A DNA stretch of 64,000 nt from Acidobacteriota bacterium (GTDB lineage Bacteria; Acidobacteriota; Terriglobia; Terriglobales; Acidobacteriaceae), in contig JAKAJO010000092.1 in assembly GCA_021813745.1 (NCBI GenBank), positions 1-64,000 of the forward strand, given 5' to 3'. The translations under genes were made by a program, and so were the position numbers. The stretch's first letter is position 1; every line of letters begins with the position of its first letter. This document shows positions 1 to 64,000 of the stretch, piece by piece. The notes beneath the pieces are model-generated. The model saw nothing but the letters and a program-made list of their open reading frames with translations. It did not search any database and was not told the DNA's origin.

Positions 1-1236
1 CTGTTCGCCGGGGAGGTCGATGCCGGTTTTCTGGCCGAAGCCAAATTCAGTGGCGTAGCGGGCGATGCGGTCGATGCCGAGCTTGTCGGCGAGGGTGTAG
101 TAGAAGGTGTCGCAGGAGTAGGGGATGGCGTTGTGGATGTCCACGGCGCCGTGCTTCTCGTCGCAGTGGTAGTAATGGCCGTAAAAGTTGGCGCCGCCGG
201 TGCAGAAGACGTGAAGGTTCTGGGCGATGCCTTCTTCCAGTCCTGCGACCGACATGAGGATCTTGAAGGTGGACCCTGGGGCAAGCTGCGCCTGGATGGA
301 CTTGTTCATCAGAGGATGCTCAGGGTCGGTGACGAGCTTGTTCCATGCGGAGCGATCGATGCGCACTGCAAAGTCGTTGGGGTCGAAGCTGGGGTGCGAC
401 ACCATCGCAAGGATCTCTCCGTTGCGGGGGTCCATGGCGACGATGGCGCCTTCGCGGTCGCCGAGGGCGAGTTCTGCGGCGCGCTGTAGGTCGTTATCGA
501 TGGTGAGGCGCAGATCCTGACCGGGGATGGCGTGCTGGGTGCGCAGATAGCCCACTTCGCGGCCGCGGCTGTCGACGATGACGTCGCGCGAGCCATCCTG
601 TCCGCGCAGGACCTGGTCGTAGCTCTCTTCGACGCCGGCCTTTCCGACCACATCGCCGGGTTCGTATGCGGCAAAGCGGGGGTCGTTGAGCATCTCTTCG
701 CTCACTTCGCCGACGTAGCCGATGAGGTGGGAGGCGAAGCCATCCCTGGGATAGAGGCGGCGCTCCTGGTCAATGGTTTCAAGCTCGGGAAGCTCACCGG
801 CATGGGCGGCGATAAAGGCCTGCTCGTCGGGCGTGACCTCCTGCTTGATGGGGATGGGCTGGTAGCCGGGTGCGCTGCGGTAGCGGCGCAGAGTGGCGCG
901 GAGTTGCTCGAGATCGAGATCAAGACCCTTCGCGATGAGAGGCAGATCGGCATCAATGTTGCGACCTTGCTCGCGGACGAGGAAGCACGAGACTGAGGGG
1001 TAGTTGTCGACGATGAGGCGGTTTTCGCGGTCGAAGAGCTTGCCCCGGGGAGCGAGGATGGGAACCTTGCGAATGCGATTCTGCTCTGCGAGAACGCGGA
1101 AGTTGTCGGCACCGATGACCTGGAGACGCCAGAGCCCGGCCAGCAGAGCGAGCATCATCAGGAGGATGCCGTACTGCACGGCTGTCAGCTTGGCGCTGGG
1201 GAGCTTTTCGCCGCGTGTGGAGCTGTCAAAAACCAT
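1..1236 (-). CDS. mrdA: Penicillin-binding protein 2 (peptidoglycan transpeptidase), C-terminus cut by window edge
   Basis: Elongasome transpeptidase that cross-links peptidoglycan during lateral wall growth, anchored in the inner membrane with its catalytic domain in the periplasm. Translating the minus strand from ATG 1234-1236 gives 412 residues without a stop. There is an N-terminal membrane segment (about residues 18-38), then the PBP dimerisation region with the APRG..DR motif. The active-site motif STFK has its serine near residue 322, and an SCD motif sits near residue 374. The KTG motif lies beyond the left edge. The gene follows mreD after a 55-nt gap, the usual mreBCD-mrdA order, so it is probably co-transcribed from mreB. 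Seen: motifs and order. Inferred: intact C-terminus outside the window. Confidence 0.93.
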   Translation of the reverse strand, partial: MVFDSSTRGEKLPSAKLTAVQYGILLMMLALLAGLWRLQVIGADNFRVLAEQNRIRKVPILAPRGKLFDRENRLIVDNYPSVSCFLVREQGRNIDADLPLIAKGLDLDLEQLRATLRRYRSAPGYQPIPIKQEVTPDEQAFIAAHAGELPELETIDQERRLYPRDGFASHLIGYVGEVSEEMLNDPRFAAYEPGDVVGKAGVEESYDQVLRGQDGSRDVIVDSRGREVGYLRTQHAIPGQDLRLTIDNDLQRAAELALGDREGAIVAMDPRNGEILAMVSHPSFDPNDFAVRIDRSAWNKLVTDPEHPLMNKSIQAQLAPGSTFKILMSVAGLEEGIAQNLHVFCTGGANFYGHYYHCDEKHGAVDIHNAIPYSCDTFYYTLADKLGIDRIARYATEFGFGQKTGIDLPGEQ

Positions 1237-1291
1237 TCTGCCTGCCTATTCAGGATACCGCGAACGGGATGGAATGTCCGGGGCGAGGCGC

Positions 1292-1813
1292 TCAGTCGTG
1301 GATGCGGAAACGGTCAAGCAGAGGAAAGATCGCGAGGGCGATCAGGCCGTTGCCCAGCGCGGGGAGAAGCACGTCGAGCCATCTCCAGTCCATTGAGAGG
1401 CCGAGGAGGACGCGATAGACAAAGAAGTAGAGTCCGCCGGAGAGTAGTGAGAAGGACAGAACCAGCAGGACGCGAACGGTATGGTTGTCGACGTCGACGC
1501 GAACGCCCAGAGAGGATGAGAAAAAGCCGATGAGCGTCTTGACCACGCCGTTGATGCCGATGGGGTGCTGGGTCAGGGCATCCTCGAAGATGCCCAGGAC
1601 GCAACCCATGACGGTGCCCTGGATGGGACTGGGGCGGCCGAGGGCGAAATAGATGACGACAAGCAGCGGAAGATCGAACCACGCGTAGCGGCCGAGGATA
1701 CGCGGCAGCCACGCCTGGAGCACAAGAGCAGCAAGCGGCACGAGAGCATAGACGAGTACCGGGAAGCGATGGATCTCGAGTTCGCGGCGGCTGGTTGCGG
1801 TGAGCACCGGCAT
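1292..1813 (-). CDS. mreD: Rod shape-determining protein MreD
   Basis: Small polytopic inner-membrane protein of the elongasome that works with MreC to link cytoplasmic MreB to the wall synthases. The 173 residues are dominated by five or six hydrophobic stretches, for example around residues 18-35, 46-60 and 118-135, and the length is normal for MreD. Its identity rests on the hydropathy pattern plus its position between mreC (2 nt away) and mrdA. MreD is weakly conserved in sequence, so context carries much of the weight. It is likely translationally coupled to mreC. Confidence 0.88.
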   Translation of the reverse strand: MPVLTATSRRELEIHRFPVLVYALVPLAALVLQAWLPRILGRYAWFDLPLLVVIYFALGRPSPIQGTVMGCVLGIFEDALTQHPIGINGVVKTLIGFFSSSLGVRVDVDNHTVRVLLVLSFSLLSGGLYFFVYRVLLGLSMDWRWLDVLLPALGNGLIALAIFPLLDRFRIHD

Positions 1814-1815
1814 GG

Positions 1816-2991
1816 TTAGGGGTTCCTCTGCTGGGGCTGGGCGGGGCTGGCGGCGGACTGTCCGCTCTGCGCGTCGGGTGTGGTATTGGGCGTGTAACCG
1901 GGTGTAAAGCGATCCGGATGCAGGGGCTGGAGGGTATGTGCGATGGGCGGCGGCGGCGTGCTGTCGTTGAGCGGCTGCTGCTCTGGCGGCAGATTGGGCT
2001 CAGTGAGGCCGGGCAGGCGTTCGGCCATGATCGTGGACGCCTTTTTTTGCGCCTCTTCCTGCTGGACTTCGGCGCCCTTGATGGCCTCACTTTCCGCCAT
2101 GTCCTGCTGCTGGTCAGCGGGGAATCGCGGCTCCATCGAGGTAATCACGAGGACTTCATCGAGGCGGTCGAGGGGTGCGTAGGGCTTGACGATGACGTTG
2201 ATGAAGCCGTCGCGCTCGGGATCGCGGACGACCTTGTCGACGACGCCGACCGGCAGGCCGCGGGGAAAGATCTGGTCGCCGCCCGCGGTGAGGACGCGCT
2301 CTCCGGGCTTGATGCGGTTGTCGGCGATGATGCCGACGATCTGAGGTTGACCCTCGGCATTGCCGCGCAGGATGCCGCGGATGCGCGTGGTTTCAAGGAT
2401 GACGCCGGCGCCGGAAGACTGGTCATTGATGACGAGGATCTGCGCGGTGTGAGGGAAGACGTCGCGGACTTTGCCCACGATGCCGCCCTCAGCAATGACA
2501 GCCATATCGTGCTGGAGGCCGTCCGCGGCGCCTTTATCGATGTAGAAGACGCGGGACTGTGTCGTGCCGCTGGAGCCGATCACTTGTGCCGCGAGGGTCG
2601 TATAGATGTATTTTTCCTGGAAGTGGAGAAGGGCCTGGAGACGCTGGCCCTGGCGCGCGTCTTCCAGCAAGGCGGCTTGTTCCAGGCGAAGGCGGTCGAT
2701 GGTTTTTTGCAGGTCCTGATTCTGCCGGCGGACATTGCGGAGGTCCACGTAGCTGTGCCAGAGGGATGCGATGCCGCCGCCTGTGGCGTGCATGAAGATT
2801 TCAGGTGGAGAGACGAGCGCGTCGGCCCAGAGGCGGATGAGGCGCACTCCACCGGAGTCGCGGGGATCAAGGCTCATGCGTCCGTTGCCGGCCCGGTGCA
2901 CCTGCACGGCGAGACCGACGATCTGGGCTGCCAAAAGAGCCAGCAGCACCAGCAGGTTTCGATAGCGGACGATGAAGGGTTCCATAGCCAA
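1816..2991 (-). CDS. mreC: Rod shape-determining protein MreC
   Basis: Periplasmic scaffold of the elongasome. An N-terminal membrane anchor (about residues 12-32) is followed by a coiled coil (about 75-115, rich in Q, L, R and E) and the paired beta-barrel domain typical of MreC (about 120-275, including the VIGSSG and FYIDKGAADGL stretches). The protein ends in a proline- and glutamine-rich tail of about 80 residues (about 310-391), longer than in enterobacterial MreC and probably disordered. ATG 2991 is followed by a second in-frame ATG two codons later, and either could be used. It sits between mreB and mreD in the same orientation. Confidence 0.93.
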   Translation of the reverse strand: MAMEPFIVRYRNLLVLLALLAAQIVGLAVQVHRAGNGRMSLDPRDSGGVRLIRLWADALVSPPEIFMHATGGGIASLWHSYVDLRNVRRQNQDLQKTIDRLRLEQAALLEDARQGQRLQALLHFQEKYIYTTLAAQVIGSSGTTQSRVFYIDKGAADGLQHDMAVIAEGGIVGKVRDVFPHTAQILVINDQSSGAGVILETTRIRGILRGNAEGQPQIVGIIADNRIKPGERVLTAGGDQIFPRGLPVGVVDKVVRDPERDGFINVIVKPYAPLDRLDEVLVITSMEPRFPADQQQDMAESEAIKGAEVQQEEAQKKASTIMAERLPGLTEPNLPPEQQPLNDSTPPPPIAHTLQPLHPDRFTPGYTPNTTPDAQSGQSAASPAQPQQRNP

Positions 2992-3054
2992 GCTCGGTGT
3001 CGATGCAAGCCGCTTGCGGGGAAGATGCGGATGCCTGCCGCGACAGCCCGCGGC

Positions 3055-4152
<1,098 letters not shown>

Positions 4153-4286
4153 CTAGCGGGTCGGGGATGGCTGCCGGACGTGTCGCGGGACCATGCTAAA
4201 AGTCATGGCAGTGCGCTAGACTCATGGATTGCGCCTGCCGAGAGGCTTGTAAGAACGAGCAACCAGAAGCGGCGCGATCGAGGAAA

Positions 4287-5780
4287 ATGATGAGTCATCG
4301 TACATACCACAATTTGATTGGCGGCGAATGGGTGCCGGCCAAGAGCGGCAAGACCATTCTGAACTTGAATCCGGCGGACCACACGGATGTCGTTGGAGCG
4401 TTTCCGTCATCGAACGCCGAAGACGTGGAGGCTGCGGTGGCTGCAGCCAAGAGGGCGTACGCAAGCTGGCGGCTGGTTCCCGCACCGAAGAGGGCAGAGA
4501 TTTTGGTGCGGGCAGGCCTGCTGCTGCAGCAGCGCAAGGAACAATATGCGCGCGACATGACCCGCGAGATGGGCAAGGTGCTGGCGGAGACGCGCGGCGA
4601 CGTGCAGGAGGCCATTGACGAGGCCTTCTATGTGGCGGGCGAAGGACGGCGGCTCTTTGGCGTGACCACGCCGAGCGAGCTCCAGAACAAGTTTGCGATG
4701 AGCGTGCGCATGCCGCTGGGCGTAGTGGGGCTGATTACGCCGTGGAATTTCCCGATGGCGATTCCGAGCTGGAAGCTGTTTCCGGCGCTGGTTGCGGGCA
4801 ATACGTGCGTCATCAAACCGGCAACGGATACGCCGCTTTCCACATACAACCTGGTGCAGGCGCTGGTGGACGCGGGACTGCCGGCGGGTGTGGTGAACAT
4901 TGTGAGCGGCAGCGGCAGCGCAACCGGCACGCCACTGGTGGAGCATCCGGACGTGCGCGCGATCAGCTTTACGGGCTCCAGTTCTGTGGGGTCGATGGTG
5001 GGTCAGAGAGCAGCGGCAACGTTTAAGCCGGTATCGCTGGAGATGGGTGGCAAAAATGCGCAGATTGTGCTGGACGACGCCAACCTGGATCTGGCGCTCG
5101 ACGGCGCGCTGTGGGGCGCGTTCGGCACGACGGGCCAACGCTGCACAGCGACGAGCCGGATCCTGCTGCAGAAGGGGATTGCGACGCGGTTCACCGATGC
5201 GTTTGTGGCGCGTGCAAAGAAGCTGAAGGTCGGCAATGGGCTGGACGAGTCGGTTGAAGTTGGACCGCAGGTGAATGCGGGCCAGATTGAGACTTCCAAA
5301 CAATATGTGGAAATTGCGGTGTCTGAGGGCGCAAAGCTACTGGCTGGAGGCAAGCCGCTGATCGACGGCGCGTACAGCAAAGGAACGTTCTTTGAACCGA
5401 CCGTTTTTGGCGGCGTGACGGCCGGGATGCGGATTGCGCGCGAGGAGGTCTTTGGGCCGGTGGTGTGTCTGATCGCGTTCGAAACGTTTGACGAGGCGAT
5501 TGCGATTGCCAACTCGATTGACTACGGTCTTTCAACGGCTCTCTATACACGCGACGTGAACCGGGCCTTCACTGCAATGCGCGATCTTGAGGCGGGCATC
5601 ACCTACATCAATGCGCCGACAATTGGCGCTGAGGTGCATCTGCCCTTCGGCGGCGTGAAGCAGACGGGCAACGGCCATCGCGAGGGATTGGGCGCGATTG
5701 AGTTCTTCACGACGTGGAAAGCGGTTTACGTCGACTACTCGGACAAGCTGCAGCGCGCACAAATTGACAACGCGGAGTAG
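4287..5780 (+). CDS. NAD(P)-dependent aldehyde dehydrogenase family protein
   Basis: Oxidises an aldehyde to the carboxylic acid with NAD(P)+; cytosolic. About 497 residues, normal for the ALDH superfamily. Family features in order: PWNFP (about residue 155), cofactor-binding FTGSSSVG, general-base Glu near 252 in LEMGGKNAQ, catalytic Cys near 286 in [16 protein letters not shown], and the C-terminal [12 protein letters not shown]. The ATG at 4287 has a GAGGAAA ribosome-binding sequence a few bases upstream; an in-frame start at 4224 would add 21 unconserved residues. The substrate cannot be set from sequence; semialdehydes such as alpha-ketoglutaric semialdehyde are plausible. It is divergent from mreB and apparently a single-gene unit. 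Confidence 0.9.
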
Positions 5781-5794
5781 CGGGCCAGAACCGG

Positions 5795-6901
5795 CTATTC
5801 ATTCATCTTGGCGTAGATGGCTGATGTGGAGCCGGAATGTGTGAGGACACACGTGGCTTGCTGACCACACTTGTAATGAATCAGCGCGGAGCTTGCTGCC
5901 CATTGGGCGGCAAGCGTCCGGTCTGATGGATGGGTCACGACGAACGTCGTTCCGGGACCCGTGATGAGTGTTCCGTTGGATGGATCGTAGCCGGTGATGT
6001 GTTCATCGCCCTGCACGTAGAACGCGGAGGCAAACCTCTTCGTGAATTTCTGCCGAGCTTGTTGCCGCGTTCGCTTTGCGATCTCGTCGATCTTCTGCTG
6101 TTGACGGCTCATGAGGGCTTTCTGTTCTTCGAGAGTGGGAAAGTTGCTGGAGATCTCCCAGAAGTCCACATGCTTGAATGCCTGCTTGGAGCAGGGAACT
6201 TCGCCCTGCGCATTCAGTGCGGTGATGTTGCCATCCGGATCGAGTTGCGGCTGGAAGAGATCCTGGCCGCGCTCGCGCGCCTGTTCCTGCACCTCAAGAC
6301 TCGTCAATTGCGCCTGTCGCATGGCCGATTCCTGTTGCCAGCGCATCAGGGCGGCCTTTCCGCCGCGGGTGGGTGGCTCCGCGGAAATGTCGGGTAAAGA
6401 ACGGGCTGGATCCCAGGGAATCAGGATGTCTTTCTGGCAGAGATTAAAGCCGGAGGAGTCGACGAGGTGGATGGTCAGCTCCAGGGGCCGGGGTGGATTG
6501 CTAAGGACATAGGTAAAGCCGGGCTCCGTGGTCGCGTCGATCGGCTGAATCTGCACCTGGTAATGCAACTTGCCATCCCAGCGGACCTGCATGTGGCCCC
6601 GCAGGCCGGCGGGTTTGAAGACGCCATCGCCAAGGTCCTGTGAGTCGGGTGCGGGAGTTTCGCCGGAATGATGGAACGCGACAAGGGCTCCAAGGAGGGA
6701 GACAAGCAGGGCGGCTCCGATCCAGACCAGGGGAAGCGACTGTTTCGAGCTTCTGGCTGGTGTCTTTTGCGACACTGGCGGCGGCGTCTCGGTAAAGAAC
6801 TCGCCGTGATAGCCCGATGTGCTTGCAACCTGCTCAGGTCGATCTGGATGCGATGAATTGGATGCGGGCTGATCCGTGTTCTCTTGTTCCGGCTCACTCA
6901 T
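5795..6901 (-). CDS. Unrecognised single-pass membrane protein
   Basis: I do not recognise a family. The 368-residue product begins with a hydrophilic stretch of about 55 residues rich in Ser, Pro, Gln and Glu, then a single hydrophobic segment (about 56-76, LPLVWIGAALLV...), then about 290 residues that would be outside the membrane if the N-terminus is cytoplasmic. The distal part holds a Gln/Arg/Lys-rich helical stretch (about 255-290) and four or five cysteines, two of them close together near the C-terminus (YKCGQQATC), so a disulfide is possible. The start at 6901 has an AAGGGAAG ribosome-binding sequence; the longer frame to 6967 lacks one. It is convergent with the aldehyde dehydrogenase gene, 14 nt apart. 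Confidence 0.7.
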   Translation of the reverse strand: MSEPEQENTDQPASNSSHPDRPEQVASTSGYHGEFFTETPPPVSQKTPARSSKQSLPLVWIGAALLVSLLGALVAFHHSGETPAPDSQDLGDGVFKPAGLRGHMQVRWDGKLHYQVQIQPIDATTEPGFTYVLSNPPRPLELTIHLVDSSGFNLCQKDILIPWDPARSLPDISAEPPTRGGKAALMRWQQESAMRQAQLTSLEVQEQARERGQDLFQPQLDPDGNITALNAQGEVPCSKQAFKHVDFWEISSNFPTLEEQKALMSRQQQKIDEIAKRTRQQARQKFTKRFASAFYVQGDEHITGYDPSNGTLITGPGTTFVVTHPSDRTLAAQWAASSALIHYKCGQQATCVLTHSGSTSAIYAKMNE

Positions 6902-7100
6902 GCAAGGGCTTCCCTTTGTCCCGGCTCCGGCAGCAGCGCGGAGGCAGGTTCTCTGCCATTGGAGCATGACGCTGGTAGGGTGACAACGAAGTTTCGCTTG
7001 AATGAGTCACGTTCGTAACGGGGAGCGCGCATGCTCCGGCGGTCACGGTGTTGCACTTCATGGTTCGCGTCGTGCATGAAAATGACGGCTACATCAGGCA

Positions 7101-8009
7101 TCAGCGTTGCGGAGCGGGCGTCGCGCTCTGAAGCCATGCGCTTTCGATGAGGTCGCGCAGCATGGAAGCTCCCGCCGCAAGTCGTTGCGCAGCAAAGGTT
7201 CGAGACTGCGGAGTTCCCGCCCCGACAAAGCCGCCGGATTTCTCAAGCATGTACACCTCGTCTACATGCGTCGCCGATTGGCGGAGGTAGTCGACGAATG
7301 GGTTGAAGATGTCTCCAGTCATGGCATGGAAGGGCGCGATGAGGGATTGAATCTGGGGAGCGCGGAGATTGGCGGCGACGAAGGGCCCTTCAAATTCCCA
7401 GTGGATTGTATGCGCCGTGGTAAATCCGTTCGGGTTGGGGCCGACCCAGCCGTTGTATTGGATGGTCGTGTGAAGCGGCTGGGAGCCATCGCCGGCGTAG
7501 TGGCCGAGCCATCCCGCGTAAAAGATGATCGCTTGCTCGACCGGTGCGGTGTCTTTGTGGGCAGCCTGCAACTGACGATAGGCGCGGAAGGCGGCTTTCA
7601 GGCGTTCCCAGATCTCCTGAGTCTGCCAGGGCAGCAGTCCGACTCGCTCTGGCCGCTCGCCGTTGGCGAAGACCCTGGCTTCAAAGTCCAGACGCTTCTG
7701 CGGCAGGGGGCCGAGGGCATCGGCAAGTTCCAGATCGATGAAGTGCTCCGGGGCCTGCGCCGCGACGAGCTCCGGTTCCAGCGGGGAGCGCCAGCGATCG
7801 GGTTCAGGCCCCAGGTACTCAATTTCGTCGAGGGCAGCGGGTGCGCGCAGAAAGGCGGGAGCGTCGGGCGGTAAGTTCAGGATCGCGAGCCGGTTGATGA
7901 GGCGATGACCTTCGTCGCCCCAGGCGTGGGCGTGCGGGGCATTCAGGCCGAGCAAAGCGACGCAAACGAGCAGACAAAAGCGGTTCAAGCCCAAAGATGT
8001 ATGGCGCAT
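7101..8009 (-). CDS. Secreted S1/P1-type zinc nuclease-like protein
   Basis: Predicted periplasmic or secreted phosphodiesterase of the S1/P1 nuclease (zinc phospholipase C-like) fold. From ATG 8007-8009 it is 302 residues, starting with a signal peptide (about 1-29) cleaved after AHA. That leaves Trp-Gly-Asp-Glu-Gly-His at the mature N-terminus: in this family the new N-terminal Trp itself binds zinc, and the GH motif follows. Further ligand motifs are HFID (about residue 84) and HYAGDGSQPLH (about 160-170), which matches the H..GD..QPLH signature, plus IHWEFEG. The longer frame to 8282 carries no signal peptide at its start and is rejected. Substrate is probably nucleic acid, but sequence alone does not decide it. 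Confidence 0.83.
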   Translation of the reverse strand: MRHTSLGLNRFCLLVCVALLGLNAPHAHAWGDEGHRLINRLAILNLPPDAPAFLRAPAALDEIEYLGPEPDRWRSPLEPELVAAQAPEHFIDLELADALGPLPQKRLDFEARVFANGERPERVGLLPWQTQEIWERLKAAFRAYRQLQAAHKDTAPVEQAIIFYAGWLGHYAGDGSQPLHTTIQYNGWVGPNPNGFTTAHTIHWEFEGPFVAANLRAPQIQSLIAPFHAMTGDIFNPFVDYLRQSATHVDEVYMLEKSGGFVGAGTPQSRTFAAQRLAAGASMLRDLIESAWLQSATPAPQR

Positions 8010-8120
8010 GCAGCCAGTATAAGGACGAATGGCGCTGGGCGATGTGCAATCGTCCAAGACAGGCGCATGGGCCAATGTGGGGTGGGTCGCGCGCATTCCT
8101 TGTGAGGACAAAGGCGAGGT

Positions 8121-8138
8121 CGTACTCGGCAGAGTACG
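8121..8138. repeat. Perfect 7-bp inverted repeat in the 8010-8447 intergenic region
   Basis: CGTACTC, a 4-nt spacer GGCA, then GAGTACG. It lies about 110 bp upstream of the nuclease gene (minus strand) and 310 bp upstream of the kinase gene (plus strand) in a 438-bp divergent gap. The symmetry suits either a dimeric regulator or a small hairpin; no T-tract follows directly. The rest of the gap shows no credible gene. A TTGACG (8315-8320) lacks a well-spaced -10. Confidence 0.35.
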
Positions 8139-8447
8139 GGACAGATCTTTTTGCTCTGTGCCCTGCGGTAAAGAGGCGTAAGGTAAAGAGCCAAAGGTTT
8201 CTATCGGATTCGTGGAACGGGTTGTTCTGTGGCAGATCAGGATGCGGACCGTGCCGACGGCGTCAGGCCCTGGGCGCCCCATCCACGCTCCAAAGGTAAC
8301 TGTCTGAACGATTTTTGACGCTTTTGCGTTATGCAGTTTTTCGACGAGACCCGGCTAGAATGGGAAAGATCTTCAGTCGAAGGGGTTGTTTGCAGGAAAA
8401 AGGACAGCGTTGTTTAAGAGGGACCGGTCCAAAAGAAGGCAGGCGGC

Positions 8448-11400
8448 ATGGAGAGTGAAGAAGCCAGGGAAGTGAAGGAAGCGGCACGCGAGGCTTCTCC
8501 GTCTACGTGGTCTGCGCTGGCCGTGCTCGCGCTGGCGATGGCGGCCGGAGGTATTACTGCGCGACTCGAGGCCGGACCTCGCTTTGACTGGCTGCTGCTG
8601 ATGACCGCCATGGGCCTGACGGCGGCTGTGGCGATGCGCCTTCTTGCCGACAATGCTGCCGAGCGCGAAGCCGCGATGCGGTATGCGGGCGATCCATTCA
8701 AGGATCTTCTCGAATCGGCCGGGCCCATCATTTTGTCCATTGGGCTGGATGGGCGGGTGAATTACGCCAACCCTGCAGCGGAACGAGTCCTTGGATATCA
8801 CGCGGAGGAACTGGCGGAGTTGCGCGGAACCGGCGAAGTGCTGGGGCAGGGCGAGGCGGAACGGCTGGTGGCCGAGTTACAGCGTCAGTGCGGGATTGAG
8901 CGCAAAGTGGAGGATACTCCCGAAGCACGGATTGAGGCATATAAGGAGATTGTGCGTTGCCTGCCGCCGAGTCTCACGCCGGCGATTGATACACAGTTGC
9001 GCAAGAAGGACGGAAGTCTCGTGCCGGCGCGGCTGTTCATCTCCGCCCTGCGAAATCGTGACGGAGATCCCGTTGGTGTTGTGGCCGTTGCTGTTGTTCA
9101 ACAAGTGGTGGGACGTAAAGAGCTGCTGAAGCGCGAGACGCGTGATCGCTTCAGAGATGTCTTTGAGAACTCGAGCGAGATGATTGCGACGCTCGATCTG
9201 ACGGGCCGGTTTCTCTACGCGAATCCGGCATGGAAGCGTTGCTTTGGCGGAGCGGATGGATCGAGCGACCAGGAAGCCACGTTTGAAGAGGCCTTTGGAC
9301 CTGGAACCCGGCAGGATGCTGCTGCGCTGCTGCGGCGTGCGCTGAGTGGAGAGACAATTGACCGCGCACCCTTGCGGAACGAGAGCAAGGATGGCCATCT
9401 GGTGGAGCTGGAGCTGAGCCTGCACCAGCGCAGGCGCGCGGGCAAGGCCATGGCGGTTCAATGCCTGGCGCGCGATGTGACCCAGCAGAAGCGACGGGAG
9501 CAGCGGCTTGCTCTGCAGCTACTGGTGAGCCAGATTCTGGGAGAGAACCTCACCGCTGATGCGGCGGCGGTGCGTGTGCTGGAGGCGCTTTGCGTCTCGC
9601 AGGGTTGGGACATGGCCGTGAAGTGGGATGTGAACCAGGATGAAAAGCATCTGGAGTTCAGCGCGGCCTGGGGATTGCCGGGAGAAAACATTGAAGATCT
9701 GATTCAGAAGAGCATGGCTGTGCCATTGGGCCTGGGAGAAGAATTGCCGGGTCGTGCATGGAAAGAAGGCCGGCTGGTCTGGGTCACAGAACTTGGAGAA
9801 TTGCGTGGCAGCGCGCGGGCTCAGGCGGCCGTGGAGCGCGGCATGGTTACCGGCTGGGCCGCGCCGGTGCAGGTTGGCAATTCGATTCTGGCCGTGCTTG
9901 AGTTTTATAGCCATCTGCGAATGCGCGAGGATGTTGAGATTGATGCAACGATGGAGACGGTGGCTTCTTCATTGGGCCAGATGCTTGCCCGGACGCGCGA
10001 GCGCGAGCGCGCAGAGGAACTAAGCCGGCAGCAGAAGATCCTGTTGCACTCGGTCGCGGATGGAATTTGCGGAATTGACCGGAATGGATTAGTGCGGTTC
10101 GCAAACCCTGCGGCGACGCGACTTCTAGGTGCTCCCGCTGCGAGCCTGATTGGCAAGACGGCTCATGATCTTTTGCATGGCGCGGCGCCCGCGGGCAAGC
10201 AATGCGGTGAAGATTGCGCGCTCCGTCGAGCTGCCGCCCAACGCATGCCATCGACGGGCGAGAACACGATCTACAGGGCAAATGGCGCGGGATTCCCGGC
10301 TGAGTACTTCCTCAATCCGATCATGGACCAGGGGCGTTTTTCGGGCTCGGTGTTGAGCTTCCGGGATATCAGCCAGCGCTTTGCGCTGGACCGGCTGAAA
10401 GATGAATTTGTGTCCACGGTGAGCCATGAGTTGCGCACGCCGCTGACCTCGATCCGAGGTGCGCTGGGACTGCTGACATCGGGCATGCTCGGTGAGGTGG
10501 GCGAGAAAGCCACGAATCTATTGCGGATTGCCTTGACGAATTCAGACCGCCTGGTCCGGCTGATTAATGACATCCTCGATCTGGAGCGTGCGCAAGGTGG
10601 GCGGGAGCCTCTGGTCTTCCGATCTGTGCAACTCGCGGATCTGGTGCGACAGGCGATTGACGGCATGCAGCTGGTGGCGGAGCAGGCTGGTGTCATGCTG
10701 ATTCATGACAAGACGCAGGTTGAGGTGATGGCCGATCCGGACCGACTGCTTCAGGTGCTCACGAACCTGCTGTCGAATGCCGTCAAATTCTCGCCACCGA
10801 ACTCTGCGGTTTCGGTGATGCTGCGTCCTGGATCGAGCGGTGTCACCCTTGCTGTGATCGACCAGGGGCGCGGTATCCCGGCCGACAAGCTGGAGGCTGT
10901 TTTTGGAAGATTTCAGCAAGTGGATGCGTCGGACTCCCGTCAGAAAGGCGGCAGCGGGCTTGGACTGGCGATCTGCCGCGCGATTGTGACGCAGCACAGT
11001 GGCCGCATCTGGGCAGAGCGGAATCCATCACGCGGGTCGACCTTCCGGGTGTTCCTACCCTACCACCCGGCTGCAGCCGGCAAGCGGCCGGCGGGAAGCA
11101 TTGACTCGCCGGGGCAGGGGATGGTGTTGCTTGCAAGCGCAACCGTTGCGACGCGTCCAGTTCTGGGAGCTCAGCTGGCCGACTATGGTTACCGGATCGT
11201 CGAAACCGACACTGCCGAGCAAACGATCCATGCAGCACATGATGGCGTGGAGGCGATTGTCATTGACGGATCCTTTGCGAGCGCCAATGGATGGGAAGTG
11301 CTGCCGCAGCTTCGACGCACGAGTCCGGAGTCTCACACGCCGCTGGTGCTGCTGAGCCTTGATCATCACGAAGCGATACAGCATGACCCGTCCAACGGAG

Positions 11401-11888
11401 ATGGCTCGCGTACTTTGGAAGACCTTGCTCTGGGCGAGCTGGCGCGGGCCGTTTCCGGTCCGGGCGAGCTGCTGCGCATTCTTGTCGTGGAAGACGATGC
11501 CGGCCTGTCACAGGCCGTCAGCCACGCGGTCACCACCGAAAAGACCAAAGTGGAGATTGCGCGGACGCGCAGCGAAGCGATTGCCCAATGCGCGCGGTTC
11601 AGGCCCCATGTTTTGCTCTTGAACATTGGACTTGCGGGTGGGGAGGCCTTCAACCTGGTGGACCGCCTGCGTGAGCAGGAAATGCTGGGCAGGATGCCGC
11701 TGCTGATTTATTCTGGCAGCGAATTTTCCATAGCCGATCGTGTGCAGCTGGGCAAGGGACTTGCGCGGTTGCTGGCCCGGGGACGGGTTCAGCCGCATCA
11801 ACTGGAGACACTGGTTCTGACAATTTTGCGGAATACAAAGCAACTGGATGAAAGCCTACCCGACGAGACGAGCCTGCGGGAGGCATAA
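8448..11888 (+). CDS. Membrane-bound hybrid sensor histidine kinase with PAS/GAF sensors and two C-terminal receiver-like domains
   Basis: Sensor of a phosphorelay, 1146 residues. Two membrane segments (about 20-37 and 47-66) are joined by a very short loop, so sensing is probably cytoplasmic. PAS domains lie at about 85-210, 228-350 and 525-640, with a GAF domain at about 355-515. The kinase core is complete: H-box VSHELRTPL with His near 660, N-box LTNLLSNAVKFS, G1 DQGRGIP and G2 GSGLGLA. Two receiver-like domains follow (about 885-1000 and 1010-1135). The first has an Asp near 940; the second keeps the acidic pair VVEDD but has Asn (near 1059, LLLNIGLAGG) where the phospho-acceptor Asp belongs, and no clear KP motif. 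It is followed by a free receiver and an Hpt protein. Confidence 0.92.
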   Translation: MESEEAREVKEAAREASPSTWSALAVLALAMAAGGITARLEAGPRFDWLLLMTAMGLTAAVAMRLLADNAAEREAAMRYAGDPFKDLLESAGPIILSIGLDGRVNYANPAAERVLGYHAEELAELRGTGEVLGQGEAERLVAELQRQCGIERKVEDTPEARIEAYKEIVRCLPPSLTPAIDTQLRKKDGSLVPARLFISALRNRDGDPVGVVAVAVVQQVVGRKELLKRETRDRFRDVFENSSEMIATLDLTGRFLYANPAWKRCFGGADGSSDQEATFEEAFGPGTRQDAAALLRRALSGETIDRAPLRNESKDGHLVELELSLHQRRRAGKAMAVQCLARDVTQQKRREQRLALQLLVSQILGENLTADAAAVRVLEALCVSQGWDMAVKWDVNQDEKHLEFSAAWGLPGENIEDLIQKSMAVPLGLGEELPGRAWKEGRLVWVTELGELRGSARAQAAVERGMVTGWAAPVQVGNSILAVLEFYSHLRMREDVEIDATMETVASSLGQMLARTRERERAEELSRQQKILLHSVADGICGIDRNGLVRFANPAATRLLGAPAASLIGKTAHDLLHGAAPAGKQCGEDCALRRAAAQRMPSTGENTIYRANGAGFPAEYFLNPIMDQGRFSGSVLSFRDISQRFALDRLKDEFVSTVSHELRTPLTSIRGALGLLTSGMLGEVGEKATNLLRIALTNSDRLVRLINDILDLERAQGGREPLVFRSVQLADLVRQAIDGMQLVAEQAGVMLIHDKTQVEVMADPDRLLQVLTNLLSNAVKFSPPNSAVSVMLRPGSSGVTLAVIDQGRGIPADKLEAVFGRFQQVDASDSRQKGGSGLGLAICRAIVTQHSGRIWAERNPSRGSTFRVFLPYHPAAAGKRPAGSIDSPGQGMVLLASATVATRPVLGAQLADYGYRIVETDTAEQTIHAAHDGVEAIVIDGSFASANGWEVLPQLRRTSPESHTPLVLLSLDHHEAIQHDPSNGDGSRTLEDLALGELARAVSGPGELLRILVVEDDAGLSQAVSHAVTTEKTKVEIARTRSEAIAQCARFRPHVLLLNIGLAGGEAFNLVDRLREQEMLGRMPLLIYSGSEFSIADRVQLGKGLARLLARGRVQPHQLETLVLTILRNTKQLDESLPDETSLREA

Positions 11889-12022
11889 AGGAAGAAAGCG
11901 AGGACCGGCGGAGAACGGAAACCGGGGTGGGGTTGAGGCCGCAGCTGGTGTGGATGGATGAGACCACAGCAGCACTCAGGGACTGGAGACCGGCGGATCC
12001 GTTGCTGTTGGGGGATATTGAA

Positions 12023-12397
12023 ATGCGGCACAGAATCCTAATTATCGATGACGAAGATGACATTCGCGAGATTGCGGCAATGAGTCTGGAGAACGTTGCC
12101 GGGTGGGAAGTGATGGTTGCAAACTCCGGCGCGCAGGGACTGGTGCGCGCGGCGAGTTATAAGCCGGATGCGATTCTGCTGGATGTGATGATGCCCGGGA
12201 TGGATGGGCCTTCCACATTCAGGGAACTGCGCAGCAATCCGGTGACAGCACGGATTCCAGTTCTTTTTCTGACGGCGAAAGTGCAGGCCAGCGACCGGCA
12301 GCGGTTTGCCGGAATCGGGGTTGAAGCGGTGCTGGTGAAGCCATTTGACCCGCTCACGCTATCCAATCAGATCGCCAATGCGCTGGGCTGGAATTGA
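12023..12397 (+). CDS. Single-domain response regulator (CheY-like receiver)
   Basis: Stand-alone receiver of about 124 residues with no output domain. All conserved positions are present: acidic pocket IIDDEDD, phospho-acceptor Asp in LLDVMMPGMDG, the Thr in FLTAK and the Lys in VKPFD. The ATG at 12023 follows a GGGGGA-like ribosome-binding sequence; a longer frame from 11927 adds 32 residues outside the fold. It lies between the hybrid kinase and the Hpt gene, so it probably takes or relays phosphate between them, or acts by protein-protein contact as CheY does. Target unknown. Confidence 0.9.
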   Translation: MRHRILIIDDEDDIREIAAMSLENVAGWEVMVANSGAQGLVRAASYKPDAILLDVMMPGMDGPSTFRELRSNPVTARIPVLFLTAKVQASDRQRFAGIGVEAVLVKPFDPLTLSNQIANALGWN

Positions 12398-12413
12398 AGT
12401 TTTTGGAAAGAGC

Positions 12414-12746
12414 ATGCAGCAAGACGGTCCGCTTTCCGTTCAAGACGCCATGACGCTTCTGTGGGCAAGGTTTCTGCCACACATGCAGGAGCGCGTGCTC
12501 GTGCTGGAGCGGGCGTCACTGGCTTTGCTGCACGAGAGTTTTGCTCCAGCCGAATGTGCTGAGGGCGTTGCGGCTGCGCACAAGCTGGCCGGTGTACTGG
12601 GCAGTTTTGGGCTTTCCGAGGGGACGCTTTTGGCGCGGGAAGCGGAGGGACTCTTTTCGGATGCGGCAAGGCCTGATCCAGCGGCCTCCGCACGCGTGTC
12701 TGAGATTGCTTCGCGGTTGCGACTGATGATCGCGGAGTGGCGATAG
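12414..12746 (+). CDS. Histidine phosphotransfer (Hpt) domain protein
   Basis: Small helical protein of 110 residues. The motif AAHKLAGVLGSFGL (about residues 53-66) matches the Hpt signature in which the His carries phosphate, followed by the helix that packs beside it. The ATG at 12414 has a GGAAAG ribosome-binding sequence 3 nt upstream; the frame open from 12345 overlaps the receiver gene and is less likely. With the kinase and receiver directly upstream it completes a three-gene His-Asp-His relay. The assignment rests on this one motif plus context. Confidence 0.75.
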   Translation: MQQDGPLSVQDAMTLLWARFLPHMQERVLVLERASLALLHESFAPAECAEGVAAAHKLAGVLGSFGLSEGTLLAREAEGLFSDAARPDPAASARVSEIASRLRLMIAEWR

Positions 12747-12778
12747 GTCCCGCGAAATCCGGCCATTACAATCGGGAT

Positions 12779-14224
12779 GTGCATTCCGTTCCCGGCAAAC
12801 CGCGACAGTTGGATCTTCTCTTCAAGGAGTGTGAGACCACGCGCAGGGTGTGGCCCGTGCACGCCCTGGTGGAACAGCTCCAGCGGCGCGTCGAAGCTGA
12901 GTGGATGGATGTCTGGGTGGAAGGCGAGGTTTCGAACCTGCGCGCAGCGCCCTCCGGACACCTTTATTTCACGTTAAAAGACGCAGAAGCGCAGCTTCCG
13001 GTGGTGCTCTTCCGGCGTCAGGCGGGGCTATTGCGCTTCCGCCCGGAAGAAGGCATTCAGGTGCTGGTGCGCGGCCGGGTGAGCGTGTATGCGCAGCGCG
13101 GCCAACTGCAATTGGTGGGCGAAACGATTGAGCCGCTCGGTGCGGGGGCGCTCCAACTGGCGTTTGAGCAGCTTCGTGAAAAGCTGAAGGCGGAGGGCTT
13201 GTTTGACGCCGGGCGCAAACGCGCATTGCCGGCATTTCCGCGCGCCGTCGGCATCGTCACCTCCCCAACGGGAGCTGTGATTCGCGATTTCCTTCAGATC
13301 GTTGAGCGCCGCCATGCGCAGCTTGATGTGATGCTTTATCCAGTCACGGTTCAGGGGGAGAGTGCGCCGGCGGAGATTGTGGCAGCGATTGAAGACCTGA
13401 ATGGCCTGCAATGCCTGGATCTGATTGTTTTGGCGCGTGGAGGCGGATCTCTGGAGGACTTGGCGGCATTCAATAGCGAAAAGGTGGCGCGAGCGATTGC
13501 GGGGTCAAACTTGCCCATCATCTCGGCGATTGGCCACGAGACGGACTTTACAATTGCCGATTTCGTTGCGGATTTGCGGGCGCCCACTCCTTCAGCCGCA
13601 GCCGAACTGGTGACCGGCGCACTCCACGGAATTGGAGAGCGCCTGGCAGAGCAGAGGGAGCGGCTGGATCGCGCGATGCGGTACCAGCTCTTACGGGCGC
13701 GGCGGCATCTGGATGCGCTGGCGGTGGAGCGAGCGCAGCTGCGCGTCACAACGATGCTGCACCGGAGGGCCCAGAGACTCGATGACCTGACAGACCGAAT
13801 GGATGTAGCGATGGGTGAGAAGCTGCGGTACCAGCAGCGTTTGATTGCCGGCTATGGCAGTGCGATGCTGCGGCACGATCCGAGGCAAAGGTTGCAGAGA
13901 GCGCGAGAGAGGCTTGCATTCAGCCGCGAGAAGCTGGACCGCCTGCAGGAACAAGGAGCGCAGCGGCTGAGAATGCGGCTGGCGGCCTTGGATGCCAGGC
14001 TTCAGACGTTGTCGCCGCTGGCCGTGCTGGGCCGCGGTTACGCCCTGGTGCTGGATGCGGAAGGGCAACTGGTGCGCTCCGCCAGCCAGGTGGCGGAGGG
14101 AGATTGTGTGACGACCCGGCTGCACGACGGTCGATTTGCCAGCCGGGTGGAATCCGTGAGCCGCACCGAGCCGGGTGTTGCGCCCGCGCTAAAACAAAAA
14201 AAGAGACGAACGAGAGCGAAGTGA
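12779..14224 (+). CDS. xseA: Exodeoxyribonuclease VII large subunit
   Basis: Catalytic subunit of exonuclease VII, which degrades single-stranded DNA into oligonucleotides; cytosolic, working with several small XseB subunits (xseB is not seen here). It has an OB-fold N-terminal domain (about 25-115, VWVEGEVSNLR..GHLYFTLKD), then the nuclease domain with GIVTSPTGAVIRD, LARGGGSLEDL..FN and SAIGHETDFTIADFVAD..APTPSAAAEL, then a coiled-coil region and the C-terminal GRGYAL motif. About 481 residues. Start is uncertain: GTG 12779 with an upstream CGGGA, or GTG 12737 overlapping the Hpt gene by 10 nt. It lies 4 nt before glmM. Confidence 0.93.
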   Translation: MHSVPGKPRQLDLLFKECETTRRVWPVHALVEQLQRRVEAEWMDVWVEGEVSNLRAAPSGHLYFTLKDAEAQLPVVLFRRQAGLLRFRPEEGIQVLVRGRVSVYAQRGQLQLVGETIEPLGAGALQLAFEQLREKLKAEGLFDAGRKRALPAFPRAVGIVTSPTGAVIRDFLQIVERRHAQLDVMLYPVTVQGESAPAEIVAAIEDLNGLQCLDLIVLARGGGSLEDLAAFNSEKVARAIAGSNLPIISAIGHETDFTIADFVADLRAPTPSAAAELVTGALHGIGERLAEQRERLDRAMRYQLLRARRHLDALAVERAQLRVTTMLHRRAQRLDDLTDRMDVAMGEKLRYQQRLIAGYGSAMLRHDPRQRLQRARERLAFSREKLDRLQEQGAQRLRMRLAALDARLQTLSPLAVLGRGYALVLDAEGQLVRSASQVAEGDCVTTRLHDGRFASRVESVSRTEPGVAPALKQKKRRTRAK

Positions 14225-14228
14225 GGCC

Positions 14229-15593
14229 ATGAGTTCAGTAAAAGCACGACGACTTTTTGGAACAGATGGAATTCGTGGGATTGCCGGTGAGCCACCGCTG
14301 GAGCCAAAGACGGTGTTTGCGGCAGGTGTCGCGCTCGGGCATTCTTTGCGCCGCATCAGCAACCAGCCGCGTGTGTTACTCGGACGCGATACGCGGGAAT
14401 CAGGACCATGGATTGCTGCGATGGTTGCAGCAGGACTGAGCGAGGCCGGCGTCGCAGTGGAGAGCGCAGGGGTAGTGCCGACGCCGGCTGTGGCCTATCT
14501 TGCGCGTCAGCATGGGTTTCAGGCGGGCGTTGTCATTTCCGCATCCCACAATCCGTGGCGGGACAACGGGATCAAGCTTTTCGGCAGCGACGGCTTCAAG
14601 CTTCCGGATGCGCTGGAACTGACAATGGAGGATGAAATCCTGCATCACGCCGGACTGGTCACTGCTCCCGATCCGGCTCAACTGAGCCCTGTCCCGGAGA
14701 ACCTGTCGCTGCGCGAGGACTACATCGCATTCCTGCTTCGGAGTGTTCCCGGCTTGCATCTGGGCGCGCTCAAAGTGGTGGCAGATTGCGCCAATGGTGC
14801 AGCAAGTGCCGTGGCGAAGGATCTCTTTGGCCGCCTGGGGGGAGAAGTCACTCTTCTACATGTGAACCCAGATGGGCGCAACATCAATGAAGGATGTGGT
14901 GCGCTGCATCCCGAGCATGTTGCGGCAGAGGTGAGCGCGCGCGGGGCCGATGTCGGTCTCAGCTTTGACGGCGATGCGGACCGCTGCATGTTGGCCGGTG
15001 CTGAAGGCAAGGTGGTCAACGGCGATGCAATTCTGCTGGTGGCAGCGCGCGATCTAAAGGCTCGCGGGCTCTTGACGGGCGATCTGGTGGTTGCGACCAC
15101 CATGTCCAATATGGGTCTTGAGGCGGCGCTGAGGCGGTCGGGAATCCGCATGCTGCGCGCCCCGGTAGGAGACCGGTACGTGTTGGAGCAGATGCAGGCT
15201 CACGACGCGGCGCTGGGTGGAGAGCAATCGGGGCATATTCTGTTTCCGCATCTGGCCACGACGGGAGACGGGCTTCTGACGGCGCTGGTTGTGCTGGATC
15301 TGATGGCACGCAACGGGCAAAGCCTCGACGCATTGACGCAGGATCTCAAGGTATTTCCCCAGGTCATTGTGAATGTGAGGGTGCGGGAGAAGAAGCCGCT
15401 TGACGCGATTCCTGCGGTGACCGAGCGGATTCATGCCGCAGAGACGCAACTGAAGGATTCGGGGAGGGTTGTGATTCGATACTCCGGCACGGAACCGCTG
15501 GCGCGCGTCATGATCGAGGCGGAAGATGAGACGCTGATGCAGCGACACGCAGAGGCGATTGCGGAAGCAATCCGGCAGGAGCTTGGCGCCTGA
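14229..15593 (+). CDS. glmM: Phosphoglucosamine mutase
   Basis: Interconverts glucosamine-6-phosphate and glucosamine-1-phosphate on the way to UDP-GlcNAc for wall and polysaccharide synthesis; cytosolic. 454 residues, the family's usual length. Motifs: N-terminal RRLFGTDGIRGIAG-type stretch, phospho-serine loop VVISASHNPWRDNG (Ser near residue 104), metal-binding DGDADR (about 243), sugar-binding GGEQSGH (about 326) and the C-terminal phosphate-binding RYSGTEPLARV. The ATG has a weak GAGG upstream. It is adjacent to xseA and is the last backbone gene before the EPS locus, for which it could supply precursor. Confidence 0.96.
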   Translation: MSSVKARRLFGTDGIRGIAGEPPLEPKTVFAAGVALGHSLRRISNQPRVLLGRDTRESGPWIAAMVAAGLSEAGVAVESAGVVPTPAVAYLARQHGFQAGVVISASHNPWRDNGIKLFGSDGFKLPDALELTMEDEILHHAGLVTAPDPAQLSPVPENLSLREDYIAFLLRSVPGLHLGALKVVADCANGAASAVAKDLFGRLGGEVTLLHVNPDGRNINEGCGALHPEHVAAEVSARGADVGLSFDGDADRCMLAGAEGKVVNGDAILLVAARDLKARGLLTGDLVVATTMSNMGLEAALRRSGIRMLRAPVGDRYVLEQMQAHDAALGGEQSGHILFPHLATTGDGLLTALVVLDLMARNGQSLDALTQDLKVFPQVIVNVRVREKKPLDAIPAVTERIHAAETQLKDSGRVVIRYSGTEPLARVMIEAEDETLMQRHAEAIAEAIRQELGA

Positions 15594-15607
15594 GTTTCAG
15601 CGCCAGG
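15582..15607 (+). terminator. Hairpin at the end of glmM, possible terminator
   Basis: A GC-rich hairpin spans the glmM stop codon: CTTGGCGC pairs with GCGCCAGG (one G-T pair), and the loop between can fold further (CTGA/TCAG). No T-tract follows, so intrinsic termination is uncertain; it could act as an mRNA 3'-end stabiliser or a Rho-linked end. Confidence 0.35.
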
Positions 15608-15740
15608 GTGATCGGAGACCTGCAGCATTTTCACGTTCAATTCCCAAACAGTGGATACCCATGTGAATCGAACTGGGTTTGCGGACATTTCAGGGGATTC
15701 TTCGGCGAGTTCATGAAAGAGAAGTTTCTGATTCACAGGA

Positions 15741-15781
15741 CTTTGCAAAACAGCGCAAAGAGTATGCAAGGTTTTGCATAC
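15741..15781. repeat. Tandem palindromes, possible operator
   Basis: Two adjacent inverted repeats. CTTTGC (15741-15746) pairs with GCAAAG (15755-15760). One base later, GTATGCAA (15762-15769) and TTGCATAC (15774-15781) form a perfect 8-bp palindrome around GGTT. In addition GCAAAAC (15745-15751) is complementary to GTTTTGC (15771-15777), so alternative RNA pairings exist. Such symmetry suits a dimeric regulator upstream of the EPS operon. Confidence 0.4.
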
Positions 15782-16174
15782 ATGAGATGTCCAGTTTTTG
15801 AGTGGATTGGATGATCCCTTTCTAAGTCTCTGATAAATCAAGGTAATTGGAAGTAGTCGCCGAACGAGCGATGGGGCCGGAAGAATGGCAAACGACTTGC
15901 ACTCTATTTTTGTCGTGTCGGTGGAAGTCAATGAATCTGCGGCACAACGGCGTGAAATGGTGGAATGAGTGTTCCATTAACTCATCGCGCACGGCTGATG
16001 GCAATGACGCATCAGGGGGATATGGGGAACCGTTGCAAAGCGATACGCTGTTGAGGTTCGCAGTTCGGTGAGCAAGCCGGCAGGTCGGGCTGGATGCGAT
16101 TTGATGACGAAACTGTGTCAACGATCGCGATGCGAGCGGCTGATGAACGTTGTTTGAGGGTGTAATTTATAAGC

Positions 16175-16189
16175 GTGACTGTGAGTCAC
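16175..16189. repeat. Short palindrome upstream of the antiterminator gene
   Basis: GTGACT, spacer GTG, AGTCAC: a perfect 6-bp inverted repeat directly after a TATAAG box and about 45 bp before the antiterminator start codon. Candidate operator or small leader hairpin. Confidence 0.3.
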
Positions 16190-16223
16190 AGGGCGAAGCT
16201 TTATCAAAAAATGCAAATAAATG

Positions 16224-16234
16224 GGTGGTAGTGG
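16224..16234 (+). promoter_or_regulatory. ops-like element abutting the start codon of the antiterminator gene
   Basis: The 11-mer GGTGGTAGTGG matches 8 of 11 positions of the ops element recruiting RfaH (GGCGGTAGCGT). It ends at the base before ATG 16235 and may also serve as ribosome-binding sequence. A match of this length can arise by chance, so the call is tentative. Confidence 0.28.
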
Positions 16235-16888
16235 ATGGGGACCGTAAAGGCGACTGAGCGAATGGAATCGGAGGCGCTTGAGAGACCGGGGGACTCGTGG
16301 TGGGCTGTGTATACGCGCCACCAGCATGAGAAAACCGTCGCATCCATGCTGACCACAAAAGGATTTGAGGTCTTTCTTCCGGTGTATGAAACAGTGCGCC
16401 GCTGGAAGGATCGCAACAAACTGCTGATTCTGCCCTTGTTTCCTTGCTACGTCTTTCTACGCGGCGGTTGGGATCGGAAGTTGCAGGTGGTGACGACTCC
16501 GGGAATCCATTCGATTCTTTGCCATGGCGAGAAAGTGGCGCTGATTCCAGAGCCGGAGATGGAAGCGATTCGAGCGGCGGTGGATGGTCGGATGCGCATG
16601 GAGCCGCATCCCTATTTGAAAAGCGGAGACAGAGTGCGGGTTGTGCGTGGCGCGATGTCGGGAGTCGAGGGAATCCTGGTGCGGAAGAAGAATCTGTGTC
16701 GTCTCGTGATTTCCGTGCAAATGCTGGCGCAGTCTGTGGCCGTCGAAATCGATGCGTTGGATGTGGAGCCTGCCAGGCAGGAAGCTGCACCGGGAATGAA
16801 TTTTGGACGGAGCGCTGTGCGTGAGAGCGTGCTTTTCGGGGTCGGATCCAAGGCAGCTGAAGGAATCGCGAGCCCCAGTTGTGCGTGA
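16235..16888 (+). CDS. UpxY/RfaH-type NusG-like transcription antiterminator
   Basis: NusG paralog that binds elongating RNA polymerase and helps it read through long polysaccharide operons. The NusG N-terminal domain is at about 18-110, with the typical WWAVYTRHQHE opening and the LPLFPCYVFLR strand. A KOW-type C-terminal domain follows (about 125-175, SGDRVRVVRGAMSGVEG). A tail of about 35 residues is unique. 217 residues, longer than housekeeping NusG and like UpxY proteins that sit first in capsule loci of Bacteroidota. Here too it heads a long plus-strand EPS cluster, which supports specific regulation of this locus. The housekeeping nusG would be near secE/rplK and is not in this window. 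Confidence 0.88.
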   Translation: MGTVKATERMESEALERPGDSWWAVYTRHQHEKTVASMLTTKGFEVFLPVYETVRRWKDRNKLLILPLFPCYVFLRGGWDRKLQVVTTPGIHSILCHGEKVALIPEPEMEAIRAAVDGRMRMEPHPYLKSGDRVRVVRGAMSGVEGILVRKKNLCRLVISVQMLAQSVAVEIDALDVEPARQEAAPGMNFGRSAVRESVLFGVGSKAAEGIASPSCA

Positions 16889-17067
16889 GGCACAGTTGCA
16901 GAGCCTTGCCGCCGCTTGGACCAATGGGATCTGCGTGTGAAGGGTTTGGTTCTGCGGCGGAAAATCGCACGAGTTGCACAATCTGATCGACTGACACCTG
17001 TTCCGTTGGCAATGTGAATGAGCCGGTTTCCCCGGCAATGATGAAACGGATTCGAACGGGAGTAGAC

Positions 17068-17718
17068 ATGAGGAATCCCCTTAAGAATGCGGCACGCTTG
17101 AGCATCGCATTGGTGTTGCTGCTGCTCTTTGTCGGCCAGGGCGCGTCGTACGGGCTCTTAAAGAAAAAGGGCAACAAAGATGCGGCTGCACAGGCGACCA
17201 ATGGTCCGGCCGCTGGTCAGCAGCCCCACAACGACAGCTATCTGATCGGAAACGACGACGTGCTGGCGATCAATGTGTGGAAGGAAAAGGAGATGTCCCG
17301 GTCCATTCCGGTGCGTTCGGATGGCAAGATCTCCTTGCCGCTGGTCGGCGAAGTGCAGGCCGCGGGGGAAACGCCGCTGCAGCTGGAGCGCGCGATCGAG
17401 GAAAAACTTCAAGCCTATATTTCGGATCCCGAAGTCACCGTGATGGTGGAGCAGATCAACAGCAAGAAATTCAATATTCTTGGACAGGTTCTGAAGCCGG
17501 GTTCCTACTCTCTTTCGCTTGCAGGCACGGTGGTGGATGCGATTGCAGCCGCGGGAGGCTTTCGCGACTTCGCCAAGAAAAACAAGGTGTATGTCCTGAG
17601 AAAAGGTCCGGATGGGAAGCAGATTCGCATTCCCTTCAGTTACAAGAATTTCATCAAGGGGAAGAGCAATAGTGGTGACATCGAGTTAAGGCCGAATGAC
17701 ACCATCATTGTGCCCTGA
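17068..17718 (+). CDS. Polysaccharide export protein (Wza-like, Poly_export/SLBB)
   Basis: Periplasmic or outer-membrane component of the EPS export channel. A signal peptide (about 1-27, LSIALVLLLLFVGQGAS) precedes a Poly_export domain (about 50-125, SYLIGNDDVLAINVW..) and an SLBB domain (about 128-190, KFNILGQVLKPGSY). 216 residues: one SLBB only, so shorter than E. coli Wza, and no lipobox cysteine, so it is probably not a lipoprotein. The ATG at 17068 has GGGAG six bases upstream; an earlier in-frame start at 17014 would put charged residues before the signal peptide. The neighbouring barrel protein could supply the outer-membrane pore. Confidence 0.88.
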   Translation: MRNPLKNAARLSIALVLLLLFVGQGASYGLLKKKGNKDAAAQATNGPAAGQQPHNDSYLIGNDDVLAINVWKEKEMSRSIPVRSDGKISLPLVGEVQAAGETPLQLERAIEEKLQAYISDPEVTVMVEQINSKKFNILGQVLKPGSYSLSLAGTVVDAIAAAGGFRDFAKKNKVYVLRKGPDGKQIRIPFSYKNFIKGKSNSGDIELRPNDTIIVP

Positions 17719-17725
17719 GCTCACT

Positions 17726-19057
17726 ATGAAGATACGTTTCCTGTTTCTGGCTCTCGTGCTATTTGCCGGTCCTGCATGGTCGCAAGTGGAGCCAGGCGCC
17801 GTCGGTGGCGTGGTCAATCCGGACGATAACGAACGCATGATGGTGCCTCCGCCGGTGAGCGGGACGGCCTATCCGACGCTGACGATCGGAGAGGAACGTT
17901 CCAACTTTCTACGCTTGGGCCTTGTGCTCAACGGCTCTTACAACGACAACATTCTGGCGGGCTATGGCCCGGCTCCGTTGAGTGATGAGATCTATACTGT
18001 GTTCCCGATGGTGATGCTGGATCAAACGACGCCGCGCCAGCATCGCACCCTCTCATACAGTCCGGGCTTTACGTTTTATCAGAAGACAACGCAGCTGAAT
18101 GCCGTGGCGCAGAATGCAAATGTGAACTGGGAAGTTCGCATGAGTCCGCGCTTGATTATGAGCGTTGCCGATACCTTTGCGCAGAACTCAAACACCTTCA
18201 GCCAGCCAGCCGTGTCGCAGGGCGGCATCGTTGCATCTCCGACGCCAGGCCAGAATGCAATCGTTATAGCGCCCTTTGCCAATCAGTTGATGAACGATGC
18301 ATCGGCGCAGATGACCTACCAGTTCGGACTCAACGGGATGGTAGGAGGTTCGGGCGAGACGAGTTTGTTTAACTATCCCAATCTTTCACAGGCTCCAGGT
18401 CTGTTCGACTCGACGGAGTATTCCGGATCGGGGTTCTACAGTCGGCGATTTTCATTGCGCCAATATTTAGGCGTGATCGACAAGTATTCATATATCACCA
18501 CCAGCCCGGTTGCGACGACGACCGACAGCAACGCGGTTTTGGTCTTTTTCACGACGTATCTGGGCTTGCATTTCAACGCCTCCATCCTTGCGGGCCCGCA
18601 GTACTTCAAATCAACTGAACCCGGCTTGAGTGAGCCTGGAACCTGGGAGCCAGCGTTGACTGTGAGCTTTGGCTGGCAGTCAAATCGCACCAGCCTATCC
18701 GGAAATTACTCACGCATTGTGACCGGAGGCGGAGGGCTTCTGGGAGCGTACACAACGGATACAGGCGGCATTACAGGGCGTTGGGTGATTGCAAAGACGT
18801 GGAATGCAACCGCCGGCGCAACCTACTACGTGCTTAAGAATGCCACGCCCCAGCTGCCCGAGACGATTCCCGGAGGGCACACACTCACGGCAAACGGGGC
18901 AGTGACGCATATCTTGTCGGAGCATTTCAACGTGCAGGCAATCTATCAGCGCCTTCATCAAAGCTACTCCGGGATTGCCTATCTCTCGAGCTTTCCGGAC
19001 AGCAACCAGATTACCGTTGCCTTGACCTACCAGTTCAGCAGGCCACTAGGAAGATAG
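17726..19057 (+). CDS. Outer-membrane beta-barrel protein of the EPS locus
   Basis: Predicted outer-membrane protein of about 443 residues. A clear signal peptide (about 1-20, FLFLALVLFAGPAWSQ) is followed by alternating amphipathic strands rich in Tyr, Ser, Thr and Asn, and a C-terminal strand pattern ending LTYQFSRPLGR, as in barrel proteins. It resembles in style the TIGR03016-type barrel proteins found in exosortase-linked EPS clusters, but the family assignment is from memory and tentative. It starts 7 nt after the export-protein gene and ends 2 nt before the chain-length gene, so it belongs to the same operon and probably helps polymer exit. Confidence 0.72.
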   Translation: MKIRFLFLALVLFAGPAWSQVEPGAVGGVVNPDDNERMMVPPPVSGTAYPTLTIGEERSNFLRLGLVLNGSYNDNILAGYGPAPLSDEIYTVFPMVMLDQTTPRQHRTLSYSPGFTFYQKTTQLNAVAQNANVNWEVRMSPRLIMSVADTFAQNSNTFSQPAVSQGGIVASPTPGQNAIVIAPFANQLMNDASAQMTYQFGLNGMVGGSGETSLFNYPNLSQAPGLFDSTEYSGSGFYSRRFSLRQYLGVIDKYSYITTSPVATTTDSNAVLVFFTTYLGLHFNASILAGPQYFKSTEPGLSEPGTWEPALTVSFGWQSNRTSLSGNYSRIVTGGGGLLGAYTTDTGGITGRWVIAKTWNATAGATYYVLKNATPQLPETIPGGHTLTANGAVTHILSEHFNVQAIYQRLHQSYSGIAYLSSFPDSNQITVALTYQFSRPLGR

Positions 19058-19059
19058 CA

Positions 19060-20667
19060 ATGATTGACACTGCGGAAGATCAACAAGAGTCGAAACCGGA
19101 TTTTGAGCGCTACGTCGATCTGCTCAAGCGCCGACACATGCACTTCCTCCTCCCTCTGTTTGCAGGATGGCTTCTGGTGTGGGGGTCGACGTGGTTTATC
19201 CCAGCGCGCTACAAGTCGAGCACCCTGATTCTGGTTGAGCAGCCCACGATGCCCAAGAACTACGTGGTGCCGAACATTAACGACGATTTGCAGGATCGAC
19301 TCCAGAGCATCACGCAGCAGATTTTAAGTCGAACACGGCTGCTGTTGATTATCGACAAGCTCCATTTGTATGAGGGTCGGTCGCACGCCTCGATGACGCC
19401 CGACGACAAGGTGGCCCTGATGCGCAAGGACATCAGCATCGACCTGGTCCGGGATGCGCACAACGAAGAGATCACAGCCTTCCGCGTCTCGTTTTCCGCC
19501 CGTGATGCGCACGTGGCCCAGAAGGTGACGAGCGAACTGACGGCGCTGTTCATCAACGAGAATCTTCGTGTCCGCCAGCAACAATCGGAGGATACAACCA
19601 AGTTTATCGAGAGCCAACTGACGGACGCGCGGAGTGCGCTTTCCGCGCAGGAAGCCAAAGTCAGGGAGTTTGAGTCGACGCACCAGGGTGCCCTCCCCAC
19701 CCAGCAGGCGAGCAATCTTCAGATTCTGAGCGGACTGCAGCAGCAATTGCAAAACGAGCAGGACGCATTGAATACGGCCAAGCAGCAGCGAGTGTACTTG
19801 CAGGCACTGCTGCAGCAGTATCGACCGGTGAATGGAACGCCCACGGCAGGTGTACCGGTCTCTCCGGAATTGGTGGCTGTCAATGAGAACCTTGAAAAGC
19901 TTCAGACCCAGTTGACGGATCTTCGATCACGGTACACGGATCGCTATCCGGATGTAGTGAAGCTGAAGGATCAGATTGCGCGAACGGAAAAGATCCGAGA
20001 TCAAATGATTGCCGATGCCAGGCGAAAGGCGAGCCAGGAAGGCAGCAGTACCACGAAGAGTGTCGATCCGAATGAAATGAACCAGAGTGCCCCTGTTCTG
20101 CAATTGCAGGGACAGATCCATGCGAATCAAGTTGAAATCGCCAATCGCGAACGAACGATTACTGATTTGAATGGGCGCATCGCAGATTACCAGGCTCGTC
20201 TGAATCAGGAGCCAGCCAACGAGCAGGAACTTGCTGACCTTACCCGTGGTTACGACCAATCGAAGGCAAATTACGATGACTTGCTGAAGAAGATGAATGA
20301 GTCTGCCATGGCCACAAGCATGGAACAGATGCAGCAAGGTCAGCGATTCACGATGCTCGATCCGCCGACCTTACCACTCAAACCTGATTTCCCAGACCGG
20401 CTGAAATTCTGCGGCCTGGGCCTGGTGGTCGGAGTCATCTTCGGCCTTGGACTTGTGGGCATCACCGAGTTGCTGGATGACCGCATTCACAGTGAGAAGC
20501 AGTTGAAGGCACTTTTGCCGGTCGAGATTTTGTCGCAGGTGCCCGATGTGCCGACTCCGGAAGACACGCAGCATCGACGGCGGAAGGTATTCTTGGGGTG
20601 GTGTACGGCCATTCTGGTCTTTGTTGTCATTCTGGCTGGTTCCACATACAGCCTGATCCGTGGATAG
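19060..20667 (+). CDS. Wzz/GumC-like polysaccharide chain-length protein
   Basis: Inner-membrane co-polymerase that sets EPS chain length. 535 residues: first membrane segment at about 28-48, a Wzz-type periplasmic beginning (PARYKSSTLILVEQP), long coiled-coil stretches (about 175-260 and 300-400, rich in Q, E, R and A), a GNVR-like region (about 385-420), a second membrane segment near 450-470, and a third hydrophobic segment at the very C-terminus (about 510-532). There is no kinase domain; that function is carried by the separate autokinase gene two genes downstream. The arrangement Wzz-like, ExeA-like ATPase, CpsD-like kinase is the one seen in exosortase-associated EPS modules. Confidence 0.87.
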   Translation: MIDTAEDQQESKPDFERYVDLLKRRHMHFLLPLFAGWLLVWGSTWFIPARYKSSTLILVEQPTMPKNYVVPNINDDLQDRLQSITQQILSRTRLLLIIDKLHLYEGRSHASMTPDDKVALMRKDISIDLVRDAHNEEITAFRVSFSARDAHVAQKVTSELTALFINENLRVRQQQSEDTTKFIESQLTDARSALSAQEAKVREFESTHQGALPTQQASNLQILSGLQQQLQNEQDALNTAKQQRVYLQALLQQYRPVNGTPTAGVPVSPELVAVNENLEKLQTQLTDLRSRYTDRYPDVVKLKDQIARTEKIRDQMIADARRKASQEGSSTTKSVDPNEMNQSAPVLQLQGQIHANQVEIANRERTITDLNGRIADYQARLNQEPANEQELADLTRGYDQSKANYDDLLKKMNESAMATSMEQMQQGQRFTMLDPPTLPLKPDFPDRLKFCGLGLVVGVIFGLGLVGITELLDDRIHSEKQLKALLPVEILSQVPDVPTPEDTQHRRRKVFLGWCTAILVFVVILAGSTYSLIRG

Positions 20668-20679
20668 ACGCGAGCGTTC

Positions 20680-21663
20680 ATGTACAAGAGCTATTTCGGT
20701 ATCTCCCGCAATCCATTCGACCTGACGCCCGACCCAGCGTGCTTTGTGCCCACCAGCCGGCACAATGAAGCTCTGGCAGCTTTGTACTATGGCGTGCGCC
20801 AGCACAAGGGCGTGATCGTTGTGACGGGCGAGGTGGGTACAGGAAAGACGCTGCTGCTTCGCTGCCTTCTGCGCCTCTTGAAGGAAAGCCGGGATATCGC
20901 CTACGCCTATCTCTTCAACTGTCGTCTCACATCCACTGAGCTTCTCTATTACACCTTGTCGGACTTCGGGCTTCCCGTTGCAGATTCCAACAAAGGAAAG
21001 CTGCTTCTGGACCTCAGCAAATTCGTGACCTCGCGTGGCCTTGCCGGCCAGACGACTGTTCTAATCATCGATGAGGCGCACCATCTTTCTTCGGAATTGC
21101 TTGAGGAGATTCGCCTTCTTTCCAACCTTGAAACCAACGATGAGAAGCTTCTCCAGATTGTTCTGGTAGGGCAGCCGGAGTTAGATGAGAAGTTAGACTC
21201 CTATGAGTTGAGGCCGTTGAAGCAGCGCATTGCACTTCGCGCGCACCTGGGAGCGCTGAGCCCCAAAGAGGTAAAGAAGTACATCGACGAACGTATGCGC
21301 ATCGCCGGCTTGGACCCGTCGGCAAAGGCTATCTTCTCTGACGCTACAATTCTGAAGATCTTCCGGTATTCAAGAGGCCTGCCTCGGCTGATCAATACCA
21401 TTTGTGAGAATTCCTTGATCACGTGTTATGCCCGCTCCCTTCCTGCAGTTCCACCGGAGGTGGTGACCGAGGTGGCAAATGACTTTCATCTGTCCGACGC
21501 GAGCTTTGAGGACGCAGACGATGTGATCGAGGATTTAGAGAGCGATGCCCCCAGCAATCTACTGCTGGAGCTTTACGCCAAGCTACAACAGCCAGTTGGG
21601 AAATTAGAACCTATTGATATGCAGGCTGAGACGCAGGTGAGGGATCATGAGCCAAATCTTTAA
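20680..21663 (+). CDS. ExeA/GspA-like AAA ATPase of the EPS locus
   Basis: Cytoplasmic ATPase of the general secretion ExeA/GspA type: Walker A GEVGTGKT (about residues 48-55), Walker B VLIIDEAHH (about 127-135), sensor/arginine region NLETNDEKLLQIVLVGQPEL. 327 residues. It lacks the C-terminal membrane and peptidoglycan-binding parts of true ExeA. Paralogs of this kind sit beside the tyrosine autokinase in exosortase-linked EPS clusters; their exact role is not established. It starts 12 nt after the Wzz-like gene and overlaps the autokinase gene by 17 nt, suggesting translational coupling. Confidence 0.88.
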   Translation: MYKSYFGISRNPFDLTPDPACFVPTSRHNEALAALYYGVRQHKGVIVVTGEVGTGKTLLLRCLLRLLKESRDIAYAYLFNCRLTSTELLYYTLSDFGLPVADSNKGKLLLDLSKFVTSRGLAGQTTVLIIDEAHHLSSELLEEIRLLSNLETNDEKLLQIVLVGQPELDEKLDSYELRPLKQRIALRAHLGALSPKEVKKYIDERMRIAGLDPSAKAIFSDATILKIFRYSRGLPRLINTICENSLITCYARSLPAVPPEVVTEVANDFHLSDASFEDADDVIEDLESDAPSNLLLELYAKLQQPVGKLEPIDMQAETQVRDHEPNL

Positions 21664-22642
21664 TGCACTGCAGAAGTCAGAAGCTGAGCGCAGGGGCGAC
21701 GGGGGCGTTGCGTCGCAGGCGGTGAGTGAACTTCTCCGGGAAGCGGAAAGCCGATATAACGCACGGGAGGTTTCAATTGCTCTCGAGGCGGATTCCGAGG
21801 TTGGAGTGGATGGCGTCCCGGGAGGCCTGCTCGTTGAGCAGGCTGAAGGACAGCCTCCGTCAGCAGGCATGGCCGTCTCTCGTGAGCGCTACCCGAGCCA
21901 GGCAGCCGATAGCTTTTTTGAAAAGCTGGGCACCTTGACGATTCACCCTGACCCAGAAGGCCGGCTGGTGTGTCTACCGGGCAATGAGAGCCCAGCAGTG
22001 GAAGCATTCCATCTCCTGGGTGTCCGGTTGCGCCACCTACGGAAGCAGCGCCAACTGAAGCGCATCCTGATCACGAGCACGAAGCCTCAAGAAGGAAAAA
22101 GCGTCTCGGCTGCAAATCTGGCATGCACCCTGGCGCGGCGCGCCAAGCAAAGAACGCTCCTTCTGGAAGGGGATATTCGGCGTCCAACCCAGGCGCAGAT
22201 CTTTGGTATTCGTCCACCTCAAGGGCTCTGCAATTGGCTGAAAGGCGGAGTCGATCTCAGCGAGTGCATCTTCAAACTGGAAGGGTTGGATCTGCACATT
22301 CTGCCCGCCGGACCAGAAGTCGTACTTGCTCCCGATACGCTGCAAAATGGGAATCTTGGCGCTCTTCTGAATCAGTTGGATGCCCTCTTCGACGTCATCA
22401 TCATCGATTCTCCCCCGATGCTGCCTCTTGCGGATACGAGTCTTTGGAAGGGACTGGCGGATGGCGTCCTGCTTATTGCGCGTCAGGGCGTGACGGAAAA
22501 GAGGAAGCTCGCGCGAGGGTTGGAGGCCATTGAGCCGGGGAAGCTGATCGGAGCCCTGCTGAACTCATCAAGCATGGAAGAACAAGATGGATACTACTAT
22601 CGTTCCTACCAGGGAACGGATTCCATGGGGAGCGCGGATTAG
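21647..22642 (+). CDS. CpsD/CapB-family tyrosine autokinase
   Basis: BY-kinase that partners the Wzz-like protein and controls EPS polymerisation through phosphorylation cycles. 331 residues. After a linker of about 110 residues, the P-loop variant STKPQEGKS (about 145-153), Walker A' LLEGDIRRP (about 172-180) and Walker B VIIIDSPP (about 248-255) are all present. The C-terminus holds a small tyrosine cluster (YYYRSY), the expected autophosphorylation site, though shorter than in E. coli Wzc. The ATG at 21647 overlaps the ATPase gene. Confidence 0.88.
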   Translation: MSQIFNALQKSEAERRGDGGVASQAVSELLREAESRYNAREVSIALEADSEVGVDGVPGGLLVEQAEGQPPSAGMAVSRERYPSQAADSFFEKLGTLTIHPDPEGRLVCLPGNESPAVEAFHLLGVRLRHLRKQRQLKRILITSTKPQEGKSVSAANLACTLARRAKQRTLLLEGDIRRPTQAQIFGIRPPQGLCNWLKGGVDLSECIFKLEGLDLHILPAGPEVVLAPDTLQNGNLGALLNQLDALFDVIIIDSPPMLPLADTSLWKGLADGVLLIARQGVTEKRKLARGLEAIEPGKLIGALLNSSSMEEQDGYYYRSYQGTDSMGSAD

Positions 22643-22743
22643 AACGGTGATTCAGGCTTGCAAAAGCGTGTTGCATGGCTCGAAGGCTAACTGCGATTGT
22701 TGCGTGCGGCAGGATTGGCCGAAGTATTTTTAGAGGAGGGAAT

Positions 22744-23898
22744 ATGGCAACCCAACGGCGGAGTACACCCAAACATATTTCAAATCCGATTCTGGATTCT
22801 ATTCCTGTGGGCGACCGTCGAATCCTTGACGAAGAGGCTTTCAAGCGGCTCATTGCGGTCGAGCGGAAGCGCACCGAACGGTCGCGAAATCCCTTTGTGT
22901 TGATGCTTCTGGAATATGAGAATCCGAATGGGTTGGCCAAGACGCAGGATGTTCTCGATAAGGCTGCCAGTGCGCTTCTTCAGGCCAGCAGAGATACCGA
23001 CACCATTGGATGGTATGCGAGCGGGCAAGTCCTTGGCGCCATGTTCACAGAGCTGCTTGTGAAGGATCGCGGAACCCTCTCAGCGACGTTAATGAAGCGT
23101 GTGAGCGCAGCACTGCGCGACGAGCTGTTGGATGAAGACTATGAAGGGATCAAAGTCACATTTCATTTTTTTCCGGATGAATGGGACCATAGCAGGGCGG
23201 GCACGCCAAGCAACGTGGCGCTTTATCCGGACCTCGTCGAGAAGAGTGAGCAGGATAAGCTTCGTCTCGTGATTAAGCGATCGATTGATGTCGTGGTCAG
23301 CCTGCTTGTTATCGTCTTGCTGTCGCCTCTATTCCTTCTGATTGCAGTAATGGTCCGCTTGACATCCAAGGGGCCGATTCTTTTTCGACAGCAGCGCGTA
23401 GGGCAGTTTGGTGAATGCTTCACCTTTCTGAAATTCCGGTCGATGTATTCAAACAATGATGCCAGTGTGCACAAGGAGTTTGTTACAGGGCTGATTCGCA
23501 ACCAGGAGAGTGGAGGCGCGAATTCCAGCGGACCAAAGCCCGTCTATAAGCTAACGAACGATAAGAGAATCACGCCCGTGGGTTCATTTCTTCGACGTAC
23601 GAGCCTCGATGAGCTACCGCAATTCTTCAACGTATTGAAAGGCGAAATGTCGCTCGTGGGTCCTCGTCCTCCGATTCCATATGAGCTGTCGGCATACCAG
23701 ACCTGGCATCGGAGAAGAATTCTGGAAGTGAAGCCAGGCATCACTGGACTATGGCAGGTGACGGGCCGCAGCACAGTCCGGTTTGACGAGATGGTTCGTC
23801 TGGATTTGCGGTACGCCATGAGCTGGACTCCCTGGCTCGATATCAAAATTCTTCTGCGCACGCCACTCGCCGTCATTCGCGGTTCAGGTGCATATTAA
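22744..23898 (+). CDS. Initiating undecaprenyl-phosphate sugar transferase with N-terminal GGDEF-like domain
   Basis: Transfers the first sugar-1-phosphate to undecaprenyl phosphate at the inner membrane. The C-terminal half (about 175-384) is a bacterial sugar transferase: hydrophobic helix KRSIDVVVSLLVIVLLSPLF, then GPILFRQQRVG, the KFRSM stretch, RRTSLDELPQ and MSLVGPRPP. The N-terminal part (about 25-150) looks like a diguanylate-cyclase fold with the catalytic motif gone (YASGQVLGAMF where YGGDEF.. would be), so it is probably a sensing or structural domain. Start at 22744 has a GAGGAGGG ribosome-binding sequence 2 nt away; the frame from 22675 does not. 384 residues. Confidence 0.88.
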   Translation: MATQRRSTPKHISNPILDSIPVGDRRILDEEAFKRLIAVERKRTERSRNPFVLMLLEYENPNGLAKTQDVLDKAASALLQASRDTDTIGWYASGQVLGAMFTELLVKDRGTLSATLMKRVSAALRDELLDEDYEGIKVTFHFFPDEWDHSRAGTPSNVALYPDLVEKSEQDKLRLVIKRSIDVVVSLLVIVLLSPLFLLIAVMVRLTSKGPILFRQQRVGQFGECFTFLKFRSMYSNNDASVHKEFVTGLIRNQESGGANSSGPKPVYKLTNDKRITPVGSFLRRTSLDELPQFFNVLKGEMSLVGPRPPIPYELSAYQTWHRRRILEVKPGITGLWQVTGRSTVRFDEMVRLDLRYAMSWTPWLDIKILLRTPLAVIRGSGAY

Positions 23899-24010
23899 GC
23901 AATCTGCGCTCTGATTTCCTCTAAAAAATAACTCAGCAAACAACCAAACCTGGGCAGACCGGGAGCACTGGGGAGCTTCATCTTCGCTGTGCGGGAAAGT
24001 GGGTATTTAT

Positions 24011-25009
24011 ATGAAATTTGGGGTAATCGGCTTCGGCTATTGGGGGCCGAATATAGTCAGAAATCTGATGAATCTGGAAGGGTCAGAGGTAACAGCAATT
24101 GCGGAGATTAGTCCGGCAGCGCGAAAGCGGGCGCAAAAGGCATATCCAGGAGTCCGAGTGATACAGGATGCGCATGAAGTCCTGCGCTCCGCGGACAATG
24201 ATGCAATCGCCGTCGTATCGCCTGTGTGGACCCACTATGAGCTTGCGAAGGAAGCTCTCGAAAACGGCAAGCATGTTTTTGTAGAGAAGCCGTTCACGGT
24301 GAGCCGCAGCCAGGGCGAAGAACTGATTGAGTTGGCGCAGAGGAAGAAGCTGATCATTATGGTCGATCACACCTTCCTTTTTACGGGCGCAGTGCGAAAG
24401 ATTGCACAATTGCTCGATGAAGGTTCACTTGGCAAGCTCTATTATTACGATTCGACTCGTGTAAATCTTGGGCTCTTTCAGCACGATGTGAACGTCCTCT
24501 GGGATCTGGCACCGCATGATCTCTCGATCATGGATCATCTCCTGCGCGCCAAGCCTGAAGCCATTGTGGCAACTGGCCAGGAACATCTCAATGGACATGA
24601 AGATATTGCCTTTATGACCCTGTATTTTCCGGACAAGGTTATCGCGCATATTAACGTGAATTGGCTGTCTCCCGTTAAAGTGCGCACCACGCTGATTGGT
24701 GGGGAAAAGAGGATGCTCGTCTGGAACGATCTTGAGGCAGACGAAAAAATCAAGATTTATGACAAGGGCATCAACATCACGAATCAGGAAGGCGTGTACA
24801 AGTTGCTTGTCAGTTACCGGTCGGGGGACATGTGGGCCCCGCAGCTGGAACAGGCTGAGGCCTTGCACCGGGAACTTACCTATTTCGTAGAGTGCGCATC
24901 AAGCGGGGTCGAGCCATTTAACAATGGGGAAGCCGGGCTTCGCGTCGTCAACATGCTTGAAGCAGCAAGCCGCTCCATGAAGCAGCGTGGCGCGCTCACC
25001 TATCTCTAA
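24011..25009 (+). CDS. Gfo/Idh/MocA-family nucleotide-sugar oxidoreductase
   Basis: NAD(P)-dependent oxidoreductase acting on a sugar or nucleotide sugar, probably making a keto intermediate for the aminotransferase downstream. Rossmann motif GVIGFGYWGPNIVRN at the N-terminus (residues 3-17), the family's EKP motif (HVFVEKPFTVS, about 92-102), and a C-terminal substrate domain with a HDVNVLWDLAPHDLSIM stretch. 332 residues, normal length. An alternative GTG start lies 12 nt upstream. With the next two genes it makes an amino-sugar module comparable to WbpB/WbpE-type 3-amino sugar synthesis (inference). Confidence 0.85.
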   Translation: MKFGVIGFGYWGPNIVRNLMNLEGSEVTAIAEISPAARKRAQKAYPGVRVIQDAHEVLRSADNDAIAVVSPVWTHYELAKEALENGKHVFVEKPFTVSRSQGEELIELAQRKKLIIMVDHTFLFTGAVRKIAQLLDEGSLGKLYYYDSTRVNLGLFQHDVNVLWDLAPHDLSIMDHLLRAKPEAIVATGQEHLNGHEDIAFMTLYFPDKVIAHINVNWLSPVKVRTTLIGGEKRMLVWNDLEADEKIKIYDKGINITNQEGVYKLLVSYRSGDMWAPQLEQAEALHRELTYFVECASSGVEPFNNGEAGLRVVNMLEAASRSMKQRGALTYL

Positions 25010-25083
25010 AGCGGCACACCCGCAAGCTTCCCTTCCGACGCATCTCTGCAACAAACCAAACAACAACTCCAAATGGGGGACCT

Positions 25084-25722
25084 GTGAAAGAAGTCATTGT
25101 CATGGGCAAGGGCAAGCTTGCCATCGAAGTATCGGAGTGCCTGCAACGATCCAATGGTTATCGCGTGAGCACCATTGTGCCGGTGATTCCTGAGCCGACT
25201 TGGACGGATTCCTTTGCAGGCTGGGGCCGTGCAAACAATGTGCCCGTGGTCGAATCCGGAGCATATAAAGACATACCTGCGCTTTCCGTTGGTGAGGGCA
25301 AACTGCCGCTGGTCATTTCGGTGTTCTACGACAAGATCATTAAGGGCTGGTTCATCGACCGATGCGAAAGAATCATCAATCTTCATAATGGACCATTGCC
25401 ACGCTACCGCGGCGTCTCACCGATTAACTGGGCTCTGAAGAACGAAGAGATCGAGCACGGCATCACCATCCACGAGATTACCGAGGGCATTGATGACGGT
25501 CCGATTATTGCTCAGCTTAAGTATTCCATCTATCCGCAGTTTGATGAGGTAATCGACGTCTATAAGCGGTCGCTAGAGTACGGAAGGATTCTGTTCGAAC
25601 AAACACTCCCCAACCTGGACCGCATACAGGCAAGAGAACAAGCGCACAACGAAGCGATCTACTTCTCCAAGAAGGACAATGTCCGGCTTGGCGATCGTGA
25701 AAACTTCACTCGACCGAAGTAG
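25084..25722 (+). CDS. Formyltransferase-family protein (probable sugar N-formyltransferase)
   Basis: Uses N10-formyl-tetrahydrofolate to formylate an amino group. The catalytic triad of the methionyl-tRNA formyltransferase fold is visible with the right spacing: Asn99 and His101 in NLHNGPLPRYRG and Asp137 in EGIDDGPII. 212 residues, so it has the catalytic domain only and lacks the C-terminal tRNA-binding domain of Fmt. This fits sugar N-formyltransferases of O-antigen and EPS clusters. GTG start with GGGGGA just upstream. Between an oxidoreductase and an aminotransferase gene, the likely substrate is a newly aminated nucleotide sugar. Confidence 0.83.
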   Translation: MKEVIVMGKGKLAIEVSECLQRSNGYRVSTIVPVIPEPTWTDSFAGWGRANNVPVVESGAYKDIPALSVGEGKLPLVISVFYDKIIKGWFIDRCERIINLHNGPLPRYRGVSPINWALKNEEIEHGITIHEITEGIDDGPIIAQLKYSIYPQFDEVIDVYKRSLEYGRILFEQTLPNLDRIQAREQAHNEAIYFSKKDNVRLGDRENFTRPK

Positions 25723-25801
25723 AAGTGCAGGCGATTCAGCGCCCGTCAGGCCCTGGTCCGCGCCAGGAACCGTCCAGAATGATGCAGCAATGGAGCTAAT
25801 T

Positions 25802-27061
25802 ATGACAGACCACTCTGAAATCCCATTCCTTGATTTAGTCACTCCCCATGAGGAGTTGCGTGATGAACTGACCACAATCTTCCATGACACCCTGCGGAGC
25901 GCAACCTTCATTGGTGGCAAAGCTGTTGAGAGATTCGAGGGAGATTTTGCTTCGTTCTGCGGTACCCGCCATGCAATTGCAATCAGCAGCGGTACGGATG
26001 CCTTGCGCTTTGCCCTCATGGCGAGCGGTGTAAAGCCGGGAGATGTTGTGATCACCGTTCCGCATACCTTCATTGCAACGACAGAAGCCATCTCGCAATG
26101 TCGGGCCATTCCGGAATTCGTCGACATCGACGAGACGACTTATAACATGTCGGTTGTCATGTTACAGCGCTTCCTTGAGATGAAGTGCATTCGCGATGAT
26201 TCCGGGTCTCTGATCAGCTTGAGGAACGGTCGGCCTGTGACTGCTATCGTGCCGGTCCATCTTTATGGTCAGATGGCGGATATGGATGGCATCATGGCGC
26301 TCGCGGACCAATTCGGATTGCGTGTGATTGAAGACGCCTGTCAGGCTCATGGCGCAGAGTACTATTCTGCAAAGCAGGCCCGCTGGCTCAAGGCCGGTTC
26401 GGTAGGGATGGCTGCAGCATTTAGCTTTTACCCTGGCAAAAATCTTGGTGCTTGCGGCGAAGGTGGCGCGGTCACGACGAATGATCCTGCCGTGGCGCAA
26501 AAGGTACGAATGCTGCGCGATCATGGACAAAGCGAAAAGTACTATCACGACATTGAGGGATACAACGGCAGGCTCGATGCCATGCAGGCAGGTTTTCTCC
26601 ACGCCAAGCTGCGGTATCTAGCGCAATGGAACAGCGATCGGGCGCGGCATGCGTCGGCCTATACGCGCGGACTCGAGAACGAGCAGACCATCGGGTGTCC
26701 AAGAGAAATGAAGGGATCGAAGCCGGTGTATCATCTCTATGTCATCCGAACAAGCGAGCGCAAAGCTCTCATTGAGTTTCTGAGGGCGCATAAGATTGGA
26801 ACCGGCATCCACTACCCAGTTCCGCTTCATCTGCAAAAGGCATATCGTTCGCTGAACTACTGCAAGGGCGACTTTCCGATCACGGAGGAGGTCGCAGGCG
26901 AGATTCTCTCTCTTCCGATGTATCCACAGCTGACAGAGGAACAGCGCGAGCGCGTCATCTTCACCATTCGAGCCTTTGTGGAAAAGATGTCCTGCGGCCC
27001 GATCACTGAACCGCATGTCGGCGTAATTCCTGCAGTGAGCCGCGTCATCACCGGCGTATAG
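25802..27061 (+). CDS. DegT/DnrJ/EryC1-family sugar aminotransferase
   Basis: PLP-dependent aminotransferase that aminates a keto-sugar nucleotide; cytosolic. About 419 residues. Features: IPFLDLVTPHEEL start, SGTDALRFAL cofactor loop, EDACQAHGA, and the internal aldimine Lys in FSFYPGKNLGACGEGG. An insertion of about 15 residues is seen after SVVMLQRFLEMKC (about 120-140) compared with typical members. The start at 25802 has GGAG six bases upstream; the frame open from 25679 overlaps the formyltransferase gene and has no family match. Confidence 0.9.
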   Translation: MTDHSEIPFLDLVTPHEELRDELTTIFHDTLRSATFIGGKAVERFEGDFASFCGTRHAIAISSGTDALRFALMASGVKPGDVVITVPHTFIATTEAISQCRAIPEFVDIDETTYNMSVVMLQRFLEMKCIRDDSGSLISLRNGRPVTAIVPVHLYGQMADMDGIMALADQFGLRVIEDACQAHGAEYYSAKQARWLKAGSVGMAAAFSFYPGKNLGACGEGGAVTTNDPAVAQKVRMLRDHGQSEKYYHDIEGYNGRLDAMQAGFLHAKLRYLAQWNSDRARHASAYTRGLENEQTIGCPREMKGSKPVYHLYVIRTSERKALIEFLRAHKIGTGIHYPVPLHLQKAYRSLNYCKGDFPITEEVAGEILSLPMYPQLTEEQRERVIFTIRAFVEKMSCGPITEPHVGVIPAVSRVITGV

Positions 27062-27159
27062 CGAGTCTTCCGCGCTTGATCGAGACGAATGCGTCTTTGC
27101 GACCATCGTAAGGCTGGAACCATTGTGACTCGCAAAATCATCCGGAAACATGGAACGGA

Positions 27160-28059
27160 ATGAAACAGCTCCCGGTCTACGTCATTGTTACCCCTGCCCG
27201 CAATGAGGGCGAATTCATTGAGCGTACTCTGCGATGCGTGACAGCTCAAAGTTGTCCGCCTGCGAAGTGGGTGATCGTCGATGACGGTTCTACGGATCAA
27301 ACCGCAGAGATTGCGCGTCGATACGCGGACCAGTTCGATTGGATTCATGTGATCTCACTTGGCCAGCGGAACGGTCGCAACTTCGCGGGCAAAGTGCATG
27401 CCTTCAATGCGGGGATGGAAATCGCATCAAAGGCCAATCCCCAGGTGATCGTGAATCTGGATGCAGATGTCGAAATCGTCGCCGACCATTTTGAGTATCT
27501 GCTTTCGAGGTCGCTCGAAGACCAAATCCTTGGCGTTTGGGGACCGGCCTTTCGCGAGGGCAGCATGCAGTACGATTATCGATTCTCGAACATCGAGAAT
27601 GTCTGGGGCGGCTGCCAGATGTTTCGGAGCGAGTGCTTTCAAGCGATTGGTGGCTATCGGCCGATGAAGGGTGGAGGAATCGATCATCTGGCCGTTGTGA
27701 TGGCACGCATGCAGGGATGGAAGACGAGAACATTTCCAGAGCGCGTCTGCAATCATCTTCGCGTGATGGGCACCGCGCAGCGCGGCAAAGTGCAGGCGAG
27801 ATTTAAGATGGGGATGAAGGATCATTCACTCGGCAACCATCCCCTTTGGGAGGTCTCGCGGGTTGCATACCAGATGACCAAAGCGCCCATTCTGCTTGGT
27901 GGCGCCGCGCTTGGAGCTGGGTATTTGTGGTCGGCGCTGAGTCGTGGCGAATCCCAACTCGATCCATCGGTTCGAAAGTTTATTCATAAGGAACAGATGA
28001 GCCGCCTCAGGCGTGCCCTTCCAGGTGGAAGGATGCTGCGGCATGACAACCAACAATGA
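27160..28059 (+). CDS. GT2-family glycosyltransferase
   Basis: Inverting glycosyltransferase of the GT-A fold. VIVTPARNEGEFIERTLRC opens the fold, VIVDDGSTDQT is the nucleotide-binding strand (about 31-41), and NLDADVEI (about 95-102) holds the metal-binding acidic motif; further GGCQMFR and RMQGWKTRTFPE follow. 299 residues with a hydrophobic stretch near the C-terminus (about 243-260), possibly a membrane contact. Donor and acceptor cannot be told. It probably adds one residue of the repeat unit on the cytoplasmic face. Confidence 0.87.
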   Translation: MKQLPVYVIVTPARNEGEFIERTLRCVTAQSCPPAKWVIVDDGSTDQTAEIARRYADQFDWIHVISLGQRNGRNFAGKVHAFNAGMEIASKANPQVIVNLDADVEIVADHFEYLLSRSLEDQILGVWGPAFREGSMQYDYRFSNIENVWGGCQMFRSECFQAIGGYRPMKGGGIDHLAVVMARMQGWKTRTFPERVCNHLRVMGTAQRGKVQARFKMGMKDHSLGNHPLWEVSRVAYQMTKAPILLGGAALGAGYLWSALSRGESQLDPSVRKFIHKEQMSRLRRALPGGRMLRHDNQQ

Positions 28060-28125
28060 AAGCGCAATCTGCGCGGGCGACACCGTTACAGGATTTTTGC
28101 AGCAGAATACTGACCGACAATCAAG

Positions 28126-29031
28126 ATGAATGGATCCATCTCCCATATTGGCGTTTGCATCTGCACTTTCAAGCGGCCGGCCTTGCTGGAGCGACTGCTG
28201 GATGCGCTCGGCTGTCAGGAGACCAACGGCAAGTTCGCATTCTCGGTGGTGGTTGTCGATAACGATGCAGCGGGAAGCGCCAGAGAGGTTGTGGAAGCCA
28301 GCAGGAAGCGCGTTCCCATCGCGATTGCTTATCATCTGGAGCCGCGCCAAAACATTGCGATGGCGCGCAACCGGGCTGTTGCGGCATCGGAGGGATCTTT
28401 CATTGCATTCATCGATGACGATGAGTACCCGCCGCCCGGATGGCTCCTTGCCTTGTGGAGCGCAATCACGCGATTTGACGTGGCGGGCGTGCTTGGGCCG
28501 GTGGATCCTGAGTTCGAGTCTGGCGCTCCGGAATGGGTAAAGCGCGGAGGCTTCTTCGACCGCCCCACGCATCCTACGGGCATGAAGCTGGAGTGGCGCC
28601 AATGCAGGACCGGAAACGTGCTCTTCAGGAGGTCGATTCTCGAGGGGCTGGGCGAACCCTTCAATCCGGCATGCTTATCCGGTGAGGATCAGGACTTCTT
28701 CCGTCGTTGCATCGAACGAGGATGTGAGTTTGTATGGTGTCATGAGGCCGGCGTCCGCGAGTTTGTGCCACCGAGCCGATGGAAGCGCGGCTTCCTTGTT
28801 CGGCGTGCTCTCTTTCGCGGGATATTTGCGCAACGCAATCATGGCTTGCAGCCCCTACGTCTGGCTCAGGCTGTTGTGTCCGCGCCGATCTACCTGCTGC
28901 TCTTGCCCTTTGCGCTGATTCGGGGTGAGACGCAGTTTATGATCTGTCTTTTCAAGCTTTCGTATCATGCAGGTCGGCTCCTTGGATTGCTGCATATTAA
29001 TCCGATACGCCAGCCTTATGTTTCGAGTTAG
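28126..29031 (+). CDS. GT2-family glycosyltransferase
   Basis: Second GT2 enzyme. Motifs: GVCICTFKRPALLERLLDAL, VVVDNDAAGSAR, ARNRAVAASEGSFIAFIDDDEYPP (acidic motif near residue 105) and GEDQDFFRRCIERG. 301 residues with a hydrophobic C-terminal region (about 245-265). It is related in style to the preceding gene but not a close copy. It is followed by the tRNA-like element rather than directly by the next gene. Confidence 0.86.
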   Translation: MNGSISHIGVCICTFKRPALLERLLDALGCQETNGKFAFSVVVVDNDAAGSAREVVEASRKRVPIAIAYHLEPRQNIAMARNRAVAASEGSFIAFIDDDEYPPPGWLLALWSAITRFDVAGVLGPVDPEFESGAPEWVKRGGFFDRPTHPTGMKLEWRQCRTGNVLFRRSILEGLGEPFNPACLSGEDQDFFRRCIERGCEFVWCHEAGVREFVPPSRWKRGFLVRRALFRGIFAQRNHGLQPLRLAQAVVSAPIYLLLLPFALIRGETQFMICLFKLSYHAGRLLGLLHINPIRQPYVSS

Positions 29032-29056
29032 GTTGACCCTGACTCAATCAAGTTGC

Positions 29057-29147
29057 GGAGAGGTCGCCGTTGGCTAAGGCAGCGACCAGTTGACTGGTCG
29101 TGATGGGCTCGCTCATCCGGAGGTTCAAATCCTACCCCTCTCCGCCA
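29057..29147 (+). tRNA. Degenerate tRNA-Ser-like element (class II, encoded CCA)
   Basis: A 91-nt sequence folds as a class II tRNA. The acceptor stem GGAGAGG (29057-29063) pairs perfectly with CCTCTCC (29137-29143), followed by G73 and an encoded CCA. The D arm is GCC..GGC with a GG in its loop. A long variable arm (29102-29117) has six pairs. The T loop TTCAAAT is canonical. Abnormal points: position 14 is T; the anticodon stem CGACC/GGTCG encloses an 8-nt loop AGTTGACT (UGA readable only with an extra base) with C at position 37; the T stem has a G-A mismatch and one unpaired C follows it. G73 and the long variable arm indicate serine identity. It may be a relic, or a tRNA not used in decoding. 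It lies 32-59 nt before the FemAB-like gene. Confidence 0.55.
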
Positions 29148-29179
29148 ACCCACTTCATTCAGAATTTGGGAAGCGCTCA

Positions 29180-30079
29180 GTGGAAATTTGTGGTCAGTTA
29201 ATAAAGATGCGCGGCGGGTTCGTGAAGATCGCCCGTCTAGATGCAGATATGTTTCAGTTTCTGGATCAGCCGACCGAGCAGATTGATGCGGGCTTGGCTC
29301 AACTGAAGGGAAGAGCCGATCTCTTCACCTTTCTCCAGCGGCTGCCGGAGACGAAGCCGCTTTATCCGTATGCGATGGAGTGGGACAACTTTGCCGGGCT
29401 GGAGATCAGCACGTTTGAGAATTGGTGGACCAAGCAGATTGGATTCAAAGCCAGGAATAAGGCAAAGCAGGCAGAGAAAAAGGGAGTTGTGCTCCGTGAG
29501 GTCGATTTTTCCAGCGAGCTTGTTGAGGGCATCTGGTCCATCTATAACGAAACACCCATCCGGCAGGGGCGGCGCTTTCCGCACTTCGGAAAAAGTCTGG
29601 AAACGGTGTATCGGGAAGAGGCGACGTATCTCGATAGCAGCGTATTTGTCGGCGCATATTTCGATGCGCGACTGATTGGATTTATCAAGCTGGTCTTCGA
29701 TCAGACGCGGACTCAGGCCGGGCTGATGAATATTGTTTCTCTGGTGAGCCAGAGAGACAAGGCGCCGACGAATGCTCTGGTTGCAGCGGCCGTTCGAAGT
29801 TGCGCGGACCGTGGAGTCCGGTATCTCACCTACTCGCGATTTTCTTACGGTAAAAAGCAAACCGATAGCCTGAGCGATTTCAAGGAGCGCAATGCCTTTA
29901 AGCGGATCGATGTGCCGCGCTATTACATTCCACTCACCGCAAAGGGCAGGATTGCGCTCAAGTACGGCTTGCACCGTCCCTTGTCCGAGCAGGTTCCCGA
30001 AGCACTCGCGAGCCGTTTGCGCGATCTGCGTGAAGCCTGGTACCGGCGCAAAAACTCAACCGTGTATGAGGTGTCCTAA
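29180..30079 (+). CDS. FemAB/GNAT-like acyltransferase of the EPS locus
   Basis: Predicted cytosolic N-acyltransferase of the FemAB/GNAT superfamily, about 299 residues. FemAB proteins proper transfer amino acids from aminoacyl-tRNA to peptidoglycan precursors; related proteins of unknown function occur in exosortase-linked EPS clusters. Visible features: a helical basic stretch FKARNKAKQAEKKGV (about 87-101), IWSIYNETPIRQGR, GAYFDARLIGFIKLV (acyl-binding core) and RYLTYSRFSYGKK. Start uncertain: GTG 29180 has GGGAAG upstream, ATG 29207 is the next choice; a frame reaching 29090 would run through the tRNA-like element and is rejected. The asparagine-synthase-like gene follows after 6 nt. Confidence 0.7.
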   Translation: MEICGQLIKMRGGFVKIARLDADMFQFLDQPTEQIDAGLAQLKGRADLFTFLQRLPETKPLYPYAMEWDNFAGLEISTFENWWTKQIGFKARNKAKQAEKKGVVLREVDFSSELVEGIWSIYNETPIRQGRRFPHFGKSLETVYREEATYLDSSVFVGAYFDARLIGFIKLVFDQTRTQAGLMNIVSLVSQRDKAPTNALVAAAVRSCADRGVRYLTYSRFSYGKKQTDSLSDFKERNAFKRIDVPRYYIPLTAKGRIALKYGLHRPLSEQVPEALASRLRDLREAWYRRKNSTVYEVS

Positions 30080-30085
30080 GAGTTT

Positions 30086-31921
30086 ATGCCGGGCCTGGTA
30101 GGAATCATCACAACGCGGCCGCGAGAGTGGGCCGCCAGTCAGCTGCGCACGATGCACACAACGATGCTGCACGATCCCACCTACGCTACGGGGTTGTGGG
30201 AACATTCCGCTTCCGGCGTTTACATCGCGTGGACTGCGCGCAAAGGCTCCTTTGCCGCGCATATGCCCTTGCAGCAGGCGGGTAATGACGACGTTCTTTT
30301 TTTTGCCGGTGAGGAGTTCTCCGGACCGCTTTCGCCTGTCAGAAGACCCAACGGCAATGGTGCTGCAGAGGCCTTCATTCCCAACTATCTGCTTCAGCGC
30401 ACTGCCGACGACCCTGCGTTTCCGCGCAGTCTGAACGGGCGTTTTCATGGCCTTCTTGTCGACACCAGAAGGCGAAGTGCAAAGCTCTTTAACGACAGGT
30501 TTGGGATGGATCGGCTCTATGTGCATGAAGGTGCCGATGCGATCTACTTTTCAGCCGAGGCGAAGGCGTTGTTGGCGGTCCTGGCTGAGACGCGCCGGCC
30601 CAACATGCGAAGCCTTGGGGAATTCGTCGCTTGCGGCTCTATCCTTGAAAACAGGTCGTTGTTTGAGGGGATCCAGATTTTGCCGAATGGCTCGGCCTGG
30701 GAGTTTGAAGCCGGAAAACTGAGCACAAAAGGCTTCTACTTTGAACCGCGAGAATGGGAAGACCTGGGGAGCCTTGACTCGGATTCGTACTACGAGAGTC
30801 TCAGGGACGTATTTGCCAGGCAATTGCCTCGTTACTTTGAAGGGCCTGGGAAGGTCGCTATCTCCCTCACCGGTGGGCTCGACACGCGGATGATCATGGC
30901 ATGGGCGGGCCTGCCTGAGAACGCCCTGCCCACGTACACATTCGGAGGGCCGTTCAGGGAGTGTCATGATGTTCGCATCGCGCGCAAGATCGCTGAGGTC
31001 GCTCACCAGCCCTATCAAGTCATTCCGGTCGGCGATGACTATTTATCGAAGTTCGGGCAATATGCTGAGCGTGCTGTTTATTTGACGGATGGATCCGTGG
31101 CGGTCACACGCGGCGCAGATCTCTATGCCAATGAACTGGCAGCGCAGATTGCGCCGATACGACTGACGGGAAATTATGGAAGCGAAATCCTGAGGCGACT
31201 GAGAGCCTTCAAAGCCGGTACACCGAGTCCCGGACTTTTTACTCAGGAGTTCATGGCGTTTGTGGAGCAAGCGCACCAGACCTATCAGCGGATCTCCAGC
31301 GGACATGCAGTCTCGTTCACTGCGTTTCGGCAGGCGCCCTGGTATCAGTACAGTCTGCTTGCGTTGGAACAAACTCAGGTCTCAGTCCGCTCGCCTTTCC
31401 TGGACAATGAAGTGGTCAAAGTCGCATTTCAGGCGCCTGATTCCAGAATTGTGAAAAAAGACATCTTCGAGGACAGCGATCACTGCACGCGACTCATCGC
31501 GGATGGGGACAGTCGCTACTCTCAGATCCCAACCGACCGCGGCCTCGGAGGGCAAAGAGGCCTGCGTGGTGGGATGCTGCGCGCAATGCGAGAATTCAGC
31601 TTCAAGGCAGAATATAGTTACGATTATGGGATGCCTCAGTGGCTTGCCAGGACAGACCATCTCTTTTCGTGGCTCCATCTTGAGCGTGCCATTTTAGGCA
31701 GGCATAAATTCACTCATTTTCGTATTTGGTATCGCGACAAATTGGCTGGCTATGTGCGCGACATGCTCCTGGATTCTCGCAGTCTGTCCCGGCCATATCT
31801 GGAGCCTCGTGTTGTGAAGTCCATGGTGACCTCACATTTGCAAGGGACGGGGAATTTCACCACTGAGATTACACGGCTCCTCACGCTCGAGTTACAGCAT
31901 CGTCTCTTTTTTGACGTCTAG
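30086..31921 (+). CDS. Asparagine-synthase-like ATP-dependent ligase lacking the glutaminase Cys
   Basis: 611 residues with the two-domain layout of AsnB: an N-terminal Ntn-like domain (about 1-190) and a C-terminal PP-loop ATP-pyrophosphatase domain. The N-terminus reads MPGLVGI where AsnB has MCGI.G, so the nucleophilic Cys2 is a Pro and glutamine cannot be hydrolysed there. The PP-loop is LTGGLDT (about 261-267) instead of SGG.DS, still compatible with ATP binding. It may therefore activate a carboxylate for another amine, as beta-lactam synthetase-type relatives do. Asn-synthase-like genes beside FemAB-like genes are known from exosortase-type EPS clusters, but their reaction is not established. 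A T8 run lies at 30297-30304. Confidence 0.8.
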   Translation: MPGLVGIITTRPREWAASQLRTMHTTMLHDPTYATGLWEHSASGVYIAWTARKGSFAAHMPLQQAGNDDVLFFAGEEFSGPLSPVRRPNGNGAAEAFIPNYLLQRTADDPAFPRSLNGRFHGLLVDTRRRSAKLFNDRFGMDRLYVHEGADAIYFSAEAKALLAVLAETRRPNMRSLGEFVACGSILENRSLFEGIQILPNGSAWEFEAGKLSTKGFYFEPREWEDLGSLDSDSYYESLRDVFARQLPRYFEGPGKVAISLTGGLDTRMIMAWAGLPENALPTYTFGGPFRECHDVRIARKIAEVAHQPYQVIPVGDDYLSKFGQYAERAVYLTDGSVAVTRGADLYANELAAQIAPIRLTGNYGSEILRRLRAFKAGTPSPGLFTQEFMAFVEQAHQTYQRISSGHAVSFTAFRQAPWYQYSLLALEQTQVSVRSPFLDNEVVKVAFQAPDSRIVKKDIFEDSDHCTRLIADGDSRYSQIPTDRGLGGQRGLRGGMLRAMREFSFKAEYSYDYGMPQWLARTDHLFSWLHLERAILGRHKFTHFRIWYRDKLAGYVRDMLLDSRSLSRPYLEPRVVKSMVTSHLQGTGNFTTEITRLLTLELQHRLFFDV

Positions 31922-31966
31922 TTGCCTGACATTTTTTTGCAATTCGCATAAGGTTCGCATTCATCG

Positions 31967-33367
31967 ATGGGACATATTGCATTAGGCATGTCGTTGGTCT
32001 TCAGTGCCTGGCTGCTGGTGAAAGACAGTGGGAGGCGCAAGGGCGTCAGCCTGGCGGTATGGGTGCCAACGCTGCTCCTGATGATTCTGAGCTCACGTCA
32101 TCCGACGCAGTGGATTACAGGGGGAATCGTTACCGTTTCAGAGATGGGCAATGAAGCGGGCGGCAGTGCTCTGGATGCCGGCTTTTTCTTCATTACGATT
32201 TCCGCATCGTTTGTCATTGCAACCTATCGCGGCATGAAATGGACGCGCATTTTCACTGCGAATCCCGTTCTCATGGCCTTTTATGCGTATTTTCTGGTTA
32301 GCGTCGCCTGGTCTGGAGACCCTTCCGGATCCATCAAACGGCTTGCCAAGGACTTCGGATTGATCTTTGTGGCTGGTGCCATTTTTTCAGAGCGGTCACC
32401 GCTGGAAGCAGCACGAGCTGTGTACTTCCGTTGTGCTGCTGTGCTGCTTCCTCTGTCAATCGTCTTCATTAAATACTTTCCCGATTATGGGCGCGCTTAC
32501 ACCGTGACCGGAGACATGATGTTCACGGGAGTGACCACGCAAAAGAATTCTCTGGGGGAGATCGTCCTGCTTTTTAGTCTCTTTCTCGTGTGGGATTGCA
32601 TGGAAGCCCGGCAGGGGAAAAAGCTGGGGAAGTGGATGATTGCGACGTGGGACCGTCTCATGCTGCTCGCCATCGGGCTGAGGTTGCTGCAACTATCGCA
32701 AAGCAAAACCGCACTGCTCTGCGTCATCATCGGTGTCTTCCTCATCATGCGAGGCAAGTGGCTTGCAACAAAGTTTTTCAATCGCTTTGTTCTTGCTGGA
32801 GCCTTGGCGCTTCCATTCCTCGTCTTCTTCTCGCAGCAGTTCAGCTCAGTGATTGAGCCTGTCGTGAAGGCACTCGGGCGCAACATGACCTTCACCGGAC
32901 GCACAGACATCTGGCAACACATCACAGCCAGCACCGTAAATCCGCTGATCGGCGCAGGATTCTGGAATTTCTGGGGCGGGCCCGGTGGTTATGCGATCAG
33001 TCTGGCCATGCGGACCGTCGTTCCAAATGCTCATTGCGGATATGTTGACATTTATCTTGATGGCGGCATCCTCGGCCTTGTGCTGATGTTTGCGGTACTT
33101 GTCACCTATGGTCAATCCATGATCCAGAGGATTAGTCAGACGCCTGTCACTTTTCTATATCCGCGTGTTGAGTTTGCCGTTCTCATTATCGCGATTATCT
33201 ACAATCTTTCGGAATCGACTTTTGCGCGCATTGGGCCGATATGGTTCACTGCGATCCTGATGCTGGTCAATTTTCCCGGCCGGGTAAAGGTCGCAAGTTC
33301 TGAAAAGAAGTCTCTTACGCCCAACCGTTTCCAACAATCAACCTCGCACATTCATCAGGTTGTGTAG
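31967..33367 (+). CDS. O-antigen ligase/polymerase-family membrane protein (Wzy-like)
   Basis: Polytopic inner-membrane protein of 466 residues with about ten or more hydrophobic segments. The Wzy_C-type region is recognisable at about 300-330: NMTFTGRTDIWQ and NPLIGAGFWNFWGG, with a periplasmic loop between. These positions are typical of O-antigen polymerase/ligase proteins (WaaL/Wzy superfamily). In this locus it most likely polymerises undecaprenyl-linked repeat units delivered by the flippase encoded near 41 kb. Ligase and polymerase cannot be separated by sequence. Confidence 0.82.
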   Translation: MGHIALGMSLVFSAWLLVKDSGRRKGVSLAVWVPTLLLMILSSRHPTQWITGGIVTVSEMGNEAGGSALDAGFFFITISASFVIATYRGMKWTRIFTANPVLMAFYAYFLVSVAWSGDPSGSIKRLAKDFGLIFVAGAIFSERSPLEAARAVYFRCAAVLLPLSIVFIKYFPDYGRAYTVTGDMMFTGVTTQKNSLGEIVLLFSLFLVWDCMEARQGKKLGKWMIATWDRLMLLAIGLRLLQLSQSKTALLCVIIGVFLIMRGKWLATKFFNRFVLAGALALPFLVFFSQQFSSVIEPVVKALGRNMTFTGRTDIWQHITASTVNPLIGAGFWNFWGGPGGYAISLAMRTVVPNAHCGYVDIYLDGGILGLVLMFAVLVTYGQSMIQRISQTPVTFLYPRVEFAVLIIAIIYNLSESTFARIGPIWFTAILMLVNFPGRVKVASSEKKSLTPNRFQQSTSHIHQVV

Positions 33368-33443
33368 CGCAGGCTCTAACGCGATTCATTGTAGGCTCCA
33401 TGGCATGAGTGAGGTCCTGGAGACCGTGATTGATTAAATACCG

Positions 33444-34835
33444 ATGCGAGTCACTTCTTTCCAAAGCTCTGCCGAAAGTCTGACCTCCCGCCCGAAGCAG
33501 CGGGTCGAGAGACTCGTATCCTCTTCTTTTGCGCGCTATGTTCTGGCGGCAAGTTTGCTGCTGAATATTTTGATCGTCTTTGTCCTCATTCCCTCACTGA
33601 GCCATAAGATCTCTCGCGACTACAATCAAGGGCGATTTACCGACGGCTACGACCTGATTGCCGCTAATCTTGCTGATGGGCATGGCTACCGGTTCTACCC
33701 GGATACGGCTCCTACCATGATGCGTGAGCCAGGCTACCCCGTTCTGCTTGCCGGCATCTACACAGTCTTCGGTCAAAGCTTTTTCGTGGTGAAGTGCGCA
33801 AACTTGCTCTTTGCGATTCTGACCTGCATCTTGATCCGGTCATTGACAAGCCTCGTGGTGCACCCGCCGCGCAGTATGGCAGCGTTCAGCGGAGACCTTG
33901 CAGCCAGCCTGTTCGCGATGCATCCCGGAATTCTGATTGCCGAAAGCCGGGGCGGTGTTGAAGTCCTATTCGCGCTGCTACTGACACTGTTTGTCTTCCT
34001 TCTCGTGAAGGCCTACACGAGCGGAAGTCTTCTGCAATTCGGGGCAGCAGGGACGATTCTCGGACTTACCGTCCTGGTCCGGAGCACACCGCTGCTGGTT
34101 CCCTTCTTTCTGTTGCCTTTCTGGCCGCGGTTTCAGCGACAAGGACGCTCGCCAGTTCAAGTCCTGTTGCAGGTCTCAGCACTTGTTCTCCCGACGCTCT
34201 TAGCTTTACTGCCGTGGACCATCCGCAACTATCGCCTCACGCATCAGGTGGTACCTACCGCAAGTGTTCTTGGAGTGTCCGCACAGGCGGGACAGTACAT
34301 TAATGCAGAACTGTGGTCCGGTCGACAGGTTTGGCTCCTGGATCGGGAGGCATCCCGCATGCGCGACCGTATCGCAGAGCAGTTGGGGTACCGATTTGAA
34401 GATGGCGCAAACGGCTACTATCAGACGTTCTATGACCCCCAGAATGAACTGAAGTTTTCGCACTATCTGTTTCAGGAAGTGAAGGCGCGCTACCGGCAGG
34501 ATCCTCTTCTCTTCCTGCGCTGCATTTTGCAAAATGCATTCAATTTCTGGTTCGGCGGAAGAACCTGGTTTGCGACCATCGCAAATGTCTTCGTTCAATT
34601 GCCTTATTTGATTCTCGCCTGGATCGGCGCATGGTCGTTGAAGCGCCGCGGCCATTTGCTCAACAGTGTTCCAATGCTGGTTCTGATCGGCGCAGTCTAT
34701 CTGGTGCATCTTCCCATTCTTGCGCAAGCTCGATACAGCATTCCCTTTGTACCCCTGATCGCAATCCTGTGCGTGGCGGGGCTCATGGGCAGGTCGTGGG
34801 CAGACGCTTCAGGTACCTCGTCTCTACCGTCGTGA
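33444..34835 (+). CDS. GT39/ArnT-like polyprenyl-phosphate sugar transferase (membrane)
   Basis: 463 residues with about nine to eleven hydrophobic segments. After a basic cytoplasmic N-terminus (about 1-27), the first long loop carries DGYDLIAANLADGHGYRF and REPGYPVLLAGIY. This is the pattern of PMT_2/ArnT-like glycosyltransferases, where the first periplasmic loop has acidic catalytic residues. C-terminal segments include LVHLPILAQARYSIPFVPL. Such enzymes decorate polymers or lipids in the periplasm from polyprenyl-phosphate sugars. The acceptor here is unknown. Confidence 0.72.
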   Translation: MRVTSFQSSAESLTSRPKQRVERLVSSSFARYVLAASLLLNILIVFVLIPSLSHKISRDYNQGRFTDGYDLIAANLADGHGYRFYPDTAPTMMREPGYPVLLAGIYTVFGQSFFVVKCANLLFAILTCILIRSLTSLVVHPPRSMAAFSGDLAASLFAMHPGILIAESRGGVEVLFALLLTLFVFLLVKAYTSGSLLQFGAAGTILGLTVLVRSTPLLVPFFLLPFWPRFQRQGRSPVQVLLQVSALVLPTLLALLPWTIRNYRLTHQVVPTASVLGVSAQAGQYINAELWSGRQVWLLDREASRMRDRIAEQLGYRFEDGANGYYQTFYDPQNELKFSHYLFQEVKARYRQDPLLFLRCILQNAFNFWFGGRTWFATIANVFVQLPYLILAWIGAWSLKRRGHLLNSVPMLVLIGAVYLVHLPILAQARYSIPFVPLIAILCVAGLMGRSWADASGTSSLPS

Positions 34836-34948
34836 AGAGGAACGAACAATTGTGATGACTTACCGCCGCACGAATAGGCTCATCAGAACTGAGCCGAGTG
34901 GTACTGAGGCGGTAGGAAGTCAATTGCTGCAAACCAAAGAATAGGTCA

Positions 34949-36388
34949 ATGCTCTTCAATTCCCTTGAATTCGCCGTTTTCTTTCCGGTCGTCGTGGCCG
35001 CCTTCTTCATCATTCCACGGAGCATGAAAGTTTCGTGGCTGCTGCTGGCGAGCTGCGTGTTTTACATGGCCTTCATTCCCAGTTATATCTTCATTTTGTT
35101 TATCACCATCATGATTGATTATCTGGCTGGGATAGGGCTTGAAAGGGTGGATGCAAAGAACCGCAAGCCACTGCTTCTCGTGAGTATCACGTCCACCTGC
35201 CTGGTCCTGCTTGTCTTCAAATATCTGTACTTTGCAATCAACAGCATCATTTCTGTCTCCAGCCTTTTTGGCACCCACCTGAGTCCTCCGGCTTGGAACA
35301 TCATTCTGCCGATCGGACTTTCTTTCCACACGTTCCAGAGCCTGAGTTATGTGATCGAGGTCTATCGCGGAAATCAAAGGGCTGAAAAGAATCTCGTCAT
35401 CTATGCAACCTATGTGATGTTCTTTCCCCAGCTTGTGGCGGGACCAATTGAGCGTCCTCAGAACCTTCTACATCAGTTTCGCGAGCATCATGCATTCAAC
35501 TACGACAATGTGACGCAGGGCCTGAAGAGGATGGCTTACGGCTTCTTCAAGAAAGTGGTCATCGCCGACCGGCTCGCACTTTATGTCAACGATGTCTATA
35601 AGAGTCCAAAGAGCGCCAACGGCGCGCAGTTGACGATTGCCACGATATTTTTCGCATACCAGATCTACTGCGACTTTTCCGGCTATTCAGATATTGCGAT
35701 TGGCGCTGCTCGGGTCATGGGATTTCGCCTCATGGAGAACTTCGACAGTCCCTATCATTCGCTGTCGATCGGCGAGTTCTGGCATCGCTGGCATATTTCC
35801 TTATCGACCTGGTTCAAGGATTATCTGTACATCCCACTGGGAGGAAATCGAGTTGGACGCCGGCGCCATATCCTCAATCTGATGATCACTTTTGCCGTAA
35901 GTGGATTGTGGCACGGGGCAAATTGGACATACGTCATCTGGGGAACGCTCAATGGCGGCTATCTGGTGTTTGGCCAACTTTCGAAGCCTTATCGGGATCG
36001 GATGATGGCGGCATGCGGACTTGTGCGAGGCTCGATTGCGCGTAGCTCGATTCAGCTTGGAACAACCTTTGTGCTGACGTGCTTCGCATGGATCTTCTTT
36101 CGGGCGAAGTCATTCACGGATGCAACTTATATCCTGTCCCACTTGGCTGTTCATTGGGATCTGCACCATATCGCAACAGAGCAGTTTTATCTGAGGCAGT
36201 TTCCCGTGGCCGTAGGTTCTATCCTGCTTCTGGAACTTGCTGAGATTCTGAAGGGAAGACAACTGGATCTCGCTGAGGTCATTCAGCGGTCTCTGCCTTT
36301 GCGATGGGCGGTCTATGCTTCACTGATTGTCGTAATCATCCTCTTTGGTGTTTATCGCAGCACACAGTTTATCTACTTCCAGTTCTAG
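34949..36388 (+). CDS. MBOAT-family O-acyltransferase (AlgI-like)
   Basis: Polytopic membrane O-acyltransferase of 479 residues that moves acetyl groups across the inner membrane for polysaccharide acetylation. AlgI/DltB-type motifs: LPIGLSFHTFQSLSYVIEVYRG, FFPQLVAGPIERP, YCDFSGYSDIAIGAARVMG, EFWHRWHISLSTWFKDYLYIPLGG, and the essential His in GLWHGANWTYVIWG (near residue 322). It is followed by an SGNH-like protein, the usual partner that completes acetyl transfer in the periplasm, as AlgJ/AlgX or DltD do. Confidence 0.92.
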   Translation: MLFNSLEFAVFFPVVVAAFFIIPRSMKVSWLLLASCVFYMAFIPSYIFILFITIMIDYLAGIGLERVDAKNRKPLLLVSITSTCLVLLVFKYLYFAINSIISVSSLFGTHLSPPAWNIILPIGLSFHTFQSLSYVIEVYRGNQRAEKNLVIYATYVMFFPQLVAGPIERPQNLLHQFREHHAFNYDNVTQGLKRMAYGFFKKVVIADRLALYVNDVYKSPKSANGAQLTIATIFFAYQIYCDFSGYSDIAIGAARVMGFRLMENFDSPYHSLSIGEFWHRWHISLSTWFKDYLYIPLGGNRVGRRRHILNLMITFAVSGLWHGANWTYVIWGTLNGGYLVFGQLSKPYRDRMMAACGLVRGSIARSSIQLGTTFVLTCFAWIFFRAKSFTDATYILSHLAVHWDLHHIATEQFYLRQFPVAVGSILLLELAEILKGRQLDLAEVIQRSLPLRWAVYASLIVVIILFGVYRSTQFIYFQF

Positions 36389-36439
36389 GTAGAATTCAGT
36401 AAATCGACTCCTTTGCTTGAGAAGCAATCAAGAAGCCAA

Positions 36440-37561
36440 ATGAGCATGACAAGCCAAATCGATGGTCTCAAGAGTGCATCAGATGCTCGTGTCGTTCCGG
36501 TGGAGAACGAAGCGGGAGTCCAGGATGCGTGGCCTGCCGTGCTCCGGCTTCTTTGTTTCGCCGGAATCCTCGCGGGGGTCTGCTACATGCTCAATGGCCT
36601 CGTGTCCAAGGGATTAAGGATGGTGAGGACGGATGAGATCGGGGCTTGGAATCAGCAGATGCAAGGGCGTGTCAATGCGGACATCATTGTTTCAGGATCA
36701 TCGCGAGCGACCTATCATTTCGATCCGCGAATCATCGCGCAAGCCAGCGGGTTCAAGGTCTTCAACATTGGAAAAGTGGGGTCGCAAACAGACGTTGAAT
36801 TGGGTGTGCTCCGAGCTTACCTGGAACATAATCGAAAACCGAAGCTTGTGGTCCAGAGCTTGGATGCTTTCACGTTCATTACGACGCAGGAAGTGTATCA
36901 ACCAGCGATGTATGTACCCTATCTCGACGATCCCGTGATCTTAAGCATGATGCAGACTGCCGATCCGAGTCTCGTCAAAGGAAGATACATTCCGCTCTAC
37001 GACTACACCGTGGAGGATATGAACTTCACATGGTGGGTTGGGATCCGCGGCCTGGCTGGCATAAATCCAAGGCAGACCTATTATGGCGGTTTCATGCCGC
37101 GCGATCGTTCGTGGACCAATGACTTTGCACAATTTCGTGCGGGGAATCCCCACGGCGTTTCGTTCGGAATCGAACCGAGAGGGATCAAGGTGCTCGAAGA
37201 CCTGATTCTGCTTTGCAAGCAGAACGGAATCCAGCTTGTCTTCGTCTACTCCCCTGAGTATGAACCCATGCAGAAGATGACCAATAATCGTTCCCAGATC
37301 TTTGCGGAGTTCAGAAAGCTCTCGGAGCAATATGGGGTTCCTTTCTGGGATTACAGCAACTGGGAGTACGCCAACGATACGGAGATGTTCTATAACTCTC
37401 AGCACCTGAATGCCCGGGGAGCCGAGATCTTTTCTGCGCAGTTTGCGCAGCAGTTGACGCGTTATATGGCCGAGCTTGGATGGGCCGTGGGTAGCAAGAA
37501 AGGCACTTCCGAACAAGCAGCAGACTTGGCTGAGAACGGACGTTCCTACCATGTTGACTAG
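36440..37561 (+). CDS. SGNH-hydrolase-like membrane-anchored protein, partner of the MBOAT enzyme
   Basis: 373 residues: a cytoplasmic N-terminal stretch, one membrane segment (about 28-48) and a periplasmic domain. VSGSSRATYHFDP (Ser near 87-88) resembles the nucleophile block of DltD/SGNH acyltransferases. NSQHLNARGAEIFS near residue 320 offers the C-terminal His block. FVYSPEYEPMQ is a central strand. It lies 51 nt after the MBOAT gene in the same direction, which strongly suggests it finishes O-acetylation of the polymer. The ATG at 36440 has AGAAG upstream; a TTG at 36413 has nothing. The deacetylase gene overlaps its end by 11 nt. Confidence 0.75.
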   Translation: MSMTSQIDGLKSASDARVVPVENEAGVQDAWPAVLRLLCFAGILAGVCYMLNGLVSKGLRMVRTDEIGAWNQQMQGRVNADIIVSGSSRATYHFDPRIIAQASGFKVFNIGKVGSQTDVELGVLRAYLEHNRKPKLVVQSLDAFTFITTQEVYQPAMYVPYLDDPVILSMMQTADPSLVKGRYIPLYDYTVEDMNFTWWVGIRGLAGINPRQTYYGGFMPRDRSWTNDFAQFRAGNPHGVSFGIEPRGIKVLEDLILLCKQNGIQLVFVYSPEYEPMQKMTNNRSQIFAEFRKLSEQYGVPFWDYSNWEYANDTEMFYNSQHLNARGAEIFSAQFAQQLTRYMAELGWAVGSKKGTSEQAADLAENGRSYHVD

Positions 37562-38312
37562 GGTCGAGAGATATATTGCCAGGAATCTTGCCAAAGGGCT
37601 CTATCGCAGGCCGATCCATTTGCGGCTCGCGCGCCCCATCATTTCCTTTACGTTTGATGACTTTCCCAGAACGGCTTTGCAGAGAGGTGGTGCGATCCTG
37701 AAAGAGTATGACGTGCGCGGGACCTACTATATCTCGATGGGACTCGTTGGAAAGGAATCGCCGTCAGGGCCCATCTGCTCGGTGGATGAGATCCAGAAGC
37801 TCGCGGAAGATGGCCACGAGCTAGGCTGCCATACCTACTCCCATTGCCATTCCTGGAACACACCTTCCGAGCGTTTCGAGGAAGCAATTGAGAAGAATCA
37901 GGCTGCACTCCAGGAGATTCTTCCGCATTATCGACTGGAGACGCTATCCTACCCCATCAGTGAGCCAAGACCCGATACCAAGCGCAGAGCGGGAAACCAC
38001 TTTCGAGCATGCAGGGCGGGCGGGCAGACGTTCAATCAGGGACGCACAGATCTGAATCAGCTTTCGGCGTACTTTCTGGAGCAATCGGGTGAGAACCTAG
38101 AGGCTGTCGATACCCTCATCTCCAGGTGCGTGCATGCGCGTGGATGGCTGATCCTGGCTACCCACGATGTGCAGGAGAATCCAAGCCCGTATGGCTGTGC
38201 TCCTCGATTTTTCGAGGATGTTGTCCAGTCCGCGGTCAAATCAGGCGCACAGGTTCTGCCGGTGGCGGAAGCACTGAGTGTCATACAAAATGAAGCTGCG
38301 GCAGCACACTGA
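37551..38312 (+). CDS. Polysaccharide deacetylase family protein (NodB homology)
   Basis: 254-residue NodB-like carbohydrate esterase 4 protein, probably removing N-acetyl groups from the polymer or its precursors. Motif 1 reads SFTFDDFPRTAL (usual TFDDG; here Phe replaces Gly). Motif 2 is HTYSHCHSW with the two metal-binding His. SYPISEPRP and WLILATHDVQENP represent the later motifs. No signal peptide is evident, so the active site may be cytoplasmic, or the protein may use another route. The start at 37551 overlaps the SGNH gene. Confidence 0.8.
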   Translation: MLTRVERYIARNLAKGLYRRPIHLRLARPIISFTFDDFPRTALQRGGAILKEYDVRGTYYISMGLVGKESPSGPICSVDEIQKLAEDGHELGCHTYSHCHSWNTPSERFEEAIEKNQAALQEILPHYRLETLSYPISEPRPDTKRRAGNHFRACRAGGQTFNQGRTDLNQLSAYFLEQSGENLEAVDTLISRCVHARGWLILATHDVQENPSPYGCAPRFFEDVVQSAVKSGAQVLPVAEALSVIQNEAAAAH

Positions 38313-38352
38313 AGTGACTGCCGCAAGCTGAAGGTGCAAGCGCCCGTTCGTA

Positions 38353-40458
38353 CTATTGAACGAGCGTATTTGTCAGATTTGTGGGCGGAGGCGGAACAAG
38401 TCCATTTGAAACTGCTGGGTAGCAACTTGAAGAGCTGAACGTCAGCGCGCCCCCTGAACCATCCGGAGGACCTGCCATCTGGTTCAGATAGCAAGCCATC
38501 GCGGGTATCGCGTTTACGTGGCCGCCCCACTGAGAAGGGTTTAGAGCCGGGCCGGGCGCGCATTGGGCTGAGGTCAACGCCGGCACACCGGCAAACTGCT
38601 TGGGAGTGTTCAGCGTTCCGGAGCAAATGCCGAGATTGCCGCCCGTCACGTCCGGTCCCATTGCCGGATAGGGAATCGTAGACGGCCACCATTGCGGCCT
38701 TGAGGTCAGATATAACGAAGGGGGACAAGCAGCGCTGCTGGTGCAAACCGTCGTCGGGACCGGGTTCCCAAGCTGGGATAATCCGGAGGGCACAAAGCTG
38801 GTATCCCATCGTGTCGTCGCGCTGACCACGTCGTAATTGCCCCAACGGAACATCGTCGTTCCAACCAGGGGATCGGGCGGAACAACATTGGTTGTGCCCG
38901 TTACTCCGTTGCCCACAACCCACGCCGTTGTGTTCACAATGTATCCGGCGCTGTTGATTGACTGGAAGGTATTGGTGAAACCGGGCGTCCCAAGGATGTT
39001 TCCGATGTAGTTGGCGTAGCGGTTGTAGGCAATGTCGATCGCTGCGGAAGTGCTTACGTCCTTTGCTGAATAACTGCCACATTGCTGGTTCGCGCAGGAT
39101 TCAAAGCCGGTAAAGAGATTGCGGTAGAAGGTTTCCATCAGATGCGTGCCGTGAATCTGATCCTCGAACATCTGGTTGGCGACGTTGCCTTCATAGAGCT
39201 CATAGTCGTCGCCGGTCGAGTGCTCCCACAGCCCACCAAACAGAAAATCATCCCCGGTGTAGTTATTGATGGTGAAGTTATAGGCGATCACCGTTCCATT
39301 GGACGGGCCCTCGGCAAGGAATGCCGGGCGCACGGCTTCAATGATGTTGTTCTGCATCAGATTATTGGAGCCATTGTGCTTGATCCCTGTGGGGTCGGCA
39401 TAGCGCAAATGCTGACCCGCATCGAAAACGTAGTTGTTCTCGATCTGATTATGGATATCCTGACTCAGCCAGATGCCGATGTTGTACGAATGGAGAACGG
39501 CAACTCCGGTGGCCCAGCAATACGAGCAGTTGTTAAACGAAACACCGGCTGTGTCCGTTGTCCCGGAGCCATCGACAGAGAAGTTCCTGAAGCCAACGTG
39601 CGTTGCCGGCTGCACAAGCCATGCCTGTGGCGTTTGACTGGCGGACCAATTGGGATGTTGCAGAGCCGGCGTAATCGTGACGGTCGTAGGTCCCTTGCTG
39701 CCGCAAGCCGGTGTGCAGGAAACTGCTTCGACGATTTCCCATTGAAAGCGATGCGTGCGCGCCAGCCCCGTGTCGGGACCATTCCCCGCGCAGCCCGTCG
39801 ATCCGCTGGCGATATCGCTGCAAACAAAGAAGCCGCCGTTATCAGTGGAAGCTCCGCTGCACGGTGCGCCTGTGTAGCCCGTGTCGCATTGATCGAGGAC
39901 AATCCACGTCGAATTGGCAACGATATTTTCTCCGTCGCTCAGAGTGATGGTGTTGGAGCCCTTTGCATATCCGGCGGTCCAGTTATAAATGTTGGCTGGG
40001 GGCATCAGAGGATAGGTTCCATCGGAGCTTTCAAAGCCAACCAGGCAGGTGCCGCTGCCGCCCTGGCATGTGGATGCCGAGCTGAAGACAAGATGCGTCT
40101 GGTCTGCGCCCATGCCACGCAATTCCGTGTTGCTTACACCCACGGAGCGAATTGCGCCGGAAAGATTAAAGGTGCCAGCGCCAAGTTGGATGTATTGATT
40201 CGCCGAGCAATTTGTGTAACCGCTGCCGGAATGATTCAAGGCATTGATAATCACACTCGGACTGCCGGTATAAGCTGGGATGGTCGGTCCACATTGGGTC
40301 CACGAGGTGGAAGGGATGCCACCTGGGATGCCCGCTTGCGTCCAGTCAATCCCGCGATCGCTGCTTAAGACCCCTGACCACAGTTGCGCTCGCGCGGCGG
40401 TGCCAAACGAAAAAAAGATGCACACGCAGAAAAGAAAGGTCAAATGAGTTCGTGACAT
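38353..40458 (-). CDS. Secreted right-handed beta-helix-like protein
   Basis: 701 residues with a signal peptide (about 1-24, FLFCVCIFFSFGTAARA). The ATG at 40458 is preceded by an excellent AGGAGGG; the frame to 40500 is rejected. The middle (about 300-470) has short repeated N-rich strands (IENNYVFDAG, LMQNNIIEA, VIAYNFTINN), the look of a parallel beta-helix as in pectate-lyase-like enzymes. About 15 Cys are spread through the protein, many in pairs separated by 5-15 residues. It is the only minus-strand gene of the EPS region, convergent with the deacetylase gene and divergent from wzx. It could be a polysaccharide lyase or depolymerase, or a surface adhesin; no catalytic residues can be named. 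Confidence 0.75.
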   Translation of the reverse strand: MSRTHLTFLFCVCIFFSFGTAARAQLWSGVLSSDRGIDWTQAGIPGGIPSTSWTQCGPTIPAYTGSPSVIINALNHSGSGYTNCSANQYIQLGAGTFNLSGAIRSVGVSNTELRGMGADQTHLVFSSASTCQGGSGTCLVGFESSDGTYPLMPPANIYNWTAGYAKGSNTITLSDGENIVANSTWIVLDQCDTGYTGAPCSGASTDNGGFFVCSDIASGSTGCAGNGPDTGLARTHRFQWEIVEAVSCTPACGSKGPTTVTITPALQHPNWSASQTPQAWLVQPATHVGFRNFSVDGSGTTDTAGVSFNNCSYCWATGVAVLHSYNIGIWLSQDIHNQIENNYVFDAGQHLRYADPTGIKHNGSNNLMQNNIIEAVRPAFLAEGPSNGTVIAYNFTINNYTGDDFLFGGLWEHSTGDDYELYEGNVANQMFEDQIHGTHLMETFYRNLFTGFESCANQQCGSYSAKDVSTSAAIDIAYNRYANYIGNILGTPGFTNTFQSINSAGYIVNTTAWVVGNGVTGTTNVVPPDPLVGTTMFRWGNYDVVSATTRWDTSFVPSGLSQLGNPVPTTVCTSSAACPPSLYLTSRPQWWPSTIPYPAMGPDVTGGNLGICSGTLNTPKQFAGVPALTSAQCAPGPALNPSQWGGHVNAIPAMACYLNQMAGPPDGSGGALTFSSSSCYPAVSNGLVPPPPTNLTNTLVQ

Positions 40459-41037
40459 GGAGCCCTCCTGGCATTTTCTCGGTACATGCGGCACTCTCAA
40501 TCAACACTTCGGCATTCGTACAGGATCCACGCGCGTATCGACATGTCCGTTCCGGTCGATTTTACCAAGCCTAAGCCTTATGTAGAATCAAACCAACTCC
40601 TACGTAACTGCTGTTCGGTAGCAACACGGCGTCGGTCCGTGAAGCTCTGCAGGCCGTATCACGACCCCACTCAAGTTTTTTTGACAATTCGTGCAATGGT
40701 GATGAATCCGTCAGAAACCCCAAGTAGCGTTGAATCAGTCATTCTGCGTTAAGCTCAATCGTCAACTTGATCTGAGTCGAACCGTTCCAACGGCAGAAAA
40801 TATGAGATCTTCTGGAAGGACGAAGAACCATTCCAAGGGTAAGCAGAAGGGGTAATAAAGATCCTTCCATCTTCACTTTGGGCCGATGCAACCTTGGAAG
40901 ACATAGCCAGAGGTGCTCTGTCCAAGCCAGGAGGTCAACCCTCAATACCGCATGCAGTGCGCCATGACGCTAACAGTCGGGAAATCGCCACACAATAGTA
41001 CTTCCGTAACACCGCAGACTCCGATTGCTCCGCCGCA
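40459..41037. promoter_or_regulatory. 579-bp divergent intergenic region between the beta-helix gene and wzx
   Basis: No credible gene: short frames here lack ribosome-binding sequences and family resemblance. A TTTTTTGACA (-35-like TTGACA at 40681-40686, plus strand) precedes wzx but has only a weak -10 match at the right spacing. On the minus strand a TAAAAT lies about 100 bp before the beta-helix start codon. It probably holds promoters for both genes. Confidence 0.35.
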
Positions 41038-42738
41038 ATGGGATCGCAGTCAACCAGTTCCGCCAGCAGGGGTGCAATTCTGAAACCGTTTGATGCAAAT
41101 GGAGCCTTCCACAGCCAGATTGATGCAGGCAATCTCAAGCATCTGGCAGCGAGAGGTGCAATCGCCACGCTCTTCTCCGGCGTCTCCGGCGTAGGCATTC
41201 AAATCATCTCGGCCATGGTGCTTGCCCGATTGCTGACCCCGCGCGATTTTGGTCTGGTCACGATTGTGACGACATTCAGCCTCCTCTTTGTCAATTTCGG
41301 ATACAACGGCTTCACCGAGGCGATTGTTCACTGCGAGAAGATCAATCACGGACAAGCAAGCAATTTGTTCTGGATGAATGTAGTGGGCAGCACAATCCTT
41401 GCGGTGGGCTTTGCCCTTGCAGGTCCGTGGATGGGGAAGGTCTTCCACGATCCGAGGATCAGCGGGGTTGCAGCCTGGATCTCGATCACGATTTTCCTAT
41501 CGGGCCTTTCTGTCATACATTTGGCACTCCTGAAGAGAGGGATGCTTTTTTCAACGGTTTCTGCCAACGACGTAGCAGGGCGTGTGGCCTCCGTGATTGT
41601 CTCTATCGCGCTTGGCTTTGCTGGATGGGGCTATTGGGCGCTGGTTGGCGGAGCGATTGCGCTGACCGCCGTGCCTTGCATCGGCGCGTGGTTTCTTTGC
41701 ACATGGACTCCCGGTTTGCCCGTCAAGGCAGAAGGAACTCGTTCACTGGTACGATACGCGGTCAACACGTATGCCCGATTTTCAACCGGCTATTTCACCA
41801 GCAACCTTGACAATTTTCTTGTGGGCTGGCGTCTCGGGCCCGTTCAGCTTGGGCTTTATAAAAAAGCCTATGACCTGTTTGTGCTCCCATCCTCGCAGTT
41901 GTCACTGGGAATGACGATCGTTGCCGTCTCTGCCTTAAGCAGGCTGCAAGACAATGTGACGCAATACAAGAAATACCTTCTTGGGGCCATCGGAGTCATG
42001 GCGCTGATCGGAATGGGCATCAGCGGACTTCTCACCCTCATCGGTCGCGATCTGGTCTTTGTGCTCCTCGGAGCAAAATGGATTGAGTCAGGTACCCTTT
42101 TCACGATCCTTGCCCCCGGTATTGGCCTCATGGCCATCTATGGAACACACATTTGGATCCATCTCTCCCTTGGCCACGCAGACAGGTGGTTTCGATGGGG
42201 ACTGATCGACCTTGTTGTCACTACGGCCTGCCTCTGCATCGGGCTGCACTGGAAGGCACAAGGTATCGCACTCGCCTGGGTGCTGGCCTACTGCATCATC
42301 ACGCTTCCGGCGCTCTGGTATGCCACTCGCCCTATTCGAATCAGCATCTTCGCAATTGTGAACGTCATCTGGAGATATGTTGTAGCCTCCCTGGTGTCTT
42401 ATCTCTGCATCGCCAGGATGATAAAGAGCCTCCAGAGTCCGGCTGCCCTCCACGGAACGATGCAGGTATTGGGCGCCCTATCGCTGCTCTCAGTGTTATT
42501 CGCCGCACTGTATCTCGGATTAGTGATTCTTCTGCACTGGAGCTTTGCACCCATTGAGCAGGTTCTCAAGCTGTTCCGCGAGATTGCGGGACGGCGCCGC
42601 ACAACCAGTGCGGAAGCACAGTTGAATCGAGATGCCGGGGAAATGAAGGTAGAACGGGAAAGGCAGCTCGCAGAAGAGATCGAAAGGATCGCCGAACTTG
42701 CTTCCAAAGCGACGATGCCGGATGCCGGGAACCCATAA
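41038..42738 (+). CDS. Wzx-type polysaccharide flippase (MOP superfamily)
   Basis: Moves undecaprenyl-linked repeat units across the inner membrane. 566 residues, with about twelve to fourteen hydrophobic segments between about 45 and 510 and the N-terminal signature ARGAIATLFSGVSGVGIQIISAMVLARLLTPRDFGL in parts typical of WzxC/RfbX proteins. LGPVQLGLYKKAYDLFVLP is another family stretch. A charged cytoplasmic tail of about 55 residues (about 512-566, rich in R, E and A) is longer than usual. Start at 41038 has no strong ribosome-binding sequence. Confidence 0.87.
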   Translation: MGSQSTSSASRGAILKPFDANGAFHSQIDAGNLKHLAARGAIATLFSGVSGVGIQIISAMVLARLLTPRDFGLVTIVTTFSLLFVNFGYNGFTEAIVHCEKINHGQASNLFWMNVVGSTILAVGFALAGPWMGKVFHDPRISGVAAWISITIFLSGLSVIHLALLKRGMLFSTVSANDVAGRVASVIVSIALGFAGWGYWALVGGAIALTAVPCIGAWFLCTWTPGLPVKAEGTRSLVRYAVNTYARFSTGYFTSNLDNFLVGWRLGPVQLGLYKKAYDLFVLPSSQLSLGMTIVAVSALSRLQDNVTQYKKYLLGAIGVMALIGMGISGLLTLIGRDLVFVLLGAKWIESGTLFTILAPGIGLMAIYGTHIWIHLSLGHADRWFRWGLIDLVVTTACLCIGLHWKAQGIALAWVLAYCIITLPALWYATRPIRISIFAIVNVIWRYVVASLVSYLCIARMIKSLQSPAALHGTMQVLGALSLLSVLFAALYLGLVILLHWSFAPIEQVLKLFREIAGRRRTTSAEAQLNRDAGEMKVERERQLAEEIERIAELASKATMPDAGNP

Positions 42739-42833
42739 GCCAGCGCGCAAAAATTGTTGACGGAAACGCGGGGAACTGAAAGATGATGCAATCGTAAGCG
42801 CCTCATACGAAACGAACCAATCTCAACCAGCCT

Positions 42834-42858
42834 CCATTCCCGCTTCCTGCGGGAATGG
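42834..42858 (+). terminator. Strong hairpin between wzx and the GT32-GT2 gene
   Basis: CCATTCCCGC (42834-42843), loop TTCCT, GCGGGAATGG (42849-42858): a perfect 10-bp stem. It is followed by CTTCCTCC rather than a pure T-tract, so it could be a weak terminator, an attenuator to be read through by the antiterminator, or an RNA processing/stability element. Confidence 0.5.
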
Positions 42859-42906
42859 CTTCCTCCAGCACGAAGTCTTAGCAAGAAAGCTCCAAAGAGT
42901 GGATCG

Positions 42907-44766
42907 ATGATTCCAAAGAGGATTATTCAAACCGGCACCACTTGGCTCCAGCCAGTCGGGACGAATGTAATTACGTCCGCCCTGCGACGCTTGCATCCGG
43001 AATTTGAGTATGACTTCTACGACGATCAGAGGGTCGAGAGATTCATCGAGGTTGAGTGCCCCGAGTACAAGTCGCTCTTCAAGTCATTCAAGTTGCCCAT
43101 CCAGAAGTACGACCTCTTTCGCTATCTCGTCGTATACAAACTGGGTGGCTTCTACTTCGATTTGGATATGATGCTTTCTGAGAGCATTGCTTCTCTGCTT
43201 GGAGAGGATTGTGTCTTCACCTTTGAGGGGCTCACGCTGAGCCACACTCTGACAAACGATCTCAAGATGCCCTGGGAGATGGGCAACTACGCCTTTGGTG
43301 CTTCGCCGGGCCATCCCTTTCTCGCCGCAATCATCGCCAACTGCGTCCGGGCCCATGATGACCCCCAATGGGTAAAGCCCTTGATGCGTGGTTCTCCCGC
43401 ATTCGCGGGAGATCAATACTGGGTCTTGAACTCAACGGGTCCCGGCCTGGTCTCAAGAACCTTCGCAGAGAACCCCGAACTGACAAAAACAGTTACCGTT
43501 CTGATGCCAGACGATGTCTGCAACGTCGAGACCTGGCACTGCTTCGGCCGATATGGCGTCCATTTAATGGAAGGAAGCTGGCGGCCGCATTCGCAGCGTC
43601 TGAGACGACGCTTGGCCAGGATCTTCGAAGCCCATCGACAGAGCCAGGTTCTGAAGCAAAGAAAAATCTGCGATCAACCCAAAGTAAATTGTCGGGTTCT
43701 CGCCTGGGGTCCGCACCATACCCTCCATATCAATACACTGACGCAGCAGCCCAGGGTTTCGGTGCTGATTCCCGCTTACAACGCAGAGAAGACGATTGCT
43801 GAAACCCTTCGATCCGTGCTCAATCAGACATGGAAGAATCTCGATATTGTTGTTGTCGATGATGGGTCCTCGGACCAAACGATCCGCGTCGCGGAGGGCT
43901 TCAGGAAACGTGGAGTGCGGACGATCCCTCAGGAAAATCGCGGGGCCGCCGCAGCTCGCAATCATGCCTTCTCTCATGCCGATGGTGACTATATTCAATG
44001 GCTGGACGCCGATGATCTTCTAGCTCCCAACAAGATTGCGCTCCAATTGCTATCGCGGCCTAATCTCGGGAAGCGCATGCTTCTTTCCTCCTCATGGGGC
44101 CAATTCCTTTACCGCACGGACCATGCACACTTTCGGCCCACATCATTGTGGCGGGATCTGAATCCACTCGAGTGGCTGCTTTGCAAGATGGACCAGAATA
44201 CCTTTATGCAGACTGCGACGTGGCTCGTCCCACGTGAGTTATCTGAGGAGGCAGGGCCGTGGGATGAACGCCTCCTATCCGACGATGATGGGGAGTACTT
44301 CTGCCGAGTGCTGATGGCGAGCGAGGGCGTTCACTTCGTCAAAAAGTCGAAAGTCTATTATCGGAGCCCCGGACTGGCCTTTGGTGGCCTCAGCTACGTG
44401 GGTCAGTCGAAACGCAAAATCGATGCCCATTGGCTCTCCATGAAGCTGCATATCGGATATCTGCGCGGGATGGAGGAAAGCCCACGTGTCCACAAGGCCT
44501 GCATCAATTTTTTGCAGACCTCCATGCTGTACTTCTATCCGGACTATCCAGAGATCGTTAGCCAGGCGCAGGCACTTGCAAACGAGATGGGCGGAGCGCT
44601 CGTTCCCCCGGCCCTTTCATGGAAGTATGCATGGATGAAAAGCACGTTTGGCTGGGAGCGCGCAAAGAGCGGAAGAGAATTTCTCTTGAAGCTGCGCTGG
44701 TCCACAGCGCGGCGAATTGACCATCTTCTGTGGGGCTTGAGCAGAAGCAAGCTGGCGGGCGACTAA
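42907..44766 (+). CDS. Bifunctional glycosyltransferase, GT32-like plus GT2
   Basis: 619 residues with two catalytic parts. Residues about 1-230 resemble capsular/GT32 transferases that use sugar nucleotides: MIPKRIIQTGTT start, KYDLFRYLVVYKLGGFYFDLDM with the DXD motif, and GSPGHP-like and PAFAGDQY stretches. From about 278 a complete GT2 domain begins (VSVLIPAYNAEKTI, VVVDDGSSDQT, ENRGAAAARN, WLDADD). A basic linker of about 50 residues joins them. The single frame has no break, so it is a true fusion and probably adds two residues. It follows the hairpin at 42834. Confidence 0.85.
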   Translation: MIPKRIIQTGTTWLQPVGTNVITSALRRLHPEFEYDFYDDQRVERFIEVECPEYKSLFKSFKLPIQKYDLFRYLVVYKLGGFYFDLDMMLSESIASLLGEDCVFTFEGLTLSHTLTNDLKMPWEMGNYAFGASPGHPFLAAIIANCVRAHDDPQWVKPLMRGSPAFAGDQYWVLNSTGPGLVSRTFAENPELTKTVTVLMPDDVCNVETWHCFGRYGVHLMEGSWRPHSQRLRRRLARIFEAHRQSQVLKQRKICDQPKVNCRVLAWGPHHTLHINTLTQQPRVSVLIPAYNAEKTIAETLRSVLNQTWKNLDIVVVDDGSSDQTIRVAEGFRKRGVRTIPQENRGAAAARNHAFSHADGDYIQWLDADDLLAPNKIALQLLSRPNLGKRMLLSSSWGQFLYRTDHAHFRPTSLWRDLNPLEWLLCKMDQNTFMQTATWLVPRELSEEAGPWDERLLSDDDGEYFCRVLMASEGVHFVKKSKVYYRSPGLAFGGLSYVGQSKRKIDAHWLSMKLHIGYLRGMEESPRVHKACINFLQTSMLYFYPDYPEIVSQAQALANEMGGALVPPALSWKYAWMKSTFGWERAKSGREFLLKLRWSTARRIDHLLWGLSRSKLAGD

Positions 44767-44858
44767 AGGATCGAATTGCATCGCGCCGAGCAGTGCTGAA
44801 GCAAGTGACACTGCAAGGTCAACCGCGTGATGACGGCAAATACAGAAAGGACTACAAA

Positions 44859-46172
44859 TTGCGGATCAGTATATTTGGATTGGGCTATGTAGGTACCGTC
44901 TCGGCCGCTTGCCTGGCCAGTGAAGGACATTCAGTCGTCGGCGTCGATTCGGTCGCGGCGAAGGCGGAGCTGATGAATCGGGGTCTCTCCCCCATCATTG
45001 AGGCCGATGTCAGCGAGCTGATCGCGCAGGCGCAGGCAGAAGGCAGGCTGCGAGCGACCTCAAATCCCCAGGATGCAATTCAAAATACAGAGCTGTCTTT
45101 TGTCTGTGTTGGTACTCCGAGCCAACCCAATGGGAATCTGGACCTCCGTTACATCCGTCGCATCTGCGCCGACATCGGGCAGGCCCTCCGCGATAAGCAG
45201 GAGAGACATACGGTCATCATACGGAGTACGATTCTGCCCGGGACGATGCGCAATGTGGTGATCCCGACCCTGGAAGAGGCTTCTGGCAAGAAGGCAGGCC
45301 GCGATTTCGGCGTCAGCAATAATCCGGAATTTATGCGAGAGGGGACTGCGGTCAAAGATTACCGCTTCCCCCCAAAAATCGTGATTGGCGAGCTCGACCC
45401 GCAAAGCGGCGACCTGCTCACTCAGCTCTATTCACATCTCGACGCGCCCTTGATACGGACCGACATCGAGACCGCTGAGATGGTGAAATATGTCGATAAC
45501 TGCTGGCATGCCCTCAAGATCGGCTTTGCCAATGAGATCGGCAACCTAGCCCGGTGCATGAATATCGATTCGCATCCGCTCATGGACATCTTCACGCAGG
45601 ATCGCAAACTGAACATTTCGCCCGCATACTTGAAGCCGGGTTTCGCCTTCGGTGGCTCGTGCCTGCCGAAGGATCTGCGCGCTCTCTCTTACAAAGCGAA
45701 GTCGCTTGATCTGGAGATGCCGATTCTCAGCTCCATCTTGAGGAGCAACGAGCAGCAGATTCAGCAGGGATTGAAGCTCATCACTGATTTGGACAGGAAG
45801 CGCATTGGAGTTCTCGGCTTCAGCTTCAAGGCTGGCACCGATGATTTACGCGAGAGCCCAATGATTGAGGTCATCGAACGCCTCCTGGGGAAGGGATATG
45901 ACCTGCGCATCTATGATCGCAACGTCAACATGGCGTCCCTCGTGGGGGCGAATCGTGACTTTATTCTCAATCACATTCCGCACATCTCGAAACTGATGGT
46001 CAAGGATCCACAGTCGATTCTCGAGCATGCGGAGGTCATCGTGATCGGTAATAACGATCCGCAATTCGCGGAGATCGCGCAAAAACTGAAGCCGGAGCAA
46101 CATGTCGTGGATTTTGTTCGCATCGGAGCAATGAAAGCAGGTGCCCATGGATACCATGGAATTGCCTGGTAA
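44859..46172 (+). CDS. UDP-glucose/GDP-mannose 6-dehydrogenase family (AlgD-like)
   Basis: NAD-dependent four-electron oxidation of a nucleotide sugar to the uronic acid. About 437 residues from TTG 44859, which has AAAGGA 7 nt upstream; the frame open from 44730 overlaps the previous gene and adds residues without family resemblance. Rossmann ISIFGLGYVGTVSAACLA opens the protein. SFVCVGTPSQPNG, RSTILPGTMR and NNPEFMREGTA follow. The catalytic Cys is in GFAFGGSCLPKD. The FGGSCLPKD form is closest to GDP-mannose dehydrogenase (AlgD) rather than UDP-glucose dehydrogenase, suggesting GDP-mannuronate supply; this is an inference. Confidence 0.87.
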   Translation: MRISIFGLGYVGTVSAACLASEGHSVVGVDSVAAKAELMNRGLSPIIEADVSELIAQAQAEGRLRATSNPQDAIQNTELSFVCVGTPSQPNGNLDLRYIRRICADIGQALRDKQERHTVIIRSTILPGTMRNVVIPTLEEASGKKAGRDFGVSNNPEFMREGTAVKDYRFPPKIVIGELDPQSGDLLTQLYSHLDAPLIRTDIETAEMVKYVDNCWHALKIGFANEIGNLARCMNIDSHPLMDIFTQDRKLNISPAYLKPGFAFGGSCLPKDLRALSYKAKSLDLEMPILSSILRSNEQQIQQGLKLITDLDRKRIGVLGFSFKAGTDDLRESPMIEVIERLLGKGYDLRIYDRNVNMASLVGANRDFILNHIPHISKLMVKDPQSILEHAEVIVIGNNDPQFAEIAQKLKPEQHVVDFVRIGAMKAGAHGYHGIAW

Positions 46173-47382
46173 GTCCGCCATTCGCCCATCAGATGGGCAG
46201 AGCTCGGCAGCGGAGGTTCTGGCAACCGAGCTGAAACTGTTCGGTTGGCTGGAGAAGAATCAATTCAAGGCGTATGACACCTTTGATGGCCTGAGCTCGC
46301 CACTACTCCGCCCGCTTACATTCGAGCGACCACTTCTCAGGACGGTCCTTCTTCAGGGCGTGCGGCGATTCCCAATCAATCTTCGGCCAATTCTCGGCAT
46401 TAAGAAGGCCGTGTCGACCAAGGGAATGGGCTTTCTTGCGCGCGGGTATCTCCGCTTGTATCAGGCAACCGGGGACACACGCTGGCTCGATCGGGCTCAC
46501 GGTGCCCTCCATTGGCTCGTCGACCAAGAGCTACCTGGCTACTCAGGGGCGTGTTGGGGCAATCACTTCGACTATCAGTCCCGCACTTTCTATCTGCCCA
46601 GGAATACGCCCACGGTTGTGTGGACTTCCCTGATCGGGCACGCATTCCTCGACGCCTATGAGTTGGAAGGCAACAGCCAATGGCTCGAGACAGCGGTCAG
46701 CAGCTGCGAGCATATTTTCAATGATCTGGAACGGAAGGAAGAAAAGGAAGGCACATGCATCAGCTACATCCCCGGCAAAATGAGCATGGTGCACAATGCA
46801 AATACGCTGGCCGCGAGCCTATTGGCAAGAACCGCCCGGCATTCCGGAACGGCATCCTACCTGGACCTGGCGCAAAAGTCCCTGCAGTACACGGCAAACC
46901 ATCAGCGCGACGATGGCGCCTGGTATTACGGACCCGCAGCGAACCTTGGATGGGTCGATAACTTTCATACAGCCTACGTACTCGATTGCTTCAAGCATTA
47001 CCGGGACGCCAGCGGAGATGGTCGCTTCGACAACATCATGATGAGCGGCTATGCCTTCTGGAAAAAGACATTCTTTCTCAATGATGGAACGCCGAAATAT
47101 TACGACACCAAGACGCTTCCTCTGGATATTCAGTGCTGCTCCCAGGCGATTGATACGCTCATCTTTTTCCGCGATCTGGATCCTGCAAGTCCCGATCTGG
47201 CTTTGAGGGTAGCGCGTTGGACGCAAAAAAATATGGCGGATCCAGACGGGTATTTCTACTACAGACGCTATTCAAAGACCTTGATCAACAAAACTCCCAC
47301 GATGCACTGGGGACAGGCAACCATGTTCTGCGCTCTGGCGGCACTTTATAAGGAATTATCTGAAAAGGATAAAAATGAGTAA
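46147..47382 (+). CDS. Putative (alpha/alpha)6-toroid carbohydrate-active protein
   Basis: About 411 residues, no signal peptide, overlapping the dehydrogenase gene by 26 nt. The sequence has repeated helix-turn units with aromatic residues and Gly/Asp turns: YLRLYQATGDTRWLDRAHGALHW in parts, AYELEGNSQWLETAVSS, GAWYYG, WVDNFHTAYVLDCF, QCCSQAID and MHWGQATMFCAL. This is the pattern of six-hairpin glycosidase-like toroids and of C5-epimerase/AGE-type folds. Position after a uronic-acid-forming dehydrogenase and before a GT4 hints at an epimerase or processing role. Catalytic residues cannot be assigned. Confidence 0.6.
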   Translation: MDTMELPGKSAIRPSDGQSSAAEVLATELKLFGWLEKNQFKAYDTFDGLSSPLLRPLTFERPLLRTVLLQGVRRFPINLRPILGIKKAVSTKGMGFLARGYLRLYQATGDTRWLDRAHGALHWLVDQELPGYSGACWGNHFDYQSRTFYLPRNTPTVVWTSLIGHAFLDAYELEGNSQWLETAVSSCEHIFNDLERKEEKEGTCISYIPGKMSMVHNANTLAASLLARTARHSGTASYLDLAQKSLQYTANHQRDDGAWYYGPAANLGWVDNFHTAYVLDCFKHYRDASGDGRFDNIMMSGYAFWKKTFFLNDGTPKYYDTKTLPLDIQCCSQAIDTLIFFRDLDPASPDLALRVARWTQKNMADPDGYFYYRRYSKTLINKTPTMHWGQATMFCALAALYKELSEKDKNE

Positions 47383-48571
47383 AAGAGTTCTGATTATCGT
47401 TGAGAACTTGCCGGTTCCATTTGACGGGCGCGTCTGGAAGCAGGCGCTTGCACTGACCAGTGGTGGCTATCAGGTCACTGTACTGTCGCCTCGCGCAAAA
47501 GGTTATGTGAAGAATCATGAAGTTCTGGAAGGTGTACACATCTACAGGCACCCTATGCCCAAAGAGGCGTCCAGGGCTCTTGGCTATTTTGTGGAGTATC
47601 TTGCGGCATTCTTCTGGGAACTCCTGTATTCAATCTGGATCTTCGGCACGCGCGGATTCGATGTGATTCAAGGCTGCAATCCGCCCGACACTATCGCCTT
47701 TGTCGCGCTGCCTTTCCGGATCTTTGGCGTGAAGTACATTTTCGATCATCACGACGTTAATCCGGAGCTCTATATCGCAAAATACAATCGGAAGGATTTC
47801 TTCTACCGTGCGCTCGTCACTCTCGAGCGACTGACGTTTCGACTGAGCGATATTGTCATCTCAACGAATGAGAGTTACAAGACGATTGCCATTCAACGGG
47901 GCGGAGTCAAGCCAGAGAATATCTTCGTTGTGCGCAATGGACCTGACCTTACGAAGTTCTTCCCGGTTCAGCCCAACCCTGACTTAAAGTACGGGAAGAA
48001 GTATCTGGTGGGATATGTCGGAACCATGGGCGAGCAGGAGGGGCTCGACATCCTGCTCGAAGCCGCGCGCGAGATCAAGCGTCGTGGAAGGCGGGACGTT
48101 CATTTCACGTGCGTCGGCGGAGGGCCGGCATTAGCCAGCCTTAGGAAGATGGTCGTGGATCTGGACCTTGAGGACACTGTGAACTTCACGGGAAGAATTG
48201 CCGATGAAGACCTTCTCCAGATCCTCTCAACGGCAGACGTGTGCGTAAATCCGGACAAGCCTTGTGAGATGAATGACCTTTCGACGATGATCAAGATTGC
48301 AGAATACATGGCGATGGGAAAGCCGATTGTCCAGTTCGATCTGCGCGAGGGCCGATACACAGCCGCAGAAGCATCGCTCTATTGCGATGCCGCAACTCTT
48401 GCCACCGGCTTTGCCGATAAGATTATCTGGCTCCTTGATCACCCAGAGGAGCGAGCTCGGATGGGTGAGTTTGGCATGAGACGCGTGAAGGAAGAACTGG
48501 CTTGGGAATATTCAGTTCGCAATCTCTACACCGCCTATGAGCGAGCCCTAAGCCCACTTAAGCCTGCGTAG
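47375..48571 (+). CDS. GT4-family glycosyltransferase
   Basis: Retaining GT-B-fold glycosyltransferase, 398 residues. N-terminal acceptor domain starts LIIVENLPVPFDGRVWKQA. A DHHDVNPELY stretch is typical for WbuB-like members. The donor-binding half has VGYVGTMGEQEGLDILLEA (about 205-225), FTCVGGGP and DLSTMIKIAEYMAMGKPIVQFD (with the E..A..KP block). Start ATG 47375 with AAGGA upstream overlaps the toroid gene by 8 nt. It probably adds a deoxy- or amino-sugar residue, by similarity to WbuB/L-Fuc-NAc transferases (weak inference). Confidence 0.88.
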   Translation: MSKRVLIIVENLPVPFDGRVWKQALALTSGGYQVTVLSPRAKGYVKNHEVLEGVHIYRHPMPKEASRALGYFVEYLAAFFWELLYSIWIFGTRGFDVIQGCNPPDTIAFVALPFRIFGVKYIFDHHDVNPELYIAKYNRKDFFYRALVTLERLTFRLSDIVISTNESYKTIAIQRGGVKPENIFVVRNGPDLTKFFPVQPNPDLKYGKKYLVGYVGTMGEQEGLDILLEAAREIKRRGRRDVHFTCVGGGPALASLRKMVVDLDLEDTVNFTGRIADEDLLQILSTADVCVNPDKPCEMNDLSTMIKIAEYMAMGKPIVQFDLREGRYTAAEASLYCDAATLATGFADKIIWLLDHPEERARMGEFGMRRVKEELAWEYSVRNLYTAYERALSPLKPA

Positions 48572-48615
48572 AGGATGGGCGATGCAACGCCGGGTCATGA
48601 TTAAGGGATAAGACA

Positions 48616-49434
48616 GTGACTGAACTCATCATTGAAGCGGGACATACAGAGCGGGAGTACTGGCGCGATCTCTGGCGCTATCGCGAGCTCTTCTATTTTC
48701 TTGCATGGCGCGATCTCCTGGTTCGCTACAAACAGACGATCGTCGGGGTCGGCTGGTCGGTGATCCGGCCTGTGCTCACGATGGCCATCCTGACCATAGT
48801 ATTTGGCAAGCTCGGCAAAATGCCTTCAGGCGGCGTGCCTTATCCACTCCTGGTTTTGTGCGGTATGCTGCCGTGGCAATTCCTGTCGAGCGCAATTTCA
48901 GAAAGCGGCAATAGCCTCGTCGCCAATTCGGCGTTGATTTCAAAGGTCTACTTTCCTCGCGTTGTCATCGCAACAAGTAGCGTGATCACCAGCTTCGTTG
49001 ACTTCATGATCTCCATGGGATTTCTTGTGGCGCTGATGATCTGGTATCACCGTGTGCCCTCGTTGAACCTGCTGTTCTTTCCGCTTTTTGTTCTATTGGT
49101 CTTCAGCGCATCACTCGGGTTCGGCTTATGGATTGCTGCACTCATGGTGAAGTATCGCGACTTTCGATTCATCGTGCCCTTTATTGTTCAGTTTGGGCTC
49201 TATGTTTCTCCGGTCGGCTTTCAATCCACTGTGGTTCCCGCAAAGTACCAGCTTCTCTTTGCGCTGAATCCGATGGTTGGCATCATCGATGGGTTCCGTT
49301 GGAGCCTTCTGGGAGGGCAGTTGCATATCTTCTGGTCCAGCGTGGCAATCGCTTGCGTAGAAACACTTTTTATCATCGGAAGCGGCCTCTGGTACTTCCG
49401 TAAAACTGAGCAGTTTTTTGCAGACGTGATCTAA
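48616..49434 (+). CDS. ABC transporter permease for polysaccharide export (Wzm-like)
   Basis: ABC-2 type membrane subunit, 272 residues with six hydrophobic segments. An amphipathic N-terminal part (YWRDLWRYRELFYFLAWRDLLVRYKQT) is typical of Wzm/TagG proteins, followed by GWSVIRPVLTMAILTIVFGKLG. It forms a channel with the Wzt-like ATPase directly downstream (26 nt gap) and would move a lipid-linked, finished polysaccharide to the periplasm. GTG start. It is the second export route in this locus beside Wzx/Wzy. Confidence 0.92.
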   Translation: MTELIIEAGHTEREYWRDLWRYRELFYFLAWRDLLVRYKQTIVGVGWSVIRPVLTMAILTIVFGKLGKMPSGGVPYPLLVLCGMLPWQFLSSAISESGNSLVANSALISKVYFPRVVIATSSVITSFVDFMISMGFLVALMIWYHRVPSLNLLFFPLFVLLVFSASLGFGLWIAALMVKYRDFRFIVPFIVQFGLYVSPVGFQSTVVPAKYQLLFALNPMVGIIDGFRWSLLGGQLHIFWSSVAIACVETLFIIGSGLWYFRKTEQFFADVI

Positions 49435-49460
49435 GGTCGCATAGGAAGCGCAAATTATCC

Positions 49461-50816
49461 ATGAGCCAAACTGCAATCTCAATCGAAGGTCTCGGAAAAT
49501 GCTACCGGGTTGGGCGCCAGCAGGCCAAAGGAGACGGTCTTCGCCACGCCATGGAGGCGGTTCTCCGTTCTCCCGTAGCGTGGATCCGGAAGCGCCGCGA
49601 ACAAAGCTCGAAAGAGGAGGACTTTTGGGCGCTCCGCAATATCTCCGCGATCATCCCGGAAGGGGATGTTGTCGGCGTTCTCGGCCGTAACGGAGCAGGC
49701 AAAAGCACGCTCCTTAAAGTGCTGAGCCGCATCACAGTTCCGACGGAAGGCAGGATTAAGCTCCACGGAAGGGTTGCGAGCTTGCTGGAGGTTGGAACCG
49801 GATTTCATCAAGAGCTCACCGGCCGCGAGAATATCTTCTTGAATGGCGCAATCCTGGGCATGACCCGGGCTGAGATCATTCGCAAGTTCGACGAGATCGT
49901 TGCATTTTCTGAAATTGAGCAGTTCATTGACACTCCGGTGAAGCGATACTCATCCGGCATGTACGTCCGTCTCGCATTTGCTGTTGCGGCGCATCTGGAG
50001 CCGGAGATTCTCATCGTCGATGAAGTCCTGGCCGTCGGGGATACAGCCTTCCAAAAAAAGTGCCTCGGCAAGATGGGCAGCTTTGCCGCCAGTGGAAGAA
50101 CAGTTCTCTTTGTAAGTCACAACATTGAGGCGATTCGAACCCTCTGCAAAAGAGCAATCTGGCTCAGGGACGGCAGCTTGATGATGGATGGAGAGATTTC
50201 CTCTGTCGTCGACGAGTATTCAAAGAGCCTGTTTAGTGAAGAGGTGCCCTCCTGGGACAATCCCGACTACGGCATCTGCCTGAACAAACTAGCCCTGAAA
50301 AATGGACGCGGCGAACTGACGAACCACTTTGTCCCGGGGGAAGACCTTCGAGTAGAAATTAGCTTTCAGGCTCGAAAGCGCGTGAATCGGCCACGATTTG
50401 CAATTGGCATTGTGGGCGCCAATGGATCCTGCTTCACCTCAAACATGTTACTTGATGGAAAGTTTCCGGAATATCTGGAAGGTGAAGGCACGCTAACTTG
50501 CCTCTTCAAGGCGATCCCGCTTCTTCCCCAGACCTACACCTTGAAGATGGCCGTGCGGGATGAAACGATCAAGGACTTCATCTTTCCGTATAAAGACGTA
50601 ACGAGTTTCAATGTCACCGGAGACTTGGCGGAATACGGTTATGAAGGCGAATATGTGAACTGGGCAAGTCGCTCCACTCCCGTCGTCATCCCTTACGAAT
50701 GGCACCTCCCGGACGGAAGGAGAGAGGCCGTCTCGCTGAATCGAAGCGTGCGCGCGATCTCAAATGTTCCACATCAAGTGCAAGAGCCTTCTCTTGAGTT
50801 GGATGCTATGCAATGA
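49461..50816 (+). CDS. ABC transporter ATP-binding protein with C-terminal sugar-binding domain (Wzt-like)
   Basis: Energises export with Wzm. Nucleotide-binding domain at about 1-260: Walker A GRNGAGKST (about 76-84), the GFHQELTGRENIFLNG stretch typical for Wzt/TagH, signature YSSGMYVRLAFAVA and Walker B ILIVDEVLAVGD. Residues about 280-425 form an extra domain of beta strands, as in Wzt proteins that recognise the modified end of O-antigen (for example O9a). The last 25 residues are unconserved. It overlaps the next gene by 4 nt (ATGA). 451 residues. Confidence 0.92.
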   Translation: MSQTAISIEGLGKCYRVGRQQAKGDGLRHAMEAVLRSPVAWIRKRREQSSKEEDFWALRNISAIIPEGDVVGVLGRNGAGKSTLLKVLSRITVPTEGRIKLHGRVASLLEVGTGFHQELTGRENIFLNGAILGMTRAEIIRKFDEIVAFSEIEQFIDTPVKRYSSGMYVRLAFAVAAHLEPEILIVDEVLAVGDTAFQKKCLGKMGSFAASGRTVLFVSHNIEAIRTLCKRAIWLRDGSLMMDGEISSVVDEYSKSLFSEEVPSWDNPDYGICLNKLALKNGRGELTNHFVPGEDLRVEISFQARKRVNRPRFAIGIVGANGSCFTSNMLLDGKFPEYLEGEGTLTCLFKAIPLLPQTYTLKMAVRDETIKDFIFPYKDVTSFNVTGDLAEYGYEGEYVNWASRSTPVVIPYEWHLPDGRREAVSLNRSVRAISNVPHQVQEPSLELDAMQ

Positions 50817-52159
50817 AAGTGCTCCTTGTTGGTGACAATCGCTCCAGTCTGAATTGGGGCCGAGCCGCAAGTATTGCTTTGCATGAGGTTCTCAGCAGGT
50901 CATTTGAAGTTCCTGAATCTATCCAGGGCAGTCTGTTCAGCCTCCAGACCGCAGACTTCGGCTACGTCAACACTTTAATGCCGCAGAGGCACTACAGCGT
51001 CTTTCGGAAACTGCTGACCAAGAGAGATCACCTGGTCGTACGCGCCTATCTGGCTCTTGAGCACATGGCGGGCGCCCAAGATGTCATTGACGAAGATCCT
51101 TTGAAGAGCGTCCGAAATTTCCATCGTTTCAGTTCCCGCTACCCTGTGCTCCAACAGCTTCTTGATTCTATACAGTCCGCTGACCTGATCGTTGTGGACG
51201 GCGACGGTGATATTCATTTCACTGATACACCTCGTCGCCAGACATCGTTCCTGCTCGCCATGATGCACCTGGGACAATCGCATGCGAAGCCAGTATTCCT
51301 CGTCAATGTCATGATGGCGCCGCCGACTGGGCGCGGCAAAAGTGAGAGCACTTTCAACGTTGCAAAAGGGATCATATCCCGATGCAAGGCGCTGAGCTTG
51401 CGCGACCCACTCTCTTATCAGTTTGCACAGAAGCAGCTGGCGTCACCTCTCATGAGGATGATTCCAGACTCACTCTTTGCCTGGTATGAACAGATGCCAG
51501 ATTTTCAAACACAGGGCTTGAAGAATGGAGATTGCATTCTTCCCTATCCCGAGGAGCAGATTGCCCGCAAGCGGTTGGACTTTACCAGACCGTATGTATG
51601 CATTGGAGGAGGCGCAGTAAGCGCTGCGGACCCTGATCGCGCAACAGAAGCCTACATCAAGCTTGTGGAGGCCATCCAGAAGATTGGCCTCGAGATCATC
51701 CTCGTCGAAAGTGACGCGCCCGATCGGTATCTCCGCAAAGTGGCCGCCATGTTTGAGATCGGTATCATCCCAGCCGCGGCCTCTGTCCGCATGGCAACTA
51801 GCATTTTGGCGAATGCAAGAGCATTTGTGACCGGCCGCTATCATCCGGCGATCATGGCCTCCTTAGGAGGAACGCCTTGCATCCTGCTTGACTCGCACGG
51901 GCACAAGATGCGGGGCCTGGCTGTGACGCTCGCTTACGAGTCCGCACAGACCTTTAGCGCCATACCAGATGCAAATGAGATTTCCAGGATCGTGCTTGAA
52001 TTGAGAAAGGTGCTGGAGCAGGGCGAGACTCTTCGAAGGCAGATCCTCGCAAGAGTGTCGGACCTCGCAAAGGAGGTCGGGCAGCTTCCTCTGCTCCTCA
52101 AGGAGAGCCTGGCGCAAGACAACGTTGAGGCCTTATCCGCCGACAGCAGGCAGAATTAG
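50813..52159 (+). CDS. Polysaccharide pyruvyl-transferase-family protein
   Basis: 448 residues of the PS_pyruv_trans type, enzymes that add ketal-linked pyruvate from phosphoenolpyruvate to sugars. Visible: KVLLVGDNRSSLNWGRAASI at the N-terminus, LIVVDGDGDIHF (about 125-136), the C-terminal half with YVCIGGGAVSA and ARAFVTGRYHPAIMASLGGTPCI with the conserved R-H block (RYHP). It begins inside the Wzt stop codon, so it is tightly coupled to the ABC exporter and may put the terminal mark on the chain. Pyruvylation itself is an inference. Confidence 0.77.
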   Translation: MKVLLVGDNRSSLNWGRAASIALHEVLSRSFEVPESIQGSLFSLQTADFGYVNTLMPQRHYSVFRKLLTKRDHLVVRAYLALEHMAGAQDVIDEDPLKSVRNFHRFSSRYPVLQQLLDSIQSADLIVVDGDGDIHFTDTPRRQTSFLLAMMHLGQSHAKPVFLVNVMMAPPTGRGKSESTFNVAKGIISRCKALSLRDPLSYQFAQKQLASPLMRMIPDSLFAWYEQMPDFQTQGLKNGDCILPYPEEQIARKRLDFTRPYVCIGGGAVSAADPDRATEAYIKLVEAIQKIGLEIILVESDAPDRYLRKVAAMFEIGIIPAAASVRMATSILANARAFVTGRYHPAIMASLGGTPCILLDSHGHKMRGLAVTLAYESAQTFSAIPDANEISRIVLELRKVLEQGETLRRQILARVSDLAKEVGQLPLLLKESLAQDNVEALSADSRQN

Positions 52160-52162
52160 AGT

Positions 52163-52795
52163 ATGGAAGACATTGTGATCATCGGAGGTGGGGGGCATGC
52201 CAAGGTTGTTGCCGACATGCTCGCAGCCATCAATCGCTATCAGATCGTCGGATATGTTGATCCCAAAGATCGTGGCCCGCTGCTCGGTTCTCCCTACATG
52301 GGGGACGACGCCTCACTCATCAGCCTTGCTCGGAAACGGCAAACACTTGATGTTGTGATCGGAGTCGGGCAGGTAAGACTAGGAGTACAACGCAGTGACT
52401 TGTGGCGAAAGCTGCAAGGGGTCCATATTTGCTTTCCAAGCATCATCTCCGTGAGCGCGATCGTGAGCCCGACTGTGCATTGCGCGGAGGCATGCACCAT
52501 TATGCCCGGCGCCGTGCTCAATCCGGACGCCACTGTCGGCATAGGCTGCATTCTGAACTCAAATTGCACAGTGGAGCACGATGTCATCCTTGGAGACTGG
52601 GTTCACATTGCGCCAGGAGCCACGATCTGCGGTGATGTTCGGATTGGAAAGCACTCGATGATTGGTGCCGGTGCGACTGTGATTGAAGGCGTCACGGTGA
52701 GTCACGATTGCCTGATTGGTGCCGGTGCAACGGTGATCCACTCCATTGATGAGCCCGGTGTCTACGTTGGGAGCCCAGCGAGGCGTATTCGCTGA
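52163..52795 (+). CDS. NeuD/PglD-family sugar acetyltransferase
   Basis: 210 residues. N-terminal nucleotide-sugar binding Rossmann-like part (IVIIGGGGHAKVVADML) and a left-handed beta-helix of hexapeptide repeats from about 95 on (GAVLNPDATVG, NCTVEHDVILGD, HIAPGATICG, IGAGATVIEG, IGAGATVIHS); the His of VEHD is the expected catalytic base. Acetyl-CoA-dependent N- or O-acetylation of an amino sugar is likely; as neighbour of NeuB/NeuC-like genes it is the NeuD or LegH equivalent. A 16-bp exact repeat (52659-52674 and 52713-52728) encodes two coils 18 residues apart. Confidence 0.87.
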   Translation: MEDIVIIGGGGHAKVVADMLAAINRYQIVGYVDPKDRGPLLGSPYMGDDASLISLARKRQTLDVVIGVGQVRLGVQRSDLWRKLQGVHICFPSIISVSAIVSPTVHCAEACTIMPGAVLNPDATVGIGCILNSNCTVEHDVILGDWVHIAPGATICGDVRIGKHSMIGAGATVIEGVTVSHDCLIGAGATVIHSIDEPGVYVGSPARRIR

Positions 52796-52959
52796 TTGAA
52801 GAACTCAATCCTGCAAGCGAAGTCTTCTTTGGAAGCTACCGCGGGTCATCTCTTCTTGGCAGTCCGAGTGAGTCATTCAATGAGTTATTCGATGTGAAAG
52901 TTTTACAGGAGAGTGCAAATCAGCATCTCCAACTCAGCGGATGTGACAGAAAGAAGCCT

Positions 52960-53970
52960 ATGAATCATGTCTTTATCATTGCCGAAGCAGGAGTCAACCA
53001 TAATGGCTCTCTTGAACTCGCCAAAGATTTGGTAAGGGCCGCAAAAGCTAGTGGTGCGGATGCGGTTAAATTTCAGACCTTCCAAGCTGAGCGTCTTGCC
53101 ACCAGAACTGCGCAGAAAGCAAAGTACCAGAAGAGAACAACTGCGAGGGAAGAGTCCCAGCTGACCATGTTGCGCCGCCTCCAACTGGGGGAACGCGCTC
53201 ATCGGTCTCTTTTGGAATTCTGCCGCAAAATGGAGATCCAGTTTCTATCCAGCCCATTCGACGAAGAGAGCGCGGATCTCCTGGCGAAGATCGGCGTTCC
53301 CACCTTTAAGATTCCCTCGGGAGAGATCACGAATCTACCCTTTCTTCGTCACATCGCGAAGAAGAAGAAGCCGATGATTCTTTCCACTGGCATGGCGAAC
53401 CTTGGGGAAGTAGAAGAGGCGGTTCACACCATCAAGTCGGAAGGGCGCTGTCAACTCAGCCTTCTGCATTGCGTCACGGAATACCCGGCGCCCTACGATG
53501 AAATCAACCTACGCGCAATGGAGACGCTGCGGCAGGCGTTTGGGCTTCCGGTGGGCTACTCCGACCACACGCCAGGAATTGAAGTTGCCGTCGCTGCGGT
53601 TGCATTAGGAGCGGTGGTCATTGAAAAGCATCTCACTCTCGATCAGAGCCTGCCCGGCCCGGATCATAAGGCCTCTCTCGAACCTGAGCAGTTTTCATGC
53701 ATGGTGCGGTCGATTCGCAATGTCAGTCTCGCTCTCGGCGACGGCATTAAGCGCCCTGCGCCGTGCGAGATTCCGAATATGACCGTGGCCCGCAAAAGCA
53801 TTGTGGCAGCCAGGGACCTCGATCCTGGTCACAAGATTGCCGCAGTCGATCTGCTCGTCAAGCGCCCTGGAAATGGAATTCCTCCCAAACAACTCCCACT
53901 TGTGATCGGGCGGCGCGTAAGCAAGGCAGTGCGCCAGGATGAGCTGATTACATGGAAGGCCTTGTCGTGA
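52960..53970 (+). CDS. N-acetylneuraminate/legionaminate synthase (NeuB family)
   Basis: Condenses phosphoenolpyruvate with a six-carbon amino sugar to a nine-carbon nonulosonic acid; cytosolic. 336 residues. NeuB barrel motifs: FIIAEAGVNHNGSLELAK, DAVKFQTFQAERLAT, FLSSPFDEESADLL, KIPSGEITNLPFL, LSTGMANLGEV, LLHCVTEYPAP, GYSDHTPGIEVAVAAVALGA, EKHLTLD. A C-terminal SAF/antifreeze-like domain runs from about 280 on. Start at 52960 has GAAAGAAG just upstream; the GTG at 52894 would add unconserved residues. It could be the LegI type (legionaminic) or sialic type; context favours legionaminic. Confidence 0.94.
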   Translation: MNHVFIIAEAGVNHNGSLELAKDLVRAAKASGADAVKFQTFQAERLATRTAQKAKYQKRTTAREESQLTMLRRLQLGERAHRSLLEFCRKMEIQFLSSPFDEESADLLAKIGVPTFKIPSGEITNLPFLRHIAKKKKPMILSTGMANLGEVEEAVHTIKSEGRCQLSLLHCVTEYPAPYDEINLRAMETLRQAFGLPVGYSDHTPGIEVAVAAVALGAVVIEKHLTLDQSLPGPDHKASLEPEQFSCMVRSIRNVSLALGDGIKRPAPCEIPNMTVARKSIVAARDLDPGHKIAAVDLLVKRPGNGIPPKQLPLVIGRRVSKAVRQDELITWKALS

Positions 53971-55139
53971 AAAGGCGCCGCATTTGCGTTGTCACGACAA
54001 GTCGAGCCGACTTCGGCTTGCTGTGTCAACTGCTCCACGAGATCGAAGACGATCCCGCGTTACAGCTTCAGTTGCTCGTCTCCGGTGCGCACACATCGCG
54101 CGGCCCTGGAAACTCCATCCGCGAAATCGAAGAGTCGGGCTTGCCTATCACACAGAAGATCCCGATGCACATCGCAGGAGAAGCTGCTCTTGCCAATCTG
54201 GGTGCCATCGCAGGTGCGATGAAGCGCTTCGGCACTTCGTTCACCGCCCTGAAGCCCGACCTTCTCGTTCTTCTCGGAGACCGATTCGAGTTGTTTGCCC
54301 CAGCGATTGCCGCATTGATGCTTCAGGTTCCGATTGCTCATATTCATGGCGGCGAGCTCACGGAAGGTGCAATTGACGAGCAGGTTCGCCACGCCCTTAC
54401 GAAAATGGCGTCCCTACACTTTGTTGCAACTGAGACCTATCGTCGTCGCGTGATCCAGATGGGAGAGCATCCTCGCACTGTCTTCAACTATGGAGCGCCC
54501 GGCTTGGATGCGCTATATAAGGTCCAGATTCCTTCCCGGGAAGAGCTGGAAAAATCACTTGGGTGGAGCCTTCAAACCCCTACAGCCCTTGTGACCTACC
54601 ACCCAGCAATCCGCGAACCGCTTTCCACCCGGCAGCAGATGCGCGAATTGATCGATGCACTCTTGTCCATGAAGATGCCCGCAATCGTGACAATGGCGAA
54701 CGGCGATGAAGATGGCGCCATCATCAATCGCGCCCTTAAAGCCCTATGCCGTCGCTATCCACGCCGCTTCCTGTGGATACCCCATCTGGGGCATTTACGC
54801 TATCTTGGTTGCCTGCGTTATTGTGCTGTTATGATCGGCAACTCTTCCAGTGGACTCATTGAAGCGCCGTCGTTCAAGCTCCCCGTCGTCAACATTGGCA
54901 GCAGGCAGGACGGACGTGTCCGCGCCGCCAATGTGATCGATGTTCCTTGCAATGCAACCGCGATCTCCAAGGCGATTCAACTCGCTACATCAAGAGGGTT
55001 TCGTGGCAAGCTTCTCGGAATGAGTAACCCCTATGATGCCCGCCAGAATGGGAATGTAAGTCGCTCAATCAAAAATACGCTCCGCGATCTTGACATCTCA
55101 GACCGCATCGCTCGCAAGAAGTTCTGGGATCTTCCATGA
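53967..55139 (+). CDS. Hydrolysing UDP/GDP-GlcNAc-type 2-epimerase (NeuC/LegG family)
   Basis: Converts an NDP-N-acetylhexosamine to the free 2-epimer, the sugar substrate of the synthase. 390 residues from GTG 53967, which overlaps the synthase stop codon (GTGA). Motifs: CVVTTSRADFGLL, GDRFELFAPAIAALMLQVPIAHIHGGE in parts, EGAIDEQVRHALTKMASLHFVATE, and MIGNSSSGLIEAPSFKLPVVNIGSRQDGR, the epimerase_2 signature. In legionaminic pathways the LegG member acts on a GDP-linked sugar; the CBS-nucleotidyltransferase nearby supports that version. Confidence 0.93.
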   Translation: MKRRRICVVTTSRADFGLLCQLLHEIEDDPALQLQLLVSGAHTSRGPGNSIREIEESGLPITQKIPMHIAGEAALANLGAIAGAMKRFGTSFTALKPDLLVLLGDRFELFAPAIAALMLQVPIAHIHGGELTEGAIDEQVRHALTKMASLHFVATETYRRRVIQMGEHPRTVFNYGAPGLDALYKVQIPSREELEKSLGWSLQTPTALVTYHPAIREPLSTRQQMRELIDALLSMKMPAIVTMANGDEDGAIINRALKALCRRYPRRFLWIPHLGHLRYLGCLRYCAVMIGNSSSGLIEAPSFKLPVVNIGSRQDGRVRAANVIDVPCNATAISKAIQLATSRGFRGKLLGMSNPYDARQNGNVSRSIKNTLRDLDISDRIARKKFWDLP

Positions 55140-55200
55140 AGATTCCGTCTCGGCATCAGTGACCGTGAAACACCATCGCACTTGAAAGTGACCCGCAACT

Positions 55201-56283
55201 ATGGACGCACCAGTCGAGTCGTTTCTTATCCCATCGGACTATTCCATCAGGCAGGCGATGGAAAGGCTAGAGCAGACCGAGGAGAAGATTGTCTTCGTCG
55301 TTGATGCGGATCAACATCTGATTGGATCTCTCACCGATGGCGATATCCGTCGCTGGATTCTGTCCGATGGAAGTCTGCATGCACAGGTCGCGCACATCTG
55401 CAATCGCAATCCATATATCGTGCATGAGGATTTCCTCTTGGAATCCGTACGGGACAAGATGCTTCGTGACAACCTCGGTTGCATCCCTGTCGTAAGCGGA
55501 TCCCAACAAATTGTCAGGCTCCTGTTCTGGAAAGAGCTCTTTCAGGAGCAGTCCATGGCAGATGGGCGCTCCCAATTGGACCTGCCGGTGATCATCATGG
55601 CGGGCGGGCTTGGTACGCGCCTTGCTCCATTTACTAATGTTCTTCCGAAGCCTCTCATTCCGGTCGGAGATAGAACCGTCATTGAAATCATCATCAGTCA
55701 ATTCCTTCCTTACGGAATCGAGAGGTTTTATCTCTCAGTCAATTACAAAGCGAAGCTCTTGAAGTCGTTCTTTGAGGAGCTGGCTCCTTCATACTCTGTC
55801 CAATATCTTGAGGAGTCCGAGCCAAGGGGAACAGCCGGGAGCCTGGGCGCCCTGCTGCACGGTGCCGACGAGAACCTCCTGGTCACGAATTGCGACATCG
55901 TCATTCAGGCGAATATCGCAGATGTCGTGCGGTTCCATCGCGAGAACAGATACGACCTCACTCTCATCGCTTCTCTCAGGGAATATCGCATTCCCTACGG
56001 AGTGTGTGAATTGGAAAATACAGGAGACCTTGCCTGTATCAAGGAAAAGCCAAGGTATGAATTCCTGGTCAATACCGGGATGTATGTTGTCCGCCGAGAG
56101 AGTCTTCAGGAGATACCTGAGCAGGGAAGATATGATATGACGGACTTCATCGCGGCGCTAAAAGCGAAAGGCCTGCGCGTCGGAGTCTTTCCAATTGGTG
56201 AAAATGCATGGGTCGATACCGGGGAGTGGGAAGGTTATCGAAAGGCAATTGATAGCCTCAGCAAGTTAGGTATCCGAAGCTAA
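55201..56283 (+). CDS. CBS-domain nucleotidyltransferase (PtmE-like)
   Basis: 360 residues: two CBS motifs (about 1-115) joined to a sugar-1-phosphate nucleotidyltransferase domain (about 120-355) with VIIMAGGLGTRLAPFTNVLPKPLIPVGD, the G-loop and the uridylyl/guanylyl-binding Lys. CBS-nucleotidyltransferase fusions of this type (PtmE) make GDP-glucosamine for legionaminic acid in Campylobacter. That activity is inferred here from architecture and neighbours. It lies 61 nt after NeuC and 31 nt before the CMP-sugar synthetase gene. Confidence 0.88.
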   Translation: MDAPVESFLIPSDYSIRQAMERLEQTEEKIVFVVDADQHLIGSLTDGDIRRWILSDGSLHAQVAHICNRNPYIVHEDFLLESVRDKMLRDNLGCIPVVSGSQQIVRLLFWKELFQEQSMADGRSQLDLPVIIMAGGLGTRLAPFTNVLPKPLIPVGDRTVIEIIISQFLPYGIERFYLSVNYKAKLLKSFFEELAPSYSVQYLEESEPRGTAGSLGALLHGADENLLVTNCDIVIQANIADVVRFHRENRYDLTLIASLREYRIPYGVCELENTGDLACIKEKPRYEFLVNTGMYVVRRESLQEIPEQGRYDMTDFIAALKAKGLRVGVFPIGENAWVDTGEWEGYRKAIDSLSKLGIRS

Positions 56284-56314
56284 TCAGCCCGGCGGAAGAT
56301 AGAGCCCAACCGAT

Positions 56315-57013
56315 ATGTCATCAAAGAGCAAGATGATTGCTGTAATTCCGGCGCGCGGCGGCAGTAAGTCCATTCCGCGAAAGAATCTCCATCCTTTGCG
56401 TGGCAAGCCGCTGATCACCTGGTCCATCGACCTTGCCAGGCAAGTCCGCGAAATCGACAGGATCATCGTGTCCACTGACGATCAGGAGATTGCCGCTGTC
56501 GCGCAACAGCGCGGGGCAGAGGTCTATCTCAGACCGGCTGCACTGGCCACGGATACGGCCCTTGTAATCGACGCTTTGAAGGATCTGCTTTCACGGCTCA
56601 GCGAAGAAGGAGATCTTCCGGAGTGGACGATGCTTCTAGAACCCACCTGTCCGTTGCGTTCCCTGGAAGATGTCAGTTCCTGTATTAATCTGAGTGCTTC
56701 AGGCGACTATGACTCGATAGCAACCTTCAAAACAGCGGAGCTCAATCCACATCGTGCGTGGAAAATTGAAGCCGGTGTCCCCCAGGTTTTCATTCCTGGC
56801 GCAATTCCATGGCTTCCGCGGCAGGCTCTGCCGGCCGCATACCAGCTGAATGGAGCTGTGTATCTCTTTCGCAGTGCCATGCTTGAGCCGGAGTCAAGAT
56901 CCATTCTGCCGGGGCGTATCGGCGGCGTGATCATGCCCAAAGAGCGGTCTTACGATATTGATGATCCAATCGACTTCACGATTGTTGAAGCCATCCTCAA
57001 GGGAGAGAAATGA
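56315..57013 (+). CDS. CMP-nonulosonate cytidylyltransferase (NeuA/LegF/PtmB family)
   Basis: Activates the nonulosonic acid to its CMP form for a sialyltransferase-like enzyme. 232 residues. Family start [20 protein letters not shown], then [32 protein letters not shown] and a C-terminal [22 protein letters not shown] 56315 is used here; an in-frame ATG six codons later is possible. It overlaps the following SDR gene by 4 nt. Free-standing (no fused esterase domain), as in legionaminic and pseudaminic clusters. Confidence 0.93.
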
Positions 57014-57813
57014 CGAATAAGAAGTTAAACGAAATGCTCAATCTTCACGGGAAGACGGCAGTCATCACGGGAGGTGCGGGCTATTTGGGAACTGCGATCG
57101 CGGAAACCTTTGTTGAGCTTGGCGCCAGAGTCATTCTTGCCAGCCGCGATCTTGCAAAGTGCCGCAGCCGATGCCAGCAACTCGAAGAATTCTCTGGCGT
57201 GCAGGGCAGCGCACTTCCTTTCGAGTTAAATGTGATGGAGGAGGACTCCGTCAACGCTTTTCTGCATGCGGTCCGTGAAGCAGTCGGTGAGATTGACATT
57301 CTCGTGAACAATGCGTGGTCGGGAAACAAGAATAGCTGGGAGTCGATCACCCAGAAAGATTGGGAATATGACATCGATATGAGTCTGAATTCAGTCTTTC
57401 GGATGACAAAATCCTTTTTCCCTGATCTTGTCGCTCGACGGGGCGTCATCCTCAATATCGCGTCCATGTATGGACATATCGGACCGGACTATCGAATTTA
57501 TGATGGCAAGGAGTTTGCGAATCCTCCAAGTTATGGCGCGGCTAAGGCTGGAGTCATCCAATTTACCAGGTATTTGGCTAGCTTCCTGTCCCCTCACGGC
57601 ATACGAGTCAACGCCTTGAGCCCAGGCGCATTCCCGCATCCGGCCACTCAGCAGCATGCGGCTTTCATGGAGAAGCTTTCTTCCAAGAATCCCCTCAATC
57701 GGATTGGTCAGCCCGAAGAGCTCAAAGGCGCTGTTGCCTTGCTCTGTACGGATGCGGGCAGTTACATCACGGGTCAGAACATCTGCGTCGATGGTGGGTG
57801 GGCGATATGGTAA
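57010..57813 (+). CDS. Short-chain dehydrogenase/reductase (PtmA-like)
   Basis: 267-residue classical SDR with the NAD(P) motif TGGAGYLG (about 21-28), NNAWSG, and the catalytic Ser-Tyr-Lys: NIASMYG for Ser, SYGAAKAG for Tyr and Lys. Between them is an extra loop ([16 protein letters not shown]) shared with the SDR at 58711. SDRs of this form (PtmA) sit beside CMP-sugar synthetase genes in legionaminic clusters, where their precise step is still unclear. Start and stop overlap both neighbours. Confidence 0.85.
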
Positions 57814-58730
57814 GGTCGATCGGCATCATTGGCCTCAGCGAGGGCAATGGTCACCCTTTCTCCTATAGTGCCATCATCAATGGCTACTCGCATGAGGGAC
57901 TCGCGGCGTCCGGATGGCCTGGCATTTTTCACTATGTGCGCAGGCGACACCCGTCGGAGTTTGGTCTGCATGGTTGGACTGTGACACACGCGTGGACGCA
58001 GGATCAGGATTCGACACAGAAGTTATGCAATGCCTGCAAAATTCCCAACGCAACGCAGCACTACCTGGATTTCCTGGGCCATGTCGATGCGGTCATCATC
58101 GCTCGAGATGACTACGAGGTCCATCGGGAGATTGCACAGCCGTTTCTCGAGGCGGGCATTCCCGTCTTCATGGATAAGCCGCTCAGCCTTCGCGTGGAAG
58201 ATCTGCGCTTCTTCAAGCCATATCTTGAAAGCGGTCAACTCATGTCCTGCTCCGGGATGCGCTACGCGCGCGAGCTGGACGAGCCAAGGGCGAATCTTGC
58301 CGACTTTGGCGAATTGAAACTGATTCAGGGTTCAATCGTATTGTCCTGGGAGAAGTACGGCATTCATCTGCTGGAAGCAGCCTTCTCGATGATCAGCGCG
58401 AAAGCCGTTTCGGTTTGGGCCGAAGAGACGAATCACTTTTCAGCGCGCATCCGTCTTGACAATGGATCGGTGATTCGGATCCATGCCCTCGGCGAGGTTG
58501 CACGGACCTTTCGACTCGAATTCTTTGGCTCAAAGTCAAACGGAACCTTCGAGATCCTCGACAATTTTTCCATGTTTCGCAGAATGCTGTGGTCATTTAC
58601 CCACTCGATTGAATTACATCAGCCCGCAATTGTACCGGAAAGCACGTTGCAGATCATGCAGGTCTTGATTGCAGGACAAAGATCCAAGAGTGAAGGCAGG
58701 GAGGTTCGTCTTGACGAAATCGGGCTATAG
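57807..58730 (+). CDS. Gfo/Idh/MocA-like oxidoreductase
   Basis: 307 residues from ATG 57807, which overlaps the SDR stop (ATGGTAA). An N-terminal Rossmann-like start is present ([19 protein letters not shown]), but the glycine motif is unusual (GLSEGNG rather than G.G..G). The DKPLS motif ([10 protein letters not shown]) takes the place of the family's [19 protein letters not shown] is the usual second half of the fold. The substrate domain is shorter than in most members. Between two related SDRs it probably takes part in making or recycling the amino-sugar precursor; the reaction is unknown. Confidence 0.75.
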
Positions 58731-59538
58731 ACACATGTTCGAGTTGGAAGGCCGCACCGCGATCGTGACGGGAGCAACGGGCATTCTTGGCCAGCGATTC
58801 TGCCGCGGACTCGCGGAGTTCGGCGCCAATGTAGTCGTTGTCGATCTGGACCAGGAGAAATGTTCTCAATTTGCTTCAGAACTGGAACAGGATTTTCACG
58901 GCGCAGCGATGGGCATCCAATGCGATGTTTCCCAGCCAGAATCCGTGGGGAACATGGTGCAATCGGTCGTTCAGCGATTCGGTCACATTGATATTCTGCA
59001 CAACAATGCGGCATCCAAGTCTGCGGACCTGGACGCCTTCTTTGCAAGTACAGAAGAGTACTCCTTGTCTGAGTGGCGAAAGATCATGTCAGTGAATGTC
59101 GACGGCATGTTTCTCGTCGCGCAGGCCGTGGGCCGGCAGATGCAACTCCAGCAGACTGGTGGCAGTATTGTGCAAACGGCTTCCATCTATGGCATCGTCT
59201 CTTCTGACAAGCGGATCTATGAGGGATCGTTCTACTTGGGCCGGCAAATCAGCAACCCCGCCGTGTACTCCACATCCAAAGCTGCTGTCGTAGGCCTGAC
59301 AAAGTACCTTGCCGCAAACTGGGCTGATGCGCGGATTCGAGTCAACGCTTTAGTCCCGGCAGGCGTTGAGAGCGGCCAGAACGATACCTTCAAAGCGCGC
59401 TATTCGGCGCGCGTACCCATGGGCCGAATGGCTCAGCCAGATGAGATGGTGGGAGCCCTTATCTTTCTCGCGTCAGACGCCTCCAGTTATGTTACAGGCC
59501 AGTGTGTAATTGTCGACGGAGGTCTCAGCGCCTGGTGA
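58711..59538 (+). CDS. Short-chain dehydrogenase/reductase, paralog of the 57010 gene
   Basis: SDR of about 275 residues: TGATGILGQRF (cofactor), LHNNAASKS, Ser in QTASIYG, and YSTSKAA for Tyr and Lys. It shares with the 57010 protein the loop SIYGIVSSDKRIYEG and the C-terminal DASSYVTGQCVIVDGG. TTG 58711 has GGGAGG six bases upstream and overlaps the oxidoreductase gene by 20 nt; ATG 58735 is the alternative start. Probably another step of amino-sugar supply for the nonulosonic acid. Confidence 0.85.
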   Translation: MTKSGYRHMFELEGRTAIVTGATGILGQRFCRGLAEFGANVVVVDLDQEKCSQFASELEQDFHGAAMGIQCDVSQPESVGNMVQSVVQRFGHIDILHNNAASKSADLDAFFASTEEYSLSEWRKIMSVNVDGMFLVAQAVGRQMQLQQTGGSIVQTASIYGIVSSDKRIYEGSFYLGRQISNPAVYSTSKAAVVGLTKYLAANWADARIRVNALVPAGVESGQNDTFKARYSARVPMGRMAQPDEMVGALIFLASDASSYVTGQCVIVDGGLSAW

Positions 59539-59653
59539 AGCGAGCCGAGCAGATTGCATACCCCGAGCCACGTCTGAATAATATGAAGACCGTTCAAGCG
59601 ATGACGACGGCACACAACGCGTTGGTGATCGTCCCAATCTGGAGAAGTAGCGG

Positions 59654-60598
59654 ATGTCGATGAGTCAATCTGTCACGATTGTGATGTACCACTACGTGCG
59701 GGATCTCGATCGGACTCGCTTCCCTCGACTCAAGGCTCTGTCCCTTGAACGTTTTATCAGGCAATTGGATCATCTGACATCGGCGTACACTCTCATTTCT
59801 GCTCGGCAACTCATTGATGCAATGCACGATCCTTCGCGCCAACTGCCAGAGAGATCAGCCCTTCTAACTTTTGATGATGGTTACAGTGATCATTTTCTAT
59901 CAGTGTTTCCGCAGTTGGATCGAAGAGGGATTCCCGCATGCTTCTTCCCGCCAGTCACTGCGATCGTCGAGCACCAGGTTCTCGACGTCAATAAGATTCA
60001 ATTCGTTCTCGCTGCTTTCCCCGACGCAGCAGCGCTCCTGAAGGAAACATTGCAAATGCTGGAAGAACATCGATCCAGCTTCGACCTTGCGCCGTCACAT
60101 CATTATCAGAAGGCTTCCAATGAGGTGCACCGCTACGACGATGCACAAGTCATCACCTTCAAGCGGTTGCTGCAGCGCGAACTTCCCGAGCCCGTCAGAA
60201 AGAGTATTACCCATCGCCTTTTCGAGAAGTATGTCACGCGGGATGAGGCAGCATTTGCTCATGAGCTTTACATGACTCCGGATCAAATGGCATGCATGGT
60301 GCGACATGGTATGCATTTCGGATCCCACGGCTGCAGCCACGCATGGATGGATCGTCTCTCGCCAGAGGAGCAGGCAGCTGAGATCGACCGATCCATTGAT
60401 TTCCTTGGGCTCATCGGTCAGGACAACGCCTGCCTCACAATGTGCTATCCCTATGGCAGCTTCAACGCCTCTCTGGTTGAGCTGCTGAAAGCGAGGAATT
60501 TCAAGGCTGGATTCACCGTTGAGCCGCGTGTCGCATTTCTGAATTCAGACGATCCTCTCCTCCTGCCTCGCCTTGATACAAACGACCTGCCGAGTTAG
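59654..60598 (+). CDS. Polysaccharide deacetylase family protein (NodB homology)
   Basis: 314 residues. The opening VTIVMYHYVRDLDRTRFPRLKAL and the LTFDDGYSDHFLSVFPQL motif (Asp pair near 72-73) match CE4 deacetylases. Later GSHGCSHAWMDRLS supplies the metal-binding His, and MCYPYGSFNASL matches motif 3. An insertion of about 70 residues between the first and second motifs (about 100-185) makes it longer than NodB. No signal peptide, so it may act on a cytosolic precursor. Its place in the nonulosonic acid block suggests de-N-acetylation of an intermediate (inference). Confidence 0.83.
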   Translation: MSMSQSVTIVMYHYVRDLDRTRFPRLKALSLERFIRQLDHLTSAYTLISARQLIDAMHDPSRQLPERSALLTFDDGYSDHFLSVFPQLDRRGIPACFFPPVTAIVEHQVLDVNKIQFVLAAFPDAAALLKETLQMLEEHRSSFDLAPSHHYQKASNEVHRYDDAQVITFKRLLQRELPEPVRKSITHRLFEKYVTRDEAAFAHELYMTPDQMACMVRHGMHFGSHGCSHAWMDRLSPEEQAAEIDRSIDFLGLIGQDNACLTMCYPYGSFNASLVELLKARNFKAGFTVEPRVAFLNSDDPLLLPRLDTNDLPS

Positions 60599-60606
60599 CG
60601 AAATCT

Positions 60607-61893
60607 ATGAAGACGATGATTGAGTTGATTCGCGAATTAACCCCCTTGAATCGTGCGGTCTGTGCGCAGGGATATGACAAAGCGGTCGAGGTGCTTTGCA
60701 AGGAAGTTCCGTTTCAAGTGAAGTCAATTCCCCACACTGTGGAACACAATGGCTGGATCATTCCGCCCGCGTGGGATGTTGAAGAAGCTGAGATCTCATT
60801 GAATCAAGAGATTGTTTATGACGGTACGCACCACCCTCTCGCCGTCATGAGCCTATCCTCCAACTTCACCGGCGAGGTCGAGCTGGATGAGCTGAAGAAG
60901 CACATTCATTTCGATCACCGCGATGCCGATTCCATCCCCTTTCACTACCGACAGCAGTTTCGAAGCTGGGAAAGGGACTGGGGCTTCTGCATGCCAAAGC
61001 GCGCAGTTGATGCCCTTACGCCTGGAAGGTACAGCGTCAGAATCCGAACCCGCGAAGAGCCCGGCTCGGTCAGAATTCTTGAGTACAGGCATGGCGGATC
61101 GACAGACCATGTGATCGTACTCGGCGCCAATCTCGATCACGCCGGAGTCGCGAATGACGGCCTTTCCGGCGTTGCGGTTGGAATTGAAGTCATGCGCCGC
61201 CTGGCAGAGCGCAAGACAAAGTTCACGTACGCGCTCGTCCTTGCACCCGGCATCCTGGGAACGGAGTTGTATCTCGGTTCCATGCCTGCGAGGGAAAGAG
61301 CAAGGATTTTGGAAGGATTGTTTCTTGAGATGCTTGGTACGGGGAATACGCTGGCTGTGCAGGAATCCCGGCATAGTATGGTAAGCCTTTCGTATGCATT
61401 GCATACCAGCCTGCAGAAACAGGGCTTTGACTACAGACGCGGATCCTTTGAGGAGATCATCATCAATGATGAATATCTCTACGAGAACTACGGAATCCCG
61501 ATGCTCTCACTCTCTCGCTTCCCCTACGCGGAATATCACTCCAGCCGCGACTCTGCTGCGATCATGCGGCAGCCGGCACTTGAGGAGGCAGTCAAGGCCG
61601 TCCTCGGCATGATTACGCAGCTTGAGTCTTCTCCGATCCTTGTCAAACAGTTCACAGGAAATATGTGCCTATCGAACCCGCAGTACGACTTATATGTTGA
61701 CTATGGCCAGATCGCCTTTGGCCAGTCGCCTACAGAAACAACGAAGCGCCTTCGCGCGCTCATGGACTTTATCCCATCTCTGGAGCGGCCCATCAGTGTG
61801 GCCGCGGTCGCTCATCGGATAGGACTGGATGAACCGACAGTCATGCAGTACGTTGTCCGTTGGCAGGAAAAGGGGCTGATCACCCTCCTCTGA
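60607..61893 (+). CDS. DUF4910/M28-like putative metalloaminopeptidase with C-terminal winged helix
   Basis: 428 residues, resembling DUF2172/DUF4910 proteins found in polysaccharide clusters. An M28-like core has GANLDHAGVANDGLSG (His and Asp as probable zinc ligands, about 179-194), LFLEMLGTGN, and SRFPYAEYHSSRDS near 305-318 with a further His. The last 70 residues look like a winged-helix domain (VAAVAHRIGLDEPTVMQYVVRW). Real function unknown; an amidase acting on an amino-sugar is possible. It starts 8 nt after the deacetylase gene. Confidence 0.72.
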   Translation: MKTMIELIRELTPLNRAVCAQGYDKAVEVLCKEVPFQVKSIPHTVEHNGWIIPPAWDVEEAEISLNQEIVYDGTHHPLAVMSLSSNFTGEVELDELKKHIHFDHRDADSIPFHYRQQFRSWERDWGFCMPKRAVDALTPGRYSVRIRTREEPGSVRILEYRHGGSTDHVIVLGANLDHAGVANDGLSGVAVGIEVMRRLAERKTKFTYALVLAPGILGTELYLGSMPARERARILEGLFLEMLGTGNTLAVQESRHSMVSLSYALHTSLQKQGFDYRRGSFEEIIINDEYLYENYGIPMLSLSRFPYAEYHSSRDSAAIMRQPALEEAVKAVLGMITQLESSPILVKQFTGNMCLSNPQYDLYVDYGQIAFGQSPTETTKRLRALMDFIPSLERPISVAAVAHRIGLDEPTVMQYVVRWQEKGLITLL

Positions 61894-61971
61894 CGAATTG
61901 CACTTTGTAATCATTGCAGACCTCAGTGGTGGGGCCTATAACCTGGAATCACCTGAAGAAAGGCGATAGCT

Positions 61972-62940
61972 ATGAAAGTTCTCGTTACCGGCGGTGCCGG
62001 TTATATTGGCTCATCCTTGGTGCCATTCTTACTTGCCAAACATCATCAAGTCCGCGTGCTGGATTCACTGATGCATGGTGGAGAGTCGCTCCTCGGCGTG
62101 TGGTCGAACCCAAATTTTGAATTCCTTCTGGGCGACATACGGGATAGATCAAAGATGGCAGAAGCTTTGAACGATGTGGATGCAGTCGTTCATCTGGCGG
62201 CAATCGTTGGAGATCCGGCATGCTCGCGGGACGCTGAACTCGCGAAGTCCGTCAATCTTGAGGCGTCGCTTGATCTTCTGCAACGTTGTAATCGGCAGGG
62301 CGTGAAGCGGCTGATTTTCGCTTCCACATGTAGCAACTATGGGAAGATGGCAGATCCAGACAAGCTCCTCGATGAGGACTCGGAACTGCGTCCTGTGTCG
62401 CTCTACGCCGAGACAAAGGTTGCGGTCGAAAAGGAAATCCTGCGCAACGTCAATGGTGGACCACTTTGTCCCACACTGCTTCGCTTTGCGACGATTTTTG
62501 GCGTCTCGCCGCGCATGCGATTCGATCTTACCGTCAATGAGTTCACCGCAGAGCTCATCCGTAAGAAGCATCTCACGGTCTTCGGAGAACAGTTTTGGAG
62601 ACCTTACGTCCACGTAAAAGATGCTGCGCGCGCGATTGCGCGTGTCCTTGAATCCGAAGAGTCTCTTGTCCGTGGCAAGGTCTTCAACGTCGGCTCAACG
62701 GAACAGAACTTTCGTAAGCAGGATCTGGTTGAGATGATGAAGTCGCATGCACCCGATGCGATTGTGGAGTACGTTCACAAAAAGGAAGATCCGCGCGACT
62801 ATCGTGTCTCCTTCGAGCGCATTGCACAGCAGCTCGGCTTCCAAATTTCGATCACAGTCAGTCAGGGAATCGAAGAGGTCGCCCGTCTGATGAAAAGTGA
62901 GGTCATTACGGATTACGAACACAAGAGGTACCGCAATTGA
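61972..62940 (+). CDS. NAD-dependent epimerase/dehydratase (extended SDR)
   Basis: 322-residue extended SDR: VLVTGGAGYIGSSLVPF (cofactor), DIRDRSKM, HLAAIVGDPAC, and YAETK for the Tyr-Lys pair. The usual Ser/Thr block reads FASTCSNYG, with Cys where dehydratases of the LegB type have Asp/Glu, so a 4,6-dehydratase role is unlikely; epimerase or reductase is more plausible. GAAAGG-type ribosome-binding sequence is present. It overlaps the aminotransferase gene by 4 nt (TTGA). Confidence 0.86.
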   Translation: MKVLVTGGAGYIGSSLVPFLLAKHHQVRVLDSLMHGGESLLGVWSNPNFEFLLGDIRDRSKMAEALNDVDAVVHLAAIVGDPACSRDAELAKSVNLEASLDLLQRCNRQGVKRLIFASTCSNYGKMADPDKLLDEDSELRPVSLYAETKVAVEKEILRNVNGGPLCPTLLRFATIFGVSPRMRFDLTVNEFTAELIRKKHLTVFGEQFWRPYVHVKDAARAIARVLESEESLVRGKVFNVGSTEQNFRKQDLVEMMKSHAPDAIVEYVHKKEDPRDYRVSFERIAQQLGFQISITVSQGIEEVARLMKSEVITDYEHKRYRN

Positions 62941-64000
62941 TTGCCACAGAACAACGTGCTCCCGGCGCACCTCCGCCGGAAGACTTCGTTCCACTCATCG
63001 TTCCTGAAATCCGGGGAAACGAGTGGGCCTATGTGAAGGAGTGCCTCGATACGAATTGGGTCTCCTCGGTAGGAAGTTACGTCGAGCGATTTGAGCGGAT
63101 GGTCGCAGAACGTGCGGGGGCAAAATTTGCGGTGGCAACGACCAACGGCACCGCCGCTTTGCACATTGCGCTTCTCCTCGCAGGCGTAGAGCAGGACGAT
63201 GAGGTGCTCGTGTCGTCTCTCACGTTTATCGCGCCCGCCAACACGATTCGCTACGTCGGAGCGTGGCCGGTTTTCATCGATGCCGAACCGTCTTACTGGC
63301 AGATTGACCCGCAAAGGATTGCAGATTTCCTGGAGCGCGATTGTGTTTGGCGGAACGGTGCGTTGATCCGCAAAGCAACTGGGCGAAGAGTTCGCGCGAT
63401 TCTGCCCGTCCATATCCTTGGGCACCCGGCTGACCTGGACGCCATGCAACAGATCGCGGACCGGTACGCTCTTCCTGTCATTGAAGATGCTACGGAAGGG
63501 TTGGGTGCCCAGTATCGAAACCGAAGTCTCGGCGGCATCGGCGATGTGGGCTGCTTCAGCTTCAATGGCAACAAGATCATTACCACTGGCGGAGGCGGAA
63601 TGCTTGTCACCAACCGCCAGGACTGGGCCGAACGAGCGCGATACCTTACGACTCAGGCAAAGGATGATCCAATTGAATACGTGCACGGAACGGTCGGCTA
63701 TAACTATCGACTGACCAATCTCCTCGCGGCGATGGGATGCGCGCAGATGGAAAATCTCGACGCATATATTGAGGCAAAGCGACGAATCGCAGCGCGCTAC
63801 CGCGAGGCATTGGGGTGCATCCCCGGCATCACAACTCCGTCCGAGGCGGAATGGGCCACCAGTACCCACTGGATGTACACCATCCGCATCGATGAATGCC
63901 AGACGGGGATTGACGCCAGAGCCCTTCTCCGCGCGCTGCACGCGAAGAAGATCCAAACGCGCCCCTTATGGCAACCGATGCATTTGTCCCCCGCCCATTC
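62937..64000 (+). CDS. LegC-type DegT-family aminotransferase, cut by the right edge
   Basis: PLP-dependent sugar aminotransferase. Start TTG 62937 has AAGAGG 8 nt upstream and overlaps the previous stop codon. About 354 residues lie in the window, still open at the end. FVPLIVPEIRGNEWAYVKECLDTNW in parts and VSSVGSYVERFE match LegC, the aminotransferase that makes the 4-amino sugar in legionaminic acid synthesis. TTNGTAALHIALL is the cofactor loop, VIEDATEGLGA the Asp block, and FSFNGNKIITTGGGG carries the aldimine Lys. A 4,6-dehydratase (LegB) to supply its keto substrate is not seen and may lie beyond the edge. Confidence 0.9.
   Translation, partial: MIATEQRAPGAPPPEDFVPLIVPEIRGNEWAYVKECLDTNWVSSVGSYVERFERMVAERAGAKFAVATTNGTAALHIALLLAGVEQDDEVLVSSLTFIAPANTIRYVGAWPVFIDAEPSYWQIDPQRIADFLERDCVWRNGALIRKATGRRVRAILPVHILGHPADLDAMQQIADRYALPVIEDATEGLGAQYRNRSLGGIGDVGCFSFNGNKIITTGGGGMLVTNRQDWAERARYLTTQAKDDPIEYVHGTVGYNYRLTNLLAAMGCAQMENLDAYIEAKRRIAARYREALGCIPGITTPSEAEWATSTHWMYTIRIDECQTGIDARALLRALHAKKIQTRPLWQPMHLSPAH

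What the first reader, a model, noticed from the sequence alone, without database searches (positions are those of the whole stretch)
29057..30079. tRNA-Ser-like element that looks non-decoding, directly upstream of a FemAB-like acyltransferase
Seen: a 91-nt class II tRNA shape with perfect 7-bp acceptor stem, G73, encoded CCA, six-pair variable arm and canonical T loop, but T at position 14, an 8-nt anticodon loop with C37, and a mismatched T stem. Known: seryl-tRNA synthetase recognises the long variable arm and acceptor end, not the anticodon; FemABX enzymes take amino acids from aminoacyl-tRNA; Staphylococcus has tRNA-Gly copies set aside for this use. Inference: this could be a dedicated seryl-tRNA donor for the acyltransferase 32-59 nt downstream, giving an aminoacylated exopolysaccharide. 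The alternative is a plain tRNA relic from an integration event.
Basis: partly seen in the sequence, partly recalled or inferred. Interest (0 to 1): 0.75.

Follow-up and report, generated by a model that had tools for sequence, protein, structure and literature searches.

The report
Non-decoding tRNA paired with acyltransferase
Some soil bacteria appear to keep a transfer RNA that can no longer read the genetic code beside an enzyme gene in a sugar-coat gene cluster, probably as a private carrier that hands an amino acid to that enzyme, and many relatives of the enzyme sit beside carriers for other amino acids.

Summary
The element is real, at window 29057-29147: a class II, tRNA-Ser-like cloverleaf that ARAGORN and Rfam miss. 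Acceptor stem, G73, CCA and long variable arm are intact. Its anticodon loop is replaced by a longer hairpin, U replaces A14, and its T-stem has an extra bulged base. Twenty distinct copies show compensatory changes. In a 200-genome family sample all 7 genomes with it carry the neighbouring acyltransferase in the same polysaccharide cluster. The predicted fold of the acyltransferase matches aminoacyl-tRNA-dependent transferases best.

Many more distant homologues sit beside other tRNA genes: mostly Thr, also Gly, Asn, Cys. Of 19 Thr-type elements, 18 have a T-stem bulge and 10 lack U33, but 18 keep G35-U36, which ThrRS reads (recalled). Thirty loci of another FemAB-like family had no ARAGORN tRNA nearby. 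Best explanation: dedicated, operon-linked aminoacyl-tRNA donors withheld from translation; the Ser type could lose its anticodon because SerRS does not read it. Against: 61 of 103 homologues have no element found, three partner tRNAs (Gly, Asn, Cys) have ordinary T-stems, and nothing was tested experimentally. Nine literature searches listed no earlier description.

The parts
29057..29147 (+). tRNA-Ser-like, non-decoding element (whole)
29057..29063 (+). acceptor stem 5' strand (GGAGAGG), pairs with 29137-29143
   Evidence: 5 of 7 pairs invariant in 20 distinct elements
29066..29080 (+). D arm, 3-bp stem GCC/GGC; U at positions 14 and 15 instead of A14/R15
29082..29101 (+). anticodon arm replaced by an 8-bp hairpin with tetraloop UUGA (20 nt instead of 17)
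   Evidence: compensatory changes
29102..29117 (+). long variable arm, 6 bp
29119..29136 (+). T arm: GGAGG TTCAAAT CCTACC, 5-bp stem with a bulged base on the 3' strand
   Evidence: control
29137..29147 (+). acceptor stem 3' strand, G73 and encoded CCA
   Evidence: GCCA in all 20
29180..30079 (+). GNAT-fold, FemABX/MprF-like transferase (start GTG 29180 or ATG 29207), the proposed user of the element
28126..29031 (+). family 2 glycosyltransferase directly upstream, stop codon 25 nt before the element
   Evidence: homologue (47-58% identity) upstream of the element in 4 of the 6 other family loci with it
30086..31921 (+). asparagine-synthase-like protein directly downstream of the transferase
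22675..27061 (+). sugar transferase, Gfo/Idh-type dehydrogenase, formyltransferase and DegT aminotransferase: probably an amino-sugar section of the polysaccharide cluster

Best explanation
The element is a selected, tRNA-Ser-derived RNA, cut out of the polysaccharide operon transcript and charged with serine by the ordinary SerRS, which reads the acceptor end and long variable arm. It cannot decode because it has no anticodon loop, and its bulged T stem probably weakens EF-Tu binding, so the charged molecule is reserved for the GNAT-fold (FemABX/MprF-like) transferase encoded next to it. The enzyme would move the seryl group to an amine of the polysaccharide or its precursor, probably an amino sugar. 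In many relatives the same enzyme family is paired with Thr-, Gly-, Asn- or Cys-type tRNAs, so the linked tRNA would fix the donor amino acid. Shown here: the RNA structure and its conservation, the association with the gene family, the parallel T-stem defects of the Ser and Thr types, and the fold match. Inferred: transcription and processing, serylation, EF-Tu avoidance, use by the enzyme, and the acceptor.
For: (1) Selection on structure: 20 distinct elements, 98.4% of cells paired, 9 pairs with changes on both sides; 0 of 500 shuffles as high on four of five measures, 15 of 500 on the fifth. (2) Linkage: all 6 other genomes found full-length by element DNA alone have the transferase in the same cluster, 5 adjacent and 1 at 10.2 kb. 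No other R1 match exceeded 57.7 bits in 200 family genomes or 61.1 in 297 phylum genomes. (3) Family rule: in 102 distinct transferase loci (1.76 Mb), 24 of 25 ARAGORN tRNAs lie within 500 nt of the transferase, which is 10.8% of the DNA. (4) Specificity: 30 loci of TIGR03019-like proteins from the same bacterial family (30 of 54 matches listed; 9 of the 30 over the curated cut-off) have no ARAGORN tRNA within 1.5 kb and R1/R2 scores of at most 16.3 bits. (5) Non-decoding: anticodon arm lengthened and no A14 in the Ser type; U33 missing in 10 of 19 Thr-type elements while 18 of 19 keep G35-U36. (6) T stem: 17 nt after the T loop in 20 of 20 Ser-type, bulged pyrimidine in 18 of 19 Thr-type; 40 of 40 distinct ordinary tRNAs have 16 nt and five plain pairs. 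(7) Ordinary tRNA-Ser genes are present. (8) Best structural neighbours are aminoacyl-tRNA-dependent transferases. (9) Precedent: Staphylococcus tRNA-Gly copies with weak EF-Tu binding, linked to cell-wall bridges (passages of PMC4052509 and PMC8007984).
Against: 61 of 103 transferase sequences have no element found in the fetched flanks, some of which are cut by contig ends. 8 of 15 family genomes with a close homologue have no R1 match above tRNA-Ser level and no Rfam tRNA in their transferase loci. The Gly tRNA of L183, the Asn tRNA of L109 and the Cys tRNA of L114 have all five plain T-stem pairs, and the Thr-type L210 has no bulge. L110, the Ser-like outlier, keeps A14. No RNA, charging, EF-Tu or enzyme data exist here. 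By sequence the transferase matches only generic GNAT models weakly; TIGR03019 matches 3 of 40 members and LPG_synthase_C 1 of 40. The ordinary aminoacyl-tRNA pool could serve the enzyme, as the homologues without an element suggest.
Confidence: 0.75

Rival explanations
1. The element is a relic or by-product of an integration event at a tRNA-Ser gene, or a decaying pseudogene.
For: tRNA 3' ends are common attachment sites (recalled). ARAGORN and Rfam do not accept the element. A degenerate second copy exists in L152.
Against: Full length with compensatory changes over several genera. It lies inside operon-like gene rows, and different tRNA types lie beside the same gene family. No integrase among the 17 cluster proteins scanned.
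Confidence: 0.04
2. It is a decoding tRNA-Ser, perhaps replacing the tRNA-Ser(UGA) not seen in this assembly.
For: The window copy has UUGA in the loop, and no tRNA-Ser(UGA) was seen in this genome, which is 92.3% complete, nor in G061.
Against: Homologues have CUUG, CUCG, CAAA and other loops on arms of varied length. Five of 7 genomes that carry the element have their own tRNA-Ser(UGA).
Confidence: 0.02
3. The element is a processing or regulatory device: RNase P and 3' trimming at the tRNA cut the operon transcript, or uncharged tRNA senses amino acid supply, with no donor role.
For: It sits inside operon-like gene rows. In 11 of 18 Thr-type loci the transferase frame runs into the tRNA gene, so cutting there would separate mRNA from tRNA.
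Against: Does not explain why nearly all tRNAs of these loci adjoin this enzyme gene, why amino-acid identity features persist, or why 30 other FemAB-like loci lack tRNAs.
Confidence: 0.1
4. The charged element serves another enzyme of the cluster, for example the asparagine-synthase-like protein, or carries an amino acid other than serine.
For: An asparagine-synthase-like gene follows the transferase in 5 of the 6 other family loci with the element. In G177 the element follows the DegT gene, 10 kb from the transferase.
Against: Thr-type elements adjoin or overlap the transferase gene itself, and the transferase is the one with an aminoacyl-tRNA-transferase fold.
Confidence: 0.07

Closest known systems
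Non-proteinogenic tRNA-Gly copies of Staphylococcus feeding FemXAB (passages of PMC4052509 and PMC8007984)
   Same: tRNA copies proposed to be set aside for FemABX enzymes, with a changed T stem and weak EF-Tu binding; G18-G19 replaced, and 13 of 19 Thr-type elements here likewise lack GG in the D loop.
   Different: Here the tRNA is usually linked to, or nested in, the transferase gene, lies in polysaccharide clusters, has no anticodon loop in the Ser type, has a bulge rather than weaker pairs, and comes in several amino-acid identities.
Allo-tRNAs of Acidobacteria and others (section 7 of PMC7609411)
   Same: Odd Ser-type tRNAs with SerRS features and unusual arms, some in Acidobacteria.
   Different: Allo-tRNAs have 8/4 or 9/3 acceptor branches and real anticodons, and some work in translation in E. 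coli. The Ser type here has a 7-bp acceptor stem, a bulged 5-bp T stem and no anticodon loop.
FemABX family and Sba18/Sbb17 aminoacyl-tRNA-dependent peptide synthases (passages of PMC12945691)
   Same: Predicted fold; [quoted passage not shown]
   Different: Little sequence similarity (8-16% in the structural alignments). The review's main text has 0 occurrences of 'tRNA gene' and of 'dedicated'.
TIGR03019 pepcterm_femAB of XrtA/PEP-CTERM systems
   Same: FemAB-like proteins, present in the same bacterial family.
   Different: No ARAGORN tRNA within 1.5 kb in the 30 loci examined; only 3 of 40 members of the present family match the model at E 0.01.

Membership tests
decoding tRNA-Ser | Class II cloverleaf with 7-bp acceptor stem, G73, CCA and long variable arm | tested here: met
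decoding tRNA-Ser | 5-bp anticodon stem with 7-nt loop and a Ser anticodon | tested here: not met
   20-24 nt hairpin arms read in 18 of 20 elements by the script; for L040 and L155 it chose poorer 16- and 23-nt pairings, while the alignment gives them the same 20-nt arm
decoding tRNA-Ser | A14 and an unbulged 5-bp T stem | tested here: not met
   against 40 ordinary tRNAs for the T stem; ordinary tRNA-Ser sequences show A14
decoding tRNA-Ser | Accepted by ARAGORN and Rfam RF00005 | tested here: not met
   window element. Of the homologues ARAGORN calls L159/L042 (as Ala), L146 and L110 (no amino acid)
decoding tRNA-Ser | Charged by SerRS | not testable with these tools
   needs biochemistry; identity features are recalled knowledge
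allo-tRNA | 8/4 or 9/3 acceptor branch | tested here: not met
   7 bp plus 5 bp with bulge
allo-tRNA | Anticodon in an anticodon loop | tested here: not met
   no 7-nt loop; use in translation itself not tested
tRNA-Sec | Rfam RF01852 at its gathering score | tested here: not met
   22.9 bits against 47
non-proteinogenic tRNA reserved for a Fem enzyme | Altered T stem where EF-Tu binds | tested here: met
   sequence only, Ser and Thr types; not so in L183, L109, L114 and L210; EF-Tu binding not measured
non-proteinogenic tRNA reserved for a Fem enzyme | Donates its amino acid to the Fem enzyme | not testable with these tools
   association only
FemABX-like aminoacyl-tRNA transferase | FemX/FemA/MprF-like GNAT fold over most of the protein | tested here: met
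   6snr Z 19.6, 3.5 A over 240 residues; Foldseek E 1e-9 for 1xf8
FemABX-like aminoacyl-tRNA transferase | Match to curated FemAB sequence models | tested here: inconclusive
   TIGR03019 in 3 of 40 members, LPG_synthase_C in 1 of 40, none for the window protein at E 0.01
FemABX-like aminoacyl-tRNA transferase | Catalytic Lys equivalent to FemX Lys305 | not tested
   nearly invariant K226 is a candidate; no residue mapping was made

The most novel reading that the evidence does not exclude
A modular system in which the amino acid that a transferase installs is set by a private tRNA gene beside it: exchange the tRNA and the product changes. The tRNA is freed from the genetic code, keeping only what its synthetase reads. 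The Ser type discards the anticodon loop, while the Thr type keeps G35-U36 but often loses U33, and bulged T stems keep both out of translation.
Probability: 0.6. Interest if true: 0.95.

Novelty: new variant of a known kind. Interest (0 to 1): 0.87.

Why it matters
[quoted passage not shown] A tRNA that cannot decode, linked to its enzyme, would be a clean natural answer and makes the question testable. It would also predict which amino acid decorates the polysaccharides of soil bacteria, show how tRNA changes once decoding is no longer required, and offer donor RNAs that do not compete with translation.

Tried and rejected
Integration relic, decoding tRNA-Ser and selenocysteine tRNA were considered and rejected (see rivals and membership test). 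Pfam, NCBIfam and PDB sequence searches with the transferase were weak and decided nothing; the fold search did. R1 matches of 51-61 bits were checked in part: 13 family loci and 4 phylum loci are ordinary tRNA-Ser; the exception is L110/G164, a Ser-like element with a GCAA tetraloop, 1 kb from a transferase. The R1 match in L105 (18.2 bits) did not fold as a cloverleaf. My own scanner gave a few weak hits far from the transferases and one in a control locus (L314, score 13.5), which I took for chance. Nine literature searches (some lists capped) listed no paper whose title or abstract start described such an element; most subscription journals are not held.

Rows dropped before counts: 7 short transferase fragments before the tree; L195 from the Thr-type counts; duplicate contigs. 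The 19 Thr-type elements include two of one locus (L198) and one with a Gly anticodon (L199). Only the best 80 of 136 genome-contig relatives were kept by the tool. R2 was run on 56 of the transferase loci and was built from transferase-adjacent elements, so its top hits are partly circular; R1 was not, as its 7 sequences came from searches with the element's DNA.

Full report
WHAT IS THERE. It has a 7-bp acceptor stem, D stem, long variable arm, T loop TTCAAAT, G73 and CCA. The predicted lowest-energy fold is the cloverleaf, z -2.68 against shuffles. ARAGORN calls no tRNA in the window, no Rfam family passes its cut-off, and the general tRNA model does not list it at E 0.001 even in a search of the window's own genome. 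The surroundings are a polysaccharide cluster with sugar transferase, dehydrogenase, formyltransferase, DegT aminotransferase, glycosyltransferases, O-antigen-ligase-like, MBOAT, deacetylase and flippase-like genes.

RELATIVES OF THE ELEMENT. A search with the element's DNA alone in 200 genomes of the family gave full-length matches in 6 further genomes; with the window they fall in four genus groups. Shorter matches in other genomes cover 19-31 bases of the query. In 5 of the 6 the transferase follows the element directly, at 60-67% identity. In the sixth, G177, the element lies in the same cluster 10.2 kb upstream of the transferase. A covariance model from the 7 sequences (R1) scores these seven at 100-113 bits in the 200 genomes. 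The next match is 57.7 bits, in G164, on the same contig as a distant homologue of the transferase; it is itself a tRNA-Ser-like element with a GCAA tetraloop and the same 17-nt tail, but with A14. Thirteen other loci at 51-58 bits are ordinary tRNA-Ser. In 297 genomes of the phylum only the window exceeds 61.1 bits, and the four at 60-61 bits are ordinary tRNA-Ser.

ANATOMY. Across 20 distinct Ser-type elements 98.4% of pair cells are standard and 9 pairs have changes on both sides, in 29 cells; 0 of 500 shuffles reach the observed value on four of five measures, 15 of 500 on the fifth. All 20 end GCCA, have 17 nt after the T loop and lack A14. In 40 of 40 distinct ordinary tRNAs of the window's genome the tail is 16 nt and the T stem is fully paired. 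The anticodon arm is a hairpin of 8, 9 or 10 bp with a 4-nt loop, or, in six, 6 bp with an 8-nt loop beginning at an A.C mismatch; loops vary (UUGA, CUUG, CUCG, AACU, CAAA and others). The script's own pairing differed for L040 and L155, which have the same 20-nt arm in the alignment. No anticodon is conserved. Of the 7 family genomes that carry the element, G177, G070, G119, G162 and G071 also have an ordinary tRNA-Ser(UGA); it was not seen in G061 or in the window's genome, which has tRNA-Ser GGA, GCU and CGA and is 92.3% complete.

OTHER tRNAS BESIDE THE SAME ENZYME FAMILY. Of 26 genomes in the 200 with the transferase, 15 have a close homologue (51-100% identity) and 7 of these have the Ser-type element; in the other 8 an Rfam scan of the transferase locus found no tRNA. 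Of the remaining 11 genomes, with homologues of 37-43%, 10 have a tRNA gene beside or near the homologue: Thr in 8, Asn in 1, Ser-like in 1. G110 has, besides its close homologue, two distant copies with a Thr and a Cys tRNA near them. A scan of the genome-contig collection (84,980 species) brought 80 named loci (of 136 relatives) from Acidobacteriota and from records labelled Nitrospirae, Verrucomicrobia, Rokubacteria, Deltaproteobacteria, Methylobacter, Nitrosospira and others. Seventeen of these 80 loci carry the Ser-type element (75-113 bits); others carry Thr, Gly or Asn tRNAs. Of the 19 transferases labelled Ser type in the tree, 16 have the element 64-282 nt upstream and 3 have it 1.2, 8.3 and 10.2 kb upstream. 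In 102 distinct loci with 1.76 Mb of DNA, 24 of 25 ARAGORN tRNAs lie within 500 nt of a transferase, in 10.8% of the DNA (binomial P 1.4e-22 under uniform placement, which ignores kinship). Control: 30 loci of TIGR03019-like proteins from the same bacterial family (30 of 54 matches listed, 9 over the curated cut-off) have no ARAGORN tRNA within 1.5 kb, one weak hit of my own scanner (L314), and R1/R2 scores of at most 16.3 bits.

THE THR TYPE. Nineteen elements were compared (L195 left out as too divergent; two are from one locus, L198). Eighteen of 19 have all five T-stem pairs only if one pyrimidine is bulged; without the bulge they form 3-4. L203 supports the bulged register by an A-U pair where others have G-C or G-U. 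Position 33 is not U in 10 of 19, while G35-U36 is kept in 18 of 19; the exception (L199) has a Gly anticodon on the same scaffold. D-loop GG is kept in 6 of 19. In ordinary tRNAs of the window's genome U33 is present in 38 of 40 and GG in 40 of 40. A model of this type (R2) gives 9 matches of 86.5 bits or more in 200 genomes, all beside the transferase; the next are 80.3 bits and below. In 297 phylum genomes its only match at E 1e-18 is beside a transferase too. R2 was built from transferase-adjacent elements, so this shows only that no close look-alikes lie elsewhere. In 11 of 18 Thr-type loci examined the transferase reading frame runs into the tRNA gene, 10 of them in one and the same frame. 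Not all partners are altered: the Gly tRNA of L183, the Asn tRNA of L109 and the Cys tRNA of L114 have five plain T-stem pairs.

THE ENZYME. An AlphaFold2 model from 40 sequences has mean pLDDT 91.3 and pTM 0.87. Foldseek's best PDB matches are aminoacyl-tRNA-dependent peptide synthases Sba18 and Sbb17 (E 6e-11 to 3e-10), then Weissella FemX and MprF domains. VIA-align gives S. aureus FemX (6snr) Z 19.6, Sba18 18.9 and FemA 17.6. A shared fold does not prove the reaction, and GNAT acetyltransferases follow lower in both lists. Sequence models recognise the family weakly.

TREE. Among 103 transferase sequences, 19 are labelled Ser type, 1 Ser-like (L110), 16 Thr, 2 Gly, 2 Asn, 1 Cys, 1 odd and 61 none, each label being the nearest element found. 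One copy in L190 takes its Thr label from the neighbouring copy's tRNA; that locus also has a Ser-type element 9 kb upstream. Labels are clustered (22 changes against a shuffled mean of 39.2), but bootstraps had not settled. In the clade of 27 distant homologues 19 have an element; in the clade of 70 that holds the window, 49 do not. So the tRNA was gained or lost, or changed identity, more than once.

INTERPRETATION. The simplest account is a family of aminoacyl-tRNA-dependent transferases with dedicated donor tRNAs. That SerRS does not recognise the anticodon is stated in the reviewed text on allo-tRNAs; that ThrRS reads positions 35 and 36 is recalled. The elements keep what their synthetase needs and lose what decoding needs. 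A changed T stem is where Staphylococcus tRNA-Gly copies are said to weaken EF-Tu binding (passage of PMC4052509). The acceptor is inferred: the cluster looks able to make amino sugars, and Sba18 and Sbb17 were solved with streptothrisamine. Homologues without an element probably use ordinary aminoacyl-tRNA, or a tRNA that my tools did not see.

LIMITS. All evidence is from sequence and prediction. Many records are metagenome bins whose taxon labels may be wrong. The search kept the best 80 of 136 relatives. The probability ignores relatedness. No claim of first description is made beyond the nine library searches listed.

Noticed in passing
L113, L115-L120, L126, L130, L211 (3' end of the transferase gene): The transferase reading frame runs into the Thr-type tRNA gene in the same frame in these 10 of 18 loci (and in another frame in L190), so the protein tail would be encoded by the tRNA gene and tRNA processing would cut the mRNA.
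   Followed up: partly
L152:8713-8803 and 9689-9774: An intact Ser-type element lies 1.2 kb upstream of the transferase while a degenerate copy (28.4 bits) sits at the usual place.
   Followed up: partly
L198:10907-10982 and 11070-11145: Two Thr-type elements in tandem after one transferase gene.
   Followed up: no
L199:10944-11018: A Gly-anticodon element on the Thr-type scaffold, with the same T-stem bulge: an apparent switch of amino-acid identity.
   Followed up: partly
L114:8395-8468: A Cys-type tRNA on the opposite strand near a transferase; its anticodon loop reads CGGCAAA, with G rather than U before the anticodon (by eye).
   Followed up: no
G000: C29:30077-30148, C11:119464-119524, C81:16485-16556, C130:2803-2866: Weak general-tRNA matches (35-40 bits) in the window's genome that ARAGORN does not call; possibly other odd tRNAs.
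   Followed up: no
L227 and L260 (window's genome): ARAGORN's tRNA-Val(CAC) and tRNA-Pro(GGG) have A and G at position 33 instead of U.
   Followed up: no
window 25084-25722: A formyltransferase-like gene lies where relative G177 has a different gene (L038:5583-6083, an acyltransferase of hexapeptide-repeat look, judged by eye), so the sugar modification may differ between relatives.
   Followed up: no
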